From an uncultured Bradyrhizobium sp. (GTDB lineage: Bacteria > Pseudomonadota > Alphaproteobacteria > Rhizobiales > Xanthobacteraceae), in NCBI RefSeq assembly GCF_936928535.1, contig NZ_CAKZHY010000091.1:62001-126000 (forward strand): a DNA stretch of 64,000 nt, in the 5' to 3' direction. The first letter of the stretch is position 1, and each line of letters begins with the position of its first letter. The notes under the pieces are model-generated. The model was not told the origin of the DNA, did not search any database, and was given only the letters and a program-made list of their open reading frames with translations. Positions 1-64,000 of the stretch are shown one piece after another. Made by a program: the position numbers and the translations under genes.

Positions 1-386
1 TTGGCTTCGACCTGGTTGCGCAGGGCTTCGGCATCATTGGTCAGGGCGCCCAAGGTCTGGCTGGCAAGGGCGATGCTCTCGTCGTCGGGGCGAACGCGGA
101 CGTAGAATTCGGCGACGATGTCGACGCGCAGCCGGTCCTTGGTGATCAGGGACTCACGCTCCTTACGCTCGACCGTGAGCCTGAGCGTCTTCAGATTGAC
201 ACTGGCATACGAATGGAAGATCGGCAGGATCATGGCGCCGCCGTCGAGCACGACCTTCTTGCCGCCGAGGCCGGTGCGCACGAAGGCCTCGTCGCGCGTG
301 GCGCGCTTGTAGAGAATGGTGAAGATGATGCCCAAGACGATGATCAGCGCAACGCCGATCACGGCCGGGACTGCAATGTCGAACAT
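1..386 (-). CDS. Flotillin / YqiK-family membrane protein (N-terminal part; runs off the window)
   Basis: Only the first ~128 residues are present; the gene continues past the left edge. The ATG is at 384-386. An N-terminal membrane segment (residues about 4-24, rich in V, I, L) is followed by the start of an SPFH/band-7 domain, with K-R-A-T-R-D-E-A-F-V-R-T-G, G-G-A-M-I-L-P and an R-V-R-P-D-D region. This matches flotillin (YqiK/FloT), a scaffold that assembles in ordered membrane microdomains. It lies 19 bp downstream of a YqiJ-like OB-fold membrane protein, the partner found beside YqiK/YuaG flotillins in other bacteria. Family assignment is firm; the C-terminal coiled coil cannot be seen. 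Confidence 0.9.
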   Translation of the reverse strand, partial: MFDIAVPAVIGVALIIVLGIIFTILYKRATRDEAFVRTGLGGKKVVLDGGAMILPIFHSYASVNLKTLRLTVERKERESLITKDRLRVDIVAEFYVRVRPDDESIALASQTLGALTNDAEALRNQVEA

Positions 387-405
387 GACTTTCTCCAAAA
401 TTGAC

Positions 406-1068
406 TTAGCTGCTGCTTAGAGCGGGTTTGGTCGGTTTCAGTTCATCGTCGGCCCTGACCGCGACGAAACGGGTATCGACGCGATCGACCAGCAGCACCA
501 GCGTGCCCTGCGGCAGTGGCGATGAACTGGGCGCGGCCACCGCGGAGACGAAGTGGCGATTGCCGTGGATGTCGGCGACGCTGACGCGGCCGGGCGGACC
601 CTGGTCGAGTGGGCCGACGACGACCTCACCCACGCGTCCGACAAGATCGCCGAGGCCGATCGCATAGCTTTCATCCTTCGGAATGATCCGTGCGATGCCC
701 CGGCTCGCGCCGCGGACCAGCGGGACCGAGACGACGACGGCCGCGAGCGAAGCGAGACTGGCCGGCAAGGACCCGGCCACCATCCGGGCGACGTCCTGGA
801 TCAGGAAGCCGGTGATCGAGAAGGCGCCCAGTGCCAGCAGCAGGAAGATCAAGAGCGGCACGCCGCCGACATTGATCCAGGAGATGGCGTTGATGACGCC
901 GTTATCGCTCGGATGGCTGAAATCGATGCTGGTGCCGAGCATCTCGCTCAAGGAGGCCCCTACCAGCATCGTGACCACTTCGAGCGTGCCGACGATGAGG
1001 ATCATGGCCGCCGCGATCGCGAACGGCCTGACCTCCGGCGCCATGACGTGTTCGAGCAATGTGCTCAT
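406..1068 (-). CDS. YqiJ-like OB-fold inner-membrane protein (flotillin partner)
   Basis: 220 residues with hydrophobic segments at roughly 15-40, 65-90 and 95-120. A soluble C-terminal region (about 130-200) contains G-L-G-D-L-V-G-R-V-G-E-V-V-V-G-P and R-V-S-V-A-D-I-H-G, typical of the YqiJ/NfeD-type OB fold. These proteins are thought to work with flotillin in membrane organisation. The gene sits between a PspA-like gene (13 bp upstream) and flotillin (19 bp downstream), all on one strand, so a single transcript is likely. The tail (K-P-T-K-P-A-L-S-S-S) is low complexity. Exact function is unknown. Confidence 0.85.
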   Translation of the reverse strand: MSTLLEHVMAPEVRPFAIAAAMILIVGTLEVVTMLVGASLSEMLGTSIDFSHPSDNGVINAISWINVGGVPLLIFLLLALGAFSITGFLIQDVARMVAGSLPASLASLAAVVVSVPLVRGASRGIARIIPKDESYAIGLGDLVGRVGEVVVGPLDQGPPGRVSVADIHGNRHFVSAVAAPSSSPLPQGTLVLLVDRVDTRFVAVRADDELKPTKPALSSS

Positions 1069-1081
1069 GACACGATACTCT

Positions 1082-2236
1082 TCAGGAGCGCGACTTCAAC
1101 CGCGCGAGCCTTGCCGCAATCTCCTTGTCGCGATGGAGCGCGCTGAGCTCGTCGATGTCGCGCGAATACGGAATGCCCGGCGGCACGCCCGTGACGCGCG
1201 CCACGGCCCTGCCCGCACGCAGCGCCTTCGCCGCAGCGGCGGTGCCGCCACGCTTGCGGGGCGAATGCGAGGCCTGATGGCTCGCCTCAGTCTCGCTCTT
1301 TGCGAGATCGACGCGGCGCTGCTCGGCATCCTGCAGCGCCGAGAGCACGGCGCGTAGCGAAGTCACGCATTGCTCGATCTTCTCGTTGTTCTCGTCGATG
1401 GCGCGGGACAGCACCTCGAACTGTGCCTCCAGATCCATCTGCCGCGCGATGCCGGCGCGGGCCAGATCGTCGCGGCCGTCGGTGATCGCGCCCTCGATTT
1501 TGGCGGCGAGATCGGTCATCTCGCGTTCGATCTCGGTGCGGCGCGCGTTGAGGCGGTATTCCTCGGCGCGCGCGGCCGCGAGCGCATCGCGCGCCTCGCT
1601 CTCGGCGCGCTCGATCTCGCGGATGGCCTGGCCAACCACTTTCAGCTTGTTGTTGCCTTCGGCCTGCTCGATCGCGTCATAGGCGATGCCGGCGATCAGA
1701 CGTCCGACCCGGGACAGGAAGTTCTCGGGAGCGGCTGCGATGGTATCCATGGCGTTCTCCTCCTCTGGCAGACTGTTCGGCGTGACGCCGTAGTGAACCT
1801 CGAAACCGTCGTCGGTGCGGATGAGGTGCGCGGGCACGCTCTGGCCCCAGCCTTCCGCATAGCCAACGTAGTCGAAGGGCACGCTGAAGCGCCCCTGCAC
1901 GGTCGAAATCGAAATGGTGGCCGGGCCCTTGATCTTGGCGAGCTTGTCGTCGAGCGGCAGGCGGCGGCCTTGCGCCGCGCGATAGTCGGTGCGGTCGCGC
2001 AGGCCCAGCGTCACCAGCCGCGACGGCAGCGCGGTCTGTTTCCGGATCGGCTCATAGGCATGGGCATGCAGCAGTACGACGTTGGATCCCACATTATGGG
2101 TCCGAGCGACCTCATCGAGGATCTCCATCATGCGGTCATAGGCCTGGAACGTCGCCTCCATGGCGGCCTTGGCGGCCGGGTCAGGGGCTAGCCTGTATCG
2201 AAGCGCCGATGGCGCATTTCGGAGCGACGGGCTCAT
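1082..2236 (-). CDS. PspA/IM30-family protein with in-frame N-terminal TnpB-like extension
   Basis: The open frame from the ATG at 2234-2236 gives 384 residues (a GTG three codons further up is also in frame). The C-terminal ~222 residues, beginning at an internal ATG (1748-1750), are a PspA/IM30 coiled coil: K-V-V-G-Q-A-I-R-E-I-E, then long Ala/Glu/Arg helices. 222 residues is the usual PspA length. That internal ATG is preceded by GAGGAGGAG, an excellent ribosome-binding site, while the upstream ATG has none visible. The PspA protein is therefore probably made from 1750. The upstream part resembles the N-terminal half of IS605-type TnpB (listed separately). PspA binds and stabilises stressed inner membrane; the yqiJ- and flotillin-like genes downstream fit that role. 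What is uncertain is whether a fusion protein is also made. Confidence 0.75.
   Translation of the reverse strand: MSPSLRNAPSALRYRLAPDPAAKAAMEATFQAYDRMMEILDEVARTHNVGSNVVLLHAHAYEPIRKQTALPSRLVTLGLRDRTDYRAAQGRRLPLDDKLAKIKGPATISISTVQGRFSVPFDYVGYAEGWGQSVPAHLIRTDDGFEVHYGVTPNSLPEEENAMDTIAAAPENFLSRVGRLIAGIAYDAIEQAEGNNKLKVVGQAIREIERAESEARDALAAARAEEYRLNARRTEIEREMTDLAAKIEGAITDGRDDLARAGIARQMDLEAQFEVLSRAIDENNEKIEQCVTSLRAVLSALQDAEQRRVDLAKSETEASHQASHSPRKRGGTAAAAKALRAGRAVARVTGVPPGIPYSRDIDELSALHRDKEIAARLARLKSRS
1751..2236 (-). other. TnpB-like N-terminal segment (helical + WED-like), no RuvC domain
   Basis: About 162 codons upstream of, and in frame with, the PspA start. The translation has A-L-R-Y-R-L-A-P-D-P-A-A-K at the start. 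It then has L-P-S-R-L-V-T-L-G-L-R-D, T-I-S-I-S-T-V-Q-G-R-F-S-V-P-F, and P-A-H-L-I-R-T-D-D-G-F-E-V-H-Y-G-V. This is the order of motifs in the N-terminal half of IS200/IS605 TnpB proteins, just before the RuvC-I D-L-G-I motif. No RuvC motif follows; the frame runs straight into PspA. It has no internal stop, so it is either a recent relic or a kept domain. Similarity was judged by eye only. Confidence 0.5.
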
Positions 2237-2245
2237 GGAAAGCAC

Positions 2246-2268
2246 TAAAGCACCATTTTGGTGCTTTA
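2246..2268. promoter_or_regulatory. Perfect 9-bp inverted repeat at the 5' border of the TnpB-like/pspA frame
   Basis: TAAAGCACC (2246-2254), a 5-base ATTTT spacer, then GGTGCTTTA (2260-2268). It directly abuts the GTG at 2243-2245, and the half-site GTGCTTT recurs once more just inside the gene (2238-2245 region). It could be an operator for the pspA operon, an RNA hairpin in the leader, or the end hairpin of a former IS605-like element. The sequence does not decide between these. Confidence 0.45.
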
Positions 2269-2485
2269 CAAGGGGGAAGCTCGATCACGTTCCACTGATC
2301 CTGATGCACTCTATGGGTTAGTCGCTGTCGCCTGGGGCCGCGTTCAAGGCGGGCCATCACTCCTAGATGACCGCCGATCAAGACTTTCTGCATGCGCGGG
2401 TTGCAATTTTACGCAAAGGCTAGGTCGACCTGGGACGCGGGACAGAGCTGTGTCGCGCGACGTTGCGAGCAATCCTTGCGACGAC

Positions 2486-2523
2486 GCAATCCAGAGTCCT
2501 TCCGCGGAGGGATTCTGGATTGC
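2486..2523. repeat. Palindromic intergenic element between pspA and the receptor gene
   Basis: GCAATCCAGA (2486-2495) and TCTGGATTGC (2514-2523) form a perfect 10-bp stem around TTCCGCGGA. Flanks read TTGCGAGCAATCC and TTCGCTACGCTCGCAATGACGG, a common style of dispersed rhizobial palindromic repeat. The 401-bp gap 2237-2637 otherwise contains only the hairpin at 2246 and no supported gene; the frame of the receptor gene runs open into this repeat by chance. Confidence 0.7.
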
Positions 2524-2637
2524 TTCGCTACGCTCGCAATGACGGAGCAAGGAGCGTTCGCGTATTCTGATAACTCACGCCTCAGTCCGCAGATACACCT
2601 TCGCATTCTCGCGTGGTTCGAAACCGGGACACCATCG

Positions 2638-3780
2638 ATGACTCCTCCGCATCAGGCGACTGGCTCTCGCGCACGAACCGCCCGGTTACCCTGGTCGCGC
2701 GCGGCTGCGCTCGCTGGCGGGCTGGTCTTCGCACTGCTCATCTATATCGGCTGGCCTGCGGCTCAGGCTGAGCCCGCCAAGCTCCGCGTGGCGACCCGAA
2801 TCGTGCCGCCCATGGTCATCGAGAAGAACGGCACGCTGAGTGGCTTCAGTATCGAGCTCTGGAACAGCATCGGCAAACGACTGAACCGCGAGACCGACTA
2901 TATCGTGTTGCCCGATGTGAGCGAACTGCTTGACGCGGTGAAAAATGGACGAGCCGATCTCGCCATCGCGGCCATCTCCATCACGTCGGAGCGGGAGGAC
3001 AGGTTCGACTTCTCTCAGCCGATCATGAACTCGGGCTTGCAAATCCTGGTTCGCGGCACGGCCGTCAATGTCGAAGCCAATCCGCTCCGCGAGCTGATGC
3101 AATTGTTCTTCTCACGCACCCTGCTGGTCTGGCTCGGCATTGCACTGCTACTGATCCTCGTGCCGGCGCACCTGATGTTCCTGGTCGAGCGAACGCATCA
3201 CAGCGGGATCATTCCGACCAGGAAGTATTTTCCGGGCATCTTCCACGCGATGTTCTGGGCGGCGGGCACGCTGGCCACCCAGGCCGATCAGATGCCGCGG
3301 CACTGGATGGCGCGCATCGTGGCTGTGCTGTGGATGTTCACCGGGGTGGTGTTCGTCGCATTCTATACCGCGCAGTTGACGGCTTCACTGACGGTGCAGC
3401 AGATCAAGGGACCGATCAACAGCAGGCAGGACCTTGTCGGCAAGACCGTCGGCACCACGCGGGGCAGCACGGCCACGGCCTATCTGAATGAGCTCAAGGC
3501 CCAGGTTCGCGAGTTCGAGAAGGTCGATGACCTCTACAAGGCCCTGCTGGACCAGCAGGTCGACGCCGTCGTGTTCGATTCACCCGCCCTGCTCTACTAC
3601 ACCACCCATGACGGAAGCCGATTGGCGCGGACCGTCGGCGAAGTGTTTCACCGGGAAGACTACGGCATCGTGTTTCCGACCGGCAGCCCGTTGCGCAAGC
3701 AGGTCAACGAAGCGCTGCTGGGGCTCCGCGAGAACGACACGTACCAGCGGATCTACGAGGAATGGTTCGGCAAGCGCTAG
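2638..3780 (+). CDS. Ionotropic-glutamate-receptor-like protein (periplasmic binding domain plus pore)
   Basis: 380 residues from the ATG at 2638; the frame is open upstream only through a palindromic repeat. Order of parts: signal segment (~20-44); binding lobe S1 (~46-150, with I-S-I-T-S-E-R-E-D, whose Arg119 is where iGluRs hold the ligand carboxylate); membrane helix M1 (160-183); re-entrant pore loop (~202-219); helix M3 (224-252) ending F-Y-T-A-Q-L-T-A-S-L-T-V; lobe S2 (258-380, with V-F-D-S-P, D314). This is the S1-M1-P-M3-S2 plan of prokaryotic GluR channels. The pore lacks the K+-type T-V-G-Y-G and instead resembles the animal pattern F-W..G.L..Q....P-R. It is likely a ligand-gated channel or sensor; the ligand is unknown (amino acid by family). 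It is a single gene. Confidence 0.85.
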   Translation: MTPPHQATGSRARTARLPWSRAAALAGGLVFALLIYIGWPAAQAEPAKLRVATRIVPPMVIEKNGTLSGFSIELWNSIGKRLNRETDYIVLPDVSELLDAVKNGRADLAIAAISITSEREDRFDFSQPIMNSGLQILVRGTAVNVEANPLRELMQLFFSRTLLVWLGIALLLILVPAHLMFLVERTHHSGIIPTRKYFPGIFHAMFWAAGTLATQADQMPRHWMARIVAVLWMFTGVVFVAFYTAQLTASLTVQQIKGPINSRQDLVGKTVGTTRGSTATAYLNELKAQVREFEKVDDLYKALLDQQVDAVVFDSPALLYYTTHDGSRLARTVGEVFHREDYGIVFPTGSPLRKQVNEALLGLRENDTYQRIYEEWFGKR

Positions 3781-3839
3781 GTCGGGATTCAACAGCTTGT
3801 CCGCAGCATATCCACAACGACAATTCGAAAGATTTACGC

Positions 3840-3873
3840 TGGATTTGCAACGCACTTGCTGCGCACAAATCCA
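3840..3873. terminator. Hairpin between convergent genes
   Basis: TGGATTTG (3840-3847) pairs perfectly with CAAATCCA (3866-3873), with an inner CGCA/TGCG stem. It lies between the stops of the convergent receptor gene (3780) and Cys-rich gene (3885) and could end transcription from both sides. No long T run is present, so termination is inferred from position. Confidence 0.45.
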
Positions 3874-3884
3874 CAGGGCGTGCG

Positions 3885-4148
3885 TCAGCCGCCAGCCTGG
3901 TCGAACACGCTGCGGCAGGCCTCGCTCAGGCTTGAGCGGTTACGGCGCAGGCAGGCCGTGATCGCACGAACGTTGGGGATTTCGCCGGCGCAGAGCCGGT
4001 AGACGTCGGGGGTGCAGGCCCGACGCTGCTCCGGCGTGCCCTGCTGCGCATTTGCCGCTGATGCAAACAAGGTCAGGAACAGGCCGACCGTGGAGGCACG
4101 ACGCGCCCGGCTTCTCACACCCGCAAACCGCAAGAACCGCGCCTTCAT
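3885..4148 (-). CDS. Small exported cysteine-rich protein
   Basis: 87 residues from the ATG at 4146-4148, preceded by AGGAG at suitable distance. An upstream in-frame ATG exists but would put 18 basic residues before the signal peptide. A signal peptide (about 1-34, ending A-N-A-Q-Q) is followed by R-R-A-C-T-P-D-V-Y-R-L-C-A-G-E-I-P-N-V, then I-T-A-C-L-R-R-N and L-S-E-A-C. The four cysteines with C-x(2)-D-V-x(3)-C spacing match a small periplasmic Cys-repeat family common in Bradyrhizobium. Function unknown. A perfect CRP-type box lies 83 bp upstream of the start (4231-4246). Confidence 0.75.
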   Translation of the reverse strand: MKARFLRFAGVRSRARRASTVGLFLTLFASAANAQQGTPEQRRACTPDVYRLCAGEIPNVRAITACLRRNRSSLSEACRSVFDQAGG

Positions 4149-4230
4149 GACCAGTCTCCTGTCTGCCCTGCCTGCCCGGCCGCCATTGGCCGGTGTGGGC
4201 AAAGAGGTAGGAGGAATAAATCGCTGGCGA

Positions 4231-4246
4231 TGTGATCTCTTTCACA
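4231..4246. promoter_or_regulatory. Perfect CRP-type operator (TGTGA-N6-TCACA)
   Basis: TGTGATCTCTTTCACA, 10 of 10 conserved positions of the CRP consensus. It lies in the divergent region between the small Cys-rich gene (start 4148, minus) and the 68-residue gene (start 4436, plus). Its distance to 4148 suits control of the Cys-rich gene. The site is symmetric; which gene it serves is inferred. Confidence 0.6.
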
Positions 4247-4349
4247 CTTGCCGCCGCTTGGAACCTCTTAGACTTGCCGGGGTTTTTCTTGGGCTTGTTG
4301 GGACTTCTGGGGACCTTTCAGAAATCACTAACCAAACGGATCTCGATCG

Positions 4350-4377
4350 CCTGATCGTTAAAATGCGAACGATCAGG
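4350..4377. promoter_or_regulatory. Perfect 10-bp inverted repeat upstream of small gene
   Basis: CCTGATCGTT (4350-4359), 8-base spacer AAAATGCG, AACGATCAGG (4368-4377). It lies 58 bp before the ATG at 4436. It may be an operator for a dimeric regulator or a leader hairpin. It is not followed by a T run, so it is not a classical terminator. Confidence 0.5.
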
Positions 4378-4435
4378 TCAATCGGGAAACAAACCGGCTT
4401 TGCGACACTGCGCCATCCGTGGTCCGGAGGGTGTG

Positions 4436-4642
4436 ATGAGCGAAGCCGAATTCAATTTGATGCTGGATGCCGTCCGGGACGCCATGATTGTCGACAATTT
4501 CTTGCCCGCGCCGGAGGAGGACTTCGTCCCTCGCGCGTGGAGCTTCGACGCAACGCCCAAGAAGGCGCTCCAGGCCGCCAATGACAATGAGTGCGCCTGG
4601 CCCCTGCTGCCCTTTCCGGACGGCTGGTACGCTGCCTGCTGA
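4436..4642 (+). CDS. Small hypothetical protein (68 aa)
   Basis: The ATG at 4436 follows GGAGGGTGTG, a good ribosome-binding site; an upstream in-frame ATG at 4400 has none. The product is acidic and soluble: M-S-E-A-E-F-N-L-M-L-D-A-V-R-D-A-M, then P-A-P-E-E-D-F-V-P-R-A-W-S-F-D, A-A-N-D-N-E-C-A-W-P. There is no signal peptide or membrane segment. GC-ending codons and an upstream inverted repeat support a real gene. Function not recognised. Confidence 0.6.
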   Translation: MSEAEFNLMLDAVRDAMIVDNFLPAPEEDFVPRAWSFDATPKKALQAANDNECAWPLLPFPDGWYAAC

Positions 4643-4686
4643 AACCTCCAGGCTGAACCTGGCGGCGAACGGCAGGCCTTCTCCGA

Positions 4687-4866
4687 TCAAGTCTTGACGC
4701 TGTCCTTGTCGTCCTGCTGCGCCCTGTCGGGTGCCGCTGGCGGGAAGATGCTGTCATAGATCGCGCGCGCCTCGGCAATGAGGCGAGCCCGCTCCAGCTC
4801 GGATTTCGGGATAAACCGGACGATCTCGCCCACGTGTGCTCCAGCGCTCGATGGTTGGGACTGCAT
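4687..4866 (-). CDS. Small conserved-type protein (59 aa)
   Basis: Start ATG at 4864-4866 gives M-Q-S-Q-P-S-S-A-G-A-H-V-G-E-I-V, then R-F-I-P-K-S-E-L-E-R-A-R-L-I-A-E-A-R-A-I-Y-D-S-I-F-P-P. The charged helix with a hydrophobic tail motif looks like a short rhizobial protein family I have seen but cannot name. It is convergent with the 68-residue gene and lies beside tRNA-Cys. An earlier in-frame ATG (4986) would overlap the region between the genes and has low-quality sequence, so the shorter start is preferred. Confidence 0.6.
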   Translation of the reverse strand: MQSQPSSAGAHVGEIVRFIPKSELERARLIAEARAIYDSIFPPAAPDRAQQDDKDSVKT

Positions 4867-5025
4867 GCCTTCGCAGATGCGAAGTTTATGCCATCGGGCC
4901 TGAATCGAGGGTTTCCAACAAGCCCCGGGCAAACCCGGTGCGCGCGACGCGTGCGGCTGCTGCCTGCGCCATTGGCGGGCCGGCACGAAATGATGGTTTT
5001 TGCTGAGATATCAAATGTTTGGTGA

Positions 5026-5099
5026 TGGAGGCCACGACCAGAATTGAACTGGTGTACACGGTTTTGCAGACCGTTGCGTAACCACTCCGCCACGTGGCC
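5026..5099 (-). tRNA. tRNA-Cys (anticodon GCA)
   Basis: The minus strand gives a 74-nt cloverleaf with acceptor GGCCACG/CGTGGCC, D arm GGCGGAGTGGTTACGC, T arm with TTCAATTC and an encoded CCA end. Anticodon GCA lies at plus positions 5065-5067, in the loop CTGCAAA. All arms pair well. Confidence 0.95.
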
Positions 5100-5155
5100 C
5101 CGTAAGGCCGGAGCAATATAGGGGATCAACGGCTTAGGCAACCCCGACGGGACAG

Positions 5156-5908
5156 TTACACCTTCACAGGACCGAGGTATCGAGCAAGAACCTCCTCGGT
5201 CGTGCCTGACGCGGTGATCCGCCCCTGCTCCAGCAGGATGGCGCGGTTGCAGGTGCTCCTGATCATCTCGGCATCGTGCGAGGCCAGCACCAGGATGCCG
5301 GCGCGCGCGACGATCTCGTCGAGCCGCTGCCGTGCTTTCTTGCGGAACTGCTGGTCGCCGACGCCGATCCATTCGTCGAGCAGCACGATCTCGCCTTCGA
5401 CGGCGGTGGCGACCGCGAAAATCAGGCGCAGCATCATGCCGCTAGAATAGGTACGGAGCGGCAGATCGAGCTTGTCGCCGAGCTCGGTGAACTCGGCGAT
5501 CTCGGCGCGCCGCGCGTCGATGTCGGTGCGGCGCGCGCCGATCACGAGGCCGCGGCGCATGATGTTCTCGTAACCGGTCGCCTCCTCGTCGAAGCCGGCC
5601 GCGAGATCGAACAGCGAGAGGCAGCGGCCGAGCACGTCGAGGCTACCGGCGGTTGGATGGTAGATACCGGCAAGAACCCGCAGCAACGTCGTCTTGCCAG
5701 CGCCATTGGCGCCGACGATGGCGAGGCGATCACCCGCGCGGATATCGAGGTCGATGCCGTCAAGCGCCGTGACGATGAGTGGACGCGTTTTCTCGCGGCG
5801 CAGCGTCACGGCACGCACGAAGCGGCTGCGCAGCGAGCGATCGCGGAACGACAGCACCGGGAACGTCACCGAGACGTTGCGCAGCACGATATGGGCTTGA
5901 GGGCTCAT
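5156..5908 (-). CDS. ABC exporter ATP-binding protein, Wzt/polysaccharide type
   Basis: 250 residues from the ATG at 5906-5908. Walker A is G-A-N-G-A-G-K-T-T (about 67-75), the signature region is Y-S-S-G-M-M-L-R-L, and Walker B is E-I-V-L-L-D-E-W-I-G-V-G-D. A-S-H-D supplies the switch His. The W-I-G-V-G-D and S-S-G-M forms are characteristic of ATPases exporting polysaccharide or teichoic/O-antigen chains. The carbohydrate-binding C-terminal domain found in some Wzt proteins is absent. It follows its permease by 8 bp. The exported glycan is unknown; no glycan synthesis genes are adjacent. Confidence 0.9.
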   Translation of the reverse strand: MSPQAHIVLRNVSVTFPVLSFRDRSLRSRFVRAVTLRREKTRPLIVTALDGIDLDIRAGDRLAIVGANGAGKTTLLRVLAGIYHPTAGSLDVLGRCLSLFDLAAGFDEEATGYENIMRRGLVIGARRTDIDARRAEIAEFTELGDKLDLPLRTYSSGMMLRLIFAVATAVEGEIVLLDEWIGVGDQQFRKKARQRLDEIVARAGILVLASHDAEMIRSTCNRAILLEQGRITASGTTEEVLARYLGPVKV

Positions 5909-5916
5909 GTTGCGCC

Positions 5917-6636
5917 TCACAGCCAATACGCCACGCGGCGGCGGTATCTTGCGTAGCAGCCAAGCCCGATGGCGGCCGCAGCGAGCGCGTAAGCGATGCC
6001 GAGCAGCCATTGCGCCTGATCTATCGGCTGCGACAACAGCGGCTTGCGCACGAGATCGAGCAGCGTCGCAAACGGATTGACCCATGTCAGCCAGGCGAGC
6101 GCGGTGCCGCGCACGCTGTCCTCGGTCCAGATCACGGGCGTGAGGAAGAAGATGAATTGCAGGCCGCTGACGATTGCAGATCCAATGTCGCGGAAGCGCG
6201 CGCAGAGCACACCGAGTGCGACTGCCCCGCCGAGCAGAACGACCAGCAGAAGCGCAAGGCCAGGCAGCGCGAGCAGCATGGTCCAGCGCAGCGGCCAGGG
6301 CACCGCGACATGGAGCATGACGACGATCAGGAGATGATGGGCGAAGATCAGGACGTTGCGCGCGAGCATCTGCAGCACGTGCACGATCAGGGGCGCCGGC
6401 ACCGCCTTGATCAGATGGCCGGAGGCGACGAAGACGTTGGCGCCCTCCTGGAGCGTGGTCGCGATCAGGGTCCAGACGATCAGGCCGACCGCGAAAGGCG
6501 GCAGGAAAGCAGCGATGTCCTGCTTGAACAGCGCGGCATAGACCGTGCCGACGCTTGCGATGGTCGCCGCCAGCGTCAGCGTGATCCAGAGCGGTCCGAT
6601 CACCGTGCGCCGGTAGCGCAACGAGATGTCCATCAC
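5917..6636 (-). CDS. ABC exporter permease, Wzm/polysaccharide type (true start probably upstream)
   Basis: 239 residues from the first standard in-frame start (GTG at 6634-6636), with six hydrophobic segments and the ABC2-type motif R-R-T-V-I-G-P-L-W. Homologous-looking sequence continues upstream in frame (A-Q-F-D-R-W-G-T-L-A before the GTG), matching the conserved N-terminal region of Wzm proteins, so this start truncates it. No ATG, GTG or TTG occurs further up. The only strong ribosome-binding site (GGAAGGAG) lies 7 bases before an ATA codon at 6742-6744, which would give 275 residues, the usual length. Upstream it nearly meets the DTW gene. Confidence 0.85.
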   Translation of the reverse strand: MMDISLRYRRTVIGPLWITLTLAATIASVGTVYAALFKQDIAAFLPPFAVGLIVWTLIATTLQEGANVFVASGHLIKAVPAPLIVHVLQMLARNVLIFAHHLLIVVMLHVAVPWPLRWTMLLALPGLALLLVVLLGGAVALGVLCARFRDIGSAIVSGLQFIFFLTPVIWTEDSVRGTALAWLTWVNPFATLLDLVRKPLLSQPIDQAQWLLGIAYALAAAAIGLGCYARYRRRVAYWL

Positions 6637-6794
6637 GGCCAGCGTGCCCCAACGATCGAACTGCGCGGCCTGGGCCAGGATCTCCTTCGCTGCGCTCGGA
6701 ATTCGGCTGCCCCCTTCTGGTTCCGGACCGGTCGGTCTCTCTATCTGCCCGCTCCTTCCGGGGCAATCAACCGGACGGACGAACCACGCCCAAG

Positions 6795-7535
6795 TCAGGA
6801 CCTTTTGCCGCGGCGGAAGTCGCGCCGGCGGCCCTTTGGTGCCGGCTTCGGCGCCAGCTCCGGCATCTCGGCCTGAACCTCGCGGTAGCGTGTCAACAGC
6901 CGTTCAAAACTGGCGTTCAAGGTCTCGGCGATGTCGGGGCGCCGTTCGAGCCCCGCGAGCAGCGTGGCAGCGGCCTCGATGGTCGACAGCCCGTCCTTGC
7001 GCGGCTCGCGTCGCAGGCGGCCATAGCGCGAGGGGTGCTTCGGGTTGAGAATCACGCGCTGGCATTTCAGCATCCAGGGATTGCGCCACCACAGCGCCTT
7101 GGCCTGGCTCCAGGTGCCGTCGAGCAGCACCACTCCTTCGAGCTTGCCGAGGACGGCGCGCTGGTTCTCCGCAACCTCGCCCTTGCGGTTGAGCGCAACG
7201 ATCTCGTCCTCCGCATCCAAATCGGCGGCGCGCGCCGACCCGAGATACAGCACAGCCCAGTGCGAGGCATTCTCGACCGGGTGCCCGAGCGCCTTGGACA
7301 GGCTCGGCCAGGACAGGCCGACCCGTACCGTGGCATCTTCAAAGTGCTTCGCCAGCAGTCGCGCGGTGCCAAGCGCCCTGTCCTGCTCTTGCGGATGCTG
7401 CAGGATCAGGAGCGACAGCCGGTTCTCGATCGGCGTGACGCTGTCGCAGATGCACAGCGGCATCGGCTTCTGGCAGTGCGGGCATTCCGGAATCGGCTCT
7501 GGTGCGGCGGCCGTGGTCTCAGCTGGGTTCGACAT
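6795..7535 (-). CDS. DTW-domain protein (tRNA 3-amino-3-carboxypropyl-uridine transferase family)
   Basis: 246 residues from the ATG at 7533-7535. The N-terminal zinc-site motif is E-C-P-H-C-Q-K-P-M-P-L-C-I-C, followed by L-L-I-L-Q-H-P-Q-E and the family signature V-V-L-L-D-G-T-W-S-Q-A-K. DTW enzymes (TapT/Tsr3 superfamily) move the aminocarboxypropyl group of S-adenosylmethionine onto tRNA uridine or other targets. The tail is very basic (K-G-R-R-R-D-F-R-R-G-K-R-S), suiting RNA contact. It sits 41 bp after the RND operon and just before the ABC permease, all on one strand. Confidence 0.88.
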   Translation of the reverse strand: MSNPAETTAAAPEPIPECPHCQKPMPLCICDSVTPIENRLSLLILQHPQEQDRALGTARLLAKHFEDATVRVGLSWPSLSKALGHPVENASHWAVLYLGSARAADLDAEDEIVALNRKGEVAENQRAVLGKLEGVVLLDGTWSQAKALWWRNPWMLKCQRVILNPKHPSRYGRLRREPRKDGLSTIEAAATLLAGLERRPDIAETLNASFERLLTRYREVQAEMPELAPKPAPKGRRRDFRRGKRS

Positions 7536-7576
7536 GGTCGCCGCTATACGCCGGGTACGGCCGTTCAACAACCCGG

Positions 7577-10500
7577 CTATTCCGCCGGGGCTGCCAGCGC
7601 GCGCGGCTCGGACCGCCGGCGCAGCCGGTCAATCAGCAGGTAAATCACCGGCGTCGTGTACAGCGTCAGGACCTGCGAGACGAACAGGCCGCCGATGATG
7701 GTGATGCCGAGCGGGCGCCGCAGCTCCGTGCCTGGCCCGGTGGCGACCACCAGCGGAATGCCGGCGAACAGCGCGGCCATGGTCGTCATCAGGATCGGGC
7801 GGAAACGGGCCTGGCAGGCCTCGAAGATCGCCTCGGCCGACGACAGGCCGCGCTGGCGCTCGGCATCGAGCGCGAAGTCGACCATCATGATGCCGTTCTT
7901 CTTCACGATGCCGATCAACAGGATGATGCCGACAAAAGCGATCACCGTCAGCGGTGTATTGGTGATCTGGAGGGCGAGCAGCGCACCGAGCCCGGCCGAG
8001 GGCAGTGTCGAGATAATGGTGAGCGGGTGGGCGAGACTCTCATAGAGCACGCCGAGCACGATATACATCGCCACCAGCGCGCCGAGGATCAAGAGCGGTT
8101 GCCGGCCGCTGGTCCTGGCGAAGTCGCCGGCATTGCCGTCAAAGCTGCCGCGGATGCCCTCGGGCATGTGCAATTCATCGACCGCACGCTGGATGTTTTG
8201 CGTGGCGGCCTGGAGCTCCACATCCGGCAACGTGTTGAACGACACCGTGGTCGAGGGCACTGACTGCGAATGATAGACCGCGAGCGCAGCGAGCCCACGC
8301 GTGGCGTGCACCACGGTAGACAGCGGCACCTGGACGTCGCCTGCGCCCGCGACGTAAATGCGCTCGAGATTGGAGGGGTCGACCTGGAATTTCGGATCGA
8401 TCTCCAGCACGGTCATGTACTGGTTGCGCTGGGTGTAGATGATCGAGATCTGGCGCTGCGAGAAAGCATTGTTCAAGGCATTGTCGATGTCCTGGACCTT
8501 GACGCCGAGCGCTGCGGCCTTCTGGCGGTCGATGTTCAATGTCAGCTGAAGCCCGCCGGGATCGCGATCGCTGGAAATGTCGGTGATGCCCTCGACCGTC
8601 TCCATGCGCTTGGCCACGATCGGCGCCCATTTCTGCAGCAGGTCGAGGTCGGTGCTCGATAGCGTGTATTGGTAATTGGAATCGCTCTGCCGGCCGCCGG
8701 CGCGGACATCCTGTGCGGCGAACATGAACAGGCGGATGCCGGGCACGGGGAATAGCGCCTTCCTGAGACGGTCGATCACGACCTGGGTCGAGACGTGGTC
8801 ACGCTCCTCCGGCGGCTTCAGGCTGATGAACATGACGCCGCGGTTCGAAGTCGCGCCGCCCGGCCCGCCCCCGCCGCCGACGGTCGAGCCGATGCCGGCC
8901 ACGGCCGGGTCCTGCATCACGATGTCTGCCAGCCGCTGCTGCAGAGTCAGCATCGACTGGAACGAGATGTCGGCCGAGGCGCGCGTCGCGCCGATGACGA
9001 AGCCGGAATCATCAGTCGGGAAATAGCCCTTGGGCACCTTGGCGTAGAGCAGCACCGTCAGGCCGATGGTGGCGAAGAAGACCAGCAGCGTCAGCAGCGG
9101 GAATTCGAGCACGGCGTGCAGCGTGCGGGCGTAAAACGCGACGATCCGCGACAGCGAGCCTTCGATCAGGCGGTCGAACAGTGTGGCCGAGCCCGACGTG
9201 GTTTGCTTGACATAATGGGCGCAGATCATCGGCGTCACCGTCAGCGACACCAGGGTCGACACCACGATCGCGAAGGTCAGTGTCAGCGAGAATTCGCGCA
9301 AGAGGCGGCCGACGATGCCGTCCATGAAGATCAGCGGCGTGAACGCCGCGATCAGCGACAGGCTGATCGAGACCACCGTGAAGCCGATCTGTTTGGCGCC
9401 CTCCAGCGCGGCCTGCATCGGTCGCATGCCATGCTCGAGATTGCGGAACATGTTCTCGATCATGACGATGGCGTCGTCGACCACGAAGCCGACGGAGATC
9501 GCGAGCGCCATCAGCGACAGATTGTCGATCGAGAAGCCGGCCACCCACATGCCGGCGCAGGTGCCGGCCAGCGCCAGCGGCACCGAGATGCCGGCGGCGA
9601 TGGTCGGTGTCATCCGGCGCAGGAATACGAACACCACGACCATCACCAGGATAGCGGTCGCGAGTAGCGTCCATTGCATGTCCATCACGCTGGCGCGGAT
9701 GGTCGAGGTCCGGTCGACCAGGGTGGAGACGTCGACGCCGGCCGGAATCCACTGCTTCAACTCGGGGATCAGCGCCTTGACTCTGTCGACCGTGTCGATG
9801 ACGTTGGCGTCGCCCTGCTTGGTGATCTGGATCAGCACCGCCGGCTGCTTGTTGAACCAGGCGATCGAGCGCGCGTTGCGGACGCTGTCCTCGATATCGG
9901 CGACGTCGGAGAGCCGGACGAAATTGCCGTTCGCGCTCTTGATCACGATGTCGCGGAATTCCTGCGCCGTACGCATCTGCCTGTTCAGCGACAGCGTCTC
10001 GCTCTGACGCTCGCCGTTGAAGACGCCGACGGGGCCAAGCGGATTGGCGTTGACGATTGCGGTGCGCACGTCGTCGGTCGCGATCCCCGCATTCGACAGC
10101 GCCACCGGGTTGAGCTGGATCCGCACTGCCGGCTGGTCGGCGCCCGACACCGTCACGTCGCCGACGCCAGGCACCTGCGAGATGCGCTGCGCCAGCACGG
10201 TGTCGGCGACGTCGTAGATGGCGCTGGCCGACAGCGTCTTGGAGGTCAGCGCCAGCACGAAGACCGGCGCGCCGGCCGTGTTGGCTTTGCGAAAGCGCGG
10301 CAGCGCCGGCAAATCGCTGGGCAAATCGACCAGCGCGGCGTTGATGGCGGCCTGCACGTCGCGCGCCGCCTTGTCGATGTTACGGCCGATGTCGAACTGG
10401 AGTTGGATGTTCGCCGTGCCGAGCGACGACGTCGACGTGATCTGGTTGATCCCTGCAATTTCGCCGAGCCGCCGTTCCAGCGGTGCCGCCACGGTTGCGG

Positions 10501-10681
10501 CCATCACGGAAGGGTCGGCGCCGGGCCTGCTCGCCGAGACGAAGATGGCGGGGAAGTCGACATTCGGGACCGAGGCGACGGGGAGGAACTCGTAGGCGAC
10601 GGCGCCCAGCAGGAACAGCCCGATCGACAGCAACGTGGTCGCGACCGGGCGGCGGATGAACGGCTCCGAGATCGATGCCAT
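7577..10681 (-). CDS. RND efflux permease, MdtC-like
   Basis: 1034 residues starting at an ATG (10679-10681) that overlaps the stop of the preceding permease gene as TGATG, so translation is coupled. It begins I-S-E-P-F-I-R-R-P-V-A-T-T and has the twelve-helix RND plan with two large periplasmic loops. The proton-relay Asp pair is in G-F-V-V-D-D-A-I-V-M-I-E-N. Together with the next permease it would form an MdtBC-type heterotrimer, exporting drugs or amphipathic compounds across both membranes. A Gly-rich stretch (G-G-G-G-G-P-G-G) in the second loop is unusual but occurs in some members. The substrate is not readable from sequence. Confidence 0.95.
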   Translation of the reverse strand: MASISEPFIRRPVATTLLSIGLFLLGAVAYEFLPVASVPNVDFPAIFVSASRPGADPSVMAATVAAPLERRLGEIAGINQITSTSSLGTANIQLQFDIGRNIDKAARDVQAAINAALVDLPSDLPALPRFRKANTAGAPVFVLALTSKTLSASAIYDVADTVLAQRISQVPGVGDVTVSGADQPAVRIQLNPVALSNAGIATDDVRTAIVNANPLGPVGVFNGERQSETLSLNRQMRTAQEFRDIVIKSANGNFVRLSDVADIEDSVRNARSIAWFNKQPAVLIQITKQGDANVIDTVDRVKALIPELKQWIPAGVDVSTLVDRTSTIRASVMDMQWTLLATAILVMVVVFVFLRRMTPTIAAGISVPLALAGTCAGMWVAGFSIDNLSLMALAISVGFVVDDAIVMIENMFRNLEHGMRPMQAALEGAKQIGFTVVSISLSLIAAFTPLIFMDGIVGRLLREFSLTLTFAIVVSTLVSLTVTPMICAHYVKQTTSGSATLFDRLIEGSLSRIVAFYARTLHAVLEFPLLTLLVFFATIGLTVLLYAKVPKGYFPTDDSGFVIGATRASADISFQSMLTLQQRLADIVMQDPAVAGIGSTVGGGGGPGGATSNRGVMFISLKPPEERDHVSTQVVIDRLRKALFPVPGIRLFMFAAQDVRAGGRQSDSNYQYTLSSTDLDLLQKWAPIVAKRMETVEGITDISSDRDPGGLQLTLNIDRQKAAALGVKVQDIDNALNNAFSQRQISIIYTQRNQYMTVLEIDPKFQVDPSNLERIYVAGAGDVQVPLSTVVHATRGLAALAVYHSQSVPSTTVSFNTLPDVELQAATQNIQRAVDELHMPEGIRGSFDGNAGDFARTSGRQPLLILGALVAMYIVLGVLYESLAHPLTIISTLPSAGLGALLALQITNTPLTVIAFVGIILLIGIVKKNGIMMVDFALDAERQRGLSSAEAIFEACQARFRPILMTTMAALFAGIPLVVATGPGTELRRPLGITIIGGLFVSQVLTLYTTPVIYLLIDRLRRRSEPRALAAPAE

Positions 10682-13600
10682 CACTGCATCCCCTCGGTCG
10701 CGCCGGCCGTCGGCGCCTCGGGCTCAGCCGGCGGCAGCGCCTGCTCGAGGCGGCGATTGATGCGGTCGAGCGCGAGGTAGATCACCGGCGTGGTGTAGAG
10801 CGTCAGCAACTGGCTCAGCAGCAGGCCGCCGATGATGGAGATGCCGAGCGGGAAGCGCAGCTCTGCGCCGGTGCCACTCTCGATCGCGAGCGGCAGCGCG
10901 CCGAACAGCGCCGCCAGCGTCGTCATCATGATCGGGCGGAAGCGCAACAGGCAGGCCTGCACGATGGCCTCATGGGCCGGCATGCCCTGCCCGCGCTCGG
11001 CTTCGAGTGCGAAGTCGATCATCATGATCGCGTTCTTCTTGACGATGCCCATCAAGAGAATGATGCCGATCAGGCCGATCACCGAGAGGTCTTGCCCAAA
11101 CAGCATCAGCGCGAGGATGGCGCCGACGCCGGCCGAGGGCAGCGTCGAGAGAATCGTGATCGGGTGAATGTAGCTCTCATAGAGCACGCCCAGCACGATA
11201 TAGATCGTGATCACGGCGGCGAGCAGCAGCCAGGGCTGGCCGGCCAGCGCCTTGGCGAATTCGGCGGCGTCGCCGGCATAGACGCCGACGATGCTGTTGG
11301 GCATCTCGATCCGGGTCTCGATCGCTTTCACCGCCTCGACGGCGTCGCCGAGCGCTGCGCCCGGCGCGAGATTGAAGCTGAGCGAGATCGCCGGGAATTG
11401 CGCCTGGTGCGAGATCGCCAGCGGCGCCGTGGTGCGCTTCAAGGTCGCCACCGCGTCGAGCGGCACTTGCGCGTTGGGCGCGCCGGCGGTCGCGCTGGCG
11501 CCGCCTGGCAAGTACAGCTTCGACAGGATCGAAGGATCGCGCTGGTACATCGGCAACGCCTCCAGCACCACGCGATACTGGTTGGCCTGGCCGTAGATGG
11601 TCGAGATCTGGCGCTGCGCGAAGGCATCGTTGAGCGTGTCGGTGATGGCTTGCAAGGAGACGCCGAGCTGGCCGGCGCGGGTGCGGTCGACGTCGAGCTG
11701 CGCGCGCAGGCCGCCTTCCTGGGCTTCCGAGGAGACGTCGCGGAACAGGGGATCGCGCCGCATCTCATCGACGAGCTTGTGGGCCCATTCCGACACCAGC
11801 GCCGCGTCGGTACCTGTCAGCGTGTACTGATACTGCGAGCGGCTCGACTGGGTCGAGATCTGCACGTCCTGGACCGGCTGGAAATAGACGGTCATGCCGG
11901 GAATGCCGGAGACCTTCTGCTTCAGCCGGGCAATGACCACGCCGACATCGTCGGCTCGCTCGCCGCGCGGCTTCAGCGTCAGGACGAGGCGCCCGACATT
12001 GGTGGTCGGATTGACCGAGCCCGCGCCGATCACCGAGACCACGCCCGTGACGTCAGGATCGGCCTTGATGGCGTCGGCGGCATCGGCCTGCCGCTTCTGC
12101 ATCTCGGCAAACGACACGTCAGGCCCGGCTTCGGTCACCGCCGTGATCGAGGCGGTGTCTTGCAGCGGCAAGAACCCCTTTGGCGCGACGACATAGAGGA
12201 CGAGGGTTGCGGCCAGCGTCACAAAGGTCACGACAAGCGTGGTCCTCTGATGTCGCAAAACTACGAGCAGCGTGCGGTGATAGAACTCGACGGTGCGGTC
12301 GATGAAGCGGCTGACGGCGGCGAGGCCCGGCACCGCCAGCTCCTCATGGGCATGCCTCAGCAGCCGCGAGCACATCATCGGCGTCAGCGTCAGCGAGACC
12401 ACCGCCGAGGTCACGACCGCGATCGTCAAGGTCAGCGCGAATTCGCGGAACATGCGTCCCACGAGGCCGGACATGAACAATAGCGGGATGAATACGGCGA
12501 TCAGCGACACCGTCAGCGAGATCACGGTGAAGCCGATTTCGCTGGCGCCCTTCAGCGACGCCTGCATCGCATTGTCGCCATTCTCCATATGGCGGACGAT
12601 GTTCTCGATCATCACGATGGCGTCGTCGACGACGAATCCGGTGCCGATCGTCAGCGCCATCAGCGACAGATTGTCGAGGCTGAAGCCGGCGAAATACATG
12701 ATGCCGAAGCTCGTGATCAGCGACAGCGGCAGGGCCACGCCCGCAATCACGGTTGCGCGCAGCGAGCGCAGGAACAGCAGCACGACCAGCGTCACCAGCA
12801 CGACGGCAAGCACGAGCGTGAACTGCACGTCATGGACGGAGGCACGAATGGTGACCGTGCGGTCGGAGACGATGGTGAGCTTCACGCCGGCCGGAATGGC
12901 ACGCTGCACCTTCGGAATCTCGGCGCGGATCTGCTTGACGACGTCGATCACGTTGGCGCCAGGCTGGCGCTGGATGTCGATGATGACGGCCGGCGTTCCC
13001 TGGTACCAGCCGCCGGTGCGGTCGTTCTCGAGCCCGTCGACGATCTGCGCGACGTCGCCGATCGTCACGGGCGAGCCGTTGCGATAGGCGATGATGATCG
13101 GCCTGTAGGCGTCGGCGGCGGCGATCTGGTCGTTGGCCGCGATGATGTAGGACTGCTGCGCGCCGTCGAGCGAGCCCTTTGGTCCGGAGACGTTGGCGTT
13201 CGCGATGGCGGCGCGTAAGTCCTCCATGGCGATGCCGTAGGCAGCGAGCCGTGCCAGATCGGCCTGGATACGCACGGCCGGCTTCAGCCCGCCGAGCACG
13301 GAGACGCGGCCGACGCCGGAGATCTGGCTGAGCCGCTGCGCCAGCAGCGTGTCGGCGATGTCGCTCATCGCCCGCAGCGAGATCGTGTCCGAGCGCAGCG
13401 CCAGCGTCATGACCGGCGCGTCCGCCGGGTTCACCTTTGCGTAGGTCGGCGGATAAGGCAGCGTCTTGGGCAGCACGCCGGCGGCGGCGTTGATCGCGGC
13501 CTGCACGTCCTGGGTCGCGCCGTCGATGTCACGGTTGAGATCGAACTGAAGCGAGATCTGGCTGACGCCGAACGAACTCGTCGAGTTCATCGCCGTCAGC

Positions 13601-13827
13601 GACGGGATCTGGCCGAGCTGCCGCTCCAGTGGCGCCGTGATCAGCGAGGCGATCACGTCGGGGCTCGCGCCCGGCAGCTGCGTCGACACCTGCACGGTCG
13701 GAAAGTCGACCTGCGGCAGCGCTGAGACCGACAGCGCGAAATAGCCCAGCAGCCCACCGATCAGCAGCGCAATGCCAAGCAGCGAGGTTGCGATCGGACG
13801 GCGGATGAAGGGTTCGGAGACACCCAT
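10681..13827 (-). CDS. RND efflux permease, MdtB-like
   Basis: 1048 residues from the ATG at 13825-13827; the frame is open ~106 codons further up but those overlap the adaptor gene's Pro/Lys-rich tail and are not conserved-looking. It begins M-G-V-S-E-P-F-I-R-R-P-I-A-T-S. The Asp pair is in G-F-V-V-D-D-A-I-V-M-I-E-N. It is clearly paralogous to the downstream permease, including the C-terminal T-L-Y-T-T-P-V-I-Y-L. Gene order adaptor - B - C matches mdtABC. The stop overlaps the next start. Confidence 0.95.
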   Translation of the reverse strand: MGVSEPFIRRPIATSLLGIALLIGGLLGYFALSVSALPQVDFPTVQVSTQLPGASPDVIASLITAPLERQLGQIPSLTAMNSTSSFGVSQISLQFDLNRDIDGATQDVQAAINAAAGVLPKTLPYPPTYAKVNPADAPVMTLALRSDTISLRAMSDIADTLLAQRLSQISGVGRVSVLGGLKPAVRIQADLARLAAYGIAMEDLRAAIANANVSGPKGSLDGAQQSYIIAANDQIAAADAYRPIIIAYRNGSPVTIGDVAQIVDGLENDRTGGWYQGTPAVIIDIQRQPGANVIDVVKQIRAEIPKVQRAIPAGVKLTIVSDRTVTIRASVHDVQFTLVLAVVLVTLVVLLFLRSLRATVIAGVALPLSLITSFGIMYFAGFSLDNLSLMALTIGTGFVVDDAIVMIENIVRHMENGDNAMQASLKGASEIGFTVISLTVSLIAVFIPLLFMSGLVGRMFREFALTLTIAVVTSAVVSLTLTPMMCSRLLRHAHEELAVPGLAAVSRFIDRTVEFYHRTLLVVLRHQRTTLVVTFVTLAATLVLYVVAPKGFLPLQDTASITAVTEAGPDVSFAEMQKRQADAADAIKADPDVTGVVSVIGAGSVNPTTNVGRLVLTLKPRGERADDVGVVIARLKQKVSGIPGMTVYFQPVQDVQISTQSSRSQYQYTLTGTDAALVSEWAHKLVDEMRRDPLFRDVSSEAQEGGLRAQLDVDRTRAGQLGVSLQAITDTLNDAFAQRQISTIYGQANQYRVVLEALPMYQRDPSILSKLYLPGGASATAGAPNAQVPLDAVATLKRTTAPLAISHQAQFPAISLSFNLAPGAALGDAVEAVKAIETRIEMPNSIVGVYAGDAAEFAKALAGQPWLLLAAVITIYIVLGVLYESYIHPITILSTLPSAGVGAILALMLFGQDLSVIGLIGIILLMGIVKKNAIMMIDFALEAERGQGMPAHEAIVQACLLRFRPIMMTTLAALFGALPLAIESGTGAELRFPLGISIIGGLLLSQLLTLYTTPVIYLALDRINRRLEQALPPAEPEAPTAGATEGMQ

Positions 13828-13864
13828 GGGATGCGCCTGCCGCTCTAGGCGGCTGTTGCCGGGA

Positions 13865-15292
13865 TCATGGCTGCTTGGCTCCAGATCCCGATGGTTGGGC
13901 CCCCGATGGTTGAGCCCCCGGCCCCGGCGCAGGCCCGGTCTGGCCCTTCTGGTCGCCTTCACTGCTCTTCCGCTTGGCGCGGAATTCGCCGTCCTTGCCC
14001 TGCCCGTCCTTCTGGCCGTCTTTGGCCTGACCGCCCTTCCCGTCGGCTTGCGGAGCGCGCGTGCGCTTGCGCGGGGCGAGATCGGCCGACGGCGTCTGTT
14101 CGTCGCGGCCGATGACGACCTTGGAGCCGTCGGACAGATTGGCAAAGCCCGTGGTGACCACCTTGTCGTGCGCTGTCAGGCCGCTCGCAATGACCGCATC
14201 ATGCTCGTTCTGCTGCGTCACCGTCACGGGCTTGGCCGTCACGACATTGTCCTCACCGATGACATAGCTGAACGTGCCGATCGGTCCGCGCTGCACCGCA
14301 GATGTCGGCACCACCAGCGCCTGGTTCAGCGTTTCGACCTTGAGGCGGACATTGACGAACTGGCCGGGCCAGAGCTGGTAGTTTGCGTTTGGAAACTCTG
14401 CCTTGAGCCGCAGCGTACCCGTGGTCTGGTCGACCTGGTTGTCGATGCCGGTGAGCTTGCCGGTGTCGATCACGGTGACGCCGTCGTTGCCGAACACGTC
14501 GACCGACAGCGCGCCCTTCGCGGCCGCCGCGTTGACCCGCATGATTTGCTGCTGCGGCAGACTGAACCACACGGCGATCGGCTGCAATTGGGTGATGACG
14601 ACGAGGCCGGTCGTGTCGGAGGCGTGGATGATGTTGCCCTGGTCGACTTGACGCAGGCCGACGCGGCCCGACAGCGGCGCCACGATCTTGGTGTAGCTCA
14701 GCGTCGCCGCCGCATTGTCGATCGCGGCCTGATCGGCCTTGACCAGCGCCTCGGTCTGCGCGACCGCCGCGCGCTGGGTGTCGGCCTGCTGCTTGGAGCC
14801 GGCATTGGAGGCGGCTAACTGCTCGTAGCGCGTCAGGTCGATACGCTGGTTGGCGAGCTGGGCTTCGTCCTGGGCCTTCTTGGCCACAGCCTGGTCATAG
14901 GTCGCCTGGTAAAGCGCCGGGTCGATCTCGCCGAGCACGTCGCCCTTCTTGACATCCTGGCTTTCGGTGAATTTCACCGCGATCAGCTTGCCGTCGACCT
15001 GGGAGCGCACGGTGACCGTGTTGAGCGCGCGGATGGCGCCGACGCCATCGAGATAAACCGGCACGTCCTGAACCTTGGGCGTTGCGGCCAGCACCGGCAC
15101 CGGCAGATCGGGCCGTTGCTGGCCGCGACCGCCAGCCGCCTGCTGCGGCTGCTGGTGCATCACGGTCCAGCCCAGATAGCCGAGCCCGCCGAGGATCGCG
15201 AGCGTGATCAGGGTCATGACGAAGCCGCGGCCGCGCGACTTCTTCGCCGTTCCCGCCTTCGCGCCGTCTTTCGTATCCGGCTTAAAGAGCAT
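13865..15292 (-). CDS. RND efflux periplasmic adaptor (membrane fusion protein), MdtA-like
   Basis: 475 residues from the ATG at 15290-15292, which overlaps the end of the outer-membrane factor gene by 11 bp. Order: cytoplasmic basic start (K-K-S-R-G-R-G), one membrane helix (~25-45), Gln/Gly-rich linker, lipoyl half-domains around a coiled coil (V-D-G-K-L-I-A-V and S-Y-T-K-I-V-A-P-L-S-G-R-V-G), beta-barrel and membrane-proximal domains. The final ~70 residues are unusually long, Lys/Gly/Gln/Pro-rich and probably disordered. The adaptor links the inner-membrane pump to the outer-membrane channel encoded just upstream. Confidence 0.93.
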   Translation of the reverse strand: MLFKPDTKDGAKAGTAKKSRGRGFVMTLITLAILGGLGYLGWTVMHQQPQQAAGGRGQQRPDLPVPVLAATPKVQDVPVYLDGVGAIRALNTVTVRSQVDGKLIAVKFTESQDVKKGDVLGEIDPALYQATYDQAVAKKAQDEAQLANQRIDLTRYEQLAASNAGSKQQADTQRAAVAQTEALVKADQAAIDNAAATLSYTKIVAPLSGRVGLRQVDQGNIIHASDTTGLVVITQLQPIAVWFSLPQQQIMRVNAAAAKGALSVDVFGNDGVTVIDTGKLTGIDNQVDQTTGTLRLKAEFPNANYQLWPGQFVNVRLKVETLNQALVVPTSAVQRGPIGTFSYVIGEDNVVTAKPVTVTQQNEHDAVIASGLTAHDKVVTTGFANLSDGSKVVIGRDEQTPSADLAPRKRTRAPQADGKGGQAKDGQKDGQGKDGEFRAKRKSSEGDQKGQTGPAPGPGAQPSGAQPSGSGAKQP

Positions 15293-16757
15293 TGACCGGT
15301 TTCTCCATTCGCGGCTCCCAGCCACCACCGAGCGCCTGATACAGGCTGACGATGGCAAGAAGCCTTGCGAGCTGTGCCTGTGACAGCGTGTCTTCGGCCT
15401 GGAACAGCGTGAGCTGGGTGTTGAGCACGGTCACGATATCAGCCGTGCCGGCCCGCAGCTGCTGCTCGGCGAGATCGAAGGCGCGCCGCGAGGCGTTGAC
15501 CACGTCGCGCTGCAATTGCAGCTTGATCGTGGTCTGCTTGATTGAAAATAGTGCGTTGTCGACGTCGGTGAAGGCCTGGACGATGGTTTTGCGATAGGTC
15601 TGCAGCAGCTCGTCCTGGCGCGCCTTGGCATATTCGAAATTGCCAAGGATCTTGCCACCGTCAAAGATCGGCTGGGTCGCGCTGCCGACCAGCTGGAAGA
15701 ACGCCGCGTGCGGCTGAAACAACGAAAACAGCGCCGAGCTCTGATAGCCGCCATTGCCGGTGAGCTGGATGCTCGGGAAGAACTGCGCGCGCGCGTTGCC
15801 GATATTCGCGGTGGCGGAGGCGAGCTGTGCCTCCTGCCGGCGGATGTCCGGCCGCTGCGTCAGCAGTTCCGACGGCAGCCCAGGCGTGACACGCGGAATG
15901 GCGATCCGATCCAGCGAGCCGCCGGCAACGCGCACGCTCTCCGGCGGGCGCGACACCAGCACCGCGAGCGCATTGGCGTTCTGGTCGAGGGTCTGGCGCA
16001 ATGGCGGCACCAGCGCCTTCTGGTTGGCGAGCACGCTCTCCTGCTGGGCGACGTCGAGATCAGTCCCCGTCCCGGCCTTGCGGCGCTCGCGGATGGCATC
16101 GAGGATGCGCTGGGCGCTGGCGATATTGCGCTGGGCTGTACGCAGGCGGTCCTGCGAGGCCAGCACCTGGAAATAGGCATTGGCGACGGCTGCGAGCGTC
16201 GTCAACGCCACGGTATCGCGATCGAAGCGGTTGGCCTTGGCGGTCTCCTCCGCCGTTTGCAGCGCATCGCGGTTCTGGCCCCAGAAATCGAGCTGATAGC
16301 TGGCGCTCAGCGATGAGGAATAATTGACCACCTCACGACCGCCATTGGTCAGTCCCGAAGAGCTCGAACCCGACGTACGCGAATACGTCTCCGACCCGGT
16401 CCCCGACAGGCTCGGCAACAGCGCCGCGCCCGCCTGGCGTGCCTGGGCATCCGCCTCGACGATGCGCGAGACGGCGGCAGCGATGTCGAGATTGACGGTC
16501 TGCGCCTCCTCCATCAGCTGGGTCAGCTCCGACGAACGGAAGCCGCGCCACCAATCCAGCGTCGGCGGCGCGTCCGCCTTCCCGGCGTATTTGTATTGCG
16601 TGGGGACATCGAGCGCGGGATCGGGAAGGTCCTGGGTCAGTACGCAGGCGCCCGAGCTCGAGGCCAGGCACACGACCGCGACGGCTCGCAGGGTCCGGGA
16701 CGCTGAGCCAAGGAATTGCCGCCTCATGGGGGCCGGAACCCGCTGTGTCACATCCAC
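15282..16757 (-). CDS. Outer-membrane efflux lipoprotein (NodT/OprM family)
   Basis: 491 residues from the ATG at 16755-16757, preceded by AGGGGG. The signal peptide ends in a lipobox S-S-G-A-C (Cys at ~38). Then come W-W-R-G-F, Y-Q-L-D-F-W-G-Q-N-R (the classic L-D-x-W-G motif), the N-A-L-A-V-L-V repeat, L-L-T-Q-R-P-D-I-R and F-F-P-S-I-Q-L-T. These define the TolC-like outer-membrane factor family. It is the first gene of the efflux operon, transcribed away from the FAD oxidoreductase gene. A second in-frame ATG at 16727 is possible. It forms the exit duct for the MdtABC-type pump. Confidence 0.93.
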   Translation of the reverse strand: MDVTQRVPAPMRRQFLGSASRTLRAVAVVCLASSSGACVLTQDLPDPALDVPTQYKYAGKADAPPTLDWWRGFRSSELTQLMEEAQTVNLDIAAAVSRIVEADAQARQAGAALLPSLSGTGSETYSRTSGSSSSGLTNGGREVVNYSSSLSASYQLDFWGQNRDALQTAEETAKANRFDRDTVALTTLAAVANAYFQVLASQDRLRTAQRNIASAQRILDAIRERRKAGTGTDLDVAQQESVLANQKALVPPLRQTLDQNANALAVLVSRPPESVRVAGGSLDRIAIPRVTPGLPSELLTQRPDIRRQEAQLASATANIGNARAQFFPSIQLTGNGGYQSSALFSLFQPHAAFFQLVGSATQPIFDGGKILGNFEYAKARQDELLQTYRKTIVQAFTDVDNALFSIKQTTIKLQLQRDVVNASRRAFDLAEQQLRAGTADIVTVLNTQLTLFQAEDTLSQAQLARLLAIVSLYQALGGGWEPRMEKPVNAL

Positions 16758-16897
16758 CCCCTGACGGGCAGATCATGCCGCCACCGCGCGGCCGGGTGAG
16801 CCGATTCGCGGGTGGTTGGCCGGCGGCCATTCTGTAGCACATTCACAGCGTGATGCTTTCTGCGGAACCTGAAATCCATACTAGCCGGGCGCGGAAC

Positions 16898-16914
16898 TGC
16901 GGGACAGTCCCGCA
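16898..16914. promoter_or_regulatory. Perfect palindromic operator in divergent efflux/FAD-oxidoreductase region
   Basis: TGCGGGAC-A-GTCCCGCA is a 17-bp perfect inverted repeat inside the 395-bp gap 16758-17152. It lies 141 bp upstream of the efflux operon and 239 bp upstream of the oxidoreductase. It looks like a TetR- or MarR-type dimer site, but no regulator gene lies next to it. The gap also has TTGACA at 16960-16965 and a GACAG/CTGTC inverted repeat beside it. No gene is supported in the gap. Confidence 0.5.
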
Positions 16915-17152
16915 CCTGCGAAACGCACAGCGGACCGTGCCGACGACCGGACTGTTGGATTGACAGATATGCCTGTCTTGCAGTTGTTTCTTCAATTCCG
17001 GAAAGGTTCGGAAACACGATCAAGCTTACAAAGATTTCATGTGATATTGCAGCCACAGTTGCTCTTAAGACGCAGAGTCAGGCCCGTGCTCCACTGAAAC
17101 CGGCGCCGCAACGCACCGTAGCTTGTCCAGCACCAGGCAGGGACATTAACGC

Positions 17153-18466
17153 ATGCGCATCGCGGTCATCGGAACGGGCATTGCCGGCAACACGGCGGCC
17201 TGGACGCTTTCTCAGCGCTATCCTGTGACCGTCTATGACCGCGAGCTGCGACCGGGCGGCCATAGCCACACCGTCACCGTCGACTATCAGGGCACGCCTG
17301 TCACCGTCGATATCGGCTTCATCGTCTACAACGAGCTCAACTATCCCGACCTGACGGCGATGTTCGCCCATCTCGGCGTCGAGACGGTCGCAAGCTGCAT
17401 GAGCTTTGCAGTGTCCGCCGATGGCGGTCGATTCGAATGGCGCGGCGGAGGCAATGATCGGTGGTCGACCGGGGCCGGCCTGTTTGCTCAGCCTGCCAAT
17501 CTCCTCTCCCCGTCCTACCTGCGAATGCTGACGGAGATCCCGGCATTCGGCCGTCAGAGCGTCGACGACCTTCGCAATGGCCGCCTGGCCGGACTGACGC
17601 TCGGTGCCTATTTCCGGCAACGAGAGTTCTCAAAGCGTTTGCTGACCGACTATCTCGCGCCAATGGGGGCTGCCATCTGGTCTGCGCCCGCCAGCGAAAT
17701 GCTCGACTTCCCGGCCGAGAACTTCGTCGCCTTCTTCGACAATCATCGCCTGCTGCACTACGACCGGCCAGTCTGGCGCACCGTCAAAGGCGGCAGCCAG
17801 ACCTATGTCAGGCGGCTTCAGGCCGCATTCAGGGACCGCATCCGGCTCGGCAGCGCCGTCACGTCGATCGCGCGCACGGCGCATGGTGTCGTGGTCGGCG
17901 ACAGCCACGGCCGGCTCGAGAGTTTCGACCACGTGGTGATTGCCGCGCACAGCGACCAGGCACTCGCCATGCTGTCGGATGCAGACCCGCGCGAGCGCGA
18001 CATCCTCGGAGCCATCAACTATTCCCCGAACAAGGTCTATCTGCATCGTGACATCAGACTGATGCCAAAGCGGCGCCGTGCCTGGGCGTCGTGGAATTTC
18101 CTGCGCTGGCAGCGCGAGGGAGAAGCGATGAACGACGTCGCGGTGACCTACTGGATGAACCGGCTGCAGGACATCGATGCCGACAAGCCGCTGTTCGTGA
18201 GCCTCAACCCGCCGTTCGAACCTGCGCCCGAGCTCACCTTCGGCCAGTATCTCTGCGAGCATCCGCAGTACAATGCGGCCGCCTTTGCCGCGCAGAAGCG
18301 ACTGGCAGAGATCCAGGGCCCGCGGCACACCTGGTTCTGCGGCGCCTGGACCGGTTATGGCTTTCACGAGGACGGCCTGCGCTCGGGCCTCAACGTCGCC
18401 GAGGCGCTCGGGGCGACCGCGCCGTGGCGGGCGGCCCCGATCGAGCTGGCGGAGGCTGCGGAGTAG
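17153..18466 (+). CDS. FAD/NAD-binding amine-oxidase-like oxidoreductase
   Basis: 437 residues. The N-terminal Rossmann motif is I-A-V-I-G-T-G-I-A-G-N-T-A-A-W, followed by R-P-G-G-H-S-H-T-V. A C-terminal F-C-G-A-W-T-G-Y-G-F-H-E-D-G-L-R-S-G is the FAD-closing motif. This belongs to the NAD(P)-binding flavoprotein family usually encoded with DUF1365 and a cyclopropane-synthase-like methyltransferase. That trio is linked to oxidation and methylation of membrane acyl chains (cyclopropane, methylated or furan fatty acids). DUF1365 starts 4 bp after its stop. The exact substrate is unproven here. Confidence 0.88.
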   Translation: MRIAVIGTGIAGNTAAWTLSQRYPVTVYDRELRPGGHSHTVTVDYQGTPVTVDIGFIVYNELNYPDLTAMFAHLGVETVASCMSFAVSADGGRFEWRGGGNDRWSTGAGLFAQPANLLSPSYLRMLTEIPAFGRQSVDDLRNGRLAGLTLGAYFRQREFSKRLLTDYLAPMGAAIWSAPASEMLDFPAENFVAFFDNHRLLHYDRPVWRTVKGGSQTYVRRLQAAFRDRIRLGSAVTSIARTAHGVVVGDSHGRLESFDHVVIAAHSDQALAMLSDADPRERDILGAINYSPNKVYLHRDIRLMPKRRRAWASWNFLRWQREGEAMNDVAVTYWMNRLQDIDADKPLFVSLNPPFEPAPELTFGQYLCEHPQYNAAAFAAQKRLAEIQGPRHTWFCGAWTGYGFHEDGLRSGLNVAEALGATAPWRAAPIELAEAAE

Positions 18467-18470
18467 CGCG

Positions 18471-19307
18471 ATGGTGAGGACAGGCCTTTCAGCATCGGAT
18501 GCCGCCTCGCTCTATTTCGGCGAGGTCATGCATGCGCGGCTCAGACCCATGGGCCATCGCTTCAGCTACCGCGTCATGAGCCTCTTGATCGACCTCGACC
18601 GGCTGGACGAGGCTGACAGGCAGTCGGTACTGTTCGGCGTCAACCGCGCCGCGCTCTACAGTTTCCACGAGAAGGACCACGGCCCGCGCGACGGCTCCTC
18701 GCTGCGCGCCTACGCGGAGCGCTGCGCCGCCGCTGAAGGCATCGACCTCGGCGGCGGCCGGGTCGAGCTGCTGTGCTATCCGCGCCTGCTCGGCTACGGC
18801 TTCAATCCGCTCTCGGTCTATTTTTGCCGCAACGCCGATGGCGAGCTGGCGCTGGTGATCTACGAGGTCCGTAACACCTTTGGCGAGGTGCATCCGTACA
18901 TCCTGCCTGTCAGAGCCGGCGAGCTGAACGCCGCGGGCCTGCGGCAACAACAGGACAAGCAGTTTTACGTCTCGCCCTTTGTGCCGATGGCGATGCGCTA
19001 CCATTTCCGGCTGCTGCCGCCGTCCGATCAGGTCAAGCTGCGCATCCTGGAGACCGACAACGACGGCCCGCTGCTGGCAGCGACCTTCAGCGGCCGCCGC
19101 CGAGCCCTGACCTCGCCTGCCCTGCTGCGATCCTTCTTCAGCCTGCCGCTCGTCAGCCTCAAGGTGATGGCAGCGATCCACTGGGAAGCGCTGCGGCTCT
19201 GGCTGAAGGGTGCGCGGCTGGTACCGCGACCCGATACCGCAGGGCAGCGCAGCGACGAAACCATCTTGGCGCCCGGCAAATCGCGCCCCTATATTATCAG
19301 TCGCTGA
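18471..19307 (+). CDS. DUF1365 protein
   Basis: 278 residues from the ATG at 18471, 4 bp after the oxidoreductase stop. Family marks: L-Y-F-G-E-V-M-H-A-R-L-R-P, H-R-F-S-Y-R-V, C-Y-P-R-L-L-G-Y-G-F-N-P-L-S-V-Y, N-T-F-G-E-V-H and K-Q-F-Y-V-S-P-F. DUF1365 proteins occur almost only in clusters with a flavoprotein and CFA-type methyltransferase; biochemical role is unsettled, presumed in fatty-acid modification. Soluble or membrane-associated, no signal peptide. Confidence 0.9.
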   Translation: MVRTGLSASDAASLYFGEVMHARLRPMGHRFSYRVMSLLIDLDRLDEADRQSVLFGVNRAALYSFHEKDHGPRDGSSLRAYAERCAAAEGIDLGGGRVELLCYPRLLGYGFNPLSVYFCRNADGELALVIYEVRNTFGEVHPYILPVRAGELNAAGLRQQQDKQFYVSPFVPMAMRYHFRLLPPSDQVKLRILETDNDGPLLAATFSGRRRALTSPALLRSFFSLPLVSLKVMAAIHWEALRLWLKGARLVPRPDTAGQRSDETILAPGKSRPYIISR

Positions 19308-19389
19308 CCGATTGCGGGGCGCGCTCGGGTCAAGCAACAGAGCGGGATGGGCGCGCTCGGCTCGCGGTCGGACGGTATTCGTTGAGATC

Positions 19390-20631
19390 ATGGATCTGCC
19401 GATGTCGAATGCCATTTCGGTGACACCTGATGACGTCGAGACAGTGCTCGCCGACCTGCCGCGCATCGTTCGCCTTGCACTGACCTTCGGGTCGCGGCTG
19501 CGACGCGGCACGCTCGACGTCACTCTGCCCGACGGCCGTGTGATCCGGCTCGGAGGACACGAGCCGGGTCCGGAAGCTGCGATGCGACTGCACAATTACG
19601 CCTTCGCTTCGCGCTTGATCAACAGCGGCGACATCGGCATCGCCGAAGCCTATCTCGCCGGCGATTGGGATACGCCCGATCTCACGCAGTTTCTCTACCT
19701 GTTCTGCGTCAACCACGACCTGATCCAGGCGATGCTGCGCGACAAGCCTCTGATGCGATTCGTGCAGATGGTGCAGCACTGGTTCAACCGCAACACGCGC
19801 CGCCAGGCGAGGCGCAACATTCACGCCCATTACGACATCGGCAATGCGTTCTACTCGGCCTGGCTCGATCCGAGTATGACCTATTCGTCTGCGCTGTTCG
19901 AGGGCTCCACCACGGACCTCACGGCAGCCCAAGCCAACAAATACCGCCGCCTCGCCGAGGCGCTCGACCTGAAGCCCGGCCAGAAGCTGCTCGAGATCGG
20001 CTGCGGCTGGGGTGGCTTCGCCGAATTCGCGGCAAAGACGTTTGGCGCGCGCGTCGTCGGCCTGACCATCTCGACCGAGCAGCGCGATTTTGCGCAGAAG
20101 CGGATCCACGAAGCCGGCCTCGCCGAACAAGTCGAGATCCGCTTGCAGGATTATCGCGACGAGCGCGATCGCTACGACCGGATTGCCTCGATCGAGATGA
20201 TCGAGGCGGTGGGCGAGGAATTCTGGCCGCGCTATTTCGCCCAGCTGCGCGACCGGCTGCTGCCGGGCGGACTGGCAGGCATCCAGGCCATCACGATCCA
20301 GGACCGGCTTTTCCAGGGCTACCGGCGCGAGGTCGACTTCATCCAGCGCTATGTTTTTCCGGGCGGCATGCTGCCCTCGCCCGCCGTGCTGAAATCGCTC
20401 GGGGACCGCTTCAGCATACCCGTCATTCGCGAGCGCATCTTCGGGCAAGATTATGCCAAGACGCTCGCCACCTGGCGGAATAATTTTCGCGCGGCATGGC
20501 CAGCTCTCGCTCCCCTCGGATTCGACGACCGGTTCCGGCGGCTGTGGGAGTATTATCTCGCTTATTGCGAGGCCGGATTCCTGTCCGGCAATATCGACGT
20601 CCGGCAAGTCATCTTCGCAAAGCAGCAATAA
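19390..20631 (+). CDS. Cyclopropane-fatty-acyl-phospholipid synthase family protein
   Basis: 413 residues from the ATG at 19390 (a second ATG at 19402 is also possible). The C-terminal methyltransferase domain shows the SAM motif L-L-E-I-G-C-G-W-G-G-F-A-E-F-A, then S-I-E-M-I-E-A-V-G and D-R-L-L-P-G-G. H-Y-D-I-G-N-A-F-Y and W-L-D-P-S-M-T-Y-S are the CFA active-site region. The enzyme transfers a methyl or methylene group from S-adenosylmethionine to unsaturated acyl chains in membrane phospholipids. It ends the three-gene cluster; 82 bp separate it from DUF1365, so some independent control is possible. Confidence 0.92.
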   Translation: MDLPMSNAISVTPDDVETVLADLPRIVRLALTFGSRLRRGTLDVTLPDGRVIRLGGHEPGPEAAMRLHNYAFASRLINSGDIGIAEAYLAGDWDTPDLTQFLYLFCVNHDLIQAMLRDKPLMRFVQMVQHWFNRNTRRQARRNIHAHYDIGNAFYSAWLDPSMTYSSALFEGSTTDLTAAQANKYRRLAEALDLKPGQKLLEIGCGWGGFAEFAAKTFGARVVGLTISTEQRDFAQKRIHEAGLAEQVEIRLQDYRDERDRYDRIASIEMIEAVGEEFWPRYFAQLRDRLLPGGLAGIQAITIQDRLFQGYRREVDFIQRYVFPGGMLPSPAVLKSLGDRFSIPVIRERIFGQDYAKTLATWRNNFRAAWPALAPLGFDDRFRRLWEYYLAYCEAGFLSGNIDVRQVIFAKQQ

Positions 20632-20661
20632 GAGTTGAGGCCCTCGCCTTGTGTGGCTGGC

Positions 20662-20678
20662 GACCCTACTTTAGGGTC
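20662..20678. terminator. Hairpin between cfa-like gene and cysK
   Basis: GACCCTA-CTT-TAGGGTC forms a perfect 7-bp stem with a 3-base loop, 31 bp after the cfa-like stop and 37 bp before the cysK ATG. It may end the upstream transcript or serve as an operator or leader hairpin for cysK. There is no T run. Confidence 0.4.
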
Positions 20679-20714
20679 TGACAACTTCCCGCCTCCAGCC
20701 GGTAATTGCCTGAC

Positions 20715-21749
20715 ATGACCATCAAAAACGACGTTGTCGAAGCCATCGGCAACACCCCGCTGATCAAACTCAAACGCGCCTCCGAACTGACCGGCTGCAC
20801 CATTCTCGGCAAGGCCGAGTTCATGAATCCCGGCCAGTCGGTCAAGGATCGCGCGGGCAAATGGATGATCCAGGAGGCCGAGAAGCGCGGCGAGCTGAAG
20901 CCGGGTGGCCTCGTCGTGGAAGCGACGGCCGGCAATACCGGAATTGGGCTGGCGGTGGTCGCGAGCGCCCGCGGCTATCGCACGCTGATCGTGATCCCGG
21001 AGACGCAGAGCCAGGAGAAGAAGGATTTCCTGAAGCTGTGCGGCGCCCAGTTGCTGGAGTCTCCGGCGCTGCCCTACTCCAATCCGAACAATTACCAGCA
21101 TGTCGGCCGCCGCCTTGCCGACGAGCTGCGCAAGACCGAGCCGAACGGCGTGCTGTTCGCCGACCAGTGGAACAACCTCGACAATGCCAAGGCGCATTAC
21201 GACTCGACCGGTCCCGAGATCTGGGCGCAGACCGGCGGCAAGATCGACGGCTTCGTCTGTTCGGTCGGCAGCGGCGGCACCCTCGCCGGCACCAGCCGCT
21301 TTCTGAAAGAGAAGAACAAGGACATCCGGATTGCCTGCGCCGACCCGCACGGCGCCGGCATGTTCGAATATTTCCGGACCGGCACTGCCAAGGCGAGCCC
21401 GGGCGATTCCATCACCGAAGGCATCGGCCTCGGCAGGAAGACCGCAATCGTCGAGAGCGCCAAGGTCGACGACGCCTATCTCATTCCGGACACGGAAGCC
21501 GTGACTGTCATCTACGAGCTGCTCCAGCACGAAGGCCTGTGTCTCGGCGGCTCAACTGGCATCAACATTGTAGGCGCGATGCGGCTCGCCAAGCAGCTCG
21601 GGCCCGGCAAGACCATCGTCACCATCCTCTGCGATTCCGGCAGCCGCTATCAGTCGAAGCTGTTCAACGCCGACTTCATGCGCGCCAAGAACCTGCCCGT
21701 GCCGGAATGGCTTGAGAAGCGGAGCAACATCAAGCTGCCGTTCGTCTAG
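20715..21749 (+). CDS. cysK: Cysteine synthase A
   Basis: 344 residues from the ATG at 20715; an in-frame TTG lies 9 bp earlier. The PLP lysine is in N-P-G-Q-S-V-K-D-R-A-G (about 41-51), the substrate loop is E-A-T-A-G-N-T-G-I-G-L, and the PLP phosphate loop is V-G-S-G-G-T-L-A-G-T. It makes L-cysteine from O-acetylserine and sulfide in the cytoplasm. The last residues (S-N-I-K-L-P-F-V) are longer than E. coli CysK. It stands alone, convergent with the DUF805 gene 37 bp away. Confidence 0.92.
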   Translation: MTIKNDVVEAIGNTPLIKLKRASELTGCTILGKAEFMNPGQSVKDRAGKWMIQEAEKRGELKPGGLVVEATAGNTGIGLAVVASARGYRTLIVIPETQSQEKKDFLKLCGAQLLESPALPYSNPNNYQHVGRRLADELRKTEPNGVLFADQWNNLDNAKAHYDSTGPEIWAQTGGKIDGFVCSVGSGGTLAGTSRFLKEKNKDIRIACADPHGAGMFEYFRTGTAKASPGDSITEGIGLGRKTAIVESAKVDDAYLIPDTEAVTVIYELLQHEGLCLGGSTGINIVGAMRLAKQLGPGKTIVTILCDSGSRYQSKLFNADFMRAKNLPVPEWLEKRSNIKLPFV

Positions 21750-21786
21750 CCCGAGCGGCCGGCTCCACGCCCTTAACTCTGACTGC

Positions 21787-22323
21787 CTAACCCCAGCCCG
21801 GACGCGCCGAGCCCTGCGACACGCGCGCAAGGCGCTGCTCGGACGCCGATGATTTACCGGCCGCACGCGCGGGCAGTTCGAACGGGTTGGTGGAGACGCC
21901 TCCGCTCTCGGCGCTCGGCCAAAAGGTCAGCGCCAGCAGCAGGCCGAGATTGACCAGGCCGCCGACCATCGTGCCCTGGTGCTCCCCACCAATGGCCCAT
22001 GCCGGAAACCGCCCCGCCACCAAATGATCGACGATCATGAGCGCGATCCAGGCCGGGATGACACAGACCGGATCCCAGCCGATGTCGCGGATGCGCATCG
22101 ATTGCAGCATGAAGGTCGCAAGACCAAAGAAGATCATTGCGGCAATGATCGCCCTATTATGGGTGATATCCTCGGGGCGGACCATGCTTGGCGACGTCGT
22201 GCGCAGCACCGCCATCGCGATTGCAAAGCAGATCGCGGTCATCGCAATCGCCAGCGCGATCGTGGCCAGGAAGAAATGCAATCGCCCGAGGCGGGCATTG
22301 AGGCCGAACACGTAACCGAGCAT
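21787..22323 (-). CDS. DUF805 family membrane protein
   Basis: 178 residues from the ATG at 22321-22323. It begins M-L-G-Y-V-F-G-L-N-A-R-L-G-R-L-H-F-F, the typical DUF805 entry (G-R-x-x-F/Y). Membrane helices lie at about 18-42, 62-82, 88-106 and 125-145, with D-I-G-W-D-P between helices. The soluble tail is rich in Ser, Ala and Arg. DUF805 proteins are small inner-membrane proteins of unknown function. Single gene, convergent with cysK. Confidence 0.85.
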   Translation of the reverse strand: MLGYVFGLNARLGRLHFFLATIALAIAMTAICFAIAMAVLRTTSPSMVRPEDITHNRAIIAAMIFFGLATFMLQSMRIRDIGWDPVCVIPAWIALMIVDHLVAGRFPAWAIGGEHQGTMVGGLVNLGLLLALTFWPSAESGGVSTNPFELPARAAGKSSASEQRLARVSQGSARPGWG

Positions 22324-22432
22324 TTCACGCTCCCCTTTGCCCCAGGTGCGCAAGAAGTGCCTTCGGAGGCGTGAAGCGGTGAGGCGTCATCACCGCCATG
22401 GTTGTTGGCCGGCGATGGAATTGCGTAAGATT

Positions 22433-24679
22433 TTAGGTTTCGGAGCCCTCGCGGGACCTCGAAGCGGCCGCACAGTAATCGCGCCAGAACTGGCGGTAAC
22501 CCGCTTCCAGCTCTCGCGTGTAGATTTCGACATTGCCGGCGCGCGAGGCCGCGATCTGAGCCGGCAGCTCCGCGCGCAACTTCGCCAGATGCGCGGGCTG
22601 CGATGCATATTTGCAGGCGATCGCGGCGTAACCGTCATCATCCTCGGCAACCCAGTCGTTGAGCCCGACCGCCGCCACAATGGCGCCGCCGGCGCGCGAA
22701 GAGGCGCCGTGACCGAGCTTGGCCACGACAGGAACGCCCGCATAGAGGGATTCCCAGGTGCTGATGCCGCCATTCTGCGGGAATGGATCGAGCGAAATAT
22801 CGACTTGCGCGAAGGCCCGCAGATGTTCCGCGCGCTCTGACGAACCCAGGCAGATGATGTTCTCTTCGGGGATGCTCTGGTTCACCAGCCGCGCAAGAAG
22901 CCCGTCGCGCACCAGGGAATCGTCGAGCAGCGTATGTTTGATGATGATCTTCGATCCGATCACCTCGCGCATCACTTTCGACCACGTGCGGATCGCCTGG
23001 TCCGAGATCTTGTTGACGCGGTTGAACACGCCGAAAGTCACATGGCCGTTGCGGAGCATGGGCAGCTCCGAGGGCGGCATATCCAGGATCGGATCGATGG
23101 TGTTGAGGCACGGCAGGTCAAATACCTTTTCGGCCAGCAGATGCCGGTCCGATTGCGGAATGAAGACAGGGTCCGCGAGCACATAATCCATGGTCTGCAT
23201 GCCCGTGCCCGTCGCATGTCCGAAGCCGGTTGCCTGGATCGGGGCCGGCTTCCGCGCGAACACCTGCAGCCTGTTGCCGGTTGTGTGGCCTGAAACATCG
23301 ATAAGGATGTCGACATTGTCGGCCTGGATTCGATCGGCGAGTTCGTCGTCCGAAAGCTGCCAGGCATCGACCCAGGTATCCGCCAATGACCTGAACTTGT
23401 CGGTCATCTCGTCTCGTGACGGCGAGCACGAATAGCAGATGATCCTGAAGTTCGCGTGATCATGGTGGCGCAGCACCGGCAGCAAGGTGAGCGCCGCCGA
23501 GTGGTGCCGAAATTCGTTAGCGACATACCCAACTACAATCTGCTTTTCCGGATCAAGCGGCCGCTTCGGCAGCGCCCGCCGCGGGATCTTAGAGCCGATC
23601 AAGTGCCACCAATCCCGTCGTACCGCCTGCTGGAGCGCGAAATCGGCCTCGGCGCGGAAGTCCTGCAAGAAGATCTTTCCCCGGATCGCATCTTCATAGT
23701 CCGGCCGGATCGCCAGCGCGCGATCGAGATATTCGATCGCTGCGTCCATTTCTCCCTGGTTTGAATGAGCAAAGCCCATCAGCGCCAGCCCGATCTCCGA
23801 GCGCGGATTTAGCTCGATCAGGGCCGCTGCGGCCGCCACCGCCTGCGCTGTCTTTCCCATCACGAGGCAAGCCTGTGCCTTGCCGCGAAGAGCCAGTTCG
23901 AGCTTGGGCGAAATCGCAAGCGCCGCCTCGAAATCGGCAACCGCCGGTTCCAGGCGCTGCTGCTCGTAATTAAGCCGCCCGCGTTGCGCCAGTATTTTCG
24001 CCGAACCGGGCCTGATCGCGAGCGCCGCTGCGAGAGCAGCTTCCGCTTCATCGTAGCGCTTGAGCTCGATACCGACCACGCCTTTGCCGACGAGCGCTTC
24101 GACGTGACGCGGCTGAAACAGCAAGGTGCGATCGAAGCTCTCCCTGGCGCGGTCAAACTGGTGCAGTGCCAGCGCCGCCATGCCACGATTGCAGATCGCA
24201 TCGGCATAATCGGGCTTCAACCCGATCGCGCGATCGTACATCTCGATGGCCTGCTCGTGCAGGCGCATGTTGAGCAAGGTGTTGCCGAGGCCGTTCAGGG
24301 CCGGCGCGAAATTCGGCTTCAGCGCTATAGCCCTCTCCTGACATGCGCGAGCGGCCTCGAATTTCTGAAGGACGACGTACACGCTCGCGAGATTGTTGTG
24401 GGCCTCGTGCGAACGCGGATCGATCGCGATCGCGCGTTCGAGCAGCTGTTGCGCCTCTTCCAGGCGTCCGCCCCGATGCAGGCTCAGGCCGAGCAGGTGC
24501 GTGGCGTCGAAATGATCCGGAACGGCCTGCAGGATCTGGCGGCAGAGCGCCTCGGTCTCCGCGTACCGGCCCTGGCCAAAGGCGCTTGCCGCGGCAGAGA
24601 CGACGGCGTCCACCTGCTTCTTCAATTTCTTCTGCAGTCGCGCATTCTGAAATGCGCGAGCGCCGGCGCTGTTCTGCAA
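22433..24679 (-). CDS. TPR-containing O-GlcNAc-transferase-like protein (GT41), paralogue 1
   Basis: 748 residues from a TTG (24677-24679) with GGAGAG upstream; all three paralogues start the same way with Q-(N/T/S)-S-x-G-A-R-A-F-Q-N-A-R-L-Q-K-K. TPR repeats fill about 40-340; the catalytic part follows (~375-740). G-Y-V-A-N-E-F-R-H-H-S aligns with the active-site His region of animal OGT. F-N-R-V-N-K-I holds the UDP-binding Lys, and D-P-F-P-Q-N-G-G-I-S-T-W-E-S-L and A-S-S-R-A complete the site. It likely transfers a sugar to proteins or another acceptor; acceptor unknown. Gene 1 of three tandem copies. Confidence 0.85.
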   Translation of the reverse strand: MQNSAGARAFQNARLQKKLKKQVDAVVSAAASAFGQGRYAETEALCRQILQAVPDHFDATHLLGLSLHRGGRLEEAQQLLERAIAIDPRSHEAHNNLASVYVVLQKFEAARACQERAIALKPNFAPALNGLGNTLLNMRLHEQAIEMYDRAIGLKPDYADAICNRGMAALALHQFDRARESFDRTLLFQPRHVEALVGKGVVGIELKRYDEAEAALAAALAIRPGSAKILAQRGRLNYEQQRLEPAVADFEAALAISPKLELALRGKAQACLVMGKTAQAVAAAAALIELNPRSEIGLALMGFAHSNQGEMDAAIEYLDRALAIRPDYEDAIRGKIFLQDFRAEADFALQQAVRRDWWHLIGSKIPRRALPKRPLDPEKQIVVGYVANEFRHHSAALTLLPVLRHHDHANFRIICYSCSPSRDEMTDKFRSLADTWVDAWQLSDDELADRIQADNVDILIDVSGHTTGNRLQVFARKPAPIQATGFGHATGTGMQTMDYVLADPVFIPQSDRHLLAEKVFDLPCLNTIDPILDMPPSELPMLRNGHVTFGVFNRVNKISDQAIRTWSKVMREVIGSKIIIKHTLLDDSLVRDGLLARLVNQSIPEENIICLGSSERAEHLRAFAQVDISLDPFPQNGGISTWESLYAGVPVVAKLGHGASSRAGGAIVAAVGLNDWVAEDDDGYAAIACKYASQPAHLAKLRAELPAQIAASRAGNVEIYTRELEAGYRQFWRDYCAAASRSREGSET

Positions 24680-24724
24680 GGTGTCTCTCCGGAAGATAGC
24701 CTGCGGCGAGTCTAACTGATTCGC
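24680..24724 (-). promoter_or_regulatory. Conserved leader/promoter of OGT paralogue 1
   Basis: The minus strand reads GCGAATCAGTTAGACTCGCC, then a C/T-rich stretch with GGAGAGACACC before the TTG. The same layout precedes paralogues 2 and 3, with a TAGA(C/T)T element resembling a -10 box about 35-40 bp before the start. Conservation suggests each copy has its own promoter. Confidence 0.5.
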
Positions 24725-24756
24725 GCGGTAGGGCCGGTCGGTCGGCAGGATCCCTC

Positions 24757-27030
24757 TCAGGAACCGCCAGCCGCGTCTGCCTCGCTTACCGCGACGTTGC
24801 CGCTCTCCGAAGCCGCCGCGCAATAATCCCGCCAGAACTGGCGATAGCCCGCCTCCACCCTGGCCGCATAGACCTCGACGTTGCCGGCGGGCGAGGCTGC
24901 GATCTGCGCCGGCAAGTTCGCGCGCAATTTCGCCAGATGATCCGGTTGCGCTGCGAACCTGCACGCAATCTCGACATAGCCGTCATCATCGTCGGCGACC
25001 CAGTCGCCGAGGCCAGCGGAAGCCACAATGCAGCCGCCTGCTCGCGAGGATGCCCCGTTGCCGAGCGTGGCGACAACGGGAACGCCCTTGTAGAGAGATT
25101 CCCAGGTGCTGATGCCGCCATTTTGCGGAAACGTATCCAGAGAAATGTCGATCTGGGCAAAAGCCTGCAAGTGCTCGGCGCGCGGCGTGGAGCCGAGGCA
25201 CGTGATGTTGTCCTCGGCAATGCCCTGCGCGACGAAGCGCGCGATCAGACTGTCGCGCAGCAAGGGATCGTCGAGCAGCCCATGCTTGAGGATGATCTTC
25301 GATCCCGGCACCTGCCGCATGATGCGCGACCACACACGGATCGCATCATCGGAGATCTTGTAGATGCGGTTGAACACGCCGAAGGTGACGTAGCCGTTGC
25401 GGAGCATGGGAAGCTCGGAGACACTCAGATCCGAAACGGGCTCCATTGTGATCAGGCACGGCAGATCATGGACCTTTTCGGCGAGCAGATGGCGCGCCGA
25501 TTCCGGGATGAAGATCGGATCGGCGAGCACGTAGTCCATGGTCTGAAGGCCCGTGCCGGTCGCGTGTCCGAAACCCGAGACCTGGATGGGGGCCGGCTTG
25601 CGCGCGAACACATGGAGCCGATGACCGGTCGTATGCCCGGATACGTCGATCAGGATATCGACCTTGTCGGCCTGAATGCGATCGGCCAGCTCGTTATCCG
25701 ACATCTGCCCCGCATCGACCCAGACGTCCGCCAATGCCTTGAAACTCTGGGTGATCTCATCCTGCAACGGCCAGCAGTAATAGCAGATGACCTCGAATTT
25801 GGAATGATCGTGATGGCGCAACACCGGCAACAGGGTGAGCGCTGCCGAGTGGTTGCGGAATTCGGACGAGACATATCCGACCACGATCCGCTTGTCCGGA
25901 TCGAGCTCCCGCGGCGGCAGCTCGATCCGTGGCAAATGGGAGCCGACCGCATCCCACCAATATTTTCGCGCCGCCTGCTGGACCGCGAAATCGGCCTCGG
26001 CAAGATAATCCAGCAGGAAGATCTTGCGCGCGATCGCGTCCGCATAATCAGGCATGATCCCCAGCGCCGCGTCGAGATGCTCGAGCGCCGTCTTGATGTC
26101 TCCCTGGCTTGCGTAACACGATGCCAACAGCGCCATGCCGAGCGCGGACCGCGGATTTTGCTCGAGCAGGGTCTTGACGGCCGCCAATGCCTTCGCGGTG
26201 TTTCCCAGCAAAATGTTGACTTGAGCCGTCCCACGCAACGCCAGCTCGAGCGTGGGCGAAAGCGCCAACGCCGCATCGAAATCCGCGGCCGACTGCTCCA
26301 GCCGCGACAGATCGAAATGGAGCCGTCCGCGCTGCGCCAGCATCTTCGCCGAACGGGGCTTGATCGCCAGTCCCATGGCGAGAGCGGCTGCCGCTTCCTT
26401 GAAGTGCCGGAGCTCGAGGCTCACCAAGCCCTTGCCGGCGTTCGCCTCCGCGTGACGCGGCTGAAACAACAAGGCGCGATCGAAACTCTGGTCGGCACGC
26501 TCGAACTGCCCCATCGCCAGCTCTGCCATGCCGCGGTTGCAGAACGCGTCCGCATAGTCCGGTTTCAGCTTGAGGGCGCGCTCGTGAAGCTCGATCGCCT
26601 GCTCGGTACGCCCCATGTGCAGCAGCGTGTTGCCGAGATTGGTCAGCGCGGCCGGAAAATTCGGCTTGAGCGCGATGGCCTTCTCCTGGCAGCGGCGCGC
26701 CTCCTCGTAGTTCTTGAGGTCGAAATGCACGGTCGCGAGGTTGTTGTGAGCGTCGTGAGAGCGCGGATCGAGAGCGATCGCACGCTCGATCAATTGCTGC
26801 GCCTCCTCCAGGCGCCCGCCATCATGCGCGCACATGCCGAGCAGATGCGTGGCGTCGACATGATCGGGAAGCACCGCCAGGATCTGACGGCAGAGCGCCT
26901 CGGTCTCCGCATATCGACCCTGGCCGTAGGCGGTTCCTGCGGCGCAAAGAATAGCGTCTGCCTGCTTCTTGAATTTCTTCTGCAATCGCGCGTTCTGGAA
27001 TGCGCGCGCGCCGGCGCCGCTGGTCTGCAA
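24757..27030 (-). CDS. TPR-containing O-GlcNAc-transferase-like protein (GT41), paralogue 2
   Basis: 757 residues from a TTG at 27028-27030, preceded by CCGGAGAGCAACC. TPR units fill ~35-345 (for example N-Y-E-E-A-R-R-C-Q-E-K-A-I-A-L-K-P-N). The catalytic region includes G-Y-V-S-S-E-F-R-N-H-S-A-A-L, F-N-R-I-Y-K-I-S-D-D (nearly the animal F-N-Q-L-Y-K-I), D-T-F-P-Q-N-G-G-I-S-T-W and A-S-S-R-A-G-G. All sites expected for UDP-sugar binding are present, so this copy looks fully active. The tail ends R-Q-F-W-R-D-Y-C-A-A-A. Middle copy of the array, with its own conserved leader. Confidence 0.87.
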   Translation of the reverse strand: MQTSGAGARAFQNARLQKKFKKQADAILCAAGTAYGQGRYAETEALCRQILAVLPDHVDATHLLGMCAHDGGRLEEAQQLIERAIALDPRSHDAHNNLATVHFDLKNYEEARRCQEKAIALKPNFPAALTNLGNTLLHMGRTEQAIELHERALKLKPDYADAFCNRGMAELAMGQFERADQSFDRALLFQPRHAEANAGKGLVSLELRHFKEAAAALAMGLAIKPRSAKMLAQRGRLHFDLSRLEQSAADFDAALALSPTLELALRGTAQVNILLGNTAKALAAVKTLLEQNPRSALGMALLASCYASQGDIKTALEHLDAALGIMPDYADAIARKIFLLDYLAEADFAVQQAARKYWWDAVGSHLPRIELPPRELDPDKRIVVGYVSSEFRNHSAALTLLPVLRHHDHSKFEVICYYCWPLQDEITQSFKALADVWVDAGQMSDNELADRIQADKVDILIDVSGHTTGHRLHVFARKPAPIQVSGFGHATGTGLQTMDYVLADPIFIPESARHLLAEKVHDLPCLITMEPVSDLSVSELPMLRNGYVTFGVFNRIYKISDDAIRVWSRIMRQVPGSKIILKHGLLDDPLLRDSLIARFVAQGIAEDNITCLGSTPRAEHLQAFAQIDISLDTFPQNGGISTWESLYKGVPVVATLGNGASSRAGGCIVASAGLGDWVADDDDGYVEIACRFAAQPDHLAKLRANLPAQIAASPAGNVEVYAARVEAGYRQFWRDYCAAASESGNVAVSEADAAGGS

Positions 27031-27075
27031 GGTTGCTCTCCGGAGGATGGCCCTGCAACGAATCTAGCTGATTCG
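27031..27075 (-). promoter_or_regulatory. Conserved leader/promoter of OGT paralogue 2
   Basis: The minus strand reads CGAATCAGCTAGATTCG and, before the TTG, GGCCATCCTCCGGAGAGCAACC. It corresponds base for base to the leaders of paralogues 1 and 3. The frameshifted end of paralogue 3 (stop at 27064) reads into this leader. Confidence 0.5.
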
Positions 27076-29373
27076 TGGCCAATGCCGCCCGGTCAGCCGA
27101 CCCGGCAATCCCTCCGGGATTTCCCGGGGGCGACCCCTGCTACGTGTCACCGCCCCGCCCGCCTGCAGCACAATGGTCGCGCCAGAACTGGCGATAGGCC
27201 GCCTCGACCTCGCGCGTATAGTTTTCGACATTGCCGGCCGCCGAGGCTGCGATCTGGGCCGGGAGATCCGCGCGCAGTTTTGCCAGATAATCCGGCTGGG
27301 TGCGAATTTGCACGCGATCGCGGCGTAGCCGTCATTATCGTCGGCGACCCATTCGCCAAGGCCGGCTGCGGCCACGATAGAGCCACCGGCGCGCGACGAG
27401 GCGCCGTTGCCGAGCTTGGCCACGACCGGAACGCCCGCATAGAGCGATTCCCAGGTGCTGATGCCGCCGTTCTGCGGGAACGTGTCGAGCGAAACGTCGA
27501 TCTGGGAAAATGCAAGCAGATGCTCGTGGCGCGGGGACAAGCCGAGGCACGTGACATTTGCTTCGGCGATGCCCTGCGCCACGAACCTCGCAACGAGGCC
27601 GTCCCGCACCAGGGGGTCGTCGAGCAGAGTATGCTTGATGACGATCCGCGATCCCGGCACGTCGCGCATGATGCGCGACCAGACCCGGATCGCCTCGTCC
27701 GATATCTTGTAGATGCGGTTGAACACGCCGAACGTCACGTAGCCGTTGCGGAGCATCGGCAGCTCCGACGGCGGCAGATCCAGGATGGGATCGATCGTGA
27801 TCAGGCACGGCAGGTCATGGACCTTCTCGGCCAGCAGATGGCGCACCGATTGCGGGATGAAGACGGGATCGGCAAGCACATAGTCCATGGTCGGAAGGCC
27901 GGTTCCGGTGGCATGCCCGAAGCCCGAGACCTGGATCGGGGCCGGCTTACGGGCGAAGACGTGGAGCCTGTTGCCGGTCGTATGCCCGGATACGTCGACC
28001 AGAATATCGACCTTGTCCGCCTGAATGCGATCGGCCAATTGATCGTCAGAGAGCTGCCCGGCCTCGACCCAGACATCCGCCAAGGACTGGAATTTGGCGG
28101 TCATCTCGTCGCGCACCTGCGCGCACGAATAGCAGACGATCTCGAATTTGGTGTGATCGTGATGGCTGAGCACCGGCAGCAAGGTAAACGCCGCCGAATG
28201 GTACCAGAACTCGGCCGCCACATAACCGATCACGATCCGCCTGTCGGGATCGAGCTCTCGCGGCGCGAGCTGGCGTTGCGGCATCCGGGCGCCGATCACG
28301 TCCCACCACTGCTTTCGCGCGGCCTGTTGAACCGCGAAACCGGCCTCACCGAGATAATCCAGAAAGAAGATCTTTCGCCCGATCAAGCTCGCATCCGGCG
28401 CGATGGCGATCGCAGAGTCGACAAGCTCGACCGCCGATGCGATCTCTCCCTGGTTGGCAAGACAGGCGCTGAGCAGCGCCATCGCCACCGCGGAGCCCGG
28501 ATTTTGCTCGAGCAGCGTGGTGCAGGCGAGCATCGCCTGAGCGGTATTTCCCATGCAGAGCGCGACCTGTGCCTTCCCCTCCAAGGCCACCTCGAGCCTG
28601 GGCGACAGCGCAAGCGCGGCGTCAAAATCCGCCGCCGCCTGCTCCAGCCTCGACAGCTCGAGATTGACCCGCCCGCGGTTCGCCAGGATCTTCGCCGAGC
28701 CGGGCCTGAGCACGAGCGCTGCCTCGAGCGCAGTCTTGGCCTCGTCGTAGTTCTTGAGCTGGATATTGACCAAGCCCTTGCCGACGAGCGCCTCGACGTG
28801 TCGCGGCTGAAACAGCAAGGTACGATCAAAACTCTGCTTGGCACGATCGAACTGTTGCAGCGCCAGCTCTGCAAGGCCCCGGTTGCACAGCGCATCGACA
28901 TAATCAGGCTTCAGCTTGATCGCGCGATCGTACGTTTCGATGGCCTGCGCGACCCGGTTCAGGTGCAGCAAGGCATTGCCGAGATTGGCCAGGGCCATCG
29001 GGAAATTCGGCTTCAGCGTGACCGCCTTCTCCAGGGACGCGCGCGCCTCCTCGTATTGCCCGAGTGCGAAATGCGTGGCTCCCAGATCGGAAAGGGCCTG
29101 GGCCGAGCGGGGATCGGCGGCCACGGCTTGCGCGAAAGCCTGTTTCGCGGCCTCGAAGCGCTGCCCCGAGAACGCGCACAAGCCGAGCAGATGCAAGGCA
29201 CTGAAGTGCTCCGGAAGCTCAGCAAGGATCTGGCGGCAGAGCGCCTCGGCCTCGGCATGCCGGCCCTGGCCGTACGCCGTGTTCGCCGCGGAGATGATGG
29301 CGTCTGCCTGCTTCTTGAATTTCTTCTGCAATCGCGCGTTCTGGAACGCGCGTGCGCCGGCGCTGCTCTGCAA
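27064..29373 (-). CDS. TPR-containing O-GlcNAc-transferase-like protein, paralogue 3, with C-terminal frameshift
   Basis: 769 residues from a TTG at 29371-29373. The TPR region (~35-345) and catalytic motifs are intact: G-Y-V-A-A-E-F-W-Y-H-S, F-N-R-I-Y-K-I-S-D-E, D-T-F-P-Q-N-G-G-I-S-T-W, A-S-S-R-A-G-G. Just after I-A-C-K-F-A, near plus position 27300, the reading frame changes. The paralogues continue (S/A)-Q-P-x-H-L-A-K-L-R-A, but here the frame gives P-S-R-I-I-W-Q. One missing base explains it: the +1 frame encodes Q-P-D-Y-L-A-K-L-R-A onward to a TAG at 27140-27142. About 75 unrelated residues replace the normal ~55-residue end. Assembly error is possible. Confidence 0.8.
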   Translation of the reverse strand: MQSSAGARAFQNARLQKKFKKQADAIISAANTAYGQGRHAEAEALCRQILAELPEHFSALHLLGLCAFSGQRFEAAKQAFAQAVAADPRSAQALSDLGATHFALGQYEEARASLEKAVTLKPNFPMALANLGNALLHLNRVAQAIETYDRAIKLKPDYVDALCNRGLAELALQQFDRAKQSFDRTLLFQPRHVEALVGKGLVNIQLKNYDEAKTALEAALVLRPGSAKILANRGRVNLELSRLEQAAADFDAALALSPRLEVALEGKAQVALCMGNTAQAMLACTTLLEQNPGSAVAMALLSACLANQGEIASAVELVDSAIAIAPDASLIGRKIFFLDYLGEAGFAVQQAARKQWWDVIGARMPQRQLAPRELDPDRRIVIGYVAAEFWYHSAAFTLLPVLSHHDHTKFEIVCYSCAQVRDEMTAKFQSLADVWVEAGQLSDDQLADRIQADKVDILVDVSGHTTGNRLHVFARKPAPIQVSGFGHATGTGLPTMDYVLADPVFIPQSVRHLLAEKVHDLPCLITIDPILDLPPSELPMLRNGYVTFGVFNRIYKISDEAIRVWSRIMRDVPGSRIVIKHTLLDDPLVRDGLVARFVAQGIAEANVTCLGLSPRHEHLLAFSQIDVSLDTFPQNGGISTWESLYAGVPVVAKLGNGASSRAGGSIVAAAGLGEWVADDNDGYAAIACKFAPSRIIWQNCARISRPRSQPRRPAMSKTIRARSRRPIASSGATIVLQAGGAVTRSRGRPREIPEGLPGRLTGRHWPRIS

Positions 29374-29418
29374 GGTCGCTCTCCAAGGGATGGCCGACGG
29401 AGAGTCTAGCTGATTCGC
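29374..29418 (-). promoter_or_regulatory. Conserved leader/promoter of OGT paralogue 3
   Basis: The minus strand reads GCGAATCAGCTAGACTCTCC and, before the TTG, GGCCATCCCTTGGAGAGCGACC. This is the third copy of the leader seen before the other two OGT-like genes, with a TAGACT box as the likely -10. Confidence 0.5.
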
Positions 29419-29464
29419 AGGGGCGGGCCGGCCGATCGGGGTCGGCTCCGGAATCCCCCTGATA

Positions 29465-30205
29465 TCAGCGCAGGATCTGGCTCAGGAACAGCTTGGTGCG
29501 GGCGTGCTGGGGCGCGGCGAAGAATTCGTGCGGCGTGTTGGCCTCGATGATCTGGCCGGCGTCCATGAACACGACACGGTTGGCCACTTCCTTGGCAAAG
29601 CCCATCTCGTGGGTGACGACCAGCATGGTCATGCCCTCCTCCGCGAGGTCGACCATGGTGTCGAGCACCTCCTTCACCATTTCAGGATCGAGCGCCGAGG
29701 TCGGCTCGTCGAACAGCATCACCTTCGGGTTCATGGTCAGCGCCCGCGCGATCGCAACGCGCTGCTGCTGGCCGCCGGACATCTGACCAGGGAATTTGCT
29801 GGCCTGGTGCGGGATCTTGACCCGCTCCAGGAACTTCATCGCGGTGGCTTCGGCGTCCTTCTTGGGAATGTTGCGGACCCAGATCGGCGCCAGCGTGCAG
29901 TTGTCGAGCACGGTGAGATGCGGGAACAGGTTGAAGCTCTGGAACACCATGCCGACCTCGCGGCGCACCGCATCGACATGCTTGAGGTTCGGCCCGAGCT
30001 CGATGCCGTCGACGACGATCTCACCCTCCTGGAATTCCTCGAGCGCGTTGATGCAGCGGATCAACGTCGATTTGCCCGAGCCCGAGGGGCCGCAGATCAC
30101 GATGCGCTCGCCCTTGACGACATCGAGGTCGATGTCGCGGAGCACGTGAAAATCGCCGTACCATTTGTTGAGGCCGGAAATCTTGACGATGGGATCTGCG
30201 GACAT
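29465..30205 (-). CDS. aapP: General L-amino acid ABC transporter, ATP-binding protein
   Basis: 246 residues from the ATG at 30203-30205. Walker A is [10 protein letters not shown], the Q loop is [10 protein letters not shown], the signature is [15 protein letters not shown], and Walker B is [15 protein letters not shown]. It belongs to the polar amino-acid uptake subfamily (AapP/GlnQ/BztD). Order J-Q-M-P on one strand matches the rhizobial aap operon, which takes up a broad range of L-amino acids and matters for nodule amino-acid exchange. It starts 11 bp after the aapM stop. Confidence 0.94.
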
Positions 30206-30216
30206 GATGGCCTCGA

Positions 30217-31737
30217 TCAGTTGCGACGGTGGGCGTTGAGGCGGCGCTCGACGAAGAGCGAGTAGCGTGACATTCCAAAGCAGAAGATGAAATAGATGAT
30301 GCCGATGAAGGCAAAGCCGGTGAACGCCGTCGACGGACTGGTCCAGACCGGGTCGGCGAAAGAGGCCCGCAGCGAGCCGAGAAGGTCGAACAGCGCGACG
30401 ATCGACACCAGCGAGGTGTCCTTGAACAGCGAGATGAAGCTGTTGACGATGGCGGGAATGACGTGGCGCAGCGCCTGGGGCAGCACGATCAGCGATGTGG
30501 TCTTCCACCAGGACAGGCCGAGCGCGGACGCCGCCTCGCCCTGCCCGCGCGGCACCGCTGCCAGACCGCCACGCAGGTTCTCGGCCTGATAGGCGCCCGT
30601 GAACAGGGACACGCCGATCAGCGCGCGCATCAGACCGTCGACGGTGAAGTTACCCGGCAAGAACAAGGGCAGCATGTAGGTCGCGAAAAAAAGCACCGTA
30701 ATCAAGGGGACCCCGCGCCAGAACTCGATATAGGTGATCGAGAAGAACCGGATCAGGGGGATGGTCGATCGCCGGCCGAGCGCCAGCGCAATCCCGATCG
30801 GAAGCGAGGCCACGATGCCGGTGATGGCGATCACCAGCGTCACCAGGAGCCCGCCCCACAGCCGCGTATCCACGATCGGCAAGCCGCCGTGATCGAGCTC
30901 CATCAGCTTGATGACCACAGCAATCCCGGCGAACGTGGCGAGGCTAACGAGCAGTGGCCGCGAGCCGGCGCGTGCACCGCCGCCGAGCAGGAACAAGCCC
31001 ACCGATACGACCACCGCTGTGATCAGGACGTCGGGCCAGGGCCCCAGTCCCGCCCCCAGCATCTGGTCCCGCAGCCAGGTCAGTGGAAAGATCACCCAGT
31101 GCAGCAATGTGCCGACCTGCACGATGGCGCTGCCGACGGCCCAGAGCAGCGGGCCAGCGACCGAATTCTTGCTCAGACCGACCAGACCCTCACCGGCCCC
31201 GCTGATGCTGTCGGCGAACAATTGCAGGAGGCCCGCAACCCAGCTCACGCCGAAACCAGTGATGCCGCCGCCATGCAGCAGGAAGAATGCGACCGCGGGA
31301 AAGGCGAAGAAGAACAGCCCGGCGTTCAAGCCCTTGCCCGGCAGCCGCGGAATCAGCAGCGGCAACAGCAGCACGGTGCCCAGCGCGAAGGTCACATTGA
31401 CCCGCCAGCGTTCGGCCTCGGGATAGAAGCCGTAGAACAGCTGCGTGAACTTGGCCTGGATGAAGGGCCAGCAGGCACCGACCGGACGGCCGACATTTTC
31501 GGCGAGGCAGGCCGTCCGATCCTTGCCGCTCCAGACCGCATCCACCAGCAGGAACTTGACGGTAGGAATGACGGTGTACCAGACCAGCAACAGGCCGAGG
31601 ATCGTCAGCAGGATATTGGTCGGCGAGTTCAAAAGGCGCGTGCGGACGAAGCCGAGAAAGCCGGTGGTCTTCACGGGCGCGGGGCGCTCGGCAACCAGGT
31701 CCTGCCGGACATAGGACGACGCGGCGAGATCGCTCAT
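30217..31737 (-). CDS. aapM: General L-amino acid ABC transporter permease (long form)
   Basis: 506 residues. The N-terminal part ([17 protein letters not shown]) and the permease domain (about 300-500) are as in AapM/BztC. The domain includes [13 protein letters not shown] and the EAA loop [13 protein letters not shown]. Between them, about 120-290 holds several extra hydrophobic segments with Gly-rich links, making it roughly 110 residues longer than the ~385-residue AapM I recall from Rhizobium. It overlaps aapQ by 4 bp (ATGA). Whether the extra helices are usual for this genus could not be checked. Confidence 0.9.
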
Positions 31738-32939
31738 GCGCCCAGGCTCCGGTTGAGGCGCCAGCCATAGATGCTCATGACGGCGCTGGTGATGAGCGAG
31801 GTCAGCAGATAGACGCCCATGGTCATGGCGATGATCTCGATCGCCTGCCCGGTCTGGCTCAGCGACGTGCCGGCAAAGACCGAAACGAGATCGGGATAGC
31901 CGATCGCAACCGCAAGCGAGGAGTTCTTGGTCAGGTTGAGGTATTGGTTGGTGAGCGGCGGCACGATCACGCGCATGGCCTGCGGCACCACGATCAGCCG
32001 CAACGTCGCCCCTCGGCTGAGGCCGAGCGAGGAGCCCGCCTCCATCTGTCCCTTATGGACCGAAAGGATGCCGGCACGAACGATCTCGGCAATGAAGGCC
32101 GCCGTATAGGTCGACAGTCCCACGGTCAGTGCGACGAATTCAGGGATGATCCGCGCGCCGCCTGCAAAATTGAAACCCTTCAGCTGCGGCCATTCGAACG
32201 TGATGGGCATGCCGAACACAAGCGTCGTGACGAGCGGCAATCCGATGATCAGCGTCAACACGTACGGCCAGATCCGGATCGCCCGACCTTCCGCGAACAG
32301 CGCCCGCCGCGCGTAGCTGTGCAACGCCAGCGAAGCGACGATGCCGAGCGTCAGCACGACAAGGAATGGAACAAAGCCGGGCTGGGCCAGCGGGGACGGT
32401 ACGATCACGCCGCGATTGTTGAGGAAGACGGTGTTGAAGATCGAGATGCTTTGCCGGGGCGCCGGCAGCGCCGCCAGCACGGCGAGATACCAGAACAGGA
32501 TCTGGAACAGCAGCGGCAGGTTTCTGATCGCCTCGACGTAGAGGCCACCAACGCGCGACACGAGCCAGTTGGGTGACAAACGGCAGAGTGCGACGACAAA
32601 ACCGATCACGGTGGCGAAGAAAATGCCGACCACCGAGACCAGCAATGTGTTCAGGACGCCGACCAGAAAGACGCGGAAATAGGTATCAGACCCTGAATAG
32701 GGAATCAGGGTCTGATTGACGTCGAAGCTGGCGCTGTTTTGCAGGAACCCGAAGCCCGCGGCGATGTGCTGGGTTTCCAGGTTGGTCCGGGCGTTCGAGA
32801 TGATCTCATAGGCCATCCAGGCCAGGATCGTACCAAAGACAAGCTGGACGGCGACGCCGTTCCAGCCAGCCTTGCCGCCGAGCGCGCGCCTCAGCTTCAG
32901 CGCGAACTGCAGTGGCGGTTTCCGGGCCTCGACGCCCAT
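31734..32939 (-). CDS. aapQ: General L-amino acid ABC transporter permease
   Basis: 401 residues, ATG at 32937-32939. The first membrane helix (~30-48) is followed by a periplasmic loop (I-P-Y-S-G-S-D-T-Y-F-R-V-F) and the permease domain with Y-V-E-A-I-R-N-L-P-L-L-F-Q. The EAA loop reads M-E-A-G-S-S-L-G-L-S-R-G-A-T. Partner of AapM in the inner-membrane channel. It starts 24 bp after aapJ and its stop overlaps the aapM start. Length matches the family. Confidence 0.94.
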   Translation of the reverse strand: MGVEARKPPLQFALKLRRALGGKAGWNGVAVQLVFGTILAWMAYEIISNARTNLETQHIAAGFGFLQNSASFDVNQTLIPYSGSDTYFRVFLVGVLNTLLVSVVGIFFATVIGFVVALCRLSPNWLVSRVGGLYVEAIRNLPLLFQILFWYLAVLAALPAPRQSISIFNTVFLNNRGVIVPSPLAQPGFVPFLVVLTLGIVASLALHSYARRALFAEGRAIRIWPYVLTLIIGLPLVTTLVFGMPITFEWPQLKGFNFAGGARIIPEFVALTVGLSTYTAAFIAEIVRAGILSVHKGQMEAGSSLGLSRGATLRLIVVPQAMRVIVPPLTNQYLNLTKNSSLAVAIGYPDLVSVFAGTSLSQTGQAIEIIAMTMGVYLLTSLITSAVMSIYGWRLNRSLGA

Positions 32940-32963
32940 CGGCGCAGCCTTCGGGCTTGCCGA

Positions 32964-33980
32964 TCAGCGGATCGGCGGGGCGTATTGCAGGCCGCCCTTG
33001 GTCCAGAGATTGTTGATGCCGCGGCTGATCTTGAGCGGCGAACCTGCGCCGACATTGCGATCGAACGCCTCACCGTAATTGCCGACCGCCTTGACGATCC
33101 GGATCACCCAGTCCTTGGTGAGGCCCAACTGTTCGCCGAGATTGCCGTCAGTGCCGAGCACGCGCTTCAACTCCGGCTTGTCGGATTTCGCCATCTCGTC
33201 GACGTTCTTCTGGGTGATGCCGAGTTCCTCAGCCGTGACCATCGCGAACAGCGTCCATTTCACGATGTCGAACCACTGGTCGTCGCCATGGCGCACCATC
33301 GGGCCCAGCGGCTCCTTCGAAATGATCTCGGGCAGGACGATGTGATCGGCCGGATTGGTCAGCTTCAGGCGGCTGGCGTAAAGTCCGGATGAATCGTCGG
33401 TGAAGACGTCGCAGCGCCCGGATTCGTAGGCCTTGATCGCTTCGTCGATCGTGCCGAACGCGATCACCTCATACTTCATGTTGTTGGCCTTGAAGTAGTC
33501 GGCGAGATTCAGTTCGGTGGTGGTGCCGGTCTGGACGCAGACCGAGGCGCTATTGAGCTCCAGCGCCGAGTTCACCTTGAGCGACTTCTTCACCATGAAG
33601 CCCTGCCCGTCGTAATAGGTCACGCCGGTGAAGTTGGCGCCAAGCGAGGTGTCGCGCGAGACCGTCCAGGTGGTGTTGCGTGACAACACGTCGATCTCGC
33701 CCGACTGGAGCGCCGTGAAGCGGTCTTTCGCCGAAAGCGGCACAAATTTGATCTTGGTCGTATCATTGAGGACCGCGGCCGCGATCGCGCGGCAAACGTC
33801 GACGTCAATGCCAGTCCAGTTGCCCTTGTCGTCGGGCGAGGAGAAGCCGGGCAGGCCCTGGCTGACGCCACAGGACAACATGCCCCGGTCCTTGATGGTC
33901 TTGAGCGTTTGCGCGTCGGCAGCTTGGGCAGAGAGGCCGGCGGCGAGAGCAAGAGAGAGAGCCAGGGTTACGCGTTTCAT
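32964..33980 (-). CDS. aapJ: General L-amino acid ABC transporter, periplasmic binding protein
   Basis: 338 residues from the ATG at 33978-33980. The signal peptide ends A-Q-A-A-D-A-Q. Then come L-S-C-G-V-S-Q-G-L-P-G-F-S, I-D-V-D-V-C-R-A-I-A-A-A, and T-T-W-T-V-S-R-D-T, whose Arg would hold the ligand carboxylate. Further on are Q-T-G-T-T-T-E-L-N-L and T-D-D-S-S-G-L. It captures amino acids in the periplasm. It leads the aap operon and is transcribed away from metC. A hairpin lies in its leader. Confidence 0.94.
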   Translation of the reverse strand: MKRVTLALSLALAAGLSAQAADAQTLKTIKDRGMLSCGVSQGLPGFSSPDDKGNWTGIDVDVCRAIAAAVLNDTTKIKFVPLSAKDRFTALQSGEIDVLSRNTTWTVSRDTSLGANFTGVTYYDGQGFMVKKSLKVNSALELNSASVCVQTGTTTELNLADYFKANNMKYEVIAFGTIDEAIKAYESGRCDVFTDDSSGLYASRLKLTNPADHIVLPEIISKEPLGPMVRHGDDQWFDIVKWTLFAMVTAEELGITQKNVDEMAKSDKPELKRVLGTDGNLGEQLGLTKDWVIRIVKAVGNYGEAFDRNVGAGSPLKISRGINNLWTKGGLQYAPPIR

Positions 33981-34027
33981 GGGCTTCAAGCCTTTCAAAG
34001 TCGTCTCACGGTCAGGAACGGAATCCC

Positions 34028-34046
34028 TGCAAGGATGCGCCTTGCA
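34028..34046. promoter_or_regulatory. Inverted repeat in the aapJ leader; aapJ-metC divergent region
   Basis: TGCAAGG-ATGCG-CCTTGCA, a perfect 7-bp inverted repeat 48-66 bp upstream of the aapJ ATG. The 370-bp divergent gap 33981-34350 also holds a CATAGCTATG palindrome (34128-34137) and a GC-rich run followed by T6 at about 34331-34336 just before metC. No SAM-II riboswitch core was found before metC. No gene is supported here. Confidence 0.4.
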
Positions 34047-34350
34047 AGAGTCATGCTGGAAAACCTTGCCGAACACTCGCTCATCCCGGGAGGCCATACC
34101 TTAATCCCCGCCGCAGGCGCCCGCCGTCATAGCTATGGCACAAGGTCCGGTCAGACGATGGATCGAAGGTCGCGGCAGGCCCCTCAACATGCGGCGACTG
34201 AATAGCACCTGCGCATCACAGAACGACTGGCGAGCCGGGTCAAGGGGTTGACGGGACTCTTCTGTGTTCTGTTATTAACGATCGCGGCCCCCGGGCCGCC
34301 CCGGCGGTGCGATCCGCGCCCGGCGGAAACGCTTTTTTGAAGGCAGACGC

Positions 34351-35541
34351 ATGGATTCCTCGCACCCCGCAGAGCAGCACGCCGAAACCCGCCTGGTCAC
34401 CTCCGGCCGAGACACCAAGGCGCAGAAGGGGTTCGTCAATCCGCCGGTGTTCCACGGCTCGACCGTGCTCTACCCGACCGCCGAGGACCTGCACGCCCAT
34501 CGCGGCGAGTTCACCTATGGCCGCCACGGCACCCCGACCACGCGGGCGTTCCAGGACACGCTGATGGCCTTGGAGGGACCGCAATGCGCCGGCGTCGGCA
34601 TCGTGCCGTCGGGGCTGTCGGCGATCTCCACCACCCTGCTCTCGGTGCTGAAAGCTGGCGACCATCTGCTGGTCGTCGACAACATCTATCGGCCCTCACG
34701 CAATTTCTGCAACGGCATGCTCGCCCGTTACGGCGTCGAGACCACCTACTTTGATCCGCTTGTCGGCGCCGGCGTCGAAAAGCTGTTCGAGCCCAATACC
34801 CGCGCCGTGCTGGTCGAGGCGCCGGGCTCGCAATCCTTCGAGATGCCCGATATCCGCGCCATTGCCGAGGTCGCGCATGCGCGTGACGCGCTCGTCATCG
34901 ACGACAACACCTGGGCGACGCCGCTCTATCATCGCTCGCTCGACCAGGGCGTCGACATCAGCATGCAAGCCGCCACCAAATATATCGGTGGCCATTCCGA
35001 CATCATGTTCGGCACCATCTCGGCCAATGCCAAGGCCTGGCCGCAAGTGTCCGAGGGCATCCGCCTGCTCGGCGTCTGCGCCGGCCCCGACGACGTCTTC
35101 CTCGCCCTGCGCGGCCTGCGCACGCTGTCGGTGCGGCTCGCGCAGCATCATCGTTCAGGTCTGGAGATGGCGCGCTGGCTCGCTGCACGGCCCGAGGTCG
35201 CGCGCGTGCTGCATCCGGGACTCGAGACAGACCCGGGCCACGCGATCTGGAAGCGCGACTTCACCGGCGCCTCCGGCCTGTTCAGCATCGTCCTGAAGCC
35301 GGCACCGCAGAGCGCCGTCGACACCATGCTCAACACGCTCAAGCTGTTCGGCATGGGCTTCTCCTGGGGCGGCTTCGAGAGCCTTGCGATTCCCTTCGAC
35401 TGCGACGCCTACCGCACCGCGACCAAATGGGCACCTGAGGGCCCGACGCTGCGACTCCACATCGGACTCGAGAGCATCGACGACCTCAAGGCCGATCTCG
35501 ATCGCGGCTTTGCGGCGTTGAAGGCGTCATCGAGTTCCTGA
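34351..35541 (+). CDS. metC: Cystathionine beta-lyase
   Basis: 396 residues. Features of PLP fold-type I Cys/Met enzymes: Y-G-R-H-G-T-P-T-T near the N terminus, P-S-G-L-S-A-I-S-T, D-N-I-Y-R-P-S-R, D-D-N-T-W-A-T-P, and the PLP lysine in S-M-Q-A-A-T-K-Y-I-G-G-H-S-D. The C terminus has R-L-H-I-G-L-E-S-I-D-D-L. It converts cystathionine to homocysteine in methionine synthesis. A role as gamma-lyase-like enzyme cannot be excluded by sequence alone, but W-G-G-F-E-S and overall layout favour MetC. Single gene, divergent from aap. Confidence 0.9.
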   Translation: MDSSHPAEQHAETRLVTSGRDTKAQKGFVNPPVFHGSTVLYPTAEDLHAHRGEFTYGRHGTPTTRAFQDTLMALEGPQCAGVGIVPSGLSAISTTLLSVLKAGDHLLVVDNIYRPSRNFCNGMLARYGVETTYFDPLVGAGVEKLFEPNTRAVLVEAPGSQSFEMPDIRAIAEVAHARDALVIDDNTWATPLYHRSLDQGVDISMQAATKYIGGHSDIMFGTISANAKAWPQVSEGIRLLGVCAGPDDVFLALRGLRTLSVRLAQHHRSGLEMARWLAARPEVARVLHPGLETDPGHAIWKRDFTGASGLFSIVLKPAPQSAVDTMLNTLKLFGMGFSWGGFESLAIPFDCDAYRTATKWAPEGPTLRLHIGLESIDDLKADLDRGFAALKASSSS

Positions 35542-35543
35542 AG

Positions 35544-35565
35544 CGGATCCGTCTTCGCTGATCCG
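35544..35565 (+). terminator. Weak hairpin after metC
   Basis: CGGATC (35544-35549) and GATCCG (35560-35565) with a 10-base loop, followed by GTTTCTG. It begins two bases after the metC stop codon. Short stem and broken T run make it only a possible terminator. Confidence 0.3.
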
Positions 35566-35655
35566 GTTTCTGTCGACGGCTCGTTGAACTTGACGTATAG
35601 GTGAGAAATTGCGTCTCGCCCGTATAGATTGTCGAAGGTCGATGGATTTAATAGC

Positions 35656-37434
35656 ATGAACGTCCGCGTCGACCGCCGTCTGGCAGCCATCCTTGCCGCC
35701 GACGTCGCCGGCTACAGTCGCCTGATGGGCGAGGACGAAGAAGGCACGCTGGCACGGCTCAAAAGCTGCCGCAAAGCGCTCATCGACCCCAAGATCACCG
35801 AACACCGTGGACGGATCGTGAAGACGACCGGGGACGGCATGCTGGTGGAGTTTGGCAGCGCCGTCGACGCCGTTCGCTGCGCGGTCGAGGTGCAGCGGGC
35901 CATGGCCAGCGGCTTCGTCGACATGCCTGCCGAAAAGCGCATCCAGTTCCGGATCGGTATTCACGTCGGTGACATCATCATCGACAGCGACGATATTTTC
36001 GGTGACGGCGTCAATATCGCGGCGCGCCTTGAGGGGATCGCCGAGCCCGGCGGCATTTGCATCTCGGACGACGCCCATCGCCAGATCAAGGGCAAGACCG
36101 AAATCGCCTATGACGACATGGGACAGCAGTCGCTGAAGAACATCTCCGAGCCGATGCGGGCCTGGCGCGCTCGCCCAACGGGACCGACGTCATCGACGCC
36201 GACGCCGGATCAGCCGCCGGCGGTCGCCCTCGCCCTGCCGGACAAGCCCTCGATCGCGGTGCTGCCCTTCACCAACATGAGCGGCGATCCGGAGCAGGAA
36301 TACTTTGCTGACGGCGTGGTCGAGGACATCATTACGGCCCTGTCCCGCATGACTTGGCTATTCGTGATCGCACGTAACTCCAGCTTCACCTACAAGGGCA
36401 AGGCGGTCGACATCAAACAAGTCGGCCGTGAACTCGGCGTGCGGTATGTGCTGGAAGGCAGCGTGCGCAAGGCCGGCAACAAGGTGCGCATTACCGGGCA
36501 ACTCATCGACGCGTCGAATGGAACGCATCTGTGGGCGGACCGCTTCGACGGCGCACTCGAAGACGTGTTCGCGCTCCAGGATGAGGTGACGACCAACGTG
36601 ATCGGCGCGATCGCGCCGAGACTGGAGCAGGCCGAGATCGAGCGCGCCAGGCACAAGCCGACCGACAAGCTCGCCGCCTATGACTACTATTTGCATGGCA
36701 TTGCGAACATCTATCAGGGAACGAAGGACGCCAATGTCGATGCCCTTCAGAATTTCCAGCGCGCTACGCAGATTGATCCCAACTTCGCGACCGCCCACGG
36801 CATGAGCGCTTATTGCTACGTGTGGCGCAAGGCAAACGGCTGGGTCGCCGATCCCAGGCAGGAAACGGCGGCTGCGGAATCGGCGGCAAGAAAGGCCGCG
36901 AAACTTGGCTTCGACGACGCGATAGCACTTGCTCAGGCGGGCTTTGCTCTCGCATTCGTTGCTGCCAATCTGGACGATGGAGCGGCGCTGATCGATCGTG
37001 CGCTGAACCTCAACCCCAACCTGGCGGCGGCCTGGCGTTTCAGCGGATATGTCCGGGTGTTTCTCGGCGACCCCGAACTCGCCATCGAGCATCTTCAGCG
37101 CGCAATACGGCTGAGTCCGCTCGATCCCTTGATCTTCATCGTTCAGAACGGAATCGTGCTGGCTCATTTCTTTGCCGGCCGCTACGAAGAAGCGCAGGAT
37201 TGGGCTCTGAAGGCGCTGCGGCAGAATCCAAATTACGCCGCGGCTCTCATCATGGCGGCTGTCAGTGGCGCGCTTACCGGACGCGACGAGGACCGCGACA
37301 GAGCAGTGACCGGTTTGCGGGAGCTCGATCCCCAGGTCAGCATCGCCAACTTCACGAATATGTGGCCCTTGCGGCGCGCCGAGGATCTCGGCGCCTTCGA
37401 GAACGGTCTTCGCCTGACGGGACTTCCTGCTTAG
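35656..37434 (+). CDS. Class III adenylate/guanylate cyclase with TolB-like and TPR regions
   Basis: 592 residues from the ATG at 35656 (an in-frame TTG lies 27 bp up). The cyclase domain (1-170) has metal-binding Asp16 (L-A-A-D-V-A-G-Y-S-R) and Asp60 (K-T-T-G-D-G-M). The transition-state pair Asn120/Arg124 is in G-D-G-V-N-I-A-A-R-L-E-G, so it looks active. A Pro/Thr linker leads to a TolB-like region (~195-300: I-A-V-L-P-F-T-N-M-S-G-D, L-G-V-R-Y-V-L-E-G-S-V-R). TPR-like helices follow to the end. Such three-part cyclases are numerous in Bradyrhizobium; inputs are unknown. A perfect CRP-type box lies 75 bp after its stop. Confidence 0.9.
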   Translation: MNVRVDRRLAAILAADVAGYSRLMGEDEEGTLARLKSCRKALIDPKITEHRGRIVKTTGDGMLVEFGSAVDAVRCAVEVQRAMASGFVDMPAEKRIQFRIGIHVGDIIIDSDDIFGDGVNIAARLEGIAEPGGICISDDAHRQIKGKTEIAYDDMGQQSLKNISEPMRAWRARPTGPTSSTPTPDQPPAVALALPDKPSIAVLPFTNMSGDPEQEYFADGVVEDIITALSRMTWLFVIARNSSFTYKGKAVDIKQVGRELGVRYVLEGSVRKAGNKVRITGQLIDASNGTHLWADRFDGALEDVFALQDEVTTNVIGAIAPRLEQAEIERARHKPTDKLAAYDYYLHGIANIYQGTKDANVDALQNFQRATQIDPNFATAHGMSAYCYVWRKANGWVADPRQETAAAESAARKAAKLGFDDAIALAQAGFALAFVAANLDDGAALIDRALNLNPNLAAAWRFSGYVRVFLGDPELAIEHLQRAIRLSPLDPLIFIVQNGIVLAHFFAGRYEEAQDWALKALRQNPNYAAALIMAAVSGALTGRDEDRDRAVTGLRELDPQVSIANFTNMWPLRRAEDLGAFENGLRLTGLPA

Positions 37435-37509
37435 CCAGCACCACTGGCCGCGGCCGGTCGTATCTGCTCAGGCCGATCTCGATCGCCTCTGTTGCCCTCA
37501 AAGCTGCAA

Positions 37510-37525
37510 TGTGAGCCTGCTCACA
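37510..37525. promoter_or_regulatory. Perfect CRP-type operator upstream of Na/Pi transporter
   Basis: TGTGAGCCTGCTCACA matches TGTGA-N6-TCACA at all 10 positions. It lies 145 bp before the Na/Pi cotransporter ATG and 75 bp after the adenylate cyclase gene. It probably controls the transporter; the link to cAMP is inference. Confidence 0.6.
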
Positions 37526-37670
37526 GGGCAAAACGCCTGCGGACGCGCCAATGCACGCCGCGGGAACGCGCATGAGCACGGAGCGTTGACGCCGATGCGC
37601 CAACAAATGGTTTGAACCTCAAGCATTTGGCGCTAGCCTCACCAATCGACTCTCAATCCGGACACGGAGC

Positions 37671-39359
37671 ATGGGTACGTTGGTTCTGCTCGATCTGATG
37701 GGCGGCGTAGCGCTGCTGCTCTGGGGCCTGCACATGGTCCAGAGCGGCATCCTGCGCGCCTTTGGCCCCGATCTGCGACGCCTGCTTGGCAAGGCCCTCG
37801 GCAACCGCTTCAGCGCGTTCGCTGCGGGCCTCGGCCTGACCGCGGCTCTCCAGAGCAGCACGGCGACCGCGCTCCTCACCAGCTCCTTTGCCGCCGAAGG
37901 CATGCTCAGCCTTGTCGCTGCGCTCGCCATCATGCTCGGAGCCAATGTCGGCACGACGCTGATCGTGCAGGCGCTGTCGTTCAACATTGCGGCGGTTGCG
38001 CCCGTACTGTTTGTGCTCGGCCTCGTCGCTTTCCGCTCCGGCCCGCGCTCGCGGATCAAGGATATCGGCCGACTTTGTATCGGCCTCGGCCTGATGCTGC
38101 TGTCGCTGCACATCCTGCTCGATACGCTGGCGCCGGCCGAGAACGCGCCCGGCGTGCGCGTCGTGATGTCGGCGATCACCGGCGATCCCATTCTGTGCAT
38201 CGTCGTCGCCGCGCTCCTGACCTGGGCCGTGCATTCCAGCGTCGCCAGCGTGCTGCTGATCATGTCGCTGGCCTATTCGCAGTTCATCACGCCAGACGCG
38301 GCGCTGGCCCTGGTGCTCGGAGCCAATCTCGGCAGCGCCGTCAATCCCGTGTTCGAAGGCGCCAAGCGCGACGATCCCGCGAGCTATCGCCTGCCGGTCG
38401 GCAATCTCGCCAACCGCGTCATCGGCATTGCACTGGTCCTGCCGTTCCTAGGCACGATCGCCGGTCACATGCATGCCTGGCAACCCGATCTCGCCAAGAT
38501 GATCGCGGCGTTCCACATCGCCTTCAACGTCGGAACGGCGGTTGTCTTCATCGGCCTGCTCGATGCTATGTCGCGTCTGCTGACGCGGCTGCTGCCCGAT
38601 CGCGTGCAGGAAACCGATCCGGCCCGCCCGCGCTATCTCGATGAGACCGCGCTGGAGACGCCCTCGCTCGCGCTCGCCGACGCCGCCCGCGAAACGCTGC
38701 GCATGGGCGATCTGGTCGAAACCATGCTGCGCAAGGTGATGGCGGCCATGATGACGGGCGACCGTTCATTGGTCGACCAGGTTTCGAAGACCGATAACGT
38801 CGTCGACAGCCTCGACGAGGCCATCAAGCTCTACGTCACCAAGCTGACCCGCGGCAGCCTCGACGAGAGCGAGGGGCGGCGTGCCATGGAGATCATCTCC
38901 TTCGCCATCAACCTCGAGCATATCGGCGACATCATCGACAAGAATCTGAGCGAGCTCGCCACCAAGAAGATCAAGCGCCGCTTCCAGTTCTCGCCTGAGG
39001 GCGCGGACGAGCTCGCCGCCTTTCACAAGCGCACGATGGAGTCGCTGCGGATCGCCTTCGGCGTGTTCATGTCGGGCGATGCCAACGAGGCTCGCAAGCT
39101 GCTGGCGGAGAAGACGGCGCTGAAGAACACCGAGCTTGCCGCCGTCGAGCGCCATCTCGACCGCCTGCGCGAGGGCCGCCCCGAGACGATCGAGACCACA
39201 TCGCTGCATCTGGACGTGCTGCGCGATCTCAGGCGGATCCATTCGCATATCTGCTCGGTCGCCTATCCCGTGCTGGATGCGGCCGGCGAGCCCTATCGCC
39301 GGACCGAGGCGGAGACATCAGCCCTGCCCGCGTCAGGCGCGACGGTGCTGCCGCGTTAG
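37671..39359 (+). CDS. Na/Pi cotransporter family protein with PhoU-like tail
   Basis: 562 residues. Two inverted membrane repeats carry the family Q-S-S-T-A motif (L-Q-S-S-T-A-T-A-L-L) and its partner (W-A-V-H-S-S-V-A-S-V-L), with G-A-N-V-G-T-T and G-A-N-L-G-S-A-V as matched substrate loops. A cytoplasmic PhoU-like helical domain (~335-535) includes N-L-E-H-I-G-D-I-I-D-K-N-L. The protein probably imports phosphate with sodium, or exports phosphate under gating by the PhoU-like part. It is a single gene, convergent with the lipid-A cluster 9 bp away. Confidence 0.92.
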   Translation: MGTLVLLDLMGGVALLLWGLHMVQSGILRAFGPDLRRLLGKALGNRFSAFAAGLGLTAALQSSTATALLTSSFAAEGMLSLVAALAIMLGANVGTTLIVQALSFNIAAVAPVLFVLGLVAFRSGPRSRIKDIGRLCIGLGLMLLSLHILLDTLAPAENAPGVRVVMSAITGDPILCIVVAALLTWAVHSSVASVLLIMSLAYSQFITPDAALALVLGANLGSAVNPVFEGAKRDDPASYRLPVGNLANRVIGIALVLPFLGTIAGHMHAWQPDLAKMIAAFHIAFNVGTAVVFIGLLDAMSRLLTRLLPDRVQETDPARPRYLDETALETPSLALADAARETLRMGDLVETMLRKVMAAMMTGDRSLVDQVSKTDNVVDSLDEAIKLYVTKLTRGSLDESEGRRAMEIISFAINLEHIGDIIDKNLSELATKKIKRRFQFSPEGADELAAFHKRTMESLRIAFGVFMSGDANEARKLLAEKTALKNTELAAVERHLDRLREGRPETIETTSLHLDVLRDLRRIHSHICSVAYPVLDAAGEPYRRTEAETSALPASGATVLPR

Positions 39360-39368
39360 GGCCAGAGA

Positions 39369-39707
39369 TCAGCGGTCCAGTGTCTTCGACGCACGGCCGC
39401 GGTTTTTCATGATCAGCATGATGTTGCGGATATAGATGATCGTCGCCAGCGATTGTCCGAGGATGATGACGGGCTCGCGTTTGACGACGCCATACACCAG
39501 CGTCATCAGGCCGCCGCCCATCGAGCAGAACCAGAACGCCATCGGCACCACACTGTTGCCGGCCCGCTCGCTCGCGATCCACTGCACCAGGAAACGCGCG
39601 GTGAAGAACAGCTGCGCGACCAGGCCGAAGGCGAGCCAGAAATCGAACTTGGCGACGAAGACGTCGTACAGGTAATTGCTCAACGCCTGGCCGTATTGGA
39701 TGATCAT
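39369..39707 (-). CDS. LABN-domain small membrane protein (lipid-A-disaccharide synthase N-terminal-like)
   Basis: 112 residues from the ATG at 39705-39707, overlapping the GT2 stop by 4 bp. Three membrane helices at about 22-42, 55-72 and 80-97. L-A-F-G-L-V-A-Q-L-F-F-T-A-R-F-L-V-Q-W and F-W-x-C-S-M-G-G-G-L match the LABN family. These small proteins partner polyprenyl-phosphate glycosyltransferases, for example in galacturonic-acid or mannose transfer to lipid A in rhizobia. The cluster makes the same role likely here. Confidence 0.88.
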   Translation of the reverse strand: MIIQYGQALSNYLYDVFVAKFDFWLAFGLVAQLFFTARFLVQWIASERAGNSVVPMAFWFCSMGGGLMTLVYGVVKREPVIILGQSLATIIYIRNIMLIMKNRGRASKTLDR

Positions 39708-40438
39708 GCGTTCACCTCGGTTACTTCGGGCGTCGGCTTCTTGCGGCGGATCAGCCACCATACGCCGGCGAGATCCATGATCCCGATCCACAGCCGGTCG
39801 AAGAAGCCGTAATTGGACACGCCGGAATGGCGCGGCCGGTCGATCACATCGACATAGGCGATGTCAAATCCCTCGCGGCGCATCAGCGCCGGCAAGAAAC
39901 GGTGCAGCCCGTCGAAATAAGGCATCATCAGGAACACCTCACGGCGGAACGCCTTCAGCCCGCAGCCGGTGTCGCGCGTGCCGTCCTTGAGGATGGCATT
40001 GCGGACCTTGTTGGCCACCCGCGACTGGAATTTCTTGAAGCCGGTATCCTTGCGCCCGACGCGCTGTCCTGCGGCAAGCCCGACATTGGCGCCCTTCTCG
40101 ACCGCGGCGATCAGGTCCGGCAGGAAGGCGGGATTGTTCTGCCCGTCGCCATCGAGCGTCGCCACGATCGTGCCGCGCGCCGCGCGCACGCCGCTGCGAA
40201 CCGCGGCCGACTGGCCGCCGGATCTTGCGTGACGAAGCTGCCGCAGATTGCCGCACTGCTTCATGATCGCAGCGAGCCGCTCGCCGGTCGCATCCGTCGA
40301 GCCGTCGTTGACATAGATGATCTCATAGGCCCAGCGGCCATCGAGCGCGGCCGTGATCTCCTCGATCAGGGGCGCAATGTTGTCGGCTTCGTTGCGCACG
40401 GGGACGACGATGGAAACCGAAGGCTGGGACGACGACAA
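39704..40438 (-). CDS. GT2 glycosyltransferase, polyprenyl-phosphate sugar synthase (DPM1-like)
   Basis: 244 residues if started at the TTG at 40436-40438 (L-S-S-S-Q-P-S-V-S-I-V-V-P-V-R-N-E). The frame is open further up but that part overlaps the PAP2 gene. GT-A motifs: V-P-V-R-N-E-A-D-N, Y-V-N-D-G-S-T-D, L-D-G-D-G-Q-N (the D-x-D-like site), G-R-K-D-T-G-F. It should move a nucleotide-activated sugar to a polyprenyl phosphate on the inner membrane. GT39, PAP2 and LABN neighbours support use of that lipid-linked sugar for lipid A. Start is uncertain. Confidence 0.85.
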   Translation of the reverse strand: MSSSQPSVSIVVPVRNEADNIAPLIEEITAALDGRWAYEIIYVNDGSTDATGERLAAIMKQCGNLRQLRHARSGGQSAAVRSGVRAARGTIVATLDGDGQNNPAFLPDLIAAVEKGANVGLAAGQRVGRKDTGFKKFQSRVANKVRNAILKDGTRDTGCGLKAFRREVFLMMPYFDGLHRFLPALMRREGFDIAYVDVIDRPRHSGVSNYGFFDRLWIGIMDLAGVWWLIRRKKPTPEVTEVNA

Positions 40439-40502
40439 ATCGAAAGCTCGTGGTTGGATTGGCCCGCGACCTGGGAACCCCAGGCCCGGGAAGCAGCCGC
40501 TT

Positions 40503-41336
40503 TTATGGGGCGGATGGGCCGCGGGCAACCCTTTTGAGGGGTCCGGGAAGCGGCGCGACGGTGCCGTCGGCGCGGATGGCAAAGCCGAGCCTGCGGGCCG
40601 CAAACCAGTACCGAACGGCCATGGCGCTGACGATCCCGACCAGGGCGCCAGCCGTGACATCACTCGGGTGATGCGCGAGCAGCACGAGCCGCGTCAGCAG
40701 GATCAGAAGCGCGTAGATGAACATGACCACGCGCAGGCGCGGCCAGAGCGCCGAGACCGCAAAGGCAAGGGCGAACGCCGTGACCGCATGCGCGGATGGC
40801 AGGCTGAAATAGGCCTCCGTGCCCTGGAACGGGACGAAGTTGAACGGATTGGCCTTGCCGCCGACAAAGGGCCTGCCGCGCCCGATGACGAATTTCAGGA
40901 TCTCGGCGACGAACACCGACAGGGCAACGGATAGAAACACATATTGCAGCCGGGTGCCGAGGCCGAGCAACGCCGCGCGGCGTGTGCCGTGCAATCCCGC
41001 CGCAACGAGTCCGACCGCCACGAGCGCGATGGCCAGCACGGCAAGGACGTACTCGTCCTTGCCGAAATCGGTGAGGATGCGGATCGGCCACAGCCAGGCC
41101 GTGCCGCGCGCCGGCATCAGCTGGATCTCCGTCTGGTCGAACGCGAGCATCAGCACGATCACCAAGGCCGCGCCCGCCGCGCTGAGCCACAGCGAATGCC
41201 GCGCCAGCTTTCGTGCAGCCGCAGCGCGGCGCGAATGCGAGGGCGCACGCACGAGCTGCGCCAGCGCGCCTCCCGCGACCGCAAGCAGCTGCGCGGGGTA
41301 GCTGGCGCGCGGCGCGATGGTCGGCGCAACGGGCAT
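40503..41336 (-). CDS. PAP2-family membrane phosphatase
   Basis: 277 residues; its ATG directly follows the GT39 stop (TAA-ATG). The three-part phosphatase signature is K-F-V-I-G-R-G-R-P, then S-L-P-S-A-H-A-V-T, then R-L-V-L-L-A-H-H-P-S-D-V. Six membrane helices. Substrates in this family are undecaprenyl diphosphate, phosphatidylglycerol phosphate or lipid A phosphates (LpxE/LpxF). Placement between a lipid-linked sugar synthase and an ArnT-like transferase makes a lipid A phosphatase plausible, since the freed position could take a sugar. That is inference. Confidence 0.88.
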   Translation of the reverse strand: MPVAPTIAPRASYPAQLLAVAGGALAQLVRAPSHSRRAAAARKLARHSLWLSAAGAALVIVLMLAFDQTEIQLMPARGTAWLWPIRILTDFGKDEYVLAVLAIALVAVGLVAAGLHGTRRAALLGLGTRLQYVFLSVALSVFVAEILKFVIGRGRPFVGGKANPFNFVPFQGTEAYFSLPSAHAVTAFALAFAVSALWPRLRVVMFIYALLILLTRLVLLAHHPSDVTAGALVGIVSAMAVRYWFAARRLGFAIRADGTVAPLPGPLKRVARGPSAP

Positions 41337-43079
41337 TTACTCGGTGCCCTCCGAACGGAAGATCGAGATCGAGATCGCGCGCCCTTGCGAGAAATTATAG
41401 CCGTCGATGCGCGCGCCGACCTTGTAGCGCAGCCCGATCGCCTCGGCGCGCTGCACGAAGCTGCGCTCCGAGCGCTGCTCGACCAGCGCGAACCGGCAAC
41501 TTCCCTGCCGGAGGAAATCGGCAGCGCCCGATCCGTCAGTCAACAGCGTCTGGGTGCCGGTCAGGAAGACGAGACTCGGCTCGGCATAGCCTGCTGACGC
41601 CGCCCTCGGGCCGACGCAAGTCACATTGCGCAGCGCGCGCGCGATCTCGATGCTCGGAAACAGCGGCGTCAACGATGGCAGCACGATGCCGTAGATCACG
41701 ACGGCCAGCATCAGCGCGGCCACCAGCGCGTTGAGCACCGAACGCTCGGAGCGATTGGTGTCGAACAGCCACCAGGCGAACAGGCCGAAGATCAGCGAGG
41801 CCGCGATGAACGGCCACGCCACGAAGGCCGGCTGCCGCGTCAGCATGACGGCGCCGACCACCGCGATGATCGAACCGCCCGCTGGAATTGCGAACCACCA
41901 AGCCGAGCCGCGCGCCAGCCAGGAGCGCGACAGCACGTTCCGCTCCAGCGCGCCGACGGTGAGGATCGCAATCGCCGGATAGAGCGGCAGCACGTAATGC
42001 GGCAGCTTGGTCAGCACCGCCTCGAACACGATCCAGGACGGGATCAGCCAGGCCAGCAGGAATTGCGCGCCGGGCTCACGCCGCGCTCGCCACACCGCCG
42101 GCGCTGCCATCGCTGCGAGCGGCGCACCGGGCCAGAAGGTGATCCAGAACAGCGCCAGATAGACGCCGGGCGGCGCGCCATGGGATTCCTGCGCGCCGAT
42201 CTTGCTCAACATGTCGCCGCCGACGGAATCCGCAAAGAAGGCATCGCCGGCGCGCCAGAAGATCGCGACGAACCAGGGCAACACCAGCACCAGCATCCAC
42301 ATCAGGCCCCAGACCGGGCGCAAGCGCCACAGCCAGGAGGCATCGCGGTCCTGGATCGCGAGCGCGACGATGGTCAGCCCCGCGAACATCAGGATCAGCG
42401 GGCCTTTGATCAGGATGCCGACCGCGAGCGCGGTCCAGAAGATCGCGGGCCAGCTCCAGGGCGGATGGGCTTCGTCCTCGGCACGCTGCCAGGACAGATA
42501 GGCGCGCGACATCGCTCCCATTGCGGCAACCACCGTGAACAGCAGCACGGCATCCGTCTTGGCGAGCCGAGCCTCTACACCGAGCAGCACGGAGGCGGCC
42601 ATCAGTAGCGCGGCAAGCACCGCCGCGCGCCGCGTGACGAAGCCCAGCGCCGTCCAATAGGTCATCAGCACCGCGCCGACCGCACCGATCAACGAGGGCA
42701 GCCGATAGACCCAGATGCGCAATTCGGCCTTGGGCAACTTCAGCGCCGTCGCAATCTCGACGGCCGCGGATTGCAACCAATAGATGCCGACCGGCTTCTT
42801 GTAGCGAACGTCCTCCTGGAAGCGAATGTCCACATAGTCGCGGCTCTCGACCATCTGCTTGGTGGCCTGCGCGAAACGTGCCTCATCGCGGTCGACGGGC
42901 GGGATGGTGAAAAATCCCGGCAGAAACAGAAGCAGCGCGCACAACACCATGAAGCTCACGGCGCGGGCATGGCTGGCGGTGACAAAGTCGAGCATCAGCA
43001 CGAGCCGGCTGCCCGGATTCACGGGCGTTTTCGGCTCTCGGGGCGCTCCAAATCGGGGAGTCGGATAGGTCTCGGCCAT
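41337..43079 (-). CDS. GT39/ArnT-like lipid-linked sugar glycosyltransferase
   Basis: 580 residues with about 12 hydrophobic segments. The signature is P-P-V-D-R-D-E-A-R-F-A-Q-A-T-K-Q-M in the first periplasmic loop, with the acidic D-E catalytic pair. Further on are K-K-P-V-G-I-Y-W-L-Q and T-K-L-P-H-Y-V-L-P-L-Y-P. A soluble C-terminal domain ends the protein. ArnT-like enzymes take a sugar from a polyprenyl phosphate in the periplasm and add it to lipid A. First gene of the cluster. The sugar (mannose or galacturonic acid are known in rhizobial lipid A) is not readable. Confidence 0.9.
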   Translation of the reverse strand: MAETYPTPRFGAPREPKTPVNPGSRLVLMLDFVTASHARAVSFMVLCALLLFLPGFFTIPPVDRDEARFAQATKQMVESRDYVDIRFQEDVRYKKPVGIYWLQSAAVEIATALKLPKAELRIWVYRLPSLIGAVGAVLMTYWTALGFVTRRAAVLAALLMAASVLLGVEARLAKTDAVLLFTVVAAMGAMSRAYLSWQRAEDEAHPPWSWPAIFWTALAVGILIKGPLILMFAGLTIVALAIQDRDASWLWRLRPVWGLMWMLVLVLPWFVAIFWRAGDAFFADSVGGDMLSKIGAQESHGAPPGVYLALFWITFWPGAPLAAMAAPAVWRARREPGAQFLLAWLIPSWIVFEAVLTKLPHYVLPLYPAIAILTVGALERNVLSRSWLARGSAWWFAIPAGGSIIAVVGAVMLTRQPAFVAWPFIAASLIFGLFAWWLFDTNRSERSVLNALVAALMLAVVIYGIVLPSLTPLFPSIEIARALRNVTCVGPRAASAGYAEPSLVFLTGTQTLLTDGSGAADFLRQGSCRFALVEQRSERSFVQRAEAIGLRYKVGARIDGYNFSQGRAISISIFRSEGTE

Positions 43080-43129
43080 TGGTTCCGCTTACGCTGAAAC
43101 CGCCATCGCCACAACCGCTTAAGGCCGCA

Positions 43130-45190
43130 TCATTGAATTCGAATGACGACTGTGTCCGCGGCGCCCGTGGCGTCGATCACGGTCAGCCTTGCAAAGCCCG
43201 GGCCGGGCGGATCGATCAGGCGCTGGCGCCGTCCGTCGATCTCGCCGCGTGCCGTTCCGTTGACCATGACAGTCATCGGCAACACCCCGCCGGCGACCTT
43301 GACGGGCATGGCAGCAGCCTCACTGCCGCCCGACCGATCCACGTCGATCCTGCTGCCATTGAGCGGGAACTGGATATGCAGCGCCTGCTCGCCGCCGGCC
43401 CGGACGAGTTCCCCAACCGGACGGAACCGCTTCAACGGCAATGGCAACTTCGCGTTGCTGGCAATCAGGGTTCCCTTCGGCGGCCTGGGCAGTGGGGTTA
43501 GCGTCTTTCCGGTCCGCGCGAAGGCATCGAACAGGATGGGCGCGGCGGCGATGCGGCCGATTAGGCCGGGAACCGGCGCGCCATCGGGCCGGCCGACCCA
43601 GACGCCGATGGTCATGCGGCCGTCGAAGCCGACCGACCAGGCGTCGCGATAGCCGTAGGAGGTGCCGGTCTTGAACGCGATACGGTTGTGGACCGCGTTC
43701 TCCGGCGGCGGGGTTCCCATCAGCACATTGCCGACCTGCCAGGCCGCCACCGGGTCGAGGAGCCGCAGCGGCTCGCGATCATCCCCGGCAGCCATGATCT
43801 CACGCAGTGGCCTGGTGGTTCCGAGCCGGGCGAAGCCTGCATAGAGCTGCACCAGATCCTGAAGCGTGACGCCGACGCCGCCGAGGCCCATGGCAAGGCC
43901 GGGTGCCTCGTCCTTGGGCAGAACCAGATTGCCGCCGGCCTGCCGCAGCCGCGAGGCCAGCCGGCTCGAGCCGACGCGGTCGAGCAGGACGATCGCCGGC
44001 ACGTTCAATGACATCTGCAGCGCCTTCTTCACCGGCACCGTGCCCTGGAACGTCATGTCGAAATTTTCCGGCGCATAGGAGCCGAACCGCACCGGCCGAT
44101 CGTCGATCAGACTATCGGGGTGAACAAAGCCGTCCTCGAAAGCGAGGCCATAGATGAACGGTTTGAGCGTCGAACCCGGCGAGCGGATGGCGCGGGTCAT
44201 GTCGACCTGCCCTGCCCGGCTCTCGTCGAAATAATCCGCCGACCCGACCCGGGCGAGCACGTCGCCGCTCTCGACGTCGACGACGATGATGCCGACCGAG
44301 ATGTTCGGCCCGAGCGCAATGGCGCGGTCGTGGGCCAGCGGCTCCAGCACCTTCTGCAGATTGGAGTCCAGCGTCAGCTTGATAACAGGCGCGTCCTTGA
44401 CCGTCGCCAGCGCGTTATCGGAGGCATGCGGCGCCAGGATCGGAATCGGCTTGCGCAATTTCGGGACCGGCACGGCCTTGGCCTGCTTCGCATCGTCAAG
44501 GCTGACCACATGCTCCTCGACCATGCGGTCGAGCACGCGATTGCGTGCGATGCGTGCGGCCTCCGGATAACGGTCGAGCCGGCGCGTCTCCGGCGATTGC
44601 GGCAGCGCGACCAGCAGCGCGGCTTCCGCCAGCGACAGCCGCTTCGGCTCCTTGCCGAGATAGGCGATCGATGCGGCACGGATGCCTTCGAGATTGCCGC
44701 CATAGGGCGCGAGCGCGAGGTAGAGGTCGAGGATCTCGTCCTTGCTCAAGCTGCGCTCCAGCTCGATCGCGCGGACCATCTGGTGCAGCTTTGCGTAAAG
44801 CGAGCGCTGCCGCCGCGGCTCCATCAGCCGCGCCAGCTGCATCGAGATCGTCGAGCCGCCCGACACGATATGCCCGCGCGTGACGAGCTGCACCGCAGCC
44901 CGGCCGAGCGCCAGCGGGTCGATGCCGTCATGGGCATAGAAGCGCTGGTCCTCATAGGCGAACAGCAGCTTCAGGTAAGTCGGATCGACATTGGCCTTGG
45001 CATCGACCGGCAGACGCCAGCGCCCGTCAGCCATCGCGTAGGCACGCAGCAGCTTGCCGTTGCGATCGACAACGGTCGTCGAGACGCGACGCGCCTCATC
45101 GAGCGGCAGCGGGCCGAGCGAGTAGACCCAAGCGACGAAGCCGATGATGGCGAGGATGAACGCGAATGCGATGGCAGAGAGGACGCGCAT
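43130..45190 (-). CDS. pbpC: Penicillin-binding protein 1C
   Basis: 686 residues from the ATG at 45188-45190; the frame is open above it only through a repeat element. A membrane anchor (~5-25) precedes the transglycosylase domain with E-D-Q-R-F-Y-A-H-D-G-I-D and G-G-S-T-I-S-M-Q-L-A-R. The transpeptidase domain has S-P-G-S-T-L-K-P, S-L-N and F-K-T-G-T-S-Y-G-Y-R. A C-terminal beta domain follows. It polymerises and crosslinks peptidoglycan. It lies downstream of an alpha-2-macroglobulin gene, the common bacterial pairing thought to guard a damaged envelope. Confidence 0.94.
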   Translation of the reverse strand: MRVLSAIAFAFILAIIGFVAWVYSLGPLPLDEARRVSTTVVDRNGKLLRAYAMADGRWRLPVDAKANVDPTYLKLLFAYEDQRFYAHDGIDPLALGRAAVQLVTRGHIVSGGSTISMQLARLMEPRRQRSLYAKLHQMVRAIELERSLSKDEILDLYLALAPYGGNLEGIRAASIAYLGKEPKRLSLAEAALLVALPQSPETRRLDRYPEAARIARNRVLDRMVEEHVVSLDDAKQAKAVPVPKLRKPIPILAPHASDNALATVKDAPVIKLTLDSNLQKVLEPLAHDRAIALGPNISVGIIVVDVESGDVLARVGSADYFDESRAGQVDMTRAIRSPGSTLKPFIYGLAFEDGFVHPDSLIDDRPVRFGSYAPENFDMTFQGTVPVKKALQMSLNVPAIVLLDRVGSSRLASRLRQAGGNLVLPKDEAPGLAMGLGGVGVTLQDLVQLYAGFARLGTTRPLREIMAAGDDREPLRLLDPVAAWQVGNVLMGTPPPENAVHNRIAFKTGTSYGYRDAWSVGFDGRMTIGVWVGRPDGAPVPGLIGRIAAAPILFDAFARTGKTLTPLPRPPKGTLIASNAKLPLPLKRFRPVGELVRAGGEQALHIQFPLNGSRIDVDRSGGSEAAAMPVKVAGGVLPMTVMVNGTARGEIDGRRQRLIDPPGPGFARLTVIDATGAADTVVIRIQ

Positions 45191-45210
45191 AGTCGCGCTC
45201 CGCTCTCCGC

Positions 45211-45292
45211 CGTCATTCCGGGGCGGCTCGAAGAGCCGAACCCGGAATCTCGAGATTCCGGGTCTGGTCCTTCGGACCATCCCGGAATGACG
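45211..45292. repeat. Composite palindromic repeat with cloverleaf-like folding
   Basis: The outer arms CGTCATTCCGGG (45211-45222) and CCCGGAATGACG (45281-45292) pair over 12 bp. Inside are three hairpins. These are CGGCTC-GAA-GAGCCG (45224-45238), a perfect 24-bp palindrome centred on CTCGAG (45240-45263), and TGGTCC-TTC-GGACCA (45265-45279). It fills most of the gap between A2M and pbpC. Elements with these arms are widespread in Bradyrhizobium as dispersed intergenic repeats (from memory). Confidence 0.8.
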
Positions 45293-45324
45293 AGAGCTAT
45301 GATCAGCCTCGCTCATCTCACCAC

Positions 45325-48300
45325 TCACTTCGCCGCCCGCACCTCGACCGTACCCGTCCCCGTGCGGCCATAGCGCGAGGGGTTGTACATGTCCTCGACA
45401 TAGGCCTGCGGCAGCACGTATTTGCCGGGTGAGACCACGCGCACGACATAGGCGACGGTGAAGACCGCCTTGGAGTCCGAGGCCCGGTCGACAGCCGCGG
45501 TGAAGCGGTCGTCGCGGAATTCGGTATTCTCGGGCTCCTCACCATCCTCGATCCAGTCCAGCGTGCCGCTATCGCCCGACGACACCAGCTTCGGGTTGTC
45601 GATCTCGAGGCCCGCGGGCAGATAGTCGGACACCATGATGTGGCCGAACTCGGGCTTGGCTTCCGTAATCTTCAACACCACGGCATAGCGATCGTTCTGC
45701 TTGACCTTGCTGATATCGGCCGGCTTGCCATCGAGCGTGAAATAGTTCCGCTCGATCTTGAAGCCGTTCGACGCGGCCGGCTCCGGCGTCACCGGCGAGC
45801 CCGAGACCGAGACCACCGCCTGAACCGGCGCATCGCCGGTATTGGTGATCTTCAGCGGCTTGCCGCTCAGCGTATCAGCCTTGTAGCTGCGATAGAGCGC
45901 AGTCTTGACCGGCTGGCCGTCGACCTCGATCGAGAGGTTTTCCTTCGCCAGCGCCCGCGCCGCCAGCACCAGCCACGCATTCTCCTGCGTGGAGGTGTAG
46001 GGCGTGAGCCCGCGCGCAGTCTCGACCCGCGCGACCGCCTGCGTCAGCGTCGCCTTCGGTGCGTTGCCTTCGCTCGCAAGCGAGACCAGCGCTGCGGCAT
46101 CGCGGAGCTGCGAGCCATAGTCAGTACGACCGAACTCGAGCACCGGCTTCGGTGCGAGGCTGTCGAGCGCTGCGCCATAGACCCGCTCGGCGCGGTTGCG
46201 GTCGCCAACCAGAGCGAGCGCTGCCGCAAGCTGGGATTTGGCGATCGGCGTCGCCAGATTGTTCAGCTTGGTGTCAGCGAGATAGCGGAGGTCGCCGATC
46301 GGCGCAGCGCCGTTGCGGGCGAGCACGTAGAGGCCGTAGGCGAGATCGCGGCCACCGTCCTTCTCCGGCTCGTTGCCGTTGACGACCGAGTTCCTGATGC
46401 GATCGAGCGCGTTCTTGAACAGGATATCAGGCACCACAAAACCCTTTTCACGGGCGCGGGTCAGGAAGTCAGTCACGTAGGCATCGAGCCAGGCGTCGTC
46501 GCCGCCGGCCGACCACAGCCCGAACGAGCCGTTGGAGCCCTGACGGGCCAACAGCCGCTCGATGGCGTCGCGGATGCGCTGATCGACCTCGGTATCCATG
46601 GCCAGATGCGCGCCGACCGCGAGGTCGTTGACATAGAGCAGCGGCATCGCGCGGCTCGTGATCTGCTCCGAGCAACCATAGGGATAGCGATCGAGCGCCT
46701 TGAGGATGGTCGCCGCATCGAGTGCTGTGGACAGGCTCGCCGAGACCGAGACGCTGCCGGTGCCCGGCACCAGGTCGGAGAACATGTCCGAGGTCAGCGT
46801 CAGGCTCTCGCCTTTTGCCAACGTGCGGATCGAGCGCCGCGCCAGCACCTGCGTCGCCGCCTTGACGTCGAGTGTGTAGTGGCGAGCGAGCGTGAGGCCG
46901 TTCGGCCCCTTGATATCGACGTCGAGCGTCGCCTGCCCCGCCGCGGTCGCGTCGAGTGCCAGCGCAAACGAATTGCGCTGCTTGGCGGCGAGCGTGACGG
47001 TGGTCGCAGGGTTACCGGTCATCTTCACCGGGCCGCCGGTCTTGACGCCGATGACATAATCGCCGGCCTGGCCCTCGACATTGTCGATCTCGAGATTGGC
47101 CGTGCCGTGGTCGCCGTTGAGCAGGAAGCGCGGCAGGGTCGTGGTCAGCACCACGGGATCGCGGATCACGACGTCGGTGTTGGCGCGGCCGAGCTTCGTT
47201 GCGGTCCACGCCACCGCCATCACACGCGCGGTGCCGGCGAACTCCGGAATGTCGAAGCTGACTTCCGCCGTGCCGTCTGCGCCGACGGTGACGATGCCCG
47301 AATAGAGCGCCAGCGGCTTCTGCGCGGGCGGCGAGCCCTGCAATTCGGCTGCACCCGCGTCGCCACCCGATTTGATCTGGCCGCGCGTGCCCGACATGCC
47401 GTCGATCAGCTGCCCGTAGAGGTCGCGGATCTCCGCGGTCAACTGGCGCTGGCCGAGATAGTAATCGTCCGGTGCCGGCGGCTTGTAGTTGGTGAGGTTG
47501 AGAATGCCGACGTCGACCGCGGCGATGACGATCTTGGCATCCTCGCCCGGATTGAGCCCGTCGAGCTTCACCGGGATCTTGAGCATCGAATTCGGCCGGA
47601 TCAGATCGGGCGGCGTCAGCTTCACTTGTAACGTGCGCGCCTGCTTGTCGATCCCGAACCATTTCAGGCCGATCGCACGGCCCGGCATACGCTGGGCGGC
47701 CGCATCGAGCGGACGACGCAGCGTCGTCACCACATAGGCGCCAGTGCCCCAGTCCTTGCCGACCGGAAGCTTCACCTGCGCGGTACCTTCCTTGACGTCG
47801 ATGGTCTGGGTCGTCAGCAGACGGTCGCCAACGACGTTGACGGTCAGCTTGCCGGCGGAGCGGACGTTGACCGACACCGTCATGGTGTCGCCTGACGCGT
47901 ATTGCGGCTTGTCGATCGAGGTCTCCAGCAGGTCCGGCGTGTCGGCGCTGCCGTCGGAATACCAGCCGACGTCGAACTGCACCGAGGTCACCGGGCCGTC
48001 GGCATCGTTCGACTTCACGTCCAGCCGGTAGCGGCCGGGGCGCGGCGCCAGCGAGATGCGGGTCGGCTTGTCGGCGGCGATGGTGACATCACCGTCGGCG
48101 ACGCGCGAGGTCGACTTGACCGGCTCGTACTCCCAATAATTGTTTTGGCGGTACCACTGGTAGCGTGACTCCATCTTCAGGAGCTCGTAGCGCAGGCCAT
48201 CGCGCGGCAAGGTCTTGCCCTCGGGCGAGACGAACACGACGTCGAACTCGGCCTTGTCGCCCTCCGCGACGTTCTTGTCGCCGAACAGCGGCTTGATGCC

Positions 48301-50529
48301 GATCAGGGCGGTCGCAGGCGCGACCGGCAGAACGAGCTTGCGCTCGACCGCACGGCCGCCGGTCTCGACCATGCGGATGAAGATCTGCGCTTCCTGCGGA
48401 CGGGTCGAGGCGGGCTGCTTGTCCAGCGTCACCGGGAAGGTCGCAACGCCATTGGCGTCGGCCTCGGGCAGGTTCTCCAGTGGCGTGCGCTCGTTCGAGG
48501 TGGTCTGCTCGTCATCGACGCCGAACTGGTAGCCGGCATAGCCCGGGCGCTCGCTCGCGGGCGCGATCAGCATGTCGCCTTCAAGGCTGAGGCCCGAGGC
48601 GGGGGCGCCATAGAGGAAATGGCCGTCCGCCTTAAGCTCTACAGGAGCGTTAGCTTTGATCAGCTTGTCCTTGGCGGACAAATCGAATTCGATCCGATCA
48701 GGGACGTAATCCTCGACCATGAAGGTGGTCTCGCCGACCGAAGACCCCTTCGGATCGGTGAAGGCGCGCACCCGCCACGTCCCGGTCGGAACGGCCGAGT
48801 TGAGCGGCACGGACAGCGTGCGGCCGCCGGCGCCCTGGTCAGCCAGCACGGCGCGGCGGAACTCGACGCCATCAGGGCGCTCGATCACCAGGGTCAGCGG
48901 CCCGCCATTGACTGCATTGCCCTGCCCGTCACGCAGCAGCGCCGTCAGATAAACGGTCTCGTTGGAGCGATAGACGCCGCGCTCGGCATAGACGAAAGCA
49001 TCGGCGCCCGCGGGCACGGCGCGACCCGCGACGCCGCGATCGGACAGGTCGAAGGCCGAGGTCTTCAGGCTGAGGAAGGCATAGTCGGCCTTCTCGGCTG
49101 TCACCGTCAGCATCGCCGGCGACAGGCCGCCCTCGCCGCGCGCGAGGCCCGCCTCAAACAGCACATGACCGGCATCGTCGGTCTTGCGTGTCGCCAAAAT
49201 CTCATTGTTGCGGGCGACCAGCCGCACCTCGGCTTTGCCGACCGGATCGGTCGAGGCCAGCGAATTGACGAAGACGTGGATGCCGTCATTGCCGGAATAG
49301 GCCGTGACACCGAGATCGGAGACGATGAACCATTGCGTTGCGAGTTGGTAATCGTCGTCGCTGCCCGGCCCCTTGGCCGCAGCCGTCATCACATAGACGC
49401 CGGGCTGGAGCTCACCCAGCGCCTGGTCGACCGGGAACGCGGTGATGACGTCCTGGTTCAGTGTCATCGCGGTCGCAAGCTCGCCGGACCAGACTTTTAC
49501 GCCGCGCTCGTCACCGAGATCCGAGAGCTGGTACTTCGACAACGTCTTCTGGAAGTCGCTGTCGACGACCGTGTTGATCAGATTGCGGTCGCCGATCCTG
49601 TAAACGTTGATGTTCACGGCAGGCGTGTTGACGCTGACCACGGGAATGCCGCGTTGGCCGGTTCGTGGCAACACATAGGCGCGGCTGGTGAAGCGCACGA
49701 ACGGCTTGCGGTCGCGCACATAGATGTTGAACTCGGCCGATTTCGGCAGGCCTTCCTTGACGGTGGACGGCAGCCCGGCACGCAGATTGATGTTGTAGCG
49801 CTCGCCATGCTTCAGCCCATCGACGCAGAGCTGCTTGCCCTCGGCCGACAGCGCCGGCTTGTCCTGACCGGCGAGCGCGAGGAACGGCGCGAAATCGGTG
49901 CGCTTGGCGAGCTCTTCCGAGAACTGGAAGCAGGCGCGCGGGCTCGCTGAATCCGAGTCCACGGTATAATCGAGCAGACGGAAGCCGTGCTCGTCGCGCA
50001 GCTTTTCGTATTGGCCGCGGACATCGGCGACCTCGCGCATGTCCAGTGACAGCCGCAACGCGTCGAGCGCCGGCCGGAACAGGTGCCGTTCGGCGAGCGA
50101 CCTGCCGAGCACCGCAAGCGCATCGGCCTCCTCCCCCTGATTACCCGCGCGCATGTAAGCGATGTAGGCGGCGGTCGAGGCGCGCTCCCAGAGGAACGTC
50201 TGCTCGCTCGAGCTCTTCGGCGTGATCTGGAAGATGACCTTTGCGAGCCGCAGCCAGTTACCGGCATCATCAGGCGTGGTGGCGGCGATCTGGCCGAGGA
50301 CCGAGAGCCAGGTGCGGTAATCGTTGCGCCTGAAGGCGGCGTCGGCGTCGGTTTTCAGTGTCGCGTTGGTCTTGGCGACCGGCCCCGCTTCACTCTTGAT
50401 TTGCGCCTCGAGCTTGATCGCGGAATCGGCGAGATCGTCACGCTTGAATGCCTTGTCCGCTGCCTGCGCAGCGCAGAGGCCAAACGCCAGCACGGCGCAG
50501 AGAGCGACGGCGCGAACCAGACCAATCAT
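45325..50529 (-). CDS. Alpha-2-macroglobulin family protein
   Basis: 1734 residues from the ATG at 50527-50529; upstream in-frame codons overlap a region without good coding character. The signal peptide ends A-A-Q-A-A-D, without a clear lipobox, so the protein is probably soluble in the periplasm, unlike lipoprotein YfhM. MG domains fill the first two thirds. The thioester site C-S-E-Q (Cys1286, in Y-P-Y-G-C-S-E-Q-I) is intact, followed by the alpha/alpha thioester domain and a C-terminal receptor-like part. It should trap proteases that enter the periplasm and bind them covalently. pbpC lies 134 bp downstream. Confidence 0.93.
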   Translation of the reverse strand: MIGLVRAVALCAVLAFGLCAAQAADKAFKRDDLADSAIKLEAQIKSEAGPVAKTNATLKTDADAAFRRNDYRTWLSVLGQIAATTPDDAGNWLRLAKVIFQITPKSSSEQTFLWERASTAAYIAYMRAGNQGEEADALAVLGRSLAERHLFRPALDALRLSLDMREVADVRGQYEKLRDEHGFRLLDYTVDSDSASPRACFQFSEELAKRTDFAPFLALAGQDKPALSAEGKQLCVDGLKHGERYNINLRAGLPSTVKEGLPKSAEFNIYVRDRKPFVRFTSRAYVLPRTGQRGIPVVSVNTPAVNINVYRIGDRNLINTVVDSDFQKTLSKYQLSDLGDERGVKVWSGELATAMTLNQDVITAFPVDQALGELQPGVYVMTAAAKGPGSDDDYQLATQWFIVSDLGVTAYSGNDGIHVFVNSLASTDPVGKAEVRLVARNNEILATRKTDDAGHVLFEAGLARGEGGLSPAMLTVTAEKADYAFLSLKTSAFDLSDRGVAGRAVPAGADAFVYAERGVYRSNETVYLTALLRDGQGNAVNGGPLTLVIERPDGVEFRRAVLADQGAGGRTLSVPLNSAVPTGTWRVRAFTDPKGSSVGETTFMVEDYVPDRIEFDLSAKDKLIKANAPVELKADGHFLYGAPASGLSLEGDMLIAPASERPGYAGYQFGVDDEQTTSNERTPLENLPEADANGVATFPVTLDKQPASTRPQEAQIFIRMVETGGRAVERKLVLPVAPATALIGIKPLFGDKNVAEGDKAEFDVVFVSPEGKTLPRDGLRYELLKMESRYQWYRQNNYWEYEPVKSTSRVADGDVTIAADKPTRISLAPRPGRYRLDVKSNDADGPVTSVQFDVGWYSDGSADTPDLLETSIDKPQYASGDTMTVSVNVRSAGKLTVNVVGDRLLTTQTIDVKEGTAQVKLPVGKDWGTGAYVVTTLRRPLDAAAQRMPGRAIGLKWFGIDKQARTLQVKLTPPDLIRPNSMLKIPVKLDGLNPGEDAKIVIAAVDVGILNLTNYKPPAPDDYYLGQRQLTAEIRDLYGQLIDGMSGTRGQIKSGGDAGAAELQGSPPAQKPLALYSGIVTVGADGTAEVSFDIPEFAGTARVMAVAWTATKLGRANTDVVIRDPVVLTTTLPRFLLNGDHGTANLEIDNVEGQAGDYVIGVKTGGPVKMTGNPATTVTLAAKQRNSFALALDATAAGQATLDVDIKGPNGLTLARHYTLDVKAATQVLARRSIRTLAKGESLTLTSDMFSDLVPGTGSVSVSASLSTALDAATILKALDRYPYGCSEQITSRAMPLLYVNDLAVGAHLAMDTEVDQRIRDAIERLLARQGSNGSFGLWSAGGDDAWLDAYVTDFLTRAREKGFVVPDILFKNALDRIRNSVVNGNEPEKDGGRDLAYGLYVLARNGAAPIGDLRYLADTKLNNLATPIAKSQLAAALALVGDRNRAERVYGAALDSLAPKPVLEFGRTDYGSQLRDAAALVSLASEGNAPKATLTQAVARVETARGLTPYTSTQENAWLVLAARALAKENLSIEVDGQPVKTALYRSYKADTLSGKPLKITNTGDAPVQAVVSVSGSPVTPEPAASNGFKIERNYFTLDGKPADISKVKQNDRYAVVLKITEAKPEFGHIMVSDYLPAGLEIDNPKLVSSGDSGTLDWIEDGEEPENTEFRDDRFTAAVDRASDSKAVFTVAYVVRVVSPGKYVLPQAYVEDMYNPSRYGRTGTGTVEVRAAK

Positions 50530-50932
50530 GGAAGGACTCCCGGAAATCGCGGACGAGCGCCGCGGCAGCGATAATGTGTGCGGAAAGGTGACGGACTCAT
50601 GGCGATGGAACCAAAGGTGCAAAACGTCGCATTCGCCATGGCAAGGCACGCCCAGAGGGAGACCGATCACGTTACCGCCGCGCACGCCGTCCTGTGGCGC
50701 AGGCAGTATCGGACCAGTCGACCGGCAACCGTGTCCCGGAAGCTGGTCAGCGTTGCCGGCGACGTAATCCGTCGTCCAGTCCGCTGCCGCTCAACCCGGC
50801 ACCCTGACACTCCGCCGTTCCGGTTTGTCGCAGCACTGAGGAAAACGGTTCGGTTCAGGCTTGGCGAAAGACCAGATTTTTCATATTGCCATGATATATG
50901 AACAGCCGGCCCCAAACCGGGCTGACCAGAAC
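50530..50932. other. Gene-free interval before tRNA-Arg
   Basis: 403 bp between the A2M start and tRNA-Arg. It holds the leaders of both and an AT-rich inverted repeat TTCATAT (50880-50886) / ATATGAA (50896-50902), 30-53 bp upstream of the tRNA, probably covering its promoter. Short open frames here lack ribosome-binding sites. No gene supported. Confidence 0.5.
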
Positions 50933-51009
50933 GGTCCCGTAGCTCAACTGGATAGAGCATCAGATTTCTACTCTGAGGGTTGCAGGTTCGATTCCTGCCG
51001 GGATCGCCA
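50933..51009 (+). tRNA. tRNA-Arg (anticodon TCT)
   Basis: 77-nt cloverleaf: acceptor GGTCCCG/CGGGATC (one G-T pair), D arm GCTC...GAGC, anticodon stem TCAGA/TCTGA with loop TTTCTAC (anticodon TCT at 50967-50969), T arm with GTTCGATTC, encoded CCA at 51007-51009. It reads AGA and possibly AGG codons, rare in this GC-rich genome. Confidence 0.95.
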
Positions 51010-51352
51010 GCCTTTCAGCTTGCGGATCAAGACCTTGGCCGCGTTTCGCCTCCGTTCTTCATTGCGATCCGTGATGCGCGGCGTTCCCAACCCGTCGCAG
51101 TGATTTCGGCGGCGTACGCGACATTACAAATCGCTCCACGCGACACGGCAGCAACACGCCACTTCGCTTTCGGTTCGCAGCCGGAGCGCTCCAACGATCG
51201 CTCGTCCTCGGGATGTTGCCTGGAATCATCGTTCGCGAATTGTGGGAGCAAATCCGCCGTGAACTGGCTGAGCGGGCCGGCGTTATCGCTGGCGGGCCAT
51301 TCACCGCGCATTCAGCACGTCTGCGCCACCTTGCTCGAAAGGAAGTTAGATC
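51010..51352. other. Gene-free interval after tRNA-Arg
   Basis: 343 bp of less GC-rich sequence than its neighbours. No integrase fragment, no copy of the tRNA 3' end and no convincing gene was seen. It presumably contains the promoter of the small exported protein at 51353. Confidence 0.4.
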
Positions 51353-51739
51353 ATGATCATGAGCATTGCCGCGGCCACCCTTGCGCTTCTCGTCGGCTCC
51401 CCAGCGCCAATTGACGCTTCACCCGAGATTAACACCGTCCAATACGGCGTGCCGGTCAAACCGCCTCCGTGCGGCAACGGGTGGGACATCAGCGCTCGCG
51501 ACGGCATGTGCTATCCAAACGGATACTTGCCCCCGCAAGAGCAGGCCGCGCGACAATACTATTATCGCCGCGGTGGATATGGCCGCTATCCAGTTCCTTG
51601 CGGTAATGGCGCCGACATCGATATTCGAGACGGCCAATGCTACCCGACCGGCACCGTCCCTCCTCAGTTTCAGCAGGGCCGACAAGACTATTACGGCGGC
51701 GACTACTACGAACCCCGTCCACGCCGCCGCTATTATTGA
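51353..51739 (+). CDS. Small exported protein with two Cys-containing repeats
   Basis: 128 residues from the ATG at 51353, with AAGGAAGT at good spacing (a second ATG lies 6 bp on). The signal peptide (~1-22) ends D-A-S. Then come two copies of P-C-G-N-G-(W/A)-D-I-x(2)-R-D-G-x-C-Y-P-x-G followed by P-P-Q, at about 38-60 and 81-102. Links are rich in Tyr, Arg and Gly, and the end is R-P-R-R-R-Y-Y. Each repeat has two cysteines and probably one disulfide. Function unknown; it looks secreted or periplasmic. Confidence 0.75.
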   Translation: MIMSIAAATLALLVGSPAPIDASPEINTVQYGVPVKPPPCGNGWDISARDGMCYPNGYLPPQEQAARQYYYRRGGYGRYPVPCGNGADIDIRDGQCYPTGTVPPQFQQGRQDYYGGDYYEPRPRRRYY

Positions 51740-52076
51740 AAGGCCCGCCAGCGCGGAGTTACCGGTTCATCCGACACTTACGCCATGACTTCCAAGTTCC
51801 GGCTGTCACCGGATGCGCGCCATCTAGCGGCATAAAAACGCATTCCTCTGTGTTTCATGTCACGAAGGGACCAGCGCCAACTGTTTCTGTGGCCCGCAAT
51901 ATTCGGTGCCGGCAAAACGAAAGCCGCACGAGCTTCATCGTTAACGCGCCACGTGGCCTTCCATCGCAAATCTGTCGTGTTTCACGAACGCGTGGGCCGG
52001 CTTGCCGCGGGCTTTGAACCCGAAAGGTGTGTCCTATCTAAACGCGGCGAGCCATTGCGCTCAAAAAGGACTTTTG
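51740..52076. other. Gene-free interval
   Basis: 337 bp. No gene, terminator or repeat stands out. The last 20 bp carry the AAAAAGGA ribosome-binding site of the gene at 52077. Confidence 0.4.
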
Positions 52077-52313
52077 ATGCAGCTGCCCGACTTGACGAGA
52101 ATGGGGATCGCCTTTGCCGTGGCACTCATCGCGATGTCGTATCTGGCAATCGACGCCGGCGTCGCAGACGTCAGCTCGGGCACGATCGCAAAGCGTATCG
52201 AAATAGCGCAGGCCTCCATCGCGGATGCCGCGATGAGCCAGCATCAAGTCGCCTCCGCTGTTCAGGCACGGACTCACCGCGGTCATCAGAAGCCGGCATC
52301 AACGGTCGAGTGA
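52077..52313 (+). CDS. Small single-pass membrane or exported protein (78 aa)
   Basis: The ATG at 52077 follows AAAAAGGACTTTTG, a good ribosome-binding site. The product begins M-Q-L-P-D-L-T-R-M-G-I-A-F-A-V-A-L-I-A-M, a membrane or signal segment (about 9-28). An amphipathic helix follows (I-A-K-R-I-E-I-A-Q-A-S-I-A-D-A-A) with a basic His-rich tail. No known domain. Coding is supported by the ribosome-binding site and hydropathy. Confidence 0.55.
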   Translation: MQLPDLTRMGIAFAVALIAMSYLAIDAGVADVSSGTIAKRIEIAQASIADAAMSQHQVASAVQARTHRGHQKPASTVE

Positions 52314-52414
52314 CCTCGGCCTTGCGCGGCCATCGCTGCCTTGCTCAGCGATGCAACGCACGCGGTGGACGCCGTATTTGTCGGGATGCTCGACGGGTGG
52401 GAATCAAACGGGCC

Positions 52415-52588
52415 CTAGGGCCGAATGCCATCGGTCGCCGCACTCGGCTCGTCATCGCGACGATCACGCGCAAGCTGATGCCAGGCCAACGCCAGTTCGA
52501 TCAGGCGTTGCCGGTCGGAGCCTTCCGACTCCGCGGCGCGCTTCATTGCGGCCTCAGCTTCATGCTGTGGATCGTAATTGGTACACAT
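52415..52588 (-). CDS. Small hypothetical protein (57 aa)
   Basis: ATG at 52586-52588, TAG at 52415-52417. Product: M-C-T-N-Y-D-P-Q-H-E-A-E-A-A-M-K-R-A-A, then S-D-R-Q-R-L-I-E-L-A-L-A-W-H-Q-L-A-R-D-R. The amphipathic R-L-I-E-L-A-x-A-W-H-x-L-A helix is a pattern I associate with short rhizobial proteins of unknown function, and codons end mostly in G or C. Ribosome-binding site is weak. Soluble, no signal peptide. Confidence 0.6.
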   Translation of the reverse strand: MCTNYDPQHEAEAAMKRAAESEGSDRQRLIELALAWHQLARDRRDDEPSAATDGIRP

Positions 52589-52805
52589 GAGTGCCGACTC
52601 TAACCGCTCGATCGGGACAAGTACGTGGCAATTTCGTCCGTATGATTGCGGAGAACGGGACGTGTTTCCGACGATTTCGGCACGCTCTAATTGTGGTCCC
52701 CATAGAATTGCACTGGCGGTTTCAAACTGCGCGCTAACGCCCCGCTTTGCGCGCTTGTGCTGATCGTACGCACCAAGCGGTGAGGCGCATTCATTTGCGC
52801 CGATC

Positions 52806-52821
52806 TGTGAATTGCATCACA
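52806..52821. promoter_or_regulatory. Perfect CRP-type operator
   Basis: TGTGAATTGCATCACA, flanked by C and G to give an 18-bp palindrome-type match. It lies 65 bp before the ATG of the 54-residue membrane protein at 52886. It sits in the 297-bp interval 52589-52885, which has no supported gene. Confidence 0.65.
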
Positions 52822-52885
52822 GCCGTAGCCCGGCGCATTCGCTAAAAAGCAGCATAGCGCTCCCGCAGAACGCGACCGAGGATCG

Positions 52886-53050
52886 ATGGCTGTTCCCCTC
52901 ATGAGACATGAAGCACAAGCGCCCGCGCCAACGCGCAAGGCCGACCTGCACGGCCTCGCCTTTCTCGCAACCATCGCCATCGTCATGACCGCGTGGATCG
53001 GCGCCCTGGTCTGGGCCGCAATGGCATTCCTGACCTGGCTTGTTTCGTAG
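52886..53050 (+). CDS. Small membrane protein (54 aa)
   Basis: ATG at 52886 with GAGGATCG before it; TAG at 53048-53050. A polar start (M-R-H-E-A-Q-A-P-A-P-T-R-K-A-D) is followed by one long membrane helix from about residue 24 (G-L-A-F-L-A-T-I-A-I-V-M-T-A-W) to the end (A-F-L-T-W-L-V-S). Codons are strongly GC-ending. A perfect CRP-type box lies upstream. Convergent with a 33-residue gene. Function unknown. Confidence 0.6.
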   Translation: MAVPLMRHEAQAPAPTRKADLHGLAFLATIAIVMTAWIGALVWAAMAFLTWLVS

Positions 53051-53063
53051 CGCGGATCGCGCG

Positions 53064-53165
53064 CTAAAACAGGTAGTGCACGATCTGCACGCCCTTGATG
53101 CCCCCGCAAACGATCATGGCCCACAGCGCTAGGCTGATCTGGATCGCATCCAGCATATTTCCCAT
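53064..53165 (-). CDS. Very small membrane protein (33 aa)
   Basis: ATG at 53163-53165 (or an internal ATG three codons on), stop TAG at 53064-53066. The product M-G-N-M-L-D-A-I-Q-I-S-L-A-L-W-A-M-I-V then C-G-G-I-K-G-V-Q-I-V-H-Y-L-F is a single amphipathic/membrane helix. Nearly every codon ends in G or C, unlike the overlapping alternative frame. GGGGATGGG precedes the internal ATG. Tail-to-tail with the 54-residue membrane protein. It may be a small regulatory membrane protein. Confidence 0.45.
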   Translation of the reverse strand: MGNMLDAIQISLALWAMIVCGGIKGVQIVHYLF

Positions 53166-53305
53166 CCCCGCGAATCACCTTCGATTTTTTCTTTGATCAA
53201 TCGCGTGAGGGCGTAACGAGCGCTAGTGGAAATTTGAGGCATTTGTTGTGCGCCGCCACAAGGATCCGCCTGCAAAAATACGGGCTGCCGCGATTTCCGA
53301 AAACA

Positions 53306-53333
53306 AATGAGGCGGGCCTCGGCCCGCCTCATT
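53306..53333 (-). terminator. Strong intrinsic terminator
   Basis: AATGAGGCGGGCC (53306-53318), 2-base loop, GGCCCGCCTCATT (53321-53333): a perfect 13-bp stem. On the minus strand it is followed by TGTTTTCGG. It lies 22 bp after the stop of the glycine-zipper protein gene (53356) and clearly ends that transcript. Confidence 0.85.
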
Positions 53334-53355
53334 CAGTTCAGAATCTCGCTCAAGC

Positions 53356-54138
53356 TCAGTAGCAGGCGCGCGGATCGGCCTGCACATACTGGCCGCTCGG
53401 ATAGCGGTAGTAGCAAACACCCTCGGCGATATAGTAGCCGGGACGCGAAGCGGCCGTTGCTCCCGCGATGGCGCCCGTCGCACCACCAATGACGGCACCT
53501 GCGGCTGCGCCGGAGGCTCTGCCGGAAATCAGTCCGCCGAGCACACCGCCGATGATGGCGCCACCCAGCGCGCTCGCGCCGGGATCGGGGGCCGGCGGCG
53601 GGGGCGGCGGTGGTTCGAAGGCCACGGGCGGACCCGGCGGCGGCGCGTAGGCCACCGGCGCGTCGTCCACATACTCTTCGGAGATATAGGCGGGCGGGCC
53701 GTCCATCCGCTGCGGATAATAGTACCAGACGCCGCCGACGTCCCACCACCAGCCGGGGCGGCCATTGTGGACCTCATGACGCCAACGTCCGCCCTCCCAG
53801 GCCAGATTGCCACGGTAGGCATGTCCACCCCAGTCGCGTGCCGGCGCCGGACCGCGCGCCATGGTGTGGCCGGGTCGAGGGGGCGGCCCGCCGGCATTGT
53901 GCGGACCGGGTCCGGGGGTCACATGGGCCTGACCACCGGGTTGGGGGGCGGGTCGCCCCGCCTGCGGTGGAGGACCTTTGCGCATGGTCTGATTGGCGGG
54001 CGGCGGGCTACCCGCGCCCTGCCCCGGCTTGACGGAGTCCCTGGGCGGACCTGCGTCCTGCGCCTGCGCGGACAATGCCAGCAGCGACATGGCCGAAACC
54101 ACGGGAATGATGATCTTCATGCGGCTGGACGCACTCAT
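53356..54138 (-). CDS. Exported proline/glycine-rich glycine-zipper protein
   Basis: 260 residues from the ATG at 54136-54138 (M-K-I-I-I-P at 54120 is an alternative). The signal peptide ends S-A-Q-A-Q. A Pro/Gly/Gln-rich disordered region (~25-100) leads to an aromatic segment with W-W-W-D-V-G-G-V-W-Y-Y-Y-P. A poly-Pro run precedes a glycine zipper (G-G-A-I-I-G-G-V-L-G-G-L-I-S-G and G-A-V-I-G-G-A-T-G-A-I-A-G), and Y-Y-R-Y-P-S-G-Q-Y ends it. Glycine zippers insert into or pack against membranes; likely outer-membrane associated. A strong terminator follows. Confidence 0.8.
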   Translation of the reverse strand: MSASSRMKIIIPVVSAMSLLALSAQAQDAGPPRDSVKPGQGAGSPPPANQTMRKGPPPQAGRPAPQPGGQAHVTPGPGPHNAGGPPPRPGHTMARGPAPARDWGGHAYRGNLAWEGGRWRHEVHNGRPGWWWDVGGVWYYYPQRMDGPPAYISEEYVDDAPVAYAPPPGPPVAFEPPPPPPPAPDPGASALGGAIIGGVLGGLISGRASGAAAGAVIGGATGAIAGATAASRPGYYIAEGVCYYRYPSGQYVQADPRACY

Positions 54139-54306
54139 CGGTGCCTAACCCCCTACTTTCAGAATTTGCCGTGGCCCGCGCAATAGACGATCGAATCGCA
54201 ATTGGCTGATGCCGGCTGACATAACTGGCCTGCCAAGGCCGGTCTGTCCCGTTACAAATGTTTAAGATCGCGGCAAATTTTCGTCCGGGCGGGACGCGAG
54301 CCTGGC

Positions 54307-54531
54307 TTAGCGCGCCGGCTCGATCACGTTGCAATTGCGTCGCCCCGACATCACGCATTCCTGCATCTTGCTGGCAGCGGTAAGGTCCCGGGCAAGCCAC
54401 AGGCCGACCGCGAGGAGCACGGCAGCAATGATCAGCCCCGCGATCGCGCCGCGACGGCTGTCGCCGGATTGGGGTTTTGGCGGAGCTTTAGGTGTTTCTG
54501 CCGGGTCAGGCTTGGTATCGGCTTCGGACAT
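54307..54531 (-). CDS. Small membrane protein with paired cysteines (74 aa)
   Basis: ATG at 54529-54531. A polar Pro/Lys-rich N terminus, one membrane helix (about 28-46: A-I-A-G-L-I-I-A-A-V-L-L-A-V-G-L-W), then a short outer tail with K-M-Q-E-C-V-M-S-G-R-R-N-C-N. Layout resembles the next gene upstream (54607): helix plus two cysteines 8-11 residues apart. Function unknown. Confidence 0.65.
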   Translation of the reverse strand: MSEADTKPDPAETPKAPPKPQSGDSRRGAIAGLIIAAVLLAVGLWLARDLTAASKMQECVMSGRRNCNVIEPAR

Positions 54532-54606
54532 GGAGACCTTGTCGCTCGGTGAGGCCGTTTACCACCTCTGCGACGTCGCGTCACATCCCCGCGCGGCCTT
54601 CGCCGC

Positions 54607-54843
54607 TCACCCCTTGGTCTGCCTCGCCGCTTCCTTGCGCAAGGTCTCGACCGCCGGGATCGCCTGTTGCGCGCGCGGCGCGCAGCTCGTCAGAATGAAC
54701 GCGGTTTGGGTGCACTCCCAGGCGGCTCCCAGGACGGTGCTCTCGATGGGCTGCGGACGCGCGGCCAACAGCACCACGCCTGCGACCGCCACTGCGGCGA
54801 CCACGATTGCAAGGGCCTTCAGGCTCCGCCGGAAAAAAATCAT
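54607..54843 (-). CDS. Small membrane protein with paired cysteines (78 aa)
   Basis: ATG at 54841-54843. A basic start M-I-F-F-R-R-S-L-K is followed by a membrane helix (about 9-28) and a periplasmic part with A-W-E-C-T-Q-T-A-F-I-L-T-S-C-A-P. Same arrangement as the 54307 gene, 75 bp downstream; they may be distant copies. A 9/10 CRP-type box lies 52 bp before the start. Function unknown. Confidence 0.65.
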   Translation of the reverse strand: MIFFRRSLKALAIVVAAVAVAGVVLLAARPQPIESTVLGAAWECTQTAFILTSCAPRAQQAIPAVETLRKEAARQTKG

Positions 54844-54894
54844 GCCCGTGCTCCGTCTCGTATGGCGACGCTAGGCGCCGCCGCTGGGTGTCCT

Positions 54895-54910
54895 TATGAG
54901 GGACATCACA
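54895..54910. promoter_or_regulatory. Near-perfect CRP-type box
   Basis: TATGAGGGACATCACA matches TGTGA-N6-TCACA at 9 of 10 positions. It lies 52 bp upstream of the 78-residue membrane protein (minus) and 192 bp upstream of the gene at 55102. Alone it would be weak; listed because three perfect boxes occur in the same window. Confidence 0.35.
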
Positions 54911-55101
54911 ATTCGGCAGTTTTTCCGGGCTACGATGGATCGGCTGGTTCAGCGATTTCGTTGACCTGATCGGCTGCGATTATGGGTGGCTTCGCGGCGC
55001 GTGGCGATGTACACGCTTCTGCGTCGCGTTGCGCCTGCTTGTGCCCAGCCGACGTACCAACAGTCTCCGATGTAGGATTGAAAGCGAGGAAGGCAAGGCC
55101 C

Positions 55102-55449
55102 GTGAGTGGATTTAGGGAACCAGGCTTCACAGACCGGCAGAAGGCGGCGCAGGAAGCGCGCAAGAATCTTCTGAACAAATTCAAGCAGCAGCCCGGGCCT
55201 GATGATCCCGCTGTCGCGGCGAAGCGTGCCGAGCGCGAGGCTCTTGCGGCAAAGCGTGCTGAGGGGAAGGCTGCGCGCGAGGCCGAAAAAGCCGAGAAGA
55301 AGCGCCTCGACGAAGAAACCAAGGCCGCCGAGGCCGCCCGGATCGCCCGCGAAGCGGAAGAAGCCGTTGCCAGGCAGGCCGAGCTCGAAGCCGAGCAAAA
55401 GGCCAAGCGCGACGCCCGCTACGCCGCCCGCAAGGCCAAGCGGAAGTAA
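55102..55449 (+). CDS. DUF6481-like charged coiled-coil protein (115 aa)
   Basis: Start chosen at a GTG (55102) after AGGAAGGCAAGG; the product begins M-S-G-F-R-E-P-G-F-T-D-R-Q-K-A-A-Q-E-A-R, the typical opening of this family. L-L-N-K-F-K follows, then a long Ala/Lys/Glu/Arg helix (K-R-A-E-R-E-A-L-A repeats). The end is very basic (A-R-K-A-K-R-K), which suggests nucleic-acid or ribosome contact. Cytoplasmic, no signal. Function unknown. An open frame upstream lacks any start signal. Confidence 0.75.
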   Translation: MSGFREPGFTDRQKAAQEARKNLLNKFKQQPGPDDPAVAAKRAEREALAAKRAEGKAAREAEKAEKKRLDEETKAAEAARIAREAEEAVARQAELEAEQKAKRDARYAARKAKRK

Positions 55450-55460
55450 GCTTCAACAAA

Positions 55461-55509
55461 ATTTGACCTGGAGCCCGGGCGCTTGGAGCGCATGCGCTTC
55501 AGGTCAAAT
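55461..55509 (+). terminator. Long-stem palindromic element after DUF6481-like gene
   Basis: ATTTGACCTG (55461-55470) and CAGGTCAAAT (55500-55509) form a perfect 10-bp outer stem. Inside, AGCGCATGCGCT (55487-55498) is a 12-bp palindrome. It begins 11 bp after the stop. It may act as terminator or be a dispersed repeat. Confidence 0.5.
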
Positions 55510-55618
55510 CATGCCGGACCAGCCGCGAACGCCGCGACGACGGGCCGTGGATCGGCAAGACGGATGCAGCGCATGCCGGGCTCGCCTCGTTCGAGGCGGC
55601 CGGCATGACGGCGGGAGA

Positions 55619-55861
55619 TCAGTTCTTCTTCATCATCCCATCGTCTTTCTTCATGCCATCCTTCGACATCGTGTCCTTCTTCATGCCGTCGTCCTTGGAC
55701 ATGTGATCCTTCTTCATGCCGTCCTTGGACATCGTGTCCTTTTTCATCATGCCGTCGTCCTTGCCCATCTTGTCCTGGGCAAAGGCGGCCGGCGACAGCG
55801 CCAGGCCAAGTGAGAGAGCGGCAGCCGAGACGCCGAGCACGATGCGGGTGCGAATGGTCAT
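55619..55861 (-). CDS. Pentapeptide MXKDX repeat protein
   Basis: 80 residues from the ATG at 55859-55861. The signal peptide ends P-A-A-F-A-Q-D. The mature part is almost only Met, Lys, Asp and Gly: D-K-M-G-K-D-D-G-M-M-K-K-D then units M-S-K-D-G-M-K-K-D, about nine M-x-K-D-x units in all. This recognised family is exported and of unknown function; Met/Asp-rich repeats suggest metal binding, which is inference. An upstream in-frame start (55915) would add residues before the signal peptide. Confidence 0.85.
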   Translation of the reverse strand: MTIRTRIVLGVSAAALSLGLALSPAAFAQDKMGKDDGMMKKDTMSKDGMKKDHMSKDDGMKKDTMSKDGMKKDDGMMKKN

Positions 55862-56207
55862 GAGAAATATTCCCTTCGAGATGGTGTTGTGTATGCGACA
55901 GGTGCCGCTACTCAATCTCGACGGATCGACACGCCTGCTTGTTACGCGACGTTGCGAACTTTTTTGCGTAAGCCGCAGGGCGCTGGCGCGATCGCTCCTT
56001 GGCCAAAAGCGTTAACGACCGAAACGCGAGGGTTCGGCGAGTGCAGCGCAGCAAGACGAATGCTTGCCGCCGCCTTCGATCTCGAACTATCAGATGAGAG
56101 AAGCGCGGGTGAAAGACCGGCTAGGATGGGCCTCCGCGCCGGTCTCAAGACCCGCCCAGATCACGTTACAGAAGAACCGTTCAAAGAAACTGTCCAAGGG
56201 GATACAC
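55862..56207. other. Gene-free divergent region
   Basis: 346 bp between the MXKDX gene (minus) and dctP (plus). No operator or riboswitch recognised; open frames that cross it lack ribosome-binding sites. It must hold both promoters. Confidence 0.4.
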
Positions 56208-57230
56208 ATGTTCACGCGTCGTCACCTGCTCGCGACTGCCGTCGCAGCCCCCGCCATCTTGCGCTTCGGTATCGGCACCGCGCACGCCGCGACCACGCTG
56301 AAGATCTCGCACCAATTCCCCGGCGGCACCATCGACAAGGGCGATTTCCGCGACCGGCTCTGCCGCATGTTCGCAGCCGAGGTCGCCAAGCGCAGCAATG
56401 GCGACATCGCCGCCGAGATCTATCCGAACTCCTCGCTGATCAAGACCAACGCGCAGTTCTCCGCGATGCGCAAGGGCGCGCTCGATATCTCGCTCTATCC
56501 GATGCCCTATGCCGGCGGCGAGCTGCCCGAGACCAATATCGGCCTGATGCCCGGCCTAGTCACCACCTACGACCAGGGTATGCGCTGGAAGAAGGAACCG
56601 GTCGGAAAGGCGCTCACCGACTTCCTCGCCGACAAGGGCATTATCCTGCTGACCTGGGTCTGGCAGGCCGGCGGCGTCGCCAGCCGCTCCAAAGCCATCG
56701 TCGCCCCCGAAGACGCCAAGGGGCTGAAGGTGCGCGGCGGCTCGCGCGAAATGGATATGGTGCTGCAGACCGCCGGCGCCTCGGTTCTGTCGGTACCCTC
56801 GAACGAAATCTACGCGGCGATGCAGACCGGCGCCTGCGATGCCGGCATCACCTCCTCCACCAGTCTGATCTCGTTCCGTCTCGAAGAGGTCGCGAAGTCG
56901 CTGACCTCGGGCGCGGGTGCCTCCTACTGGTTCATGCTGGAGCCGTTGATGATGTCGAAGGCGATCTTCGACAAGCTGCCGAAGAACCAGCAGGACATCC
57001 TGGTCGCCGTGGGCGAAGAGCTCGAAGCCTTCGGCCGCAAGGGCGCGCAGGACGATGACGTCGAGGTCGCCAAGGTCTACGAGAAGGCCGGCGCAAAGGT
57101 CTCGGCGCTCGATGCCGCCACCGTCGGCAAGTGGCGCGACATCGCCCGTGACACCGCGTGGAAGGATTATGGTGCCAAAACGGCGACCGCCGCCAACCTG
57201 CTCAAGCTCGCCTCCGACGTCGCTGCATGA
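56208..57230 (+). CDS. TRAP transporter substrate-binding protein (DctP family)
   Basis: 340 residues from the ATG at 56208, with CCAAGGGG before it. The signal is Tat-like: F-T-R-R-H-L-L-A-T-A-V-A-A-P, ending A-H-A. Then L-K-I-S-H-Q-F-P-G-G, A-E-I-Y-P-N-S-S-L-I, G-L-K-V-R-G-G-S-R-E-M (the Arg that holds a ligand carboxylate) and S-V-P-S-N-E-I-Y-A-A-M-Q-T-G. It binds an organic acid in the periplasm for the permeases encoded next. A twin-arginine signal implies export after folding. Substrate unknown. Confidence 0.9.
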   Translation: MFTRRHLLATAVAAPAILRFGIGTAHAATTLKISHQFPGGTIDKGDFRDRLCRMFAAEVAKRSNGDIAAEIYPNSSLIKTNAQFSAMRKGALDISLYPMPYAGGELPETNIGLMPGLVTTYDQGMRWKKEPVGKALTDFLADKGIILLTWVWQAGGVASRSKAIVAPEDAKGLKVRGGSREMDMVLQTAGASVLSVPSNEIYAAMQTGACDAGITSSTSLISFRLEEVAKSLTSGAGASYWFMLEPLMMSKAIFDKLPKNQQDILVAVGEELEAFGRKGAQDDDVEVAKVYEKAGAKVSALDAATVGKWRDIARDTAWKDYGAKTATAANLLKLASDVAA

Positions 57231-57781
57231 GTCACGGCCCTCTGCCGGATCGTGACGATCGGGCATATGCTGTCGCAAGGACCGGCCTTGCGGCAGCGCT
57301 TGATCGCGGCCTCGTCATCCTGAACCGCATCATCGTGGTGTTCGCAGCGCTGGCGCTGGTCGCGGCCTGCGCCATCCTGAGCTACAGCGTGCTCAGCCGT
57401 GCCTTGTTCAAGGCCGCAAACTACTGGCAGGACGAGGCGGCCGTATTCCTGCTGGTCGGCGCGACCTTCATGACATCAGCCTACGTGCAGCAGAACCGCG
57501 GCCATATCGGCATCGAGGCCTTCGTCGGCCTGCTCTCGCCGCTGGCAAACAGGATCCGGCTGTGGATCGTCGATGCAGCCACGTTCCTGTTCTGCGCATT
57601 TTTCACCTGGAAGTCGTGGACGCTGGCCAATGAGGCCTATGTCGACGGTCAGGTCTCGAACTCGATGTGGTCGCCGCCCCTCGCCATTCCCTATTCCCTG
57701 ATGGCGCTCGGCATGAGCCTGCTCTGCATCCAGGTCCTCGTGCAGCTGGCGCTGCCTTTCGCGGGAGCCAGGCGACCATGA
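57227..57781 (+). CDS. TRAP transporter small permease (DctQ family)
   Basis: 184 residues from the ATG at 57227, overlapping the dctP stop by 4 bp (ATGA). Four membrane helices (~35-58, 68-88, 102-122, 145-168). Family motif Y-W-Q-D-E-A-A-V-F-L-L-V-G-A-T-F and a conserved H-I-G-I-E-A loop. It pairs with the large permease; its stop overlaps that start by 4 bp. The N terminus is about 20 residues longer and more polar than typical. Confidence 0.92.
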   Translation: MSHGPLPDRDDRAYAVARTGLAAALDRGLVILNRIIVVFAALALVAACAILSYSVLSRALFKAANYWQDEAAVFLLVGATFMTSAYVQQNRGHIGIEAFVGLLSPLANRIRLWIVDAATFLFCAFFTWKSWTLANEAYVDGQVSNSMWSPPLAIPYSLMALGMSLLCIQVLVQLALPFAGARRP

Positions 57782-59136
57782 GCGTTTTCGGGATCGGTCT
57801 CGCTTATGGCGTTGCAACGCTGCTCGTGATGTTTTCGGGCATGCCGATCGCGTTCGCGCTCGGCGCGGTCGCGGTCGTGTTCATGGGCATCTACATGCCC
57901 TCGGCCTCGCTCGATACGGTGACGCAGAACGTCTACGAGGAAATGGCCTCAATCACGCTGCTGTCGATCCCGCTGTTTATCCTGAAAGGCGCGGCGATCG
58001 GCAAATCGCGCGCCGGCCAGGATCTCTATTCGGCCCTGCATGCCTGGCTGCACCGCGTGCCCGGCGGGCTCGGCGTTGCCAACGTGTTTGCCTGCGCGCT
58101 GTTTGCCGCGATGGCGGGCTCCTCGCCCGCAACCTGCTCGGCCATCGGCTCGGCCGGTATCCCCGAGATGCGCAAGCGCGGCTATTCCGGCGGCTCTGCC
58201 GCCGGAATCATCGCCGCCGGTGGCACGCTCGGCATCCTGCTGCCGCCCTCGATCACCATGATCCTGTTTGCGGTCGCCGCCGAAAAATCGCTGGGGCGAC
58301 TGTTCCTCGCCGGCATCGGTCCTGGATTGCTGCTGGTCTCGCTGTTCGGATTCTACGCCGTGTTCCGCTTCCGCCGGGAATATGCCGCGGCCGAAGCGGC
58401 CTACAAGAACGGCGGCCCGGAGTCTGCGATCCTCGCCCGCGACGAGTACACGCTCGCCGAACGCTTCAGCGTGCTGCCGCGCGTGATTCCGTTCGTGCTG
58501 CTGCTCACCGGCGTCATGGCGGCGCTCTATGGCGGTTACGCCACGCCGTCGGAGACCGCAGGCCTCGGCGGACTTCTGGCGCTCGGCCTGATCGCAGCGA
58601 TCTACGGCGTGTGGCGGCCAGAGGATCTCGGCCCCATCATGAAATCGACCGTCCGGGAATCGACCATGCTGATGATGATCATCGGCATGTCGCTGCTCTA
58701 TTCCTACGTGATGAGCTATCTGCACATCTCGCAATCAGCGGCCGAGTCCGTCGTCGCGATGCATCTGCCGCGCTGGGGGCTCTTGCTGTCCATTCTCGTC
58801 ATGGTCGTCGTGCTCGGCTTCTTCCTGCCGCCGGTCTCGATCATCCTGATGACCGCGCCGATCATCCTGCCGCCCTTGCGCGCCGCCAATTTCGACATCA
58901 TCTGGTTCGGCGTGGTCATGACCATCGTGATGGAGATGGGACTGATCCATCCCCCAGTCGGCCTCAACATCTTCGTCATCCGCAACGTCGCGCCTGACAT
59001 TTCGCTGAGCGAAGTGATCTGGGGCACCCTGCCGTTTGTGCTCCTGATGATGGGTGCGGTGCTGCTGCTGTGCCTGGTGCCGGAGATCTCGACCTGGCTG
59101 CCGGATTTGGTGATGGGGCCGGACGGGAGCAGGTGA
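57778..59136 (+). CDS. TRAP transporter large permease (DctM family)
   Basis: 452 residues from the ATG at 57778, overlapping dctQ by 4 bp. About 12 helices. Motifs: F-S-G-M-P-I-A-F-A-L-G, G-S-S-P-A-T-C-S-A-I-G-S-A-G-I-P, G-G-T-L-G-I-L-L-P-P-S-I, Y-A-T-P-S-E-T-A-G-L-G, and G-L-I-H-P-P-V-G-L-N. It couples sodium entry to solute uptake. With dctP and dctQ it makes a complete high-affinity importer. No regulator gene is adjacent. Confidence 0.95.
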   Translation: MSVFGIGLAYGVATLLVMFSGMPIAFALGAVAVVFMGIYMPSASLDTVTQNVYEEMASITLLSIPLFILKGAAIGKSRAGQDLYSALHAWLHRVPGGLGVANVFACALFAAMAGSSPATCSAIGSAGIPEMRKRGYSGGSAAGIIAAGGTLGILLPPSITMILFAVAAEKSLGRLFLAGIGPGLLLVSLFGFYAVFRFRREYAAAEAAYKNGGPESAILARDEYTLAERFSVLPRVIPFVLLLTGVMAALYGGYATPSETAGLGGLLALGLIAAIYGVWRPEDLGPIMKSTVRESTMLMMIIGMSLLYSYVMSYLHISQSAAESVVAMHLPRWGLLLSILVMVVVLGFFLPPVSIILMTAPIILPPLRAANFDIIWFGVVMTIVMEMGLIHPPVGLNIFVIRNVAPDISLSEVIWGTLPFVLLMMGAVLLLCLVPEISTWLPDLVMGPDGSR

Positions 59137-59234
59137 GGCAATCACAGGTGCCGTAGGTGGGTTAGACCTGTGGCTGCGCACAGCGCGGGCGCAGGGCGTA
59201 ACCTACCGCTTCTGTCTCCGCTGAGGCGAACAAT

Positions 59235-59262
59235 GGTGGGTTACGCCTTCGGCTAGCCCACC
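59235..59262. repeat. REP-like palindrome between convergent operons
   Basis: GGTGGG (59235-59240) and CCCACC (59257-59262) enclose TTAC-GCC-TTC-GGC-TAG, a nearly perfect hairpin. A related pair (GTAGGT...ACCTAC) lies at about 59155-59210. Together they fill the 136-bp gap between dctM and mvaB, which are convergent, and may stop both transcripts. Similar GGTGGGTTACGC elements are common in this group (from memory). Confidence 0.6.
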
Positions 59263-59272
59263 CCACGAAGCG

Positions 59273-60184
59273 CTACGAACTGGCCCGCTTCCTCTTCGCA
59301 TTCAGCGCCGTTGCCACCCGGCTCACCGGCGGCTTGCCGAGCACGACGCTCATCGCGTTCGTCGCCGCGAGCAGCTTCTCCATGTCCACGCCAGTCTTCA
59401 CGTCCATGCCCTCGAGCATGTAGACGACGTCCTCCGTCGCGACGTTGCCCGTCGCCCCCGGCGCATAGGGGCAGCCACCGAGCCCGCCGGCAGCGGCGTC
59501 GATGACGCGGATGCCCTCCTCAAGGCCGGCATAGAGATTGGCCAGCGCCTGCCCATAGGTGTCGTGGAAATGCATCGCGAGCTGTGCCGCGGGAATATTC
59601 GCCGCCACCGCACGCAGCATCTCCTTGGCTTTGGCAGGCGTACCCACGCCGATGGTATCGCCGAGCGAGATCTCGTAGCAGCCGAGATCCCACAGCGTGC
59701 CGGCAAGATCGGCAACCGCCTTCGGCTTGATCTCGCCATCAAACGGACAGCCGAGCACGCAGGAGATATAGCCGCGGACCTTCACGCCGTCGGCTTTGGC
59801 GCGCGCCAGCACCGGCTCGAACCGTTCGATGGACTCCGCGACCGTGCAGTTGATGTTGGCCCGTGAAAATCCTTCGGATGCCGCGGCGAACACTGAGACG
59901 ACCTTGGCGCCGGCAGCGCGCGCGGCGTCATAGCCCTTCTCGTTCGGCACCAGCACGTGGAATTGGGCGCCCTTGATGTGGCTGACGCCGCGCAGCACGG
60001 CATCGGAGCTTGCCATTTGCGGGATCGCCTTGGGCGAGACGAAAGCGCCGACCTCGACGGTATGAAGACCGGCTCCGACCAGCGCCTCGATGAAGGCGAT
60101 ACGGGCCTCGACGCTGACAGGCGTCTTCTCGTTCTGGAGCCCGTCGCGCGGCCCCATCTCGATGATCCGGACGGGATCGCTCAT
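59273..60184 (-). CDS. mvaB: Hydroxymethylglutaryl-CoA lyase
   Basis: 303 residues. The HMGL-like TIM barrel starts E-M-G-P-R-D-G-L-Q-N-E and includes metal ligands in H-F-H-D-T-Y-G. The signature is G-L-G-G-C-P-Y-A-P-G-A-T-G-N-V-A-T-E-D, whose Cys is catalytic. It splits HMG-CoA into acetoacetate and acetyl-CoA, the last step of leucine breakdown. It follows the methylcrotonyl-CoA carboxylase alpha gene by one base, so the two are translationally coupled. Confidence 0.95.
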   Translation of the reverse strand: MSDPVRIIEMGPRDGLQNEKTPVSVEARIAFIEALVGAGLHTVEVGAFVSPKAIPQMASSDAVLRGVSHIKGAQFHVLVPNEKGYDAARAAGAKVVSVFAAASEGFSRANINCTVAESIERFEPVLARAKADGVKVRGYISCVLGCPFDGEIKPKAVADLAGTLWDLGCYEISLGDTIGVGTPAKAKEMLRAVAANIPAAQLAMHFHDTYGQALANLYAGLEEGIRVIDAAAGGLGGCPYAPGATGNVATEDVVYMLEGMDVKTGVDMEKLLAATNAMSVVLGKPPVSRVATALNAKRKRASS

Positions 60185-60185
60185 G

Positions 60186-62201
60186 TCACTCTCCCGAAGC
60201 CTCGACCACGGCGAGCTCGATGCCTTCCTGCACGATGTCGCCGACCTTGCACCTGATCGACTTCAGCACGCCGGCATAGGGCGCCCGCAGAGTCTGCTCC
60301 ATTTTCATCACTTCAAGCGTGAGGATCGGCGCGCCTTTTTCGAGTTTTGCACCTTCCTCGGCCAGCACGGCGACGACCGTGCCCGGCAAGGGCGCCGCGA
60401 TCTTGTCCGCGCCTGTCTGCTCCTCGGTCTCGCCGCCGAACGGATCGACCCAGTGCAGATCGAAGCGGCCGTTGCGCGTTCGCAAATAGAGCTCATGGCC
60501 GTCGATGACGGCGGCGACCGACGATTTGACGCCATCCAGCGTCAGGTCGAAGCCGCCGTCCCTCGGCGCGATCGCAAACGTCAGCTCACGTTCGCCGATG
60601 ACACATGTCGATGGCCCACTGCCGTAGTTTAGCGCGATCTTCTGCTCCGGCCCATGGCCGACGCGGAAGGCAAAGTTGCGCTGGCGCCGGCCCACAGGCT
60701 GCCAACCAAAGGTCTGCCAGGGAGAATTCAAAGCCGATTTCGTCTCGCTTTGCGCAGCCCCCCGCTCATCATTGACGATCGCGGCCACCGCGGCGCAGAG
60801 CTCGAGTTCTCCGGGCGCCGGCGAGGCCGAGGTGAGAACCGCCAGCTCGCGCTCGATGAAACCGGTGTCGATCGCATTCGCCCGCACCTTCGGATGCGTG
60901 ATCAGCGCCGACAGGAACGGGATGTTGGTGACGATGCCGCGGACGTCGGTGTCTTCCAGGCCGCGGTTCAGCCGGTCGATTGCCACGTCCCGCGTCGGCG
61001 CCCATGCGATCATTTTTGCGAGCATCGCATCGTAATAGGGCGAGACAGTATCGCCTTCGCGATACCCGGCATCGATGCGCAGACCGCCGGTCTCCGCAGG
61101 CAGCCGCCAGGTCGAGATCCTGCCGACCGAGGGCATGAAATTCCTGGTCGGGTTCTCGGCATAGACGCGCGCCTCGATGGCGTAGCCGTTGAGCTTGATC
61201 TCGTCCTGCTTCAGCGGCAGTGCCTCGCCGAAGGCGACGCGCAGCTGCCATTCGACGAGGTCGACGCCCGTGATAAGCTCGGTCACGGGATGCTCAACCT
61301 GGAGACGCGTGTTCATCTCGATGAAGAACACGTCCTTGCCGTCGGAGACGAATTCGATCGTGCCGGCGCCGACGTAATTCACCGCGCCGGCTGCCTTGCG
61401 CGCAGCGGCACAGACCGCCTCGCGCTGAGCGGCATTCAGGGTCGGCGACGGCGCTTCCTCAATCACCTTCTGATGTCGGCGCTGCAAGGTGCACTCGCGC
61501 TCGAACAGGGACAGCAGATTGCCGTGGCTGTCGCCGATGATCTGCACCTCGATATGCCGGGGATTGTCGACGTATTTCTCGATCAGCATACGGTCGTCGC
61601 CGAATGCCGCCTTGGCCTCGCGCTTGGCGCTGACGATCGCGGGCGCAAGCTCGGCGGCCGAGCGCACGATCCGCATGCCGCGGCCGCCGCCTCCGGCCGA
61701 GGCCTTCACCAGGATCGGGAAGCCGACCTTCTCGGCCGCCTTCGCCAGCGTCGCATCGTCCTGGGCATCGCCGTGATAACCAGGGACCAGCGGCACGCCC
61801 GCCTTTTCCATCAGCGCCTTCGAGCCTGACTTCGAGCCCATCGCATTCATCATCTCGGCGGTCGGGCCGACGAAGACGAGGCCGGCACCGTAACAGGCCT
61901 GCGCGAATTCGGCATTCTCGGACAGGAAGCCGTAGCCGGGATGCACGGCCTCTGCGCCGGTCTTCTTGGTGGCCTCGATCAGCCGCTCGACATTGAGATA
62001 GCTGTCGCGTGCGCGCGCAGGTCCGAGCAACACGGCTTCGTCCGCGAGCGCGACATGCATGGCGTCGCGATCGGCCTCGGAATAAACAGCTACGGTGCGC
62101 AGGCCCATGGCGCGCGCCGTGCGGATGACGCGGCAGGCGATCTCACCGCGATTGGCGATCAGGAGTGTGCGAAAACGCCGGTAGAGCTTGGTAGAGTCCA
62201 T
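60186..62201 (-). CDS. 3-methylcrotonyl-CoA carboxylase, biotin-containing alpha subunit
   Basis: 671 residues from the ATG at 62199-62201. The biotin carboxylase domain (~1-455) has L-L-I-A-N-R-G-E-I-A-C-R, the ATP loop K-A-S-A-G-G-G-G-R-G-M and F-I-E-M-N-T-R-L-Q-V-E-H. A linker domain leads to the biotinyl domain (~590-671) with E-V-M-K-M-E-Q, Val replacing the usual Ala before the biotin Met-Lys-Met. It carboxylates biotin with bicarbonate and ATP for the beta subunit encoded just upstream. The alternative, propionyl- or geranyl-CoA carboxylase, is less likely beside mvaB and an isovaleryl-CoA-type dehydrogenase. Confidence 0.92.
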   Translation of the reverse strand: MDSTKLYRRFRTLLIANRGEIACRVIRTARAMGLRTVAVYSEADRDAMHVALADEAVLLGPARARDSYLNVERLIEATKKTGAEAVHPGYGFLSENAEFAQACYGAGLVFVGPTAEMMNAMGSKSGSKALMEKAGVPLVPGYHGDAQDDATLAKAAEKVGFPILVKASAGGGGRGMRIVRSAAELAPAIVSAKREAKAAFGDDRMLIEKYVDNPRHIEVQIIGDSHGNLLSLFERECTLQRRHQKVIEEAPSPTLNAAQREAVCAAARKAAGAVNYVGAGTIEFVSDGKDVFFIEMNTRLQVEHPVTELITGVDLVEWQLRVAFGEALPLKQDEIKLNGYAIEARVYAENPTRNFMPSVGRISTWRLPAETGGLRIDAGYREGDTVSPYYDAMLAKMIAWAPTRDVAIDRLNRGLEDTDVRGIVTNIPFLSALITHPKVRANAIDTGFIERELAVLTSASPAPGELELCAAVAAIVNDERGAAQSETKSALNSPWQTFGWQPVGRRQRNFAFRVGHGPEQKIALNYGSGPSTCVIGERELTFAIAPRDGGFDLTLDGVKSSVAAVIDGHELYLRTRNGRFDLHWVDPFGGETEEQTGADKIAAPLPGTVVAVLAEEGAKLEKGAPILTLEVMKMEQTLRAPYAGVLKSIRCKVGDIVQEGIELAVVEASGE

Positions 62202-62205
62202 CGCA

Positions 62206-63810
62206 TCACATCCTGAACAGGCCGAATTTCGTTGGCTCGATCGGCGCATTCGACGACGCCGAGAGGCCGAGGCCGAGCACGAGCCGGGTGTCGGCGGGGT
62301 CGATCACACCATCGTCCCAGAGGCGTGCGGTGGCGTAATAAGGATGCCCCTGGCTCTCATATTGATCGCGGATCGGCTTGCGGAACTTGTCTTCCTCCTC
62401 CTTCGACCAGCTGTCGCCCTTCGCCTCGATGTTATCGCGGCGGACCTGGCTCAGCACCATGGAGGCCTGCTCGCCGCCCATCACCGAGATGCGCGCGTTC
62501 GGCCACATCCAGAGGAAGCGCGGCGAATAGGCGCGGCCGCACATGCCATAATTGCCGGCGCCGTAGGAGCCGCCGATCACGACGGTGAATTTCGGCACGG
62601 ACGCCGTCGCAACCGCCGTCACCAGCTTGGCACCGTCGCGCGCGATGCCACCGGCCTCGTATTTCTTGCCGACCATGAACCCGGTAATGTTCTGCAAGAA
62701 CACCAGCGGAATGCCGCGCTGGCAGCACAGCTCGATGAAATGCGCCCCCTTCAGCGAGCTCTCGCTGAACAGAATGCCGTTGTTGGCGATGATGCCGACG
62801 GGAAAACCCCAGATATGGGCGAAGCCGCACACCAGCGTCGTGCCGTAGAGCTTCTTGAACTCGTCGAACTCGGAGCCATCCACGACGCGGGCGATGATGT
62901 CGCGCACGTCGAAGGGCTTGCGGCCGTCGACCGGCACCACGCCATAAATCTCCTCCGCCGCGAACAGCGGATCACGTGGCGGATGCATGTTGAGGTTCGG
63001 TCGCGCCGATGGCTTCAGCGTGCCGACGATACGCCGCGCAATGCCGATGGCATGGGCATCGTTCTGGGCGTAGTGGTCGGTCACGCCCGACTGCCGCGAA
63101 TGCACGTCGGCGCCGCCAAGCTCTTCCGCGCTGACGACCTCGCCGGTCGCCGCCTTCACCAGCGGCGGGCCGCCGAGGAAGATGGTGCCTTGATTGCGCA
63201 CGATAATGCTCTCGTCCGACATCGCCGGCACATAAGCGCCGCCAGCGGTGCAGGAGCCCATCACGATCGCGATCTGCGGGATGCCTTGCGACGACATCTG
63301 CGCCTGATTGTAGAAGATGCGGCCGAAATGCCGCTCGTCCGGAAAGATCTCGTCCTGCAGCGGCAGGAAGGCGCCGCCGGAATCGACCATGTAGACGCAA
63401 GGCAAATTGTTTTGCCGTGCGATATCCTGCGCGCGCAGATGCTTCTTCACGGTCATCGGATAGTAGGTGCCACCCTTGATGGTGGCGTCATTGGCGACGA
63501 TGACGCATTCGCGGCCCGAAATACGCCCGACGCCCGTGACGATACTCGCCGAATGCACGTCGCCGCCGTAGAGGCCGTGGGCCGCGAGCGGCGACAGCTC
63601 CAGGAACGACGTGCCGGGATCGACCAGCAGGTCGACCCGCTCGCGGGCCAGCATCTTGCCGCGTGAGGTGTGGCGATTGCGCGAGGCCTCGCCGCCGCCG
63701 CCGGCCACTTGGCTTAGTTTTTCACGCAAGTCCGCGACGAGCGCGCGCATGGCGTCCGCGTTGCGCGCGAAATCGGATGACGATGGATCGATGCTGGAAT
63801 GGAGCGGCAT
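62206..63810 (-). CDS. 3-methylcrotonyl-CoA carboxylase, carboxyltransferase beta subunit
   Basis: 534 residues. The carboxyltransferase fold shows [53 protein letters not shown] and [11 protein letters not shown]. The D-S-G-G-A-x-L and Y-G-M-C-G forms fit MccB. It moves the carboxyl group from biotin to 3-methylcrotonyl-CoA. It ends 4 bp before the alpha subunit start and follows the dehydrogenase gene by 39 bp. Confidence 0.94.
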
Positions 63811-63849
63811 GTGGTCCCGCGTTTCTGATGATGTCGTTGCGTGGAGAGC

Positions 63850-64000
63850 TTAGGCGGTTTCGGACATCAGCTCACGGCCGATCAGCATGCGGCGGACTTC
63901 GGAGGTCCCCGCACCGATCTCGTAGAGCTTGGCATCGCGCCAGAGCCGGCCGACCGGAAACTCGGAGGTGTAGCCGACGCCACCGAGCGCCTGGATTGCC
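63850..64000 (-). CDS. Acyl-CoA dehydrogenase C-terminal end, probably isovaleryl-CoA dehydrogenase (partial)
   Basis: Only the last 49 residues lie in the window; the start is beyond the right edge. The sequence [40 protein letters not shown] is the conserved C terminus of acyl-CoA dehydrogenases. Y-E-I-G-A-G-T-S-E carries the FAD/active-site loop. Position at the head of mccB-mccA-mvaB makes isovaleryl-CoA dehydrogenase (leucine step 3) the best call. Confidence 0.88.

Follow-up and report, generated by a model that had tools for sequence, protein, structure and literature searches.

To our knowledge, the known domestications of TnpB, namely Cas12 and TldR, retain the RuvC scaffold and work with an RNA guide. 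Proteins of the PspA family bind stressed membranes and polymerise. According to the accessible part of the source, TldRs, which are TnpB-like nuclease-dead repressors, retain an inactivated RuvC together with a guide RNA (PMC13418256). In the survey of PspA systems by Ravi et al. (2024), repeats or fusions of PspA account for less than 2% of homologs, and the accessible part of that article does not name a fusion to TnpB (PMC11237479). Likewise, the accessible parts of PMC9239133 and PMC8987985 make no mention of a PspA-TnpB fusion, and no description of such a join was found in the literature searched, a body that took in few subscription papers and bioRxiv preprints. Here we describe a locus at which the N-terminal half of a TnpB homolog is joined in frame to PspA. 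It lies at the start of a 64,000-nucleotide stretch of Bradyrhizobium DNA, referred to below as the window.

Organization of the fusion gene and its operon

The minus-strand frame at window positions 1085 to 2284 is open for 400 codons across both parts of the gene, and its stop codon occupies positions 1082 to 1084. The fusion itself (1082 to 2236, minus strand) encodes, in a single frame, a homologue of the TnpB REC-WED region of about 162 amino acids at the N terminus (1751 to 2236) and PspA at the C terminus (1082 to 1750). Its start is likely the ATG at 2234 to 2236 rather than the GTG at 2245. The C-terminal part belongs to the PspA/IM30 family, matching the Pfam profile PF04012 (PspA_IM30) with an E value of 9e-13 and 48.8 bits against a cut-off of 33.9. 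This part also has an internal ATG of its own at 1748 to 1750, preceded by a ribosome-binding site for a PspA-only product, AGAGGAGGAG (1757 to 1766, minus strand). That sequence sits inside the E-E-E codons, just as an earlier note on this DNA had recognized in stating that these codons double as the pspA ribosome-binding site. Among 131 distinct loci, the internal ATG of PspA has a Shine-Dalgarno motif ahead of it in 128, versus 22 of 604 other in-frame methionine codons; the remaining three loci show AAAGAG in its place.

The second gene of the operon, yqiJ (406 to 1068, minus strand), encodes a YqiJ-like inner membrane protein with YqiJ_N and YqiJ_OB domains (PF21001, E value of 1e-19; PF07290, E value of 3.3e-9). 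The third is a flotillin gene, the start of which occupies positions 1 to 398 on the minus strand and which extends beyond the start of the window; in locus L179 the gene is complete and matches PF15975 (Flot, E value of 2.3e-29) and PF01145 (Band_7, E value of 3.2e-16). The same three-gene order is found in the annotation of six plasmid loci, from Agrobacterium fabrum, Rhizobium leguminosarum, R. daejeonense, two Shinella, and Bosea. Eleven plasmid records carrying the fusion were retrieved by tblastn, with ten annotated as "PspA/IM30 family protein" and one as "hypothetical protein."

A second, stand-alone PspA gene, unlinked to the operon, is present in the genome from which the window derives (G000:C173:45239-45919; E value of 1.5e-20). 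At least two PspA matches occur in 50 of the 54 intact fusion bearers of Bradyrhizobium.

The N-terminal part is a TnpB REC-WED half

The earlier note had read TnpB motifs into the roughly 162 open codons ahead of PspA and had proposed a structure search as a check, and both fold and profile comparisons now agree with that reading. An AlphaFold2 model of the domain, based on 22 homologs, reached a pLDDT of 89.4 and consists, in order, of a strand, three helices, and further strands. In a Foldseek search of the PDB, ranks 1 to 19 were all taken by members of the TnpB/Cas12/Fanzor/TranC superfamily, with ISDra2 TnpB at the top (E value of 9.6e-4). With VIA-align 2, ISDra2 TnpB (8ex9) was matched at a Z score of 10.6 with an rmsd of 3.7 over 133 residues. 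The best 50 of the 87 chains with Z scores of at least 2 belong to the same superfamily, and 40 chains have a Z score of at least 8, a value below which a match can reflect a common arrangement. The viral proteins that match the fold best are TnpB-like transposases, with a top E value of 1.3e-3.

An hhalign comparison of the domain family with one clade of five TnpBs gave a probability of 98.9% and a P value of 2.3e-17, a value that carries selection bias, since the five had been picked because they surfaced in a tblastn search with a member of the fusion's domain family; the fold result is independent of that selection. The match covers TnpB columns 6 to 166, and RuvC-I (LGVDLG) starts at about column 170 in this clade, so the domain stops where RuvC-I should begin, another point on which the earlier note was borne out. 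A hidden Markov model of the TnpB N-terminal half scored 26 of 26 family members at 23 to 51 bits, the best of 1040 shuffled sequences reaching 4.5 bits. When seven generic alphaproteobacterial TnpBs were used for the profile comparison, the similarity did not reach significance (P value of 0.12). Searches of Pfam, NCBIfam, PHROGs, and PDB sequences with the domain gave no significant match, the sole Pfam match to the N-terminal part being a sub-threshold one to HTH_OrfB_IS605 (E value of 0.27).

By fold and by profile, the N-terminal 162 amino acids are thus homologous to the REC-WED half of TnpB, a WED domain with an inserted helical REC that comprises the TAM-DNA-reading module and part of the RNA-binding module, captured here without RuvC. 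The RuvC nuclease (D-E-D) and the CCCC zinc finger are both absent from the fusion, the frame instead entering PspA, where the full-length model shows long helices. That model has a pLDDT of 75.8 and a pTM of 0.43, with the head confidently predicted at residues 10 to 152 or thereabouts and low confidence at residues 154 to 194, a pattern that fits a flexibly tethered head without proving the tether. A profile search of the window's genome found no PF01385 (OrfB_IS605) protein.

Two plasmid sequences resemble the domain outside any fusion. In Thermobacillus composti plasmid pTHECO01 (L236, positions 1501 to 2031), an open reading frame of 177 codons including the stop, annotated as a hypothetical protein, resembles a TnpB N-terminal half ending near RuvC-I; it looks like either the remnant of a TnpB or a second REC-WED protein that stands alone. 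An unannotated region of Rhodothermus marinus pRMAR01 (L243, approximately 1501 to 1851) is weakly similar to the domain by tblastn (E value of 2) and may be a TnpB remnant.

A conserved palindrome within a promoter-like region

Positions 2246 to 2268 of the window form a perfect 10+3+10 palindrome, TAAAGCACCA-TTT-TGGTGCTTTA. The perfect 23-bp inverted repeat of the earlier note is therefore perfect as claimed, but 23 bp is its full span and not the length of an arm. The note's reading of this hairpin as the border of an element gives way to that of a promoter operator, because the palindrome is conserved and lies between -35-like and -10-like elements. In relatives, the conserved core consists of two 7-bp arms separated by 7 nucleotides, which in the window is AAAGCAC-N7-GTGCTTT (2247 to 2267). 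A promoter-anchored scan of 129 distinct loci, which favors AAA and TTT ends plus an upstream TTG, found the arms paired at 7 of 7 positions in 94 loci, at 6 of 7 in 29, and at 5 of 7 in 6. An unanchored scan for the best palindrome in upstream regions, which takes a chance palindrome instead of the operator in L132, L138, and L146, gave 7 of 7 in 95 of 123 distinct loci versus 0.7% of shuffled regions. The operator tests leave out two deletion remnants (L110 and L139) and a locus at a contig end (L222). The letters of the arms differ among lineages and the pairing is retained, as in AAAGCAC/GTGCTTT, AAAGGAC/GTCCTTT, AAAACAC/GTGTTTT, and AAAGGAT/ATCCTTT.

The exact site occurs once in the assembly of the window and in 48 of 98 Bradyrhizobium genomes overall, one in each with no second copy anywhere, and 46 of those 48 genomes carry the domain. 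The two genomes with the site and without the domain (G048 and G092) equal in number those containing a reversed control pattern (2 of 98); the G092 site, outside the fusion, is intergenic. Among the 54 intact bearers, the exact site is missing from eight, and in the seven of these that were inspected a single base had changed.

The start codon follows the palindrome by 10 to 12 nucleotides in 127 of 129 distinct loci, the exceptions being L146, with an operator paired at 5 of 7 positions, and L257. The palindrome occupies the spacer between TTGAAA-like and TATAnT-like elements, as in a sigma70-like promoter. In the window these are a -35-like TTGTAA (2266 to 2271, minus strand), which is TTGAAA in most of 32 representatives outside Bradyrhizobium, and a -10-like TTTAGT (2244 to 2249, minus strand) located 7 nucleotides before the ATG. 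Matches to the promoter consensus averaged 9.0 of 12 in 32 of the 34 representatives (L146 and L257 left out) versus 5.6 in shuffled sequences, and were fewest in L116 (6 of 12) and in L101 and L112 (7 of 12). A consensus promoter scan lists none in the window, whose elements are weak, and the promoter claim rests on the relatives. Since the -10 element ends 6 to 7 nucleotides before the start codon, a leaderless transcript is expected. The operator of L257 is located 2 nucleotides before the ATG, after a -10-like TATATT identified by eye. A location in the promoter spacer, or in L257 just before the ATG, would suit a blocking repressor better than activation.

The palindrome is best read, on this comparison of sequences, as a conserved candidate operator. 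Two other readings of it were rejected. A terminator or a transposon end does not agree with a palindrome conserved at the promoter, and the terminator scan was empty. An NtrC-type site, which we take to be GCACC-N5-GGTGC, was set aside because the relatives do not retain the inner C/G pair.

Proposed function and its alternatives

The earlier note had offered, as the second of two options, an exapted TnpB half that forms a fusion with PspA and may act as a regulator. This is the option that we favor; the TnpB origin is firm, and the regulatory role is what we infer. Specifically, we think it probable, with modest confidence, that the operator is bound by a guide-free and RuvC-less TnpB module, which thereby represses the PspA-YqiJ-flotillin operon to which it belongs, that PspA acts as the stress sensor, and that the internal site supplies free PspA. 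The REC-WED half, having neither nuclease nor guide scaffold, would serve as a protein-only DNA-binding head. A dimer, formed via PspA or via the domain itself, would bind the palindrome that lies within the promoter of the operon, and the bound fusion would cover that promoter and so repress the genes for the fusion, YqiJ, and flotillin. Upon membrane damage, the PspA part would bind and polymerise at the membrane and remove the repressor from the operator, whereupon the operon would be made. Because PspA binds stressed membrane and polymerises, the pulling of the head off the DNA by membrane-bound PspA would be the natural signal. Two products are predicted: the start codon of the leaderless transcript would give the full fusion, and the internal ribosome site would give the repair effector, a PspA without the TnpB-like head whose N-terminal amphipathic helix is free.

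A different role for the TnpB-like half, which we regard as unlikely but deserving of serious attention, is to mediate protein interactions, or to act like a chaperone, in the assembly of PspA. It would then stand where related PspA-YqiJ-flotillin operons have the CesT/Tir-like YjfI, and an unlinked ordinary regulator would read the operator. Dyads of CesT/Tir and PspA accompanied by flotillin and YqiJ are indeed known from the accessible part of PMC11237479, and the TnpB-like half fills that position here; the domain is also balanced in charge and not basic, with 19 K+R versus 19 D+E. Yet the fold and sequence matches of the domain point to a DNA- or RNA-reading module, and with one exact site per genome, almost always in company with the domain, a regulator acting in trans would likewise need to be a dedicated one. 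The neighborhoods of the six annotated plasmid loci share no regulator gene; three plasmid loci each have a different one within about 3 kb, of the LysR, ROK, and GlxA types. A CesT/Tir identity of the domain itself was considered and found no support: the window's domain had no match to DUF2170, the family of YjfI, up to an E value of 10, nor did 22 family members up to an E value of 1, and no CesT protein is among the fold matches listed for the domain.

Also counting against an assembly module is L251, from the same genus as L143 and L144, where the domain is a separate frame of 185 codons with no PspA behind it. This locus keeps a perfect operator, followed by yqiJ (PF21001, E value of 1.3e-21) and a band-7 gene (PF01145, E value of 1.6e-18). 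Retention of both the TnpB-like half and the operator after the loss of PspA indicates that the operator goes with the TnpB-like half, in what is a single case, the PspA-free form being seen at one locus of 164.

Covariation between the domain and the operator bears on the same question. The residue after the LP[SA] motif is R where the half-site bears CA and Q where it does not, without exception, in 22 and 12, respectively, of 34 representatives and in 116 and 13 of 129 distinct domains. This column is the sole one of 144 domain columns to separate the operator classes, it and the CA criterion both having been picked after looking. In the profile alignment and a further alignment, it corresponds to F77 of ISDra2 TnpB, a residue that the accessible part of PMC10097598 places among those contacting the TAM (Y52, S56, K76, F77, Q80, T123, and N124). 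The pattern involves three changes on the tree and two to three independent pairs, which are too few for significance, a point that the assembly reading has in its favor. As a control, the 212 columns of the PspA half include 2 that separate the operator classes and 3 with a switch at both L262 and L257. Since PspA is not expected to read DNA and its columns give a similar background, the R/Q match is suggestive only as a hint of DNA reading.

One objection to a guide-free repressor is that the TAM reader of known TnpBs carries a guide RNA. The corresponding alternative is that the TnpB-like half still binds RNA, either its own mRNA or an unlinked guide, and works as an RNA-guided or RNA-tethered regulator like TldR, which we consider rather improbable. 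TldR offers a precedent (PMC13418256, in its accessible part), and in TnpB the WED domain is in contact with the guide RNA scaffold; however, many of the guide-RNA contacts of ISDra2 TnpB are made by RuvC (both from the accessible part of PMC10097598), which is absent here. An Rfam search of window positions 1 to 4200 gave no match of note, its lone weak match, to CRISPR-DR29 at 3972 to 4029 on the minus strand (21.1 bits against a gathering threshold of 39; E value of 0.5), being probably due to chance. The downstream genes abut, with those for PspA and YqiJ overlapping by one base in L234, and so leave no room there for a guide. The palindrome, moreover, would suggest a protein dimer over guide pairing.

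Distribution and purifying selection

The domain is present in 55 of 98 Bradyrhizobium genomes, one of which (G084) holds a deletion remnant, and G033 contains an additional copy truncated at the end of a contig. Sampling across the order found it in 24 of 397 genomes, one of them (G457) with a remnant, representing 7 of 142 genera; the corresponding counts are 6 of 385 genomes for the class, two of the six being Bradyrhizobium, 4 of 17 and 8 of 76 for two further orders, and 4 of 5 for one family. Identity of the domain among these finds falls to about 30%. Beyond the Alphaproteobacteria, the searches covered plasmids, by tblastn. One sequence titled Frankia sp. RB7 (L048; JAUEPE010000003.1) has 94% identity to the Bradyrhizobium domain, and its organism label is probably wrong.

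The frame runs through the join in 148 of 151 loci, which represent 126 distinct proteins with some genomes represented twice; the exceptions are the contig-end locus L222 and the remnants L110 (in G084) and L139 (in G457). A PspA motif follows the domain in all 123 distinct intact proteins, and the length from domain to stop varies from 361 to 383 codons with the frame kept throughout. The domain had a median dN/dS of 0.078 and PspA one of 0.066 in 99 comparisons, all with the window and hence mutually non-independent, restricted to domains of unchanged length and to dS above 0.05, with PspA taken as its first 150 amino acids and L251 left out of the PspA tests. In the two remnants, both from Bradyrhizobium, most of the fusion has been deleted so that the end of the domain is joined to the end of PspA, and the domain has an apparent frameshift as well.

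A dN/dS this low and similar to that of PspA, together with the open loci, argues against decay, as the earlier note had already argued from the open frame. When related loci were compared, as it had proposed, the segment was never found broken beside an intact PspA, and L110 and L139 had lost most of PspA too. The note's first option, in which an IS605-type insertion has decayed ahead of pspA and only PspA is translated, from the internal start, can point to a genuine internal ribosome site and to the two remnants. It is contradicted, however, by the open loci, by the purifying selection where a decaying element would have a dN/dS near 1, and by a domain spread over seven genera and other orders of the class, the two remnants being the exceptions among the 151 loci, and we regard it as practically untenable.

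Comparison with known systems

With TnpB (IS200/IS605 and IS607) and Cas12f, the fusion shares the REC-WED fold, the order of motifs, and sequence homology to one TnpB clade; it differs from them in having no RuvC or zinc ribbon and in being joined to PspA. TldR is likewise a domesticated TnpB, and the fusion is probably a transcriptional repressor as well. The RuvC of TldR is dead but present, whereas the fusion has lost it, and an Rfam search of window positions 1 to 4200 did not identify a guide RNA. Only the REC-WED half survives in the fusion, and it is conserved in several orders of Alphaproteobacteria. We put forward, as a tentative idea that may well prove wrong, that the TAM-reading half of TnpB has become a transcription factor independent of guide RNA and fused to an ESCRT-III-family protein, such that one polypeptide both senses membrane damage and switches its own operon, two starts in the one gene yielding the repressor fusion and the free effector. 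If true, the TAM-reading surface of TnpB would be reusable as a stand-alone DNA-binding domain, and PspA would have gained a built-in DNA-binding switch.

From the side of PspA, the nearest relatives are the PspA-YqiJ-flotillin operons with the CesT/Tir-like YjfI, which, in the accessible part of their description, have the genes for PspA, YqiJ/YuaF, and band-7/flotillin in common with the locus studied here (Ravi et al. 2024, PMC11237479). The TnpB-like half fused to PspA replaces their CesT/Tir-like partner. The regulatory logic that we propose is that of the PspA-PspF system of Escherichia coli, in which PspA is a stress sensor controlling transcription of its own operon (PMC11237479, in its accessible part). 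There, PspF is a separate AAA+ enhancer-binding protein, whereas in the fusion the DNA-binding part would reside in the same polypeptide as the sensor and would act at a sigma70-like promoter.
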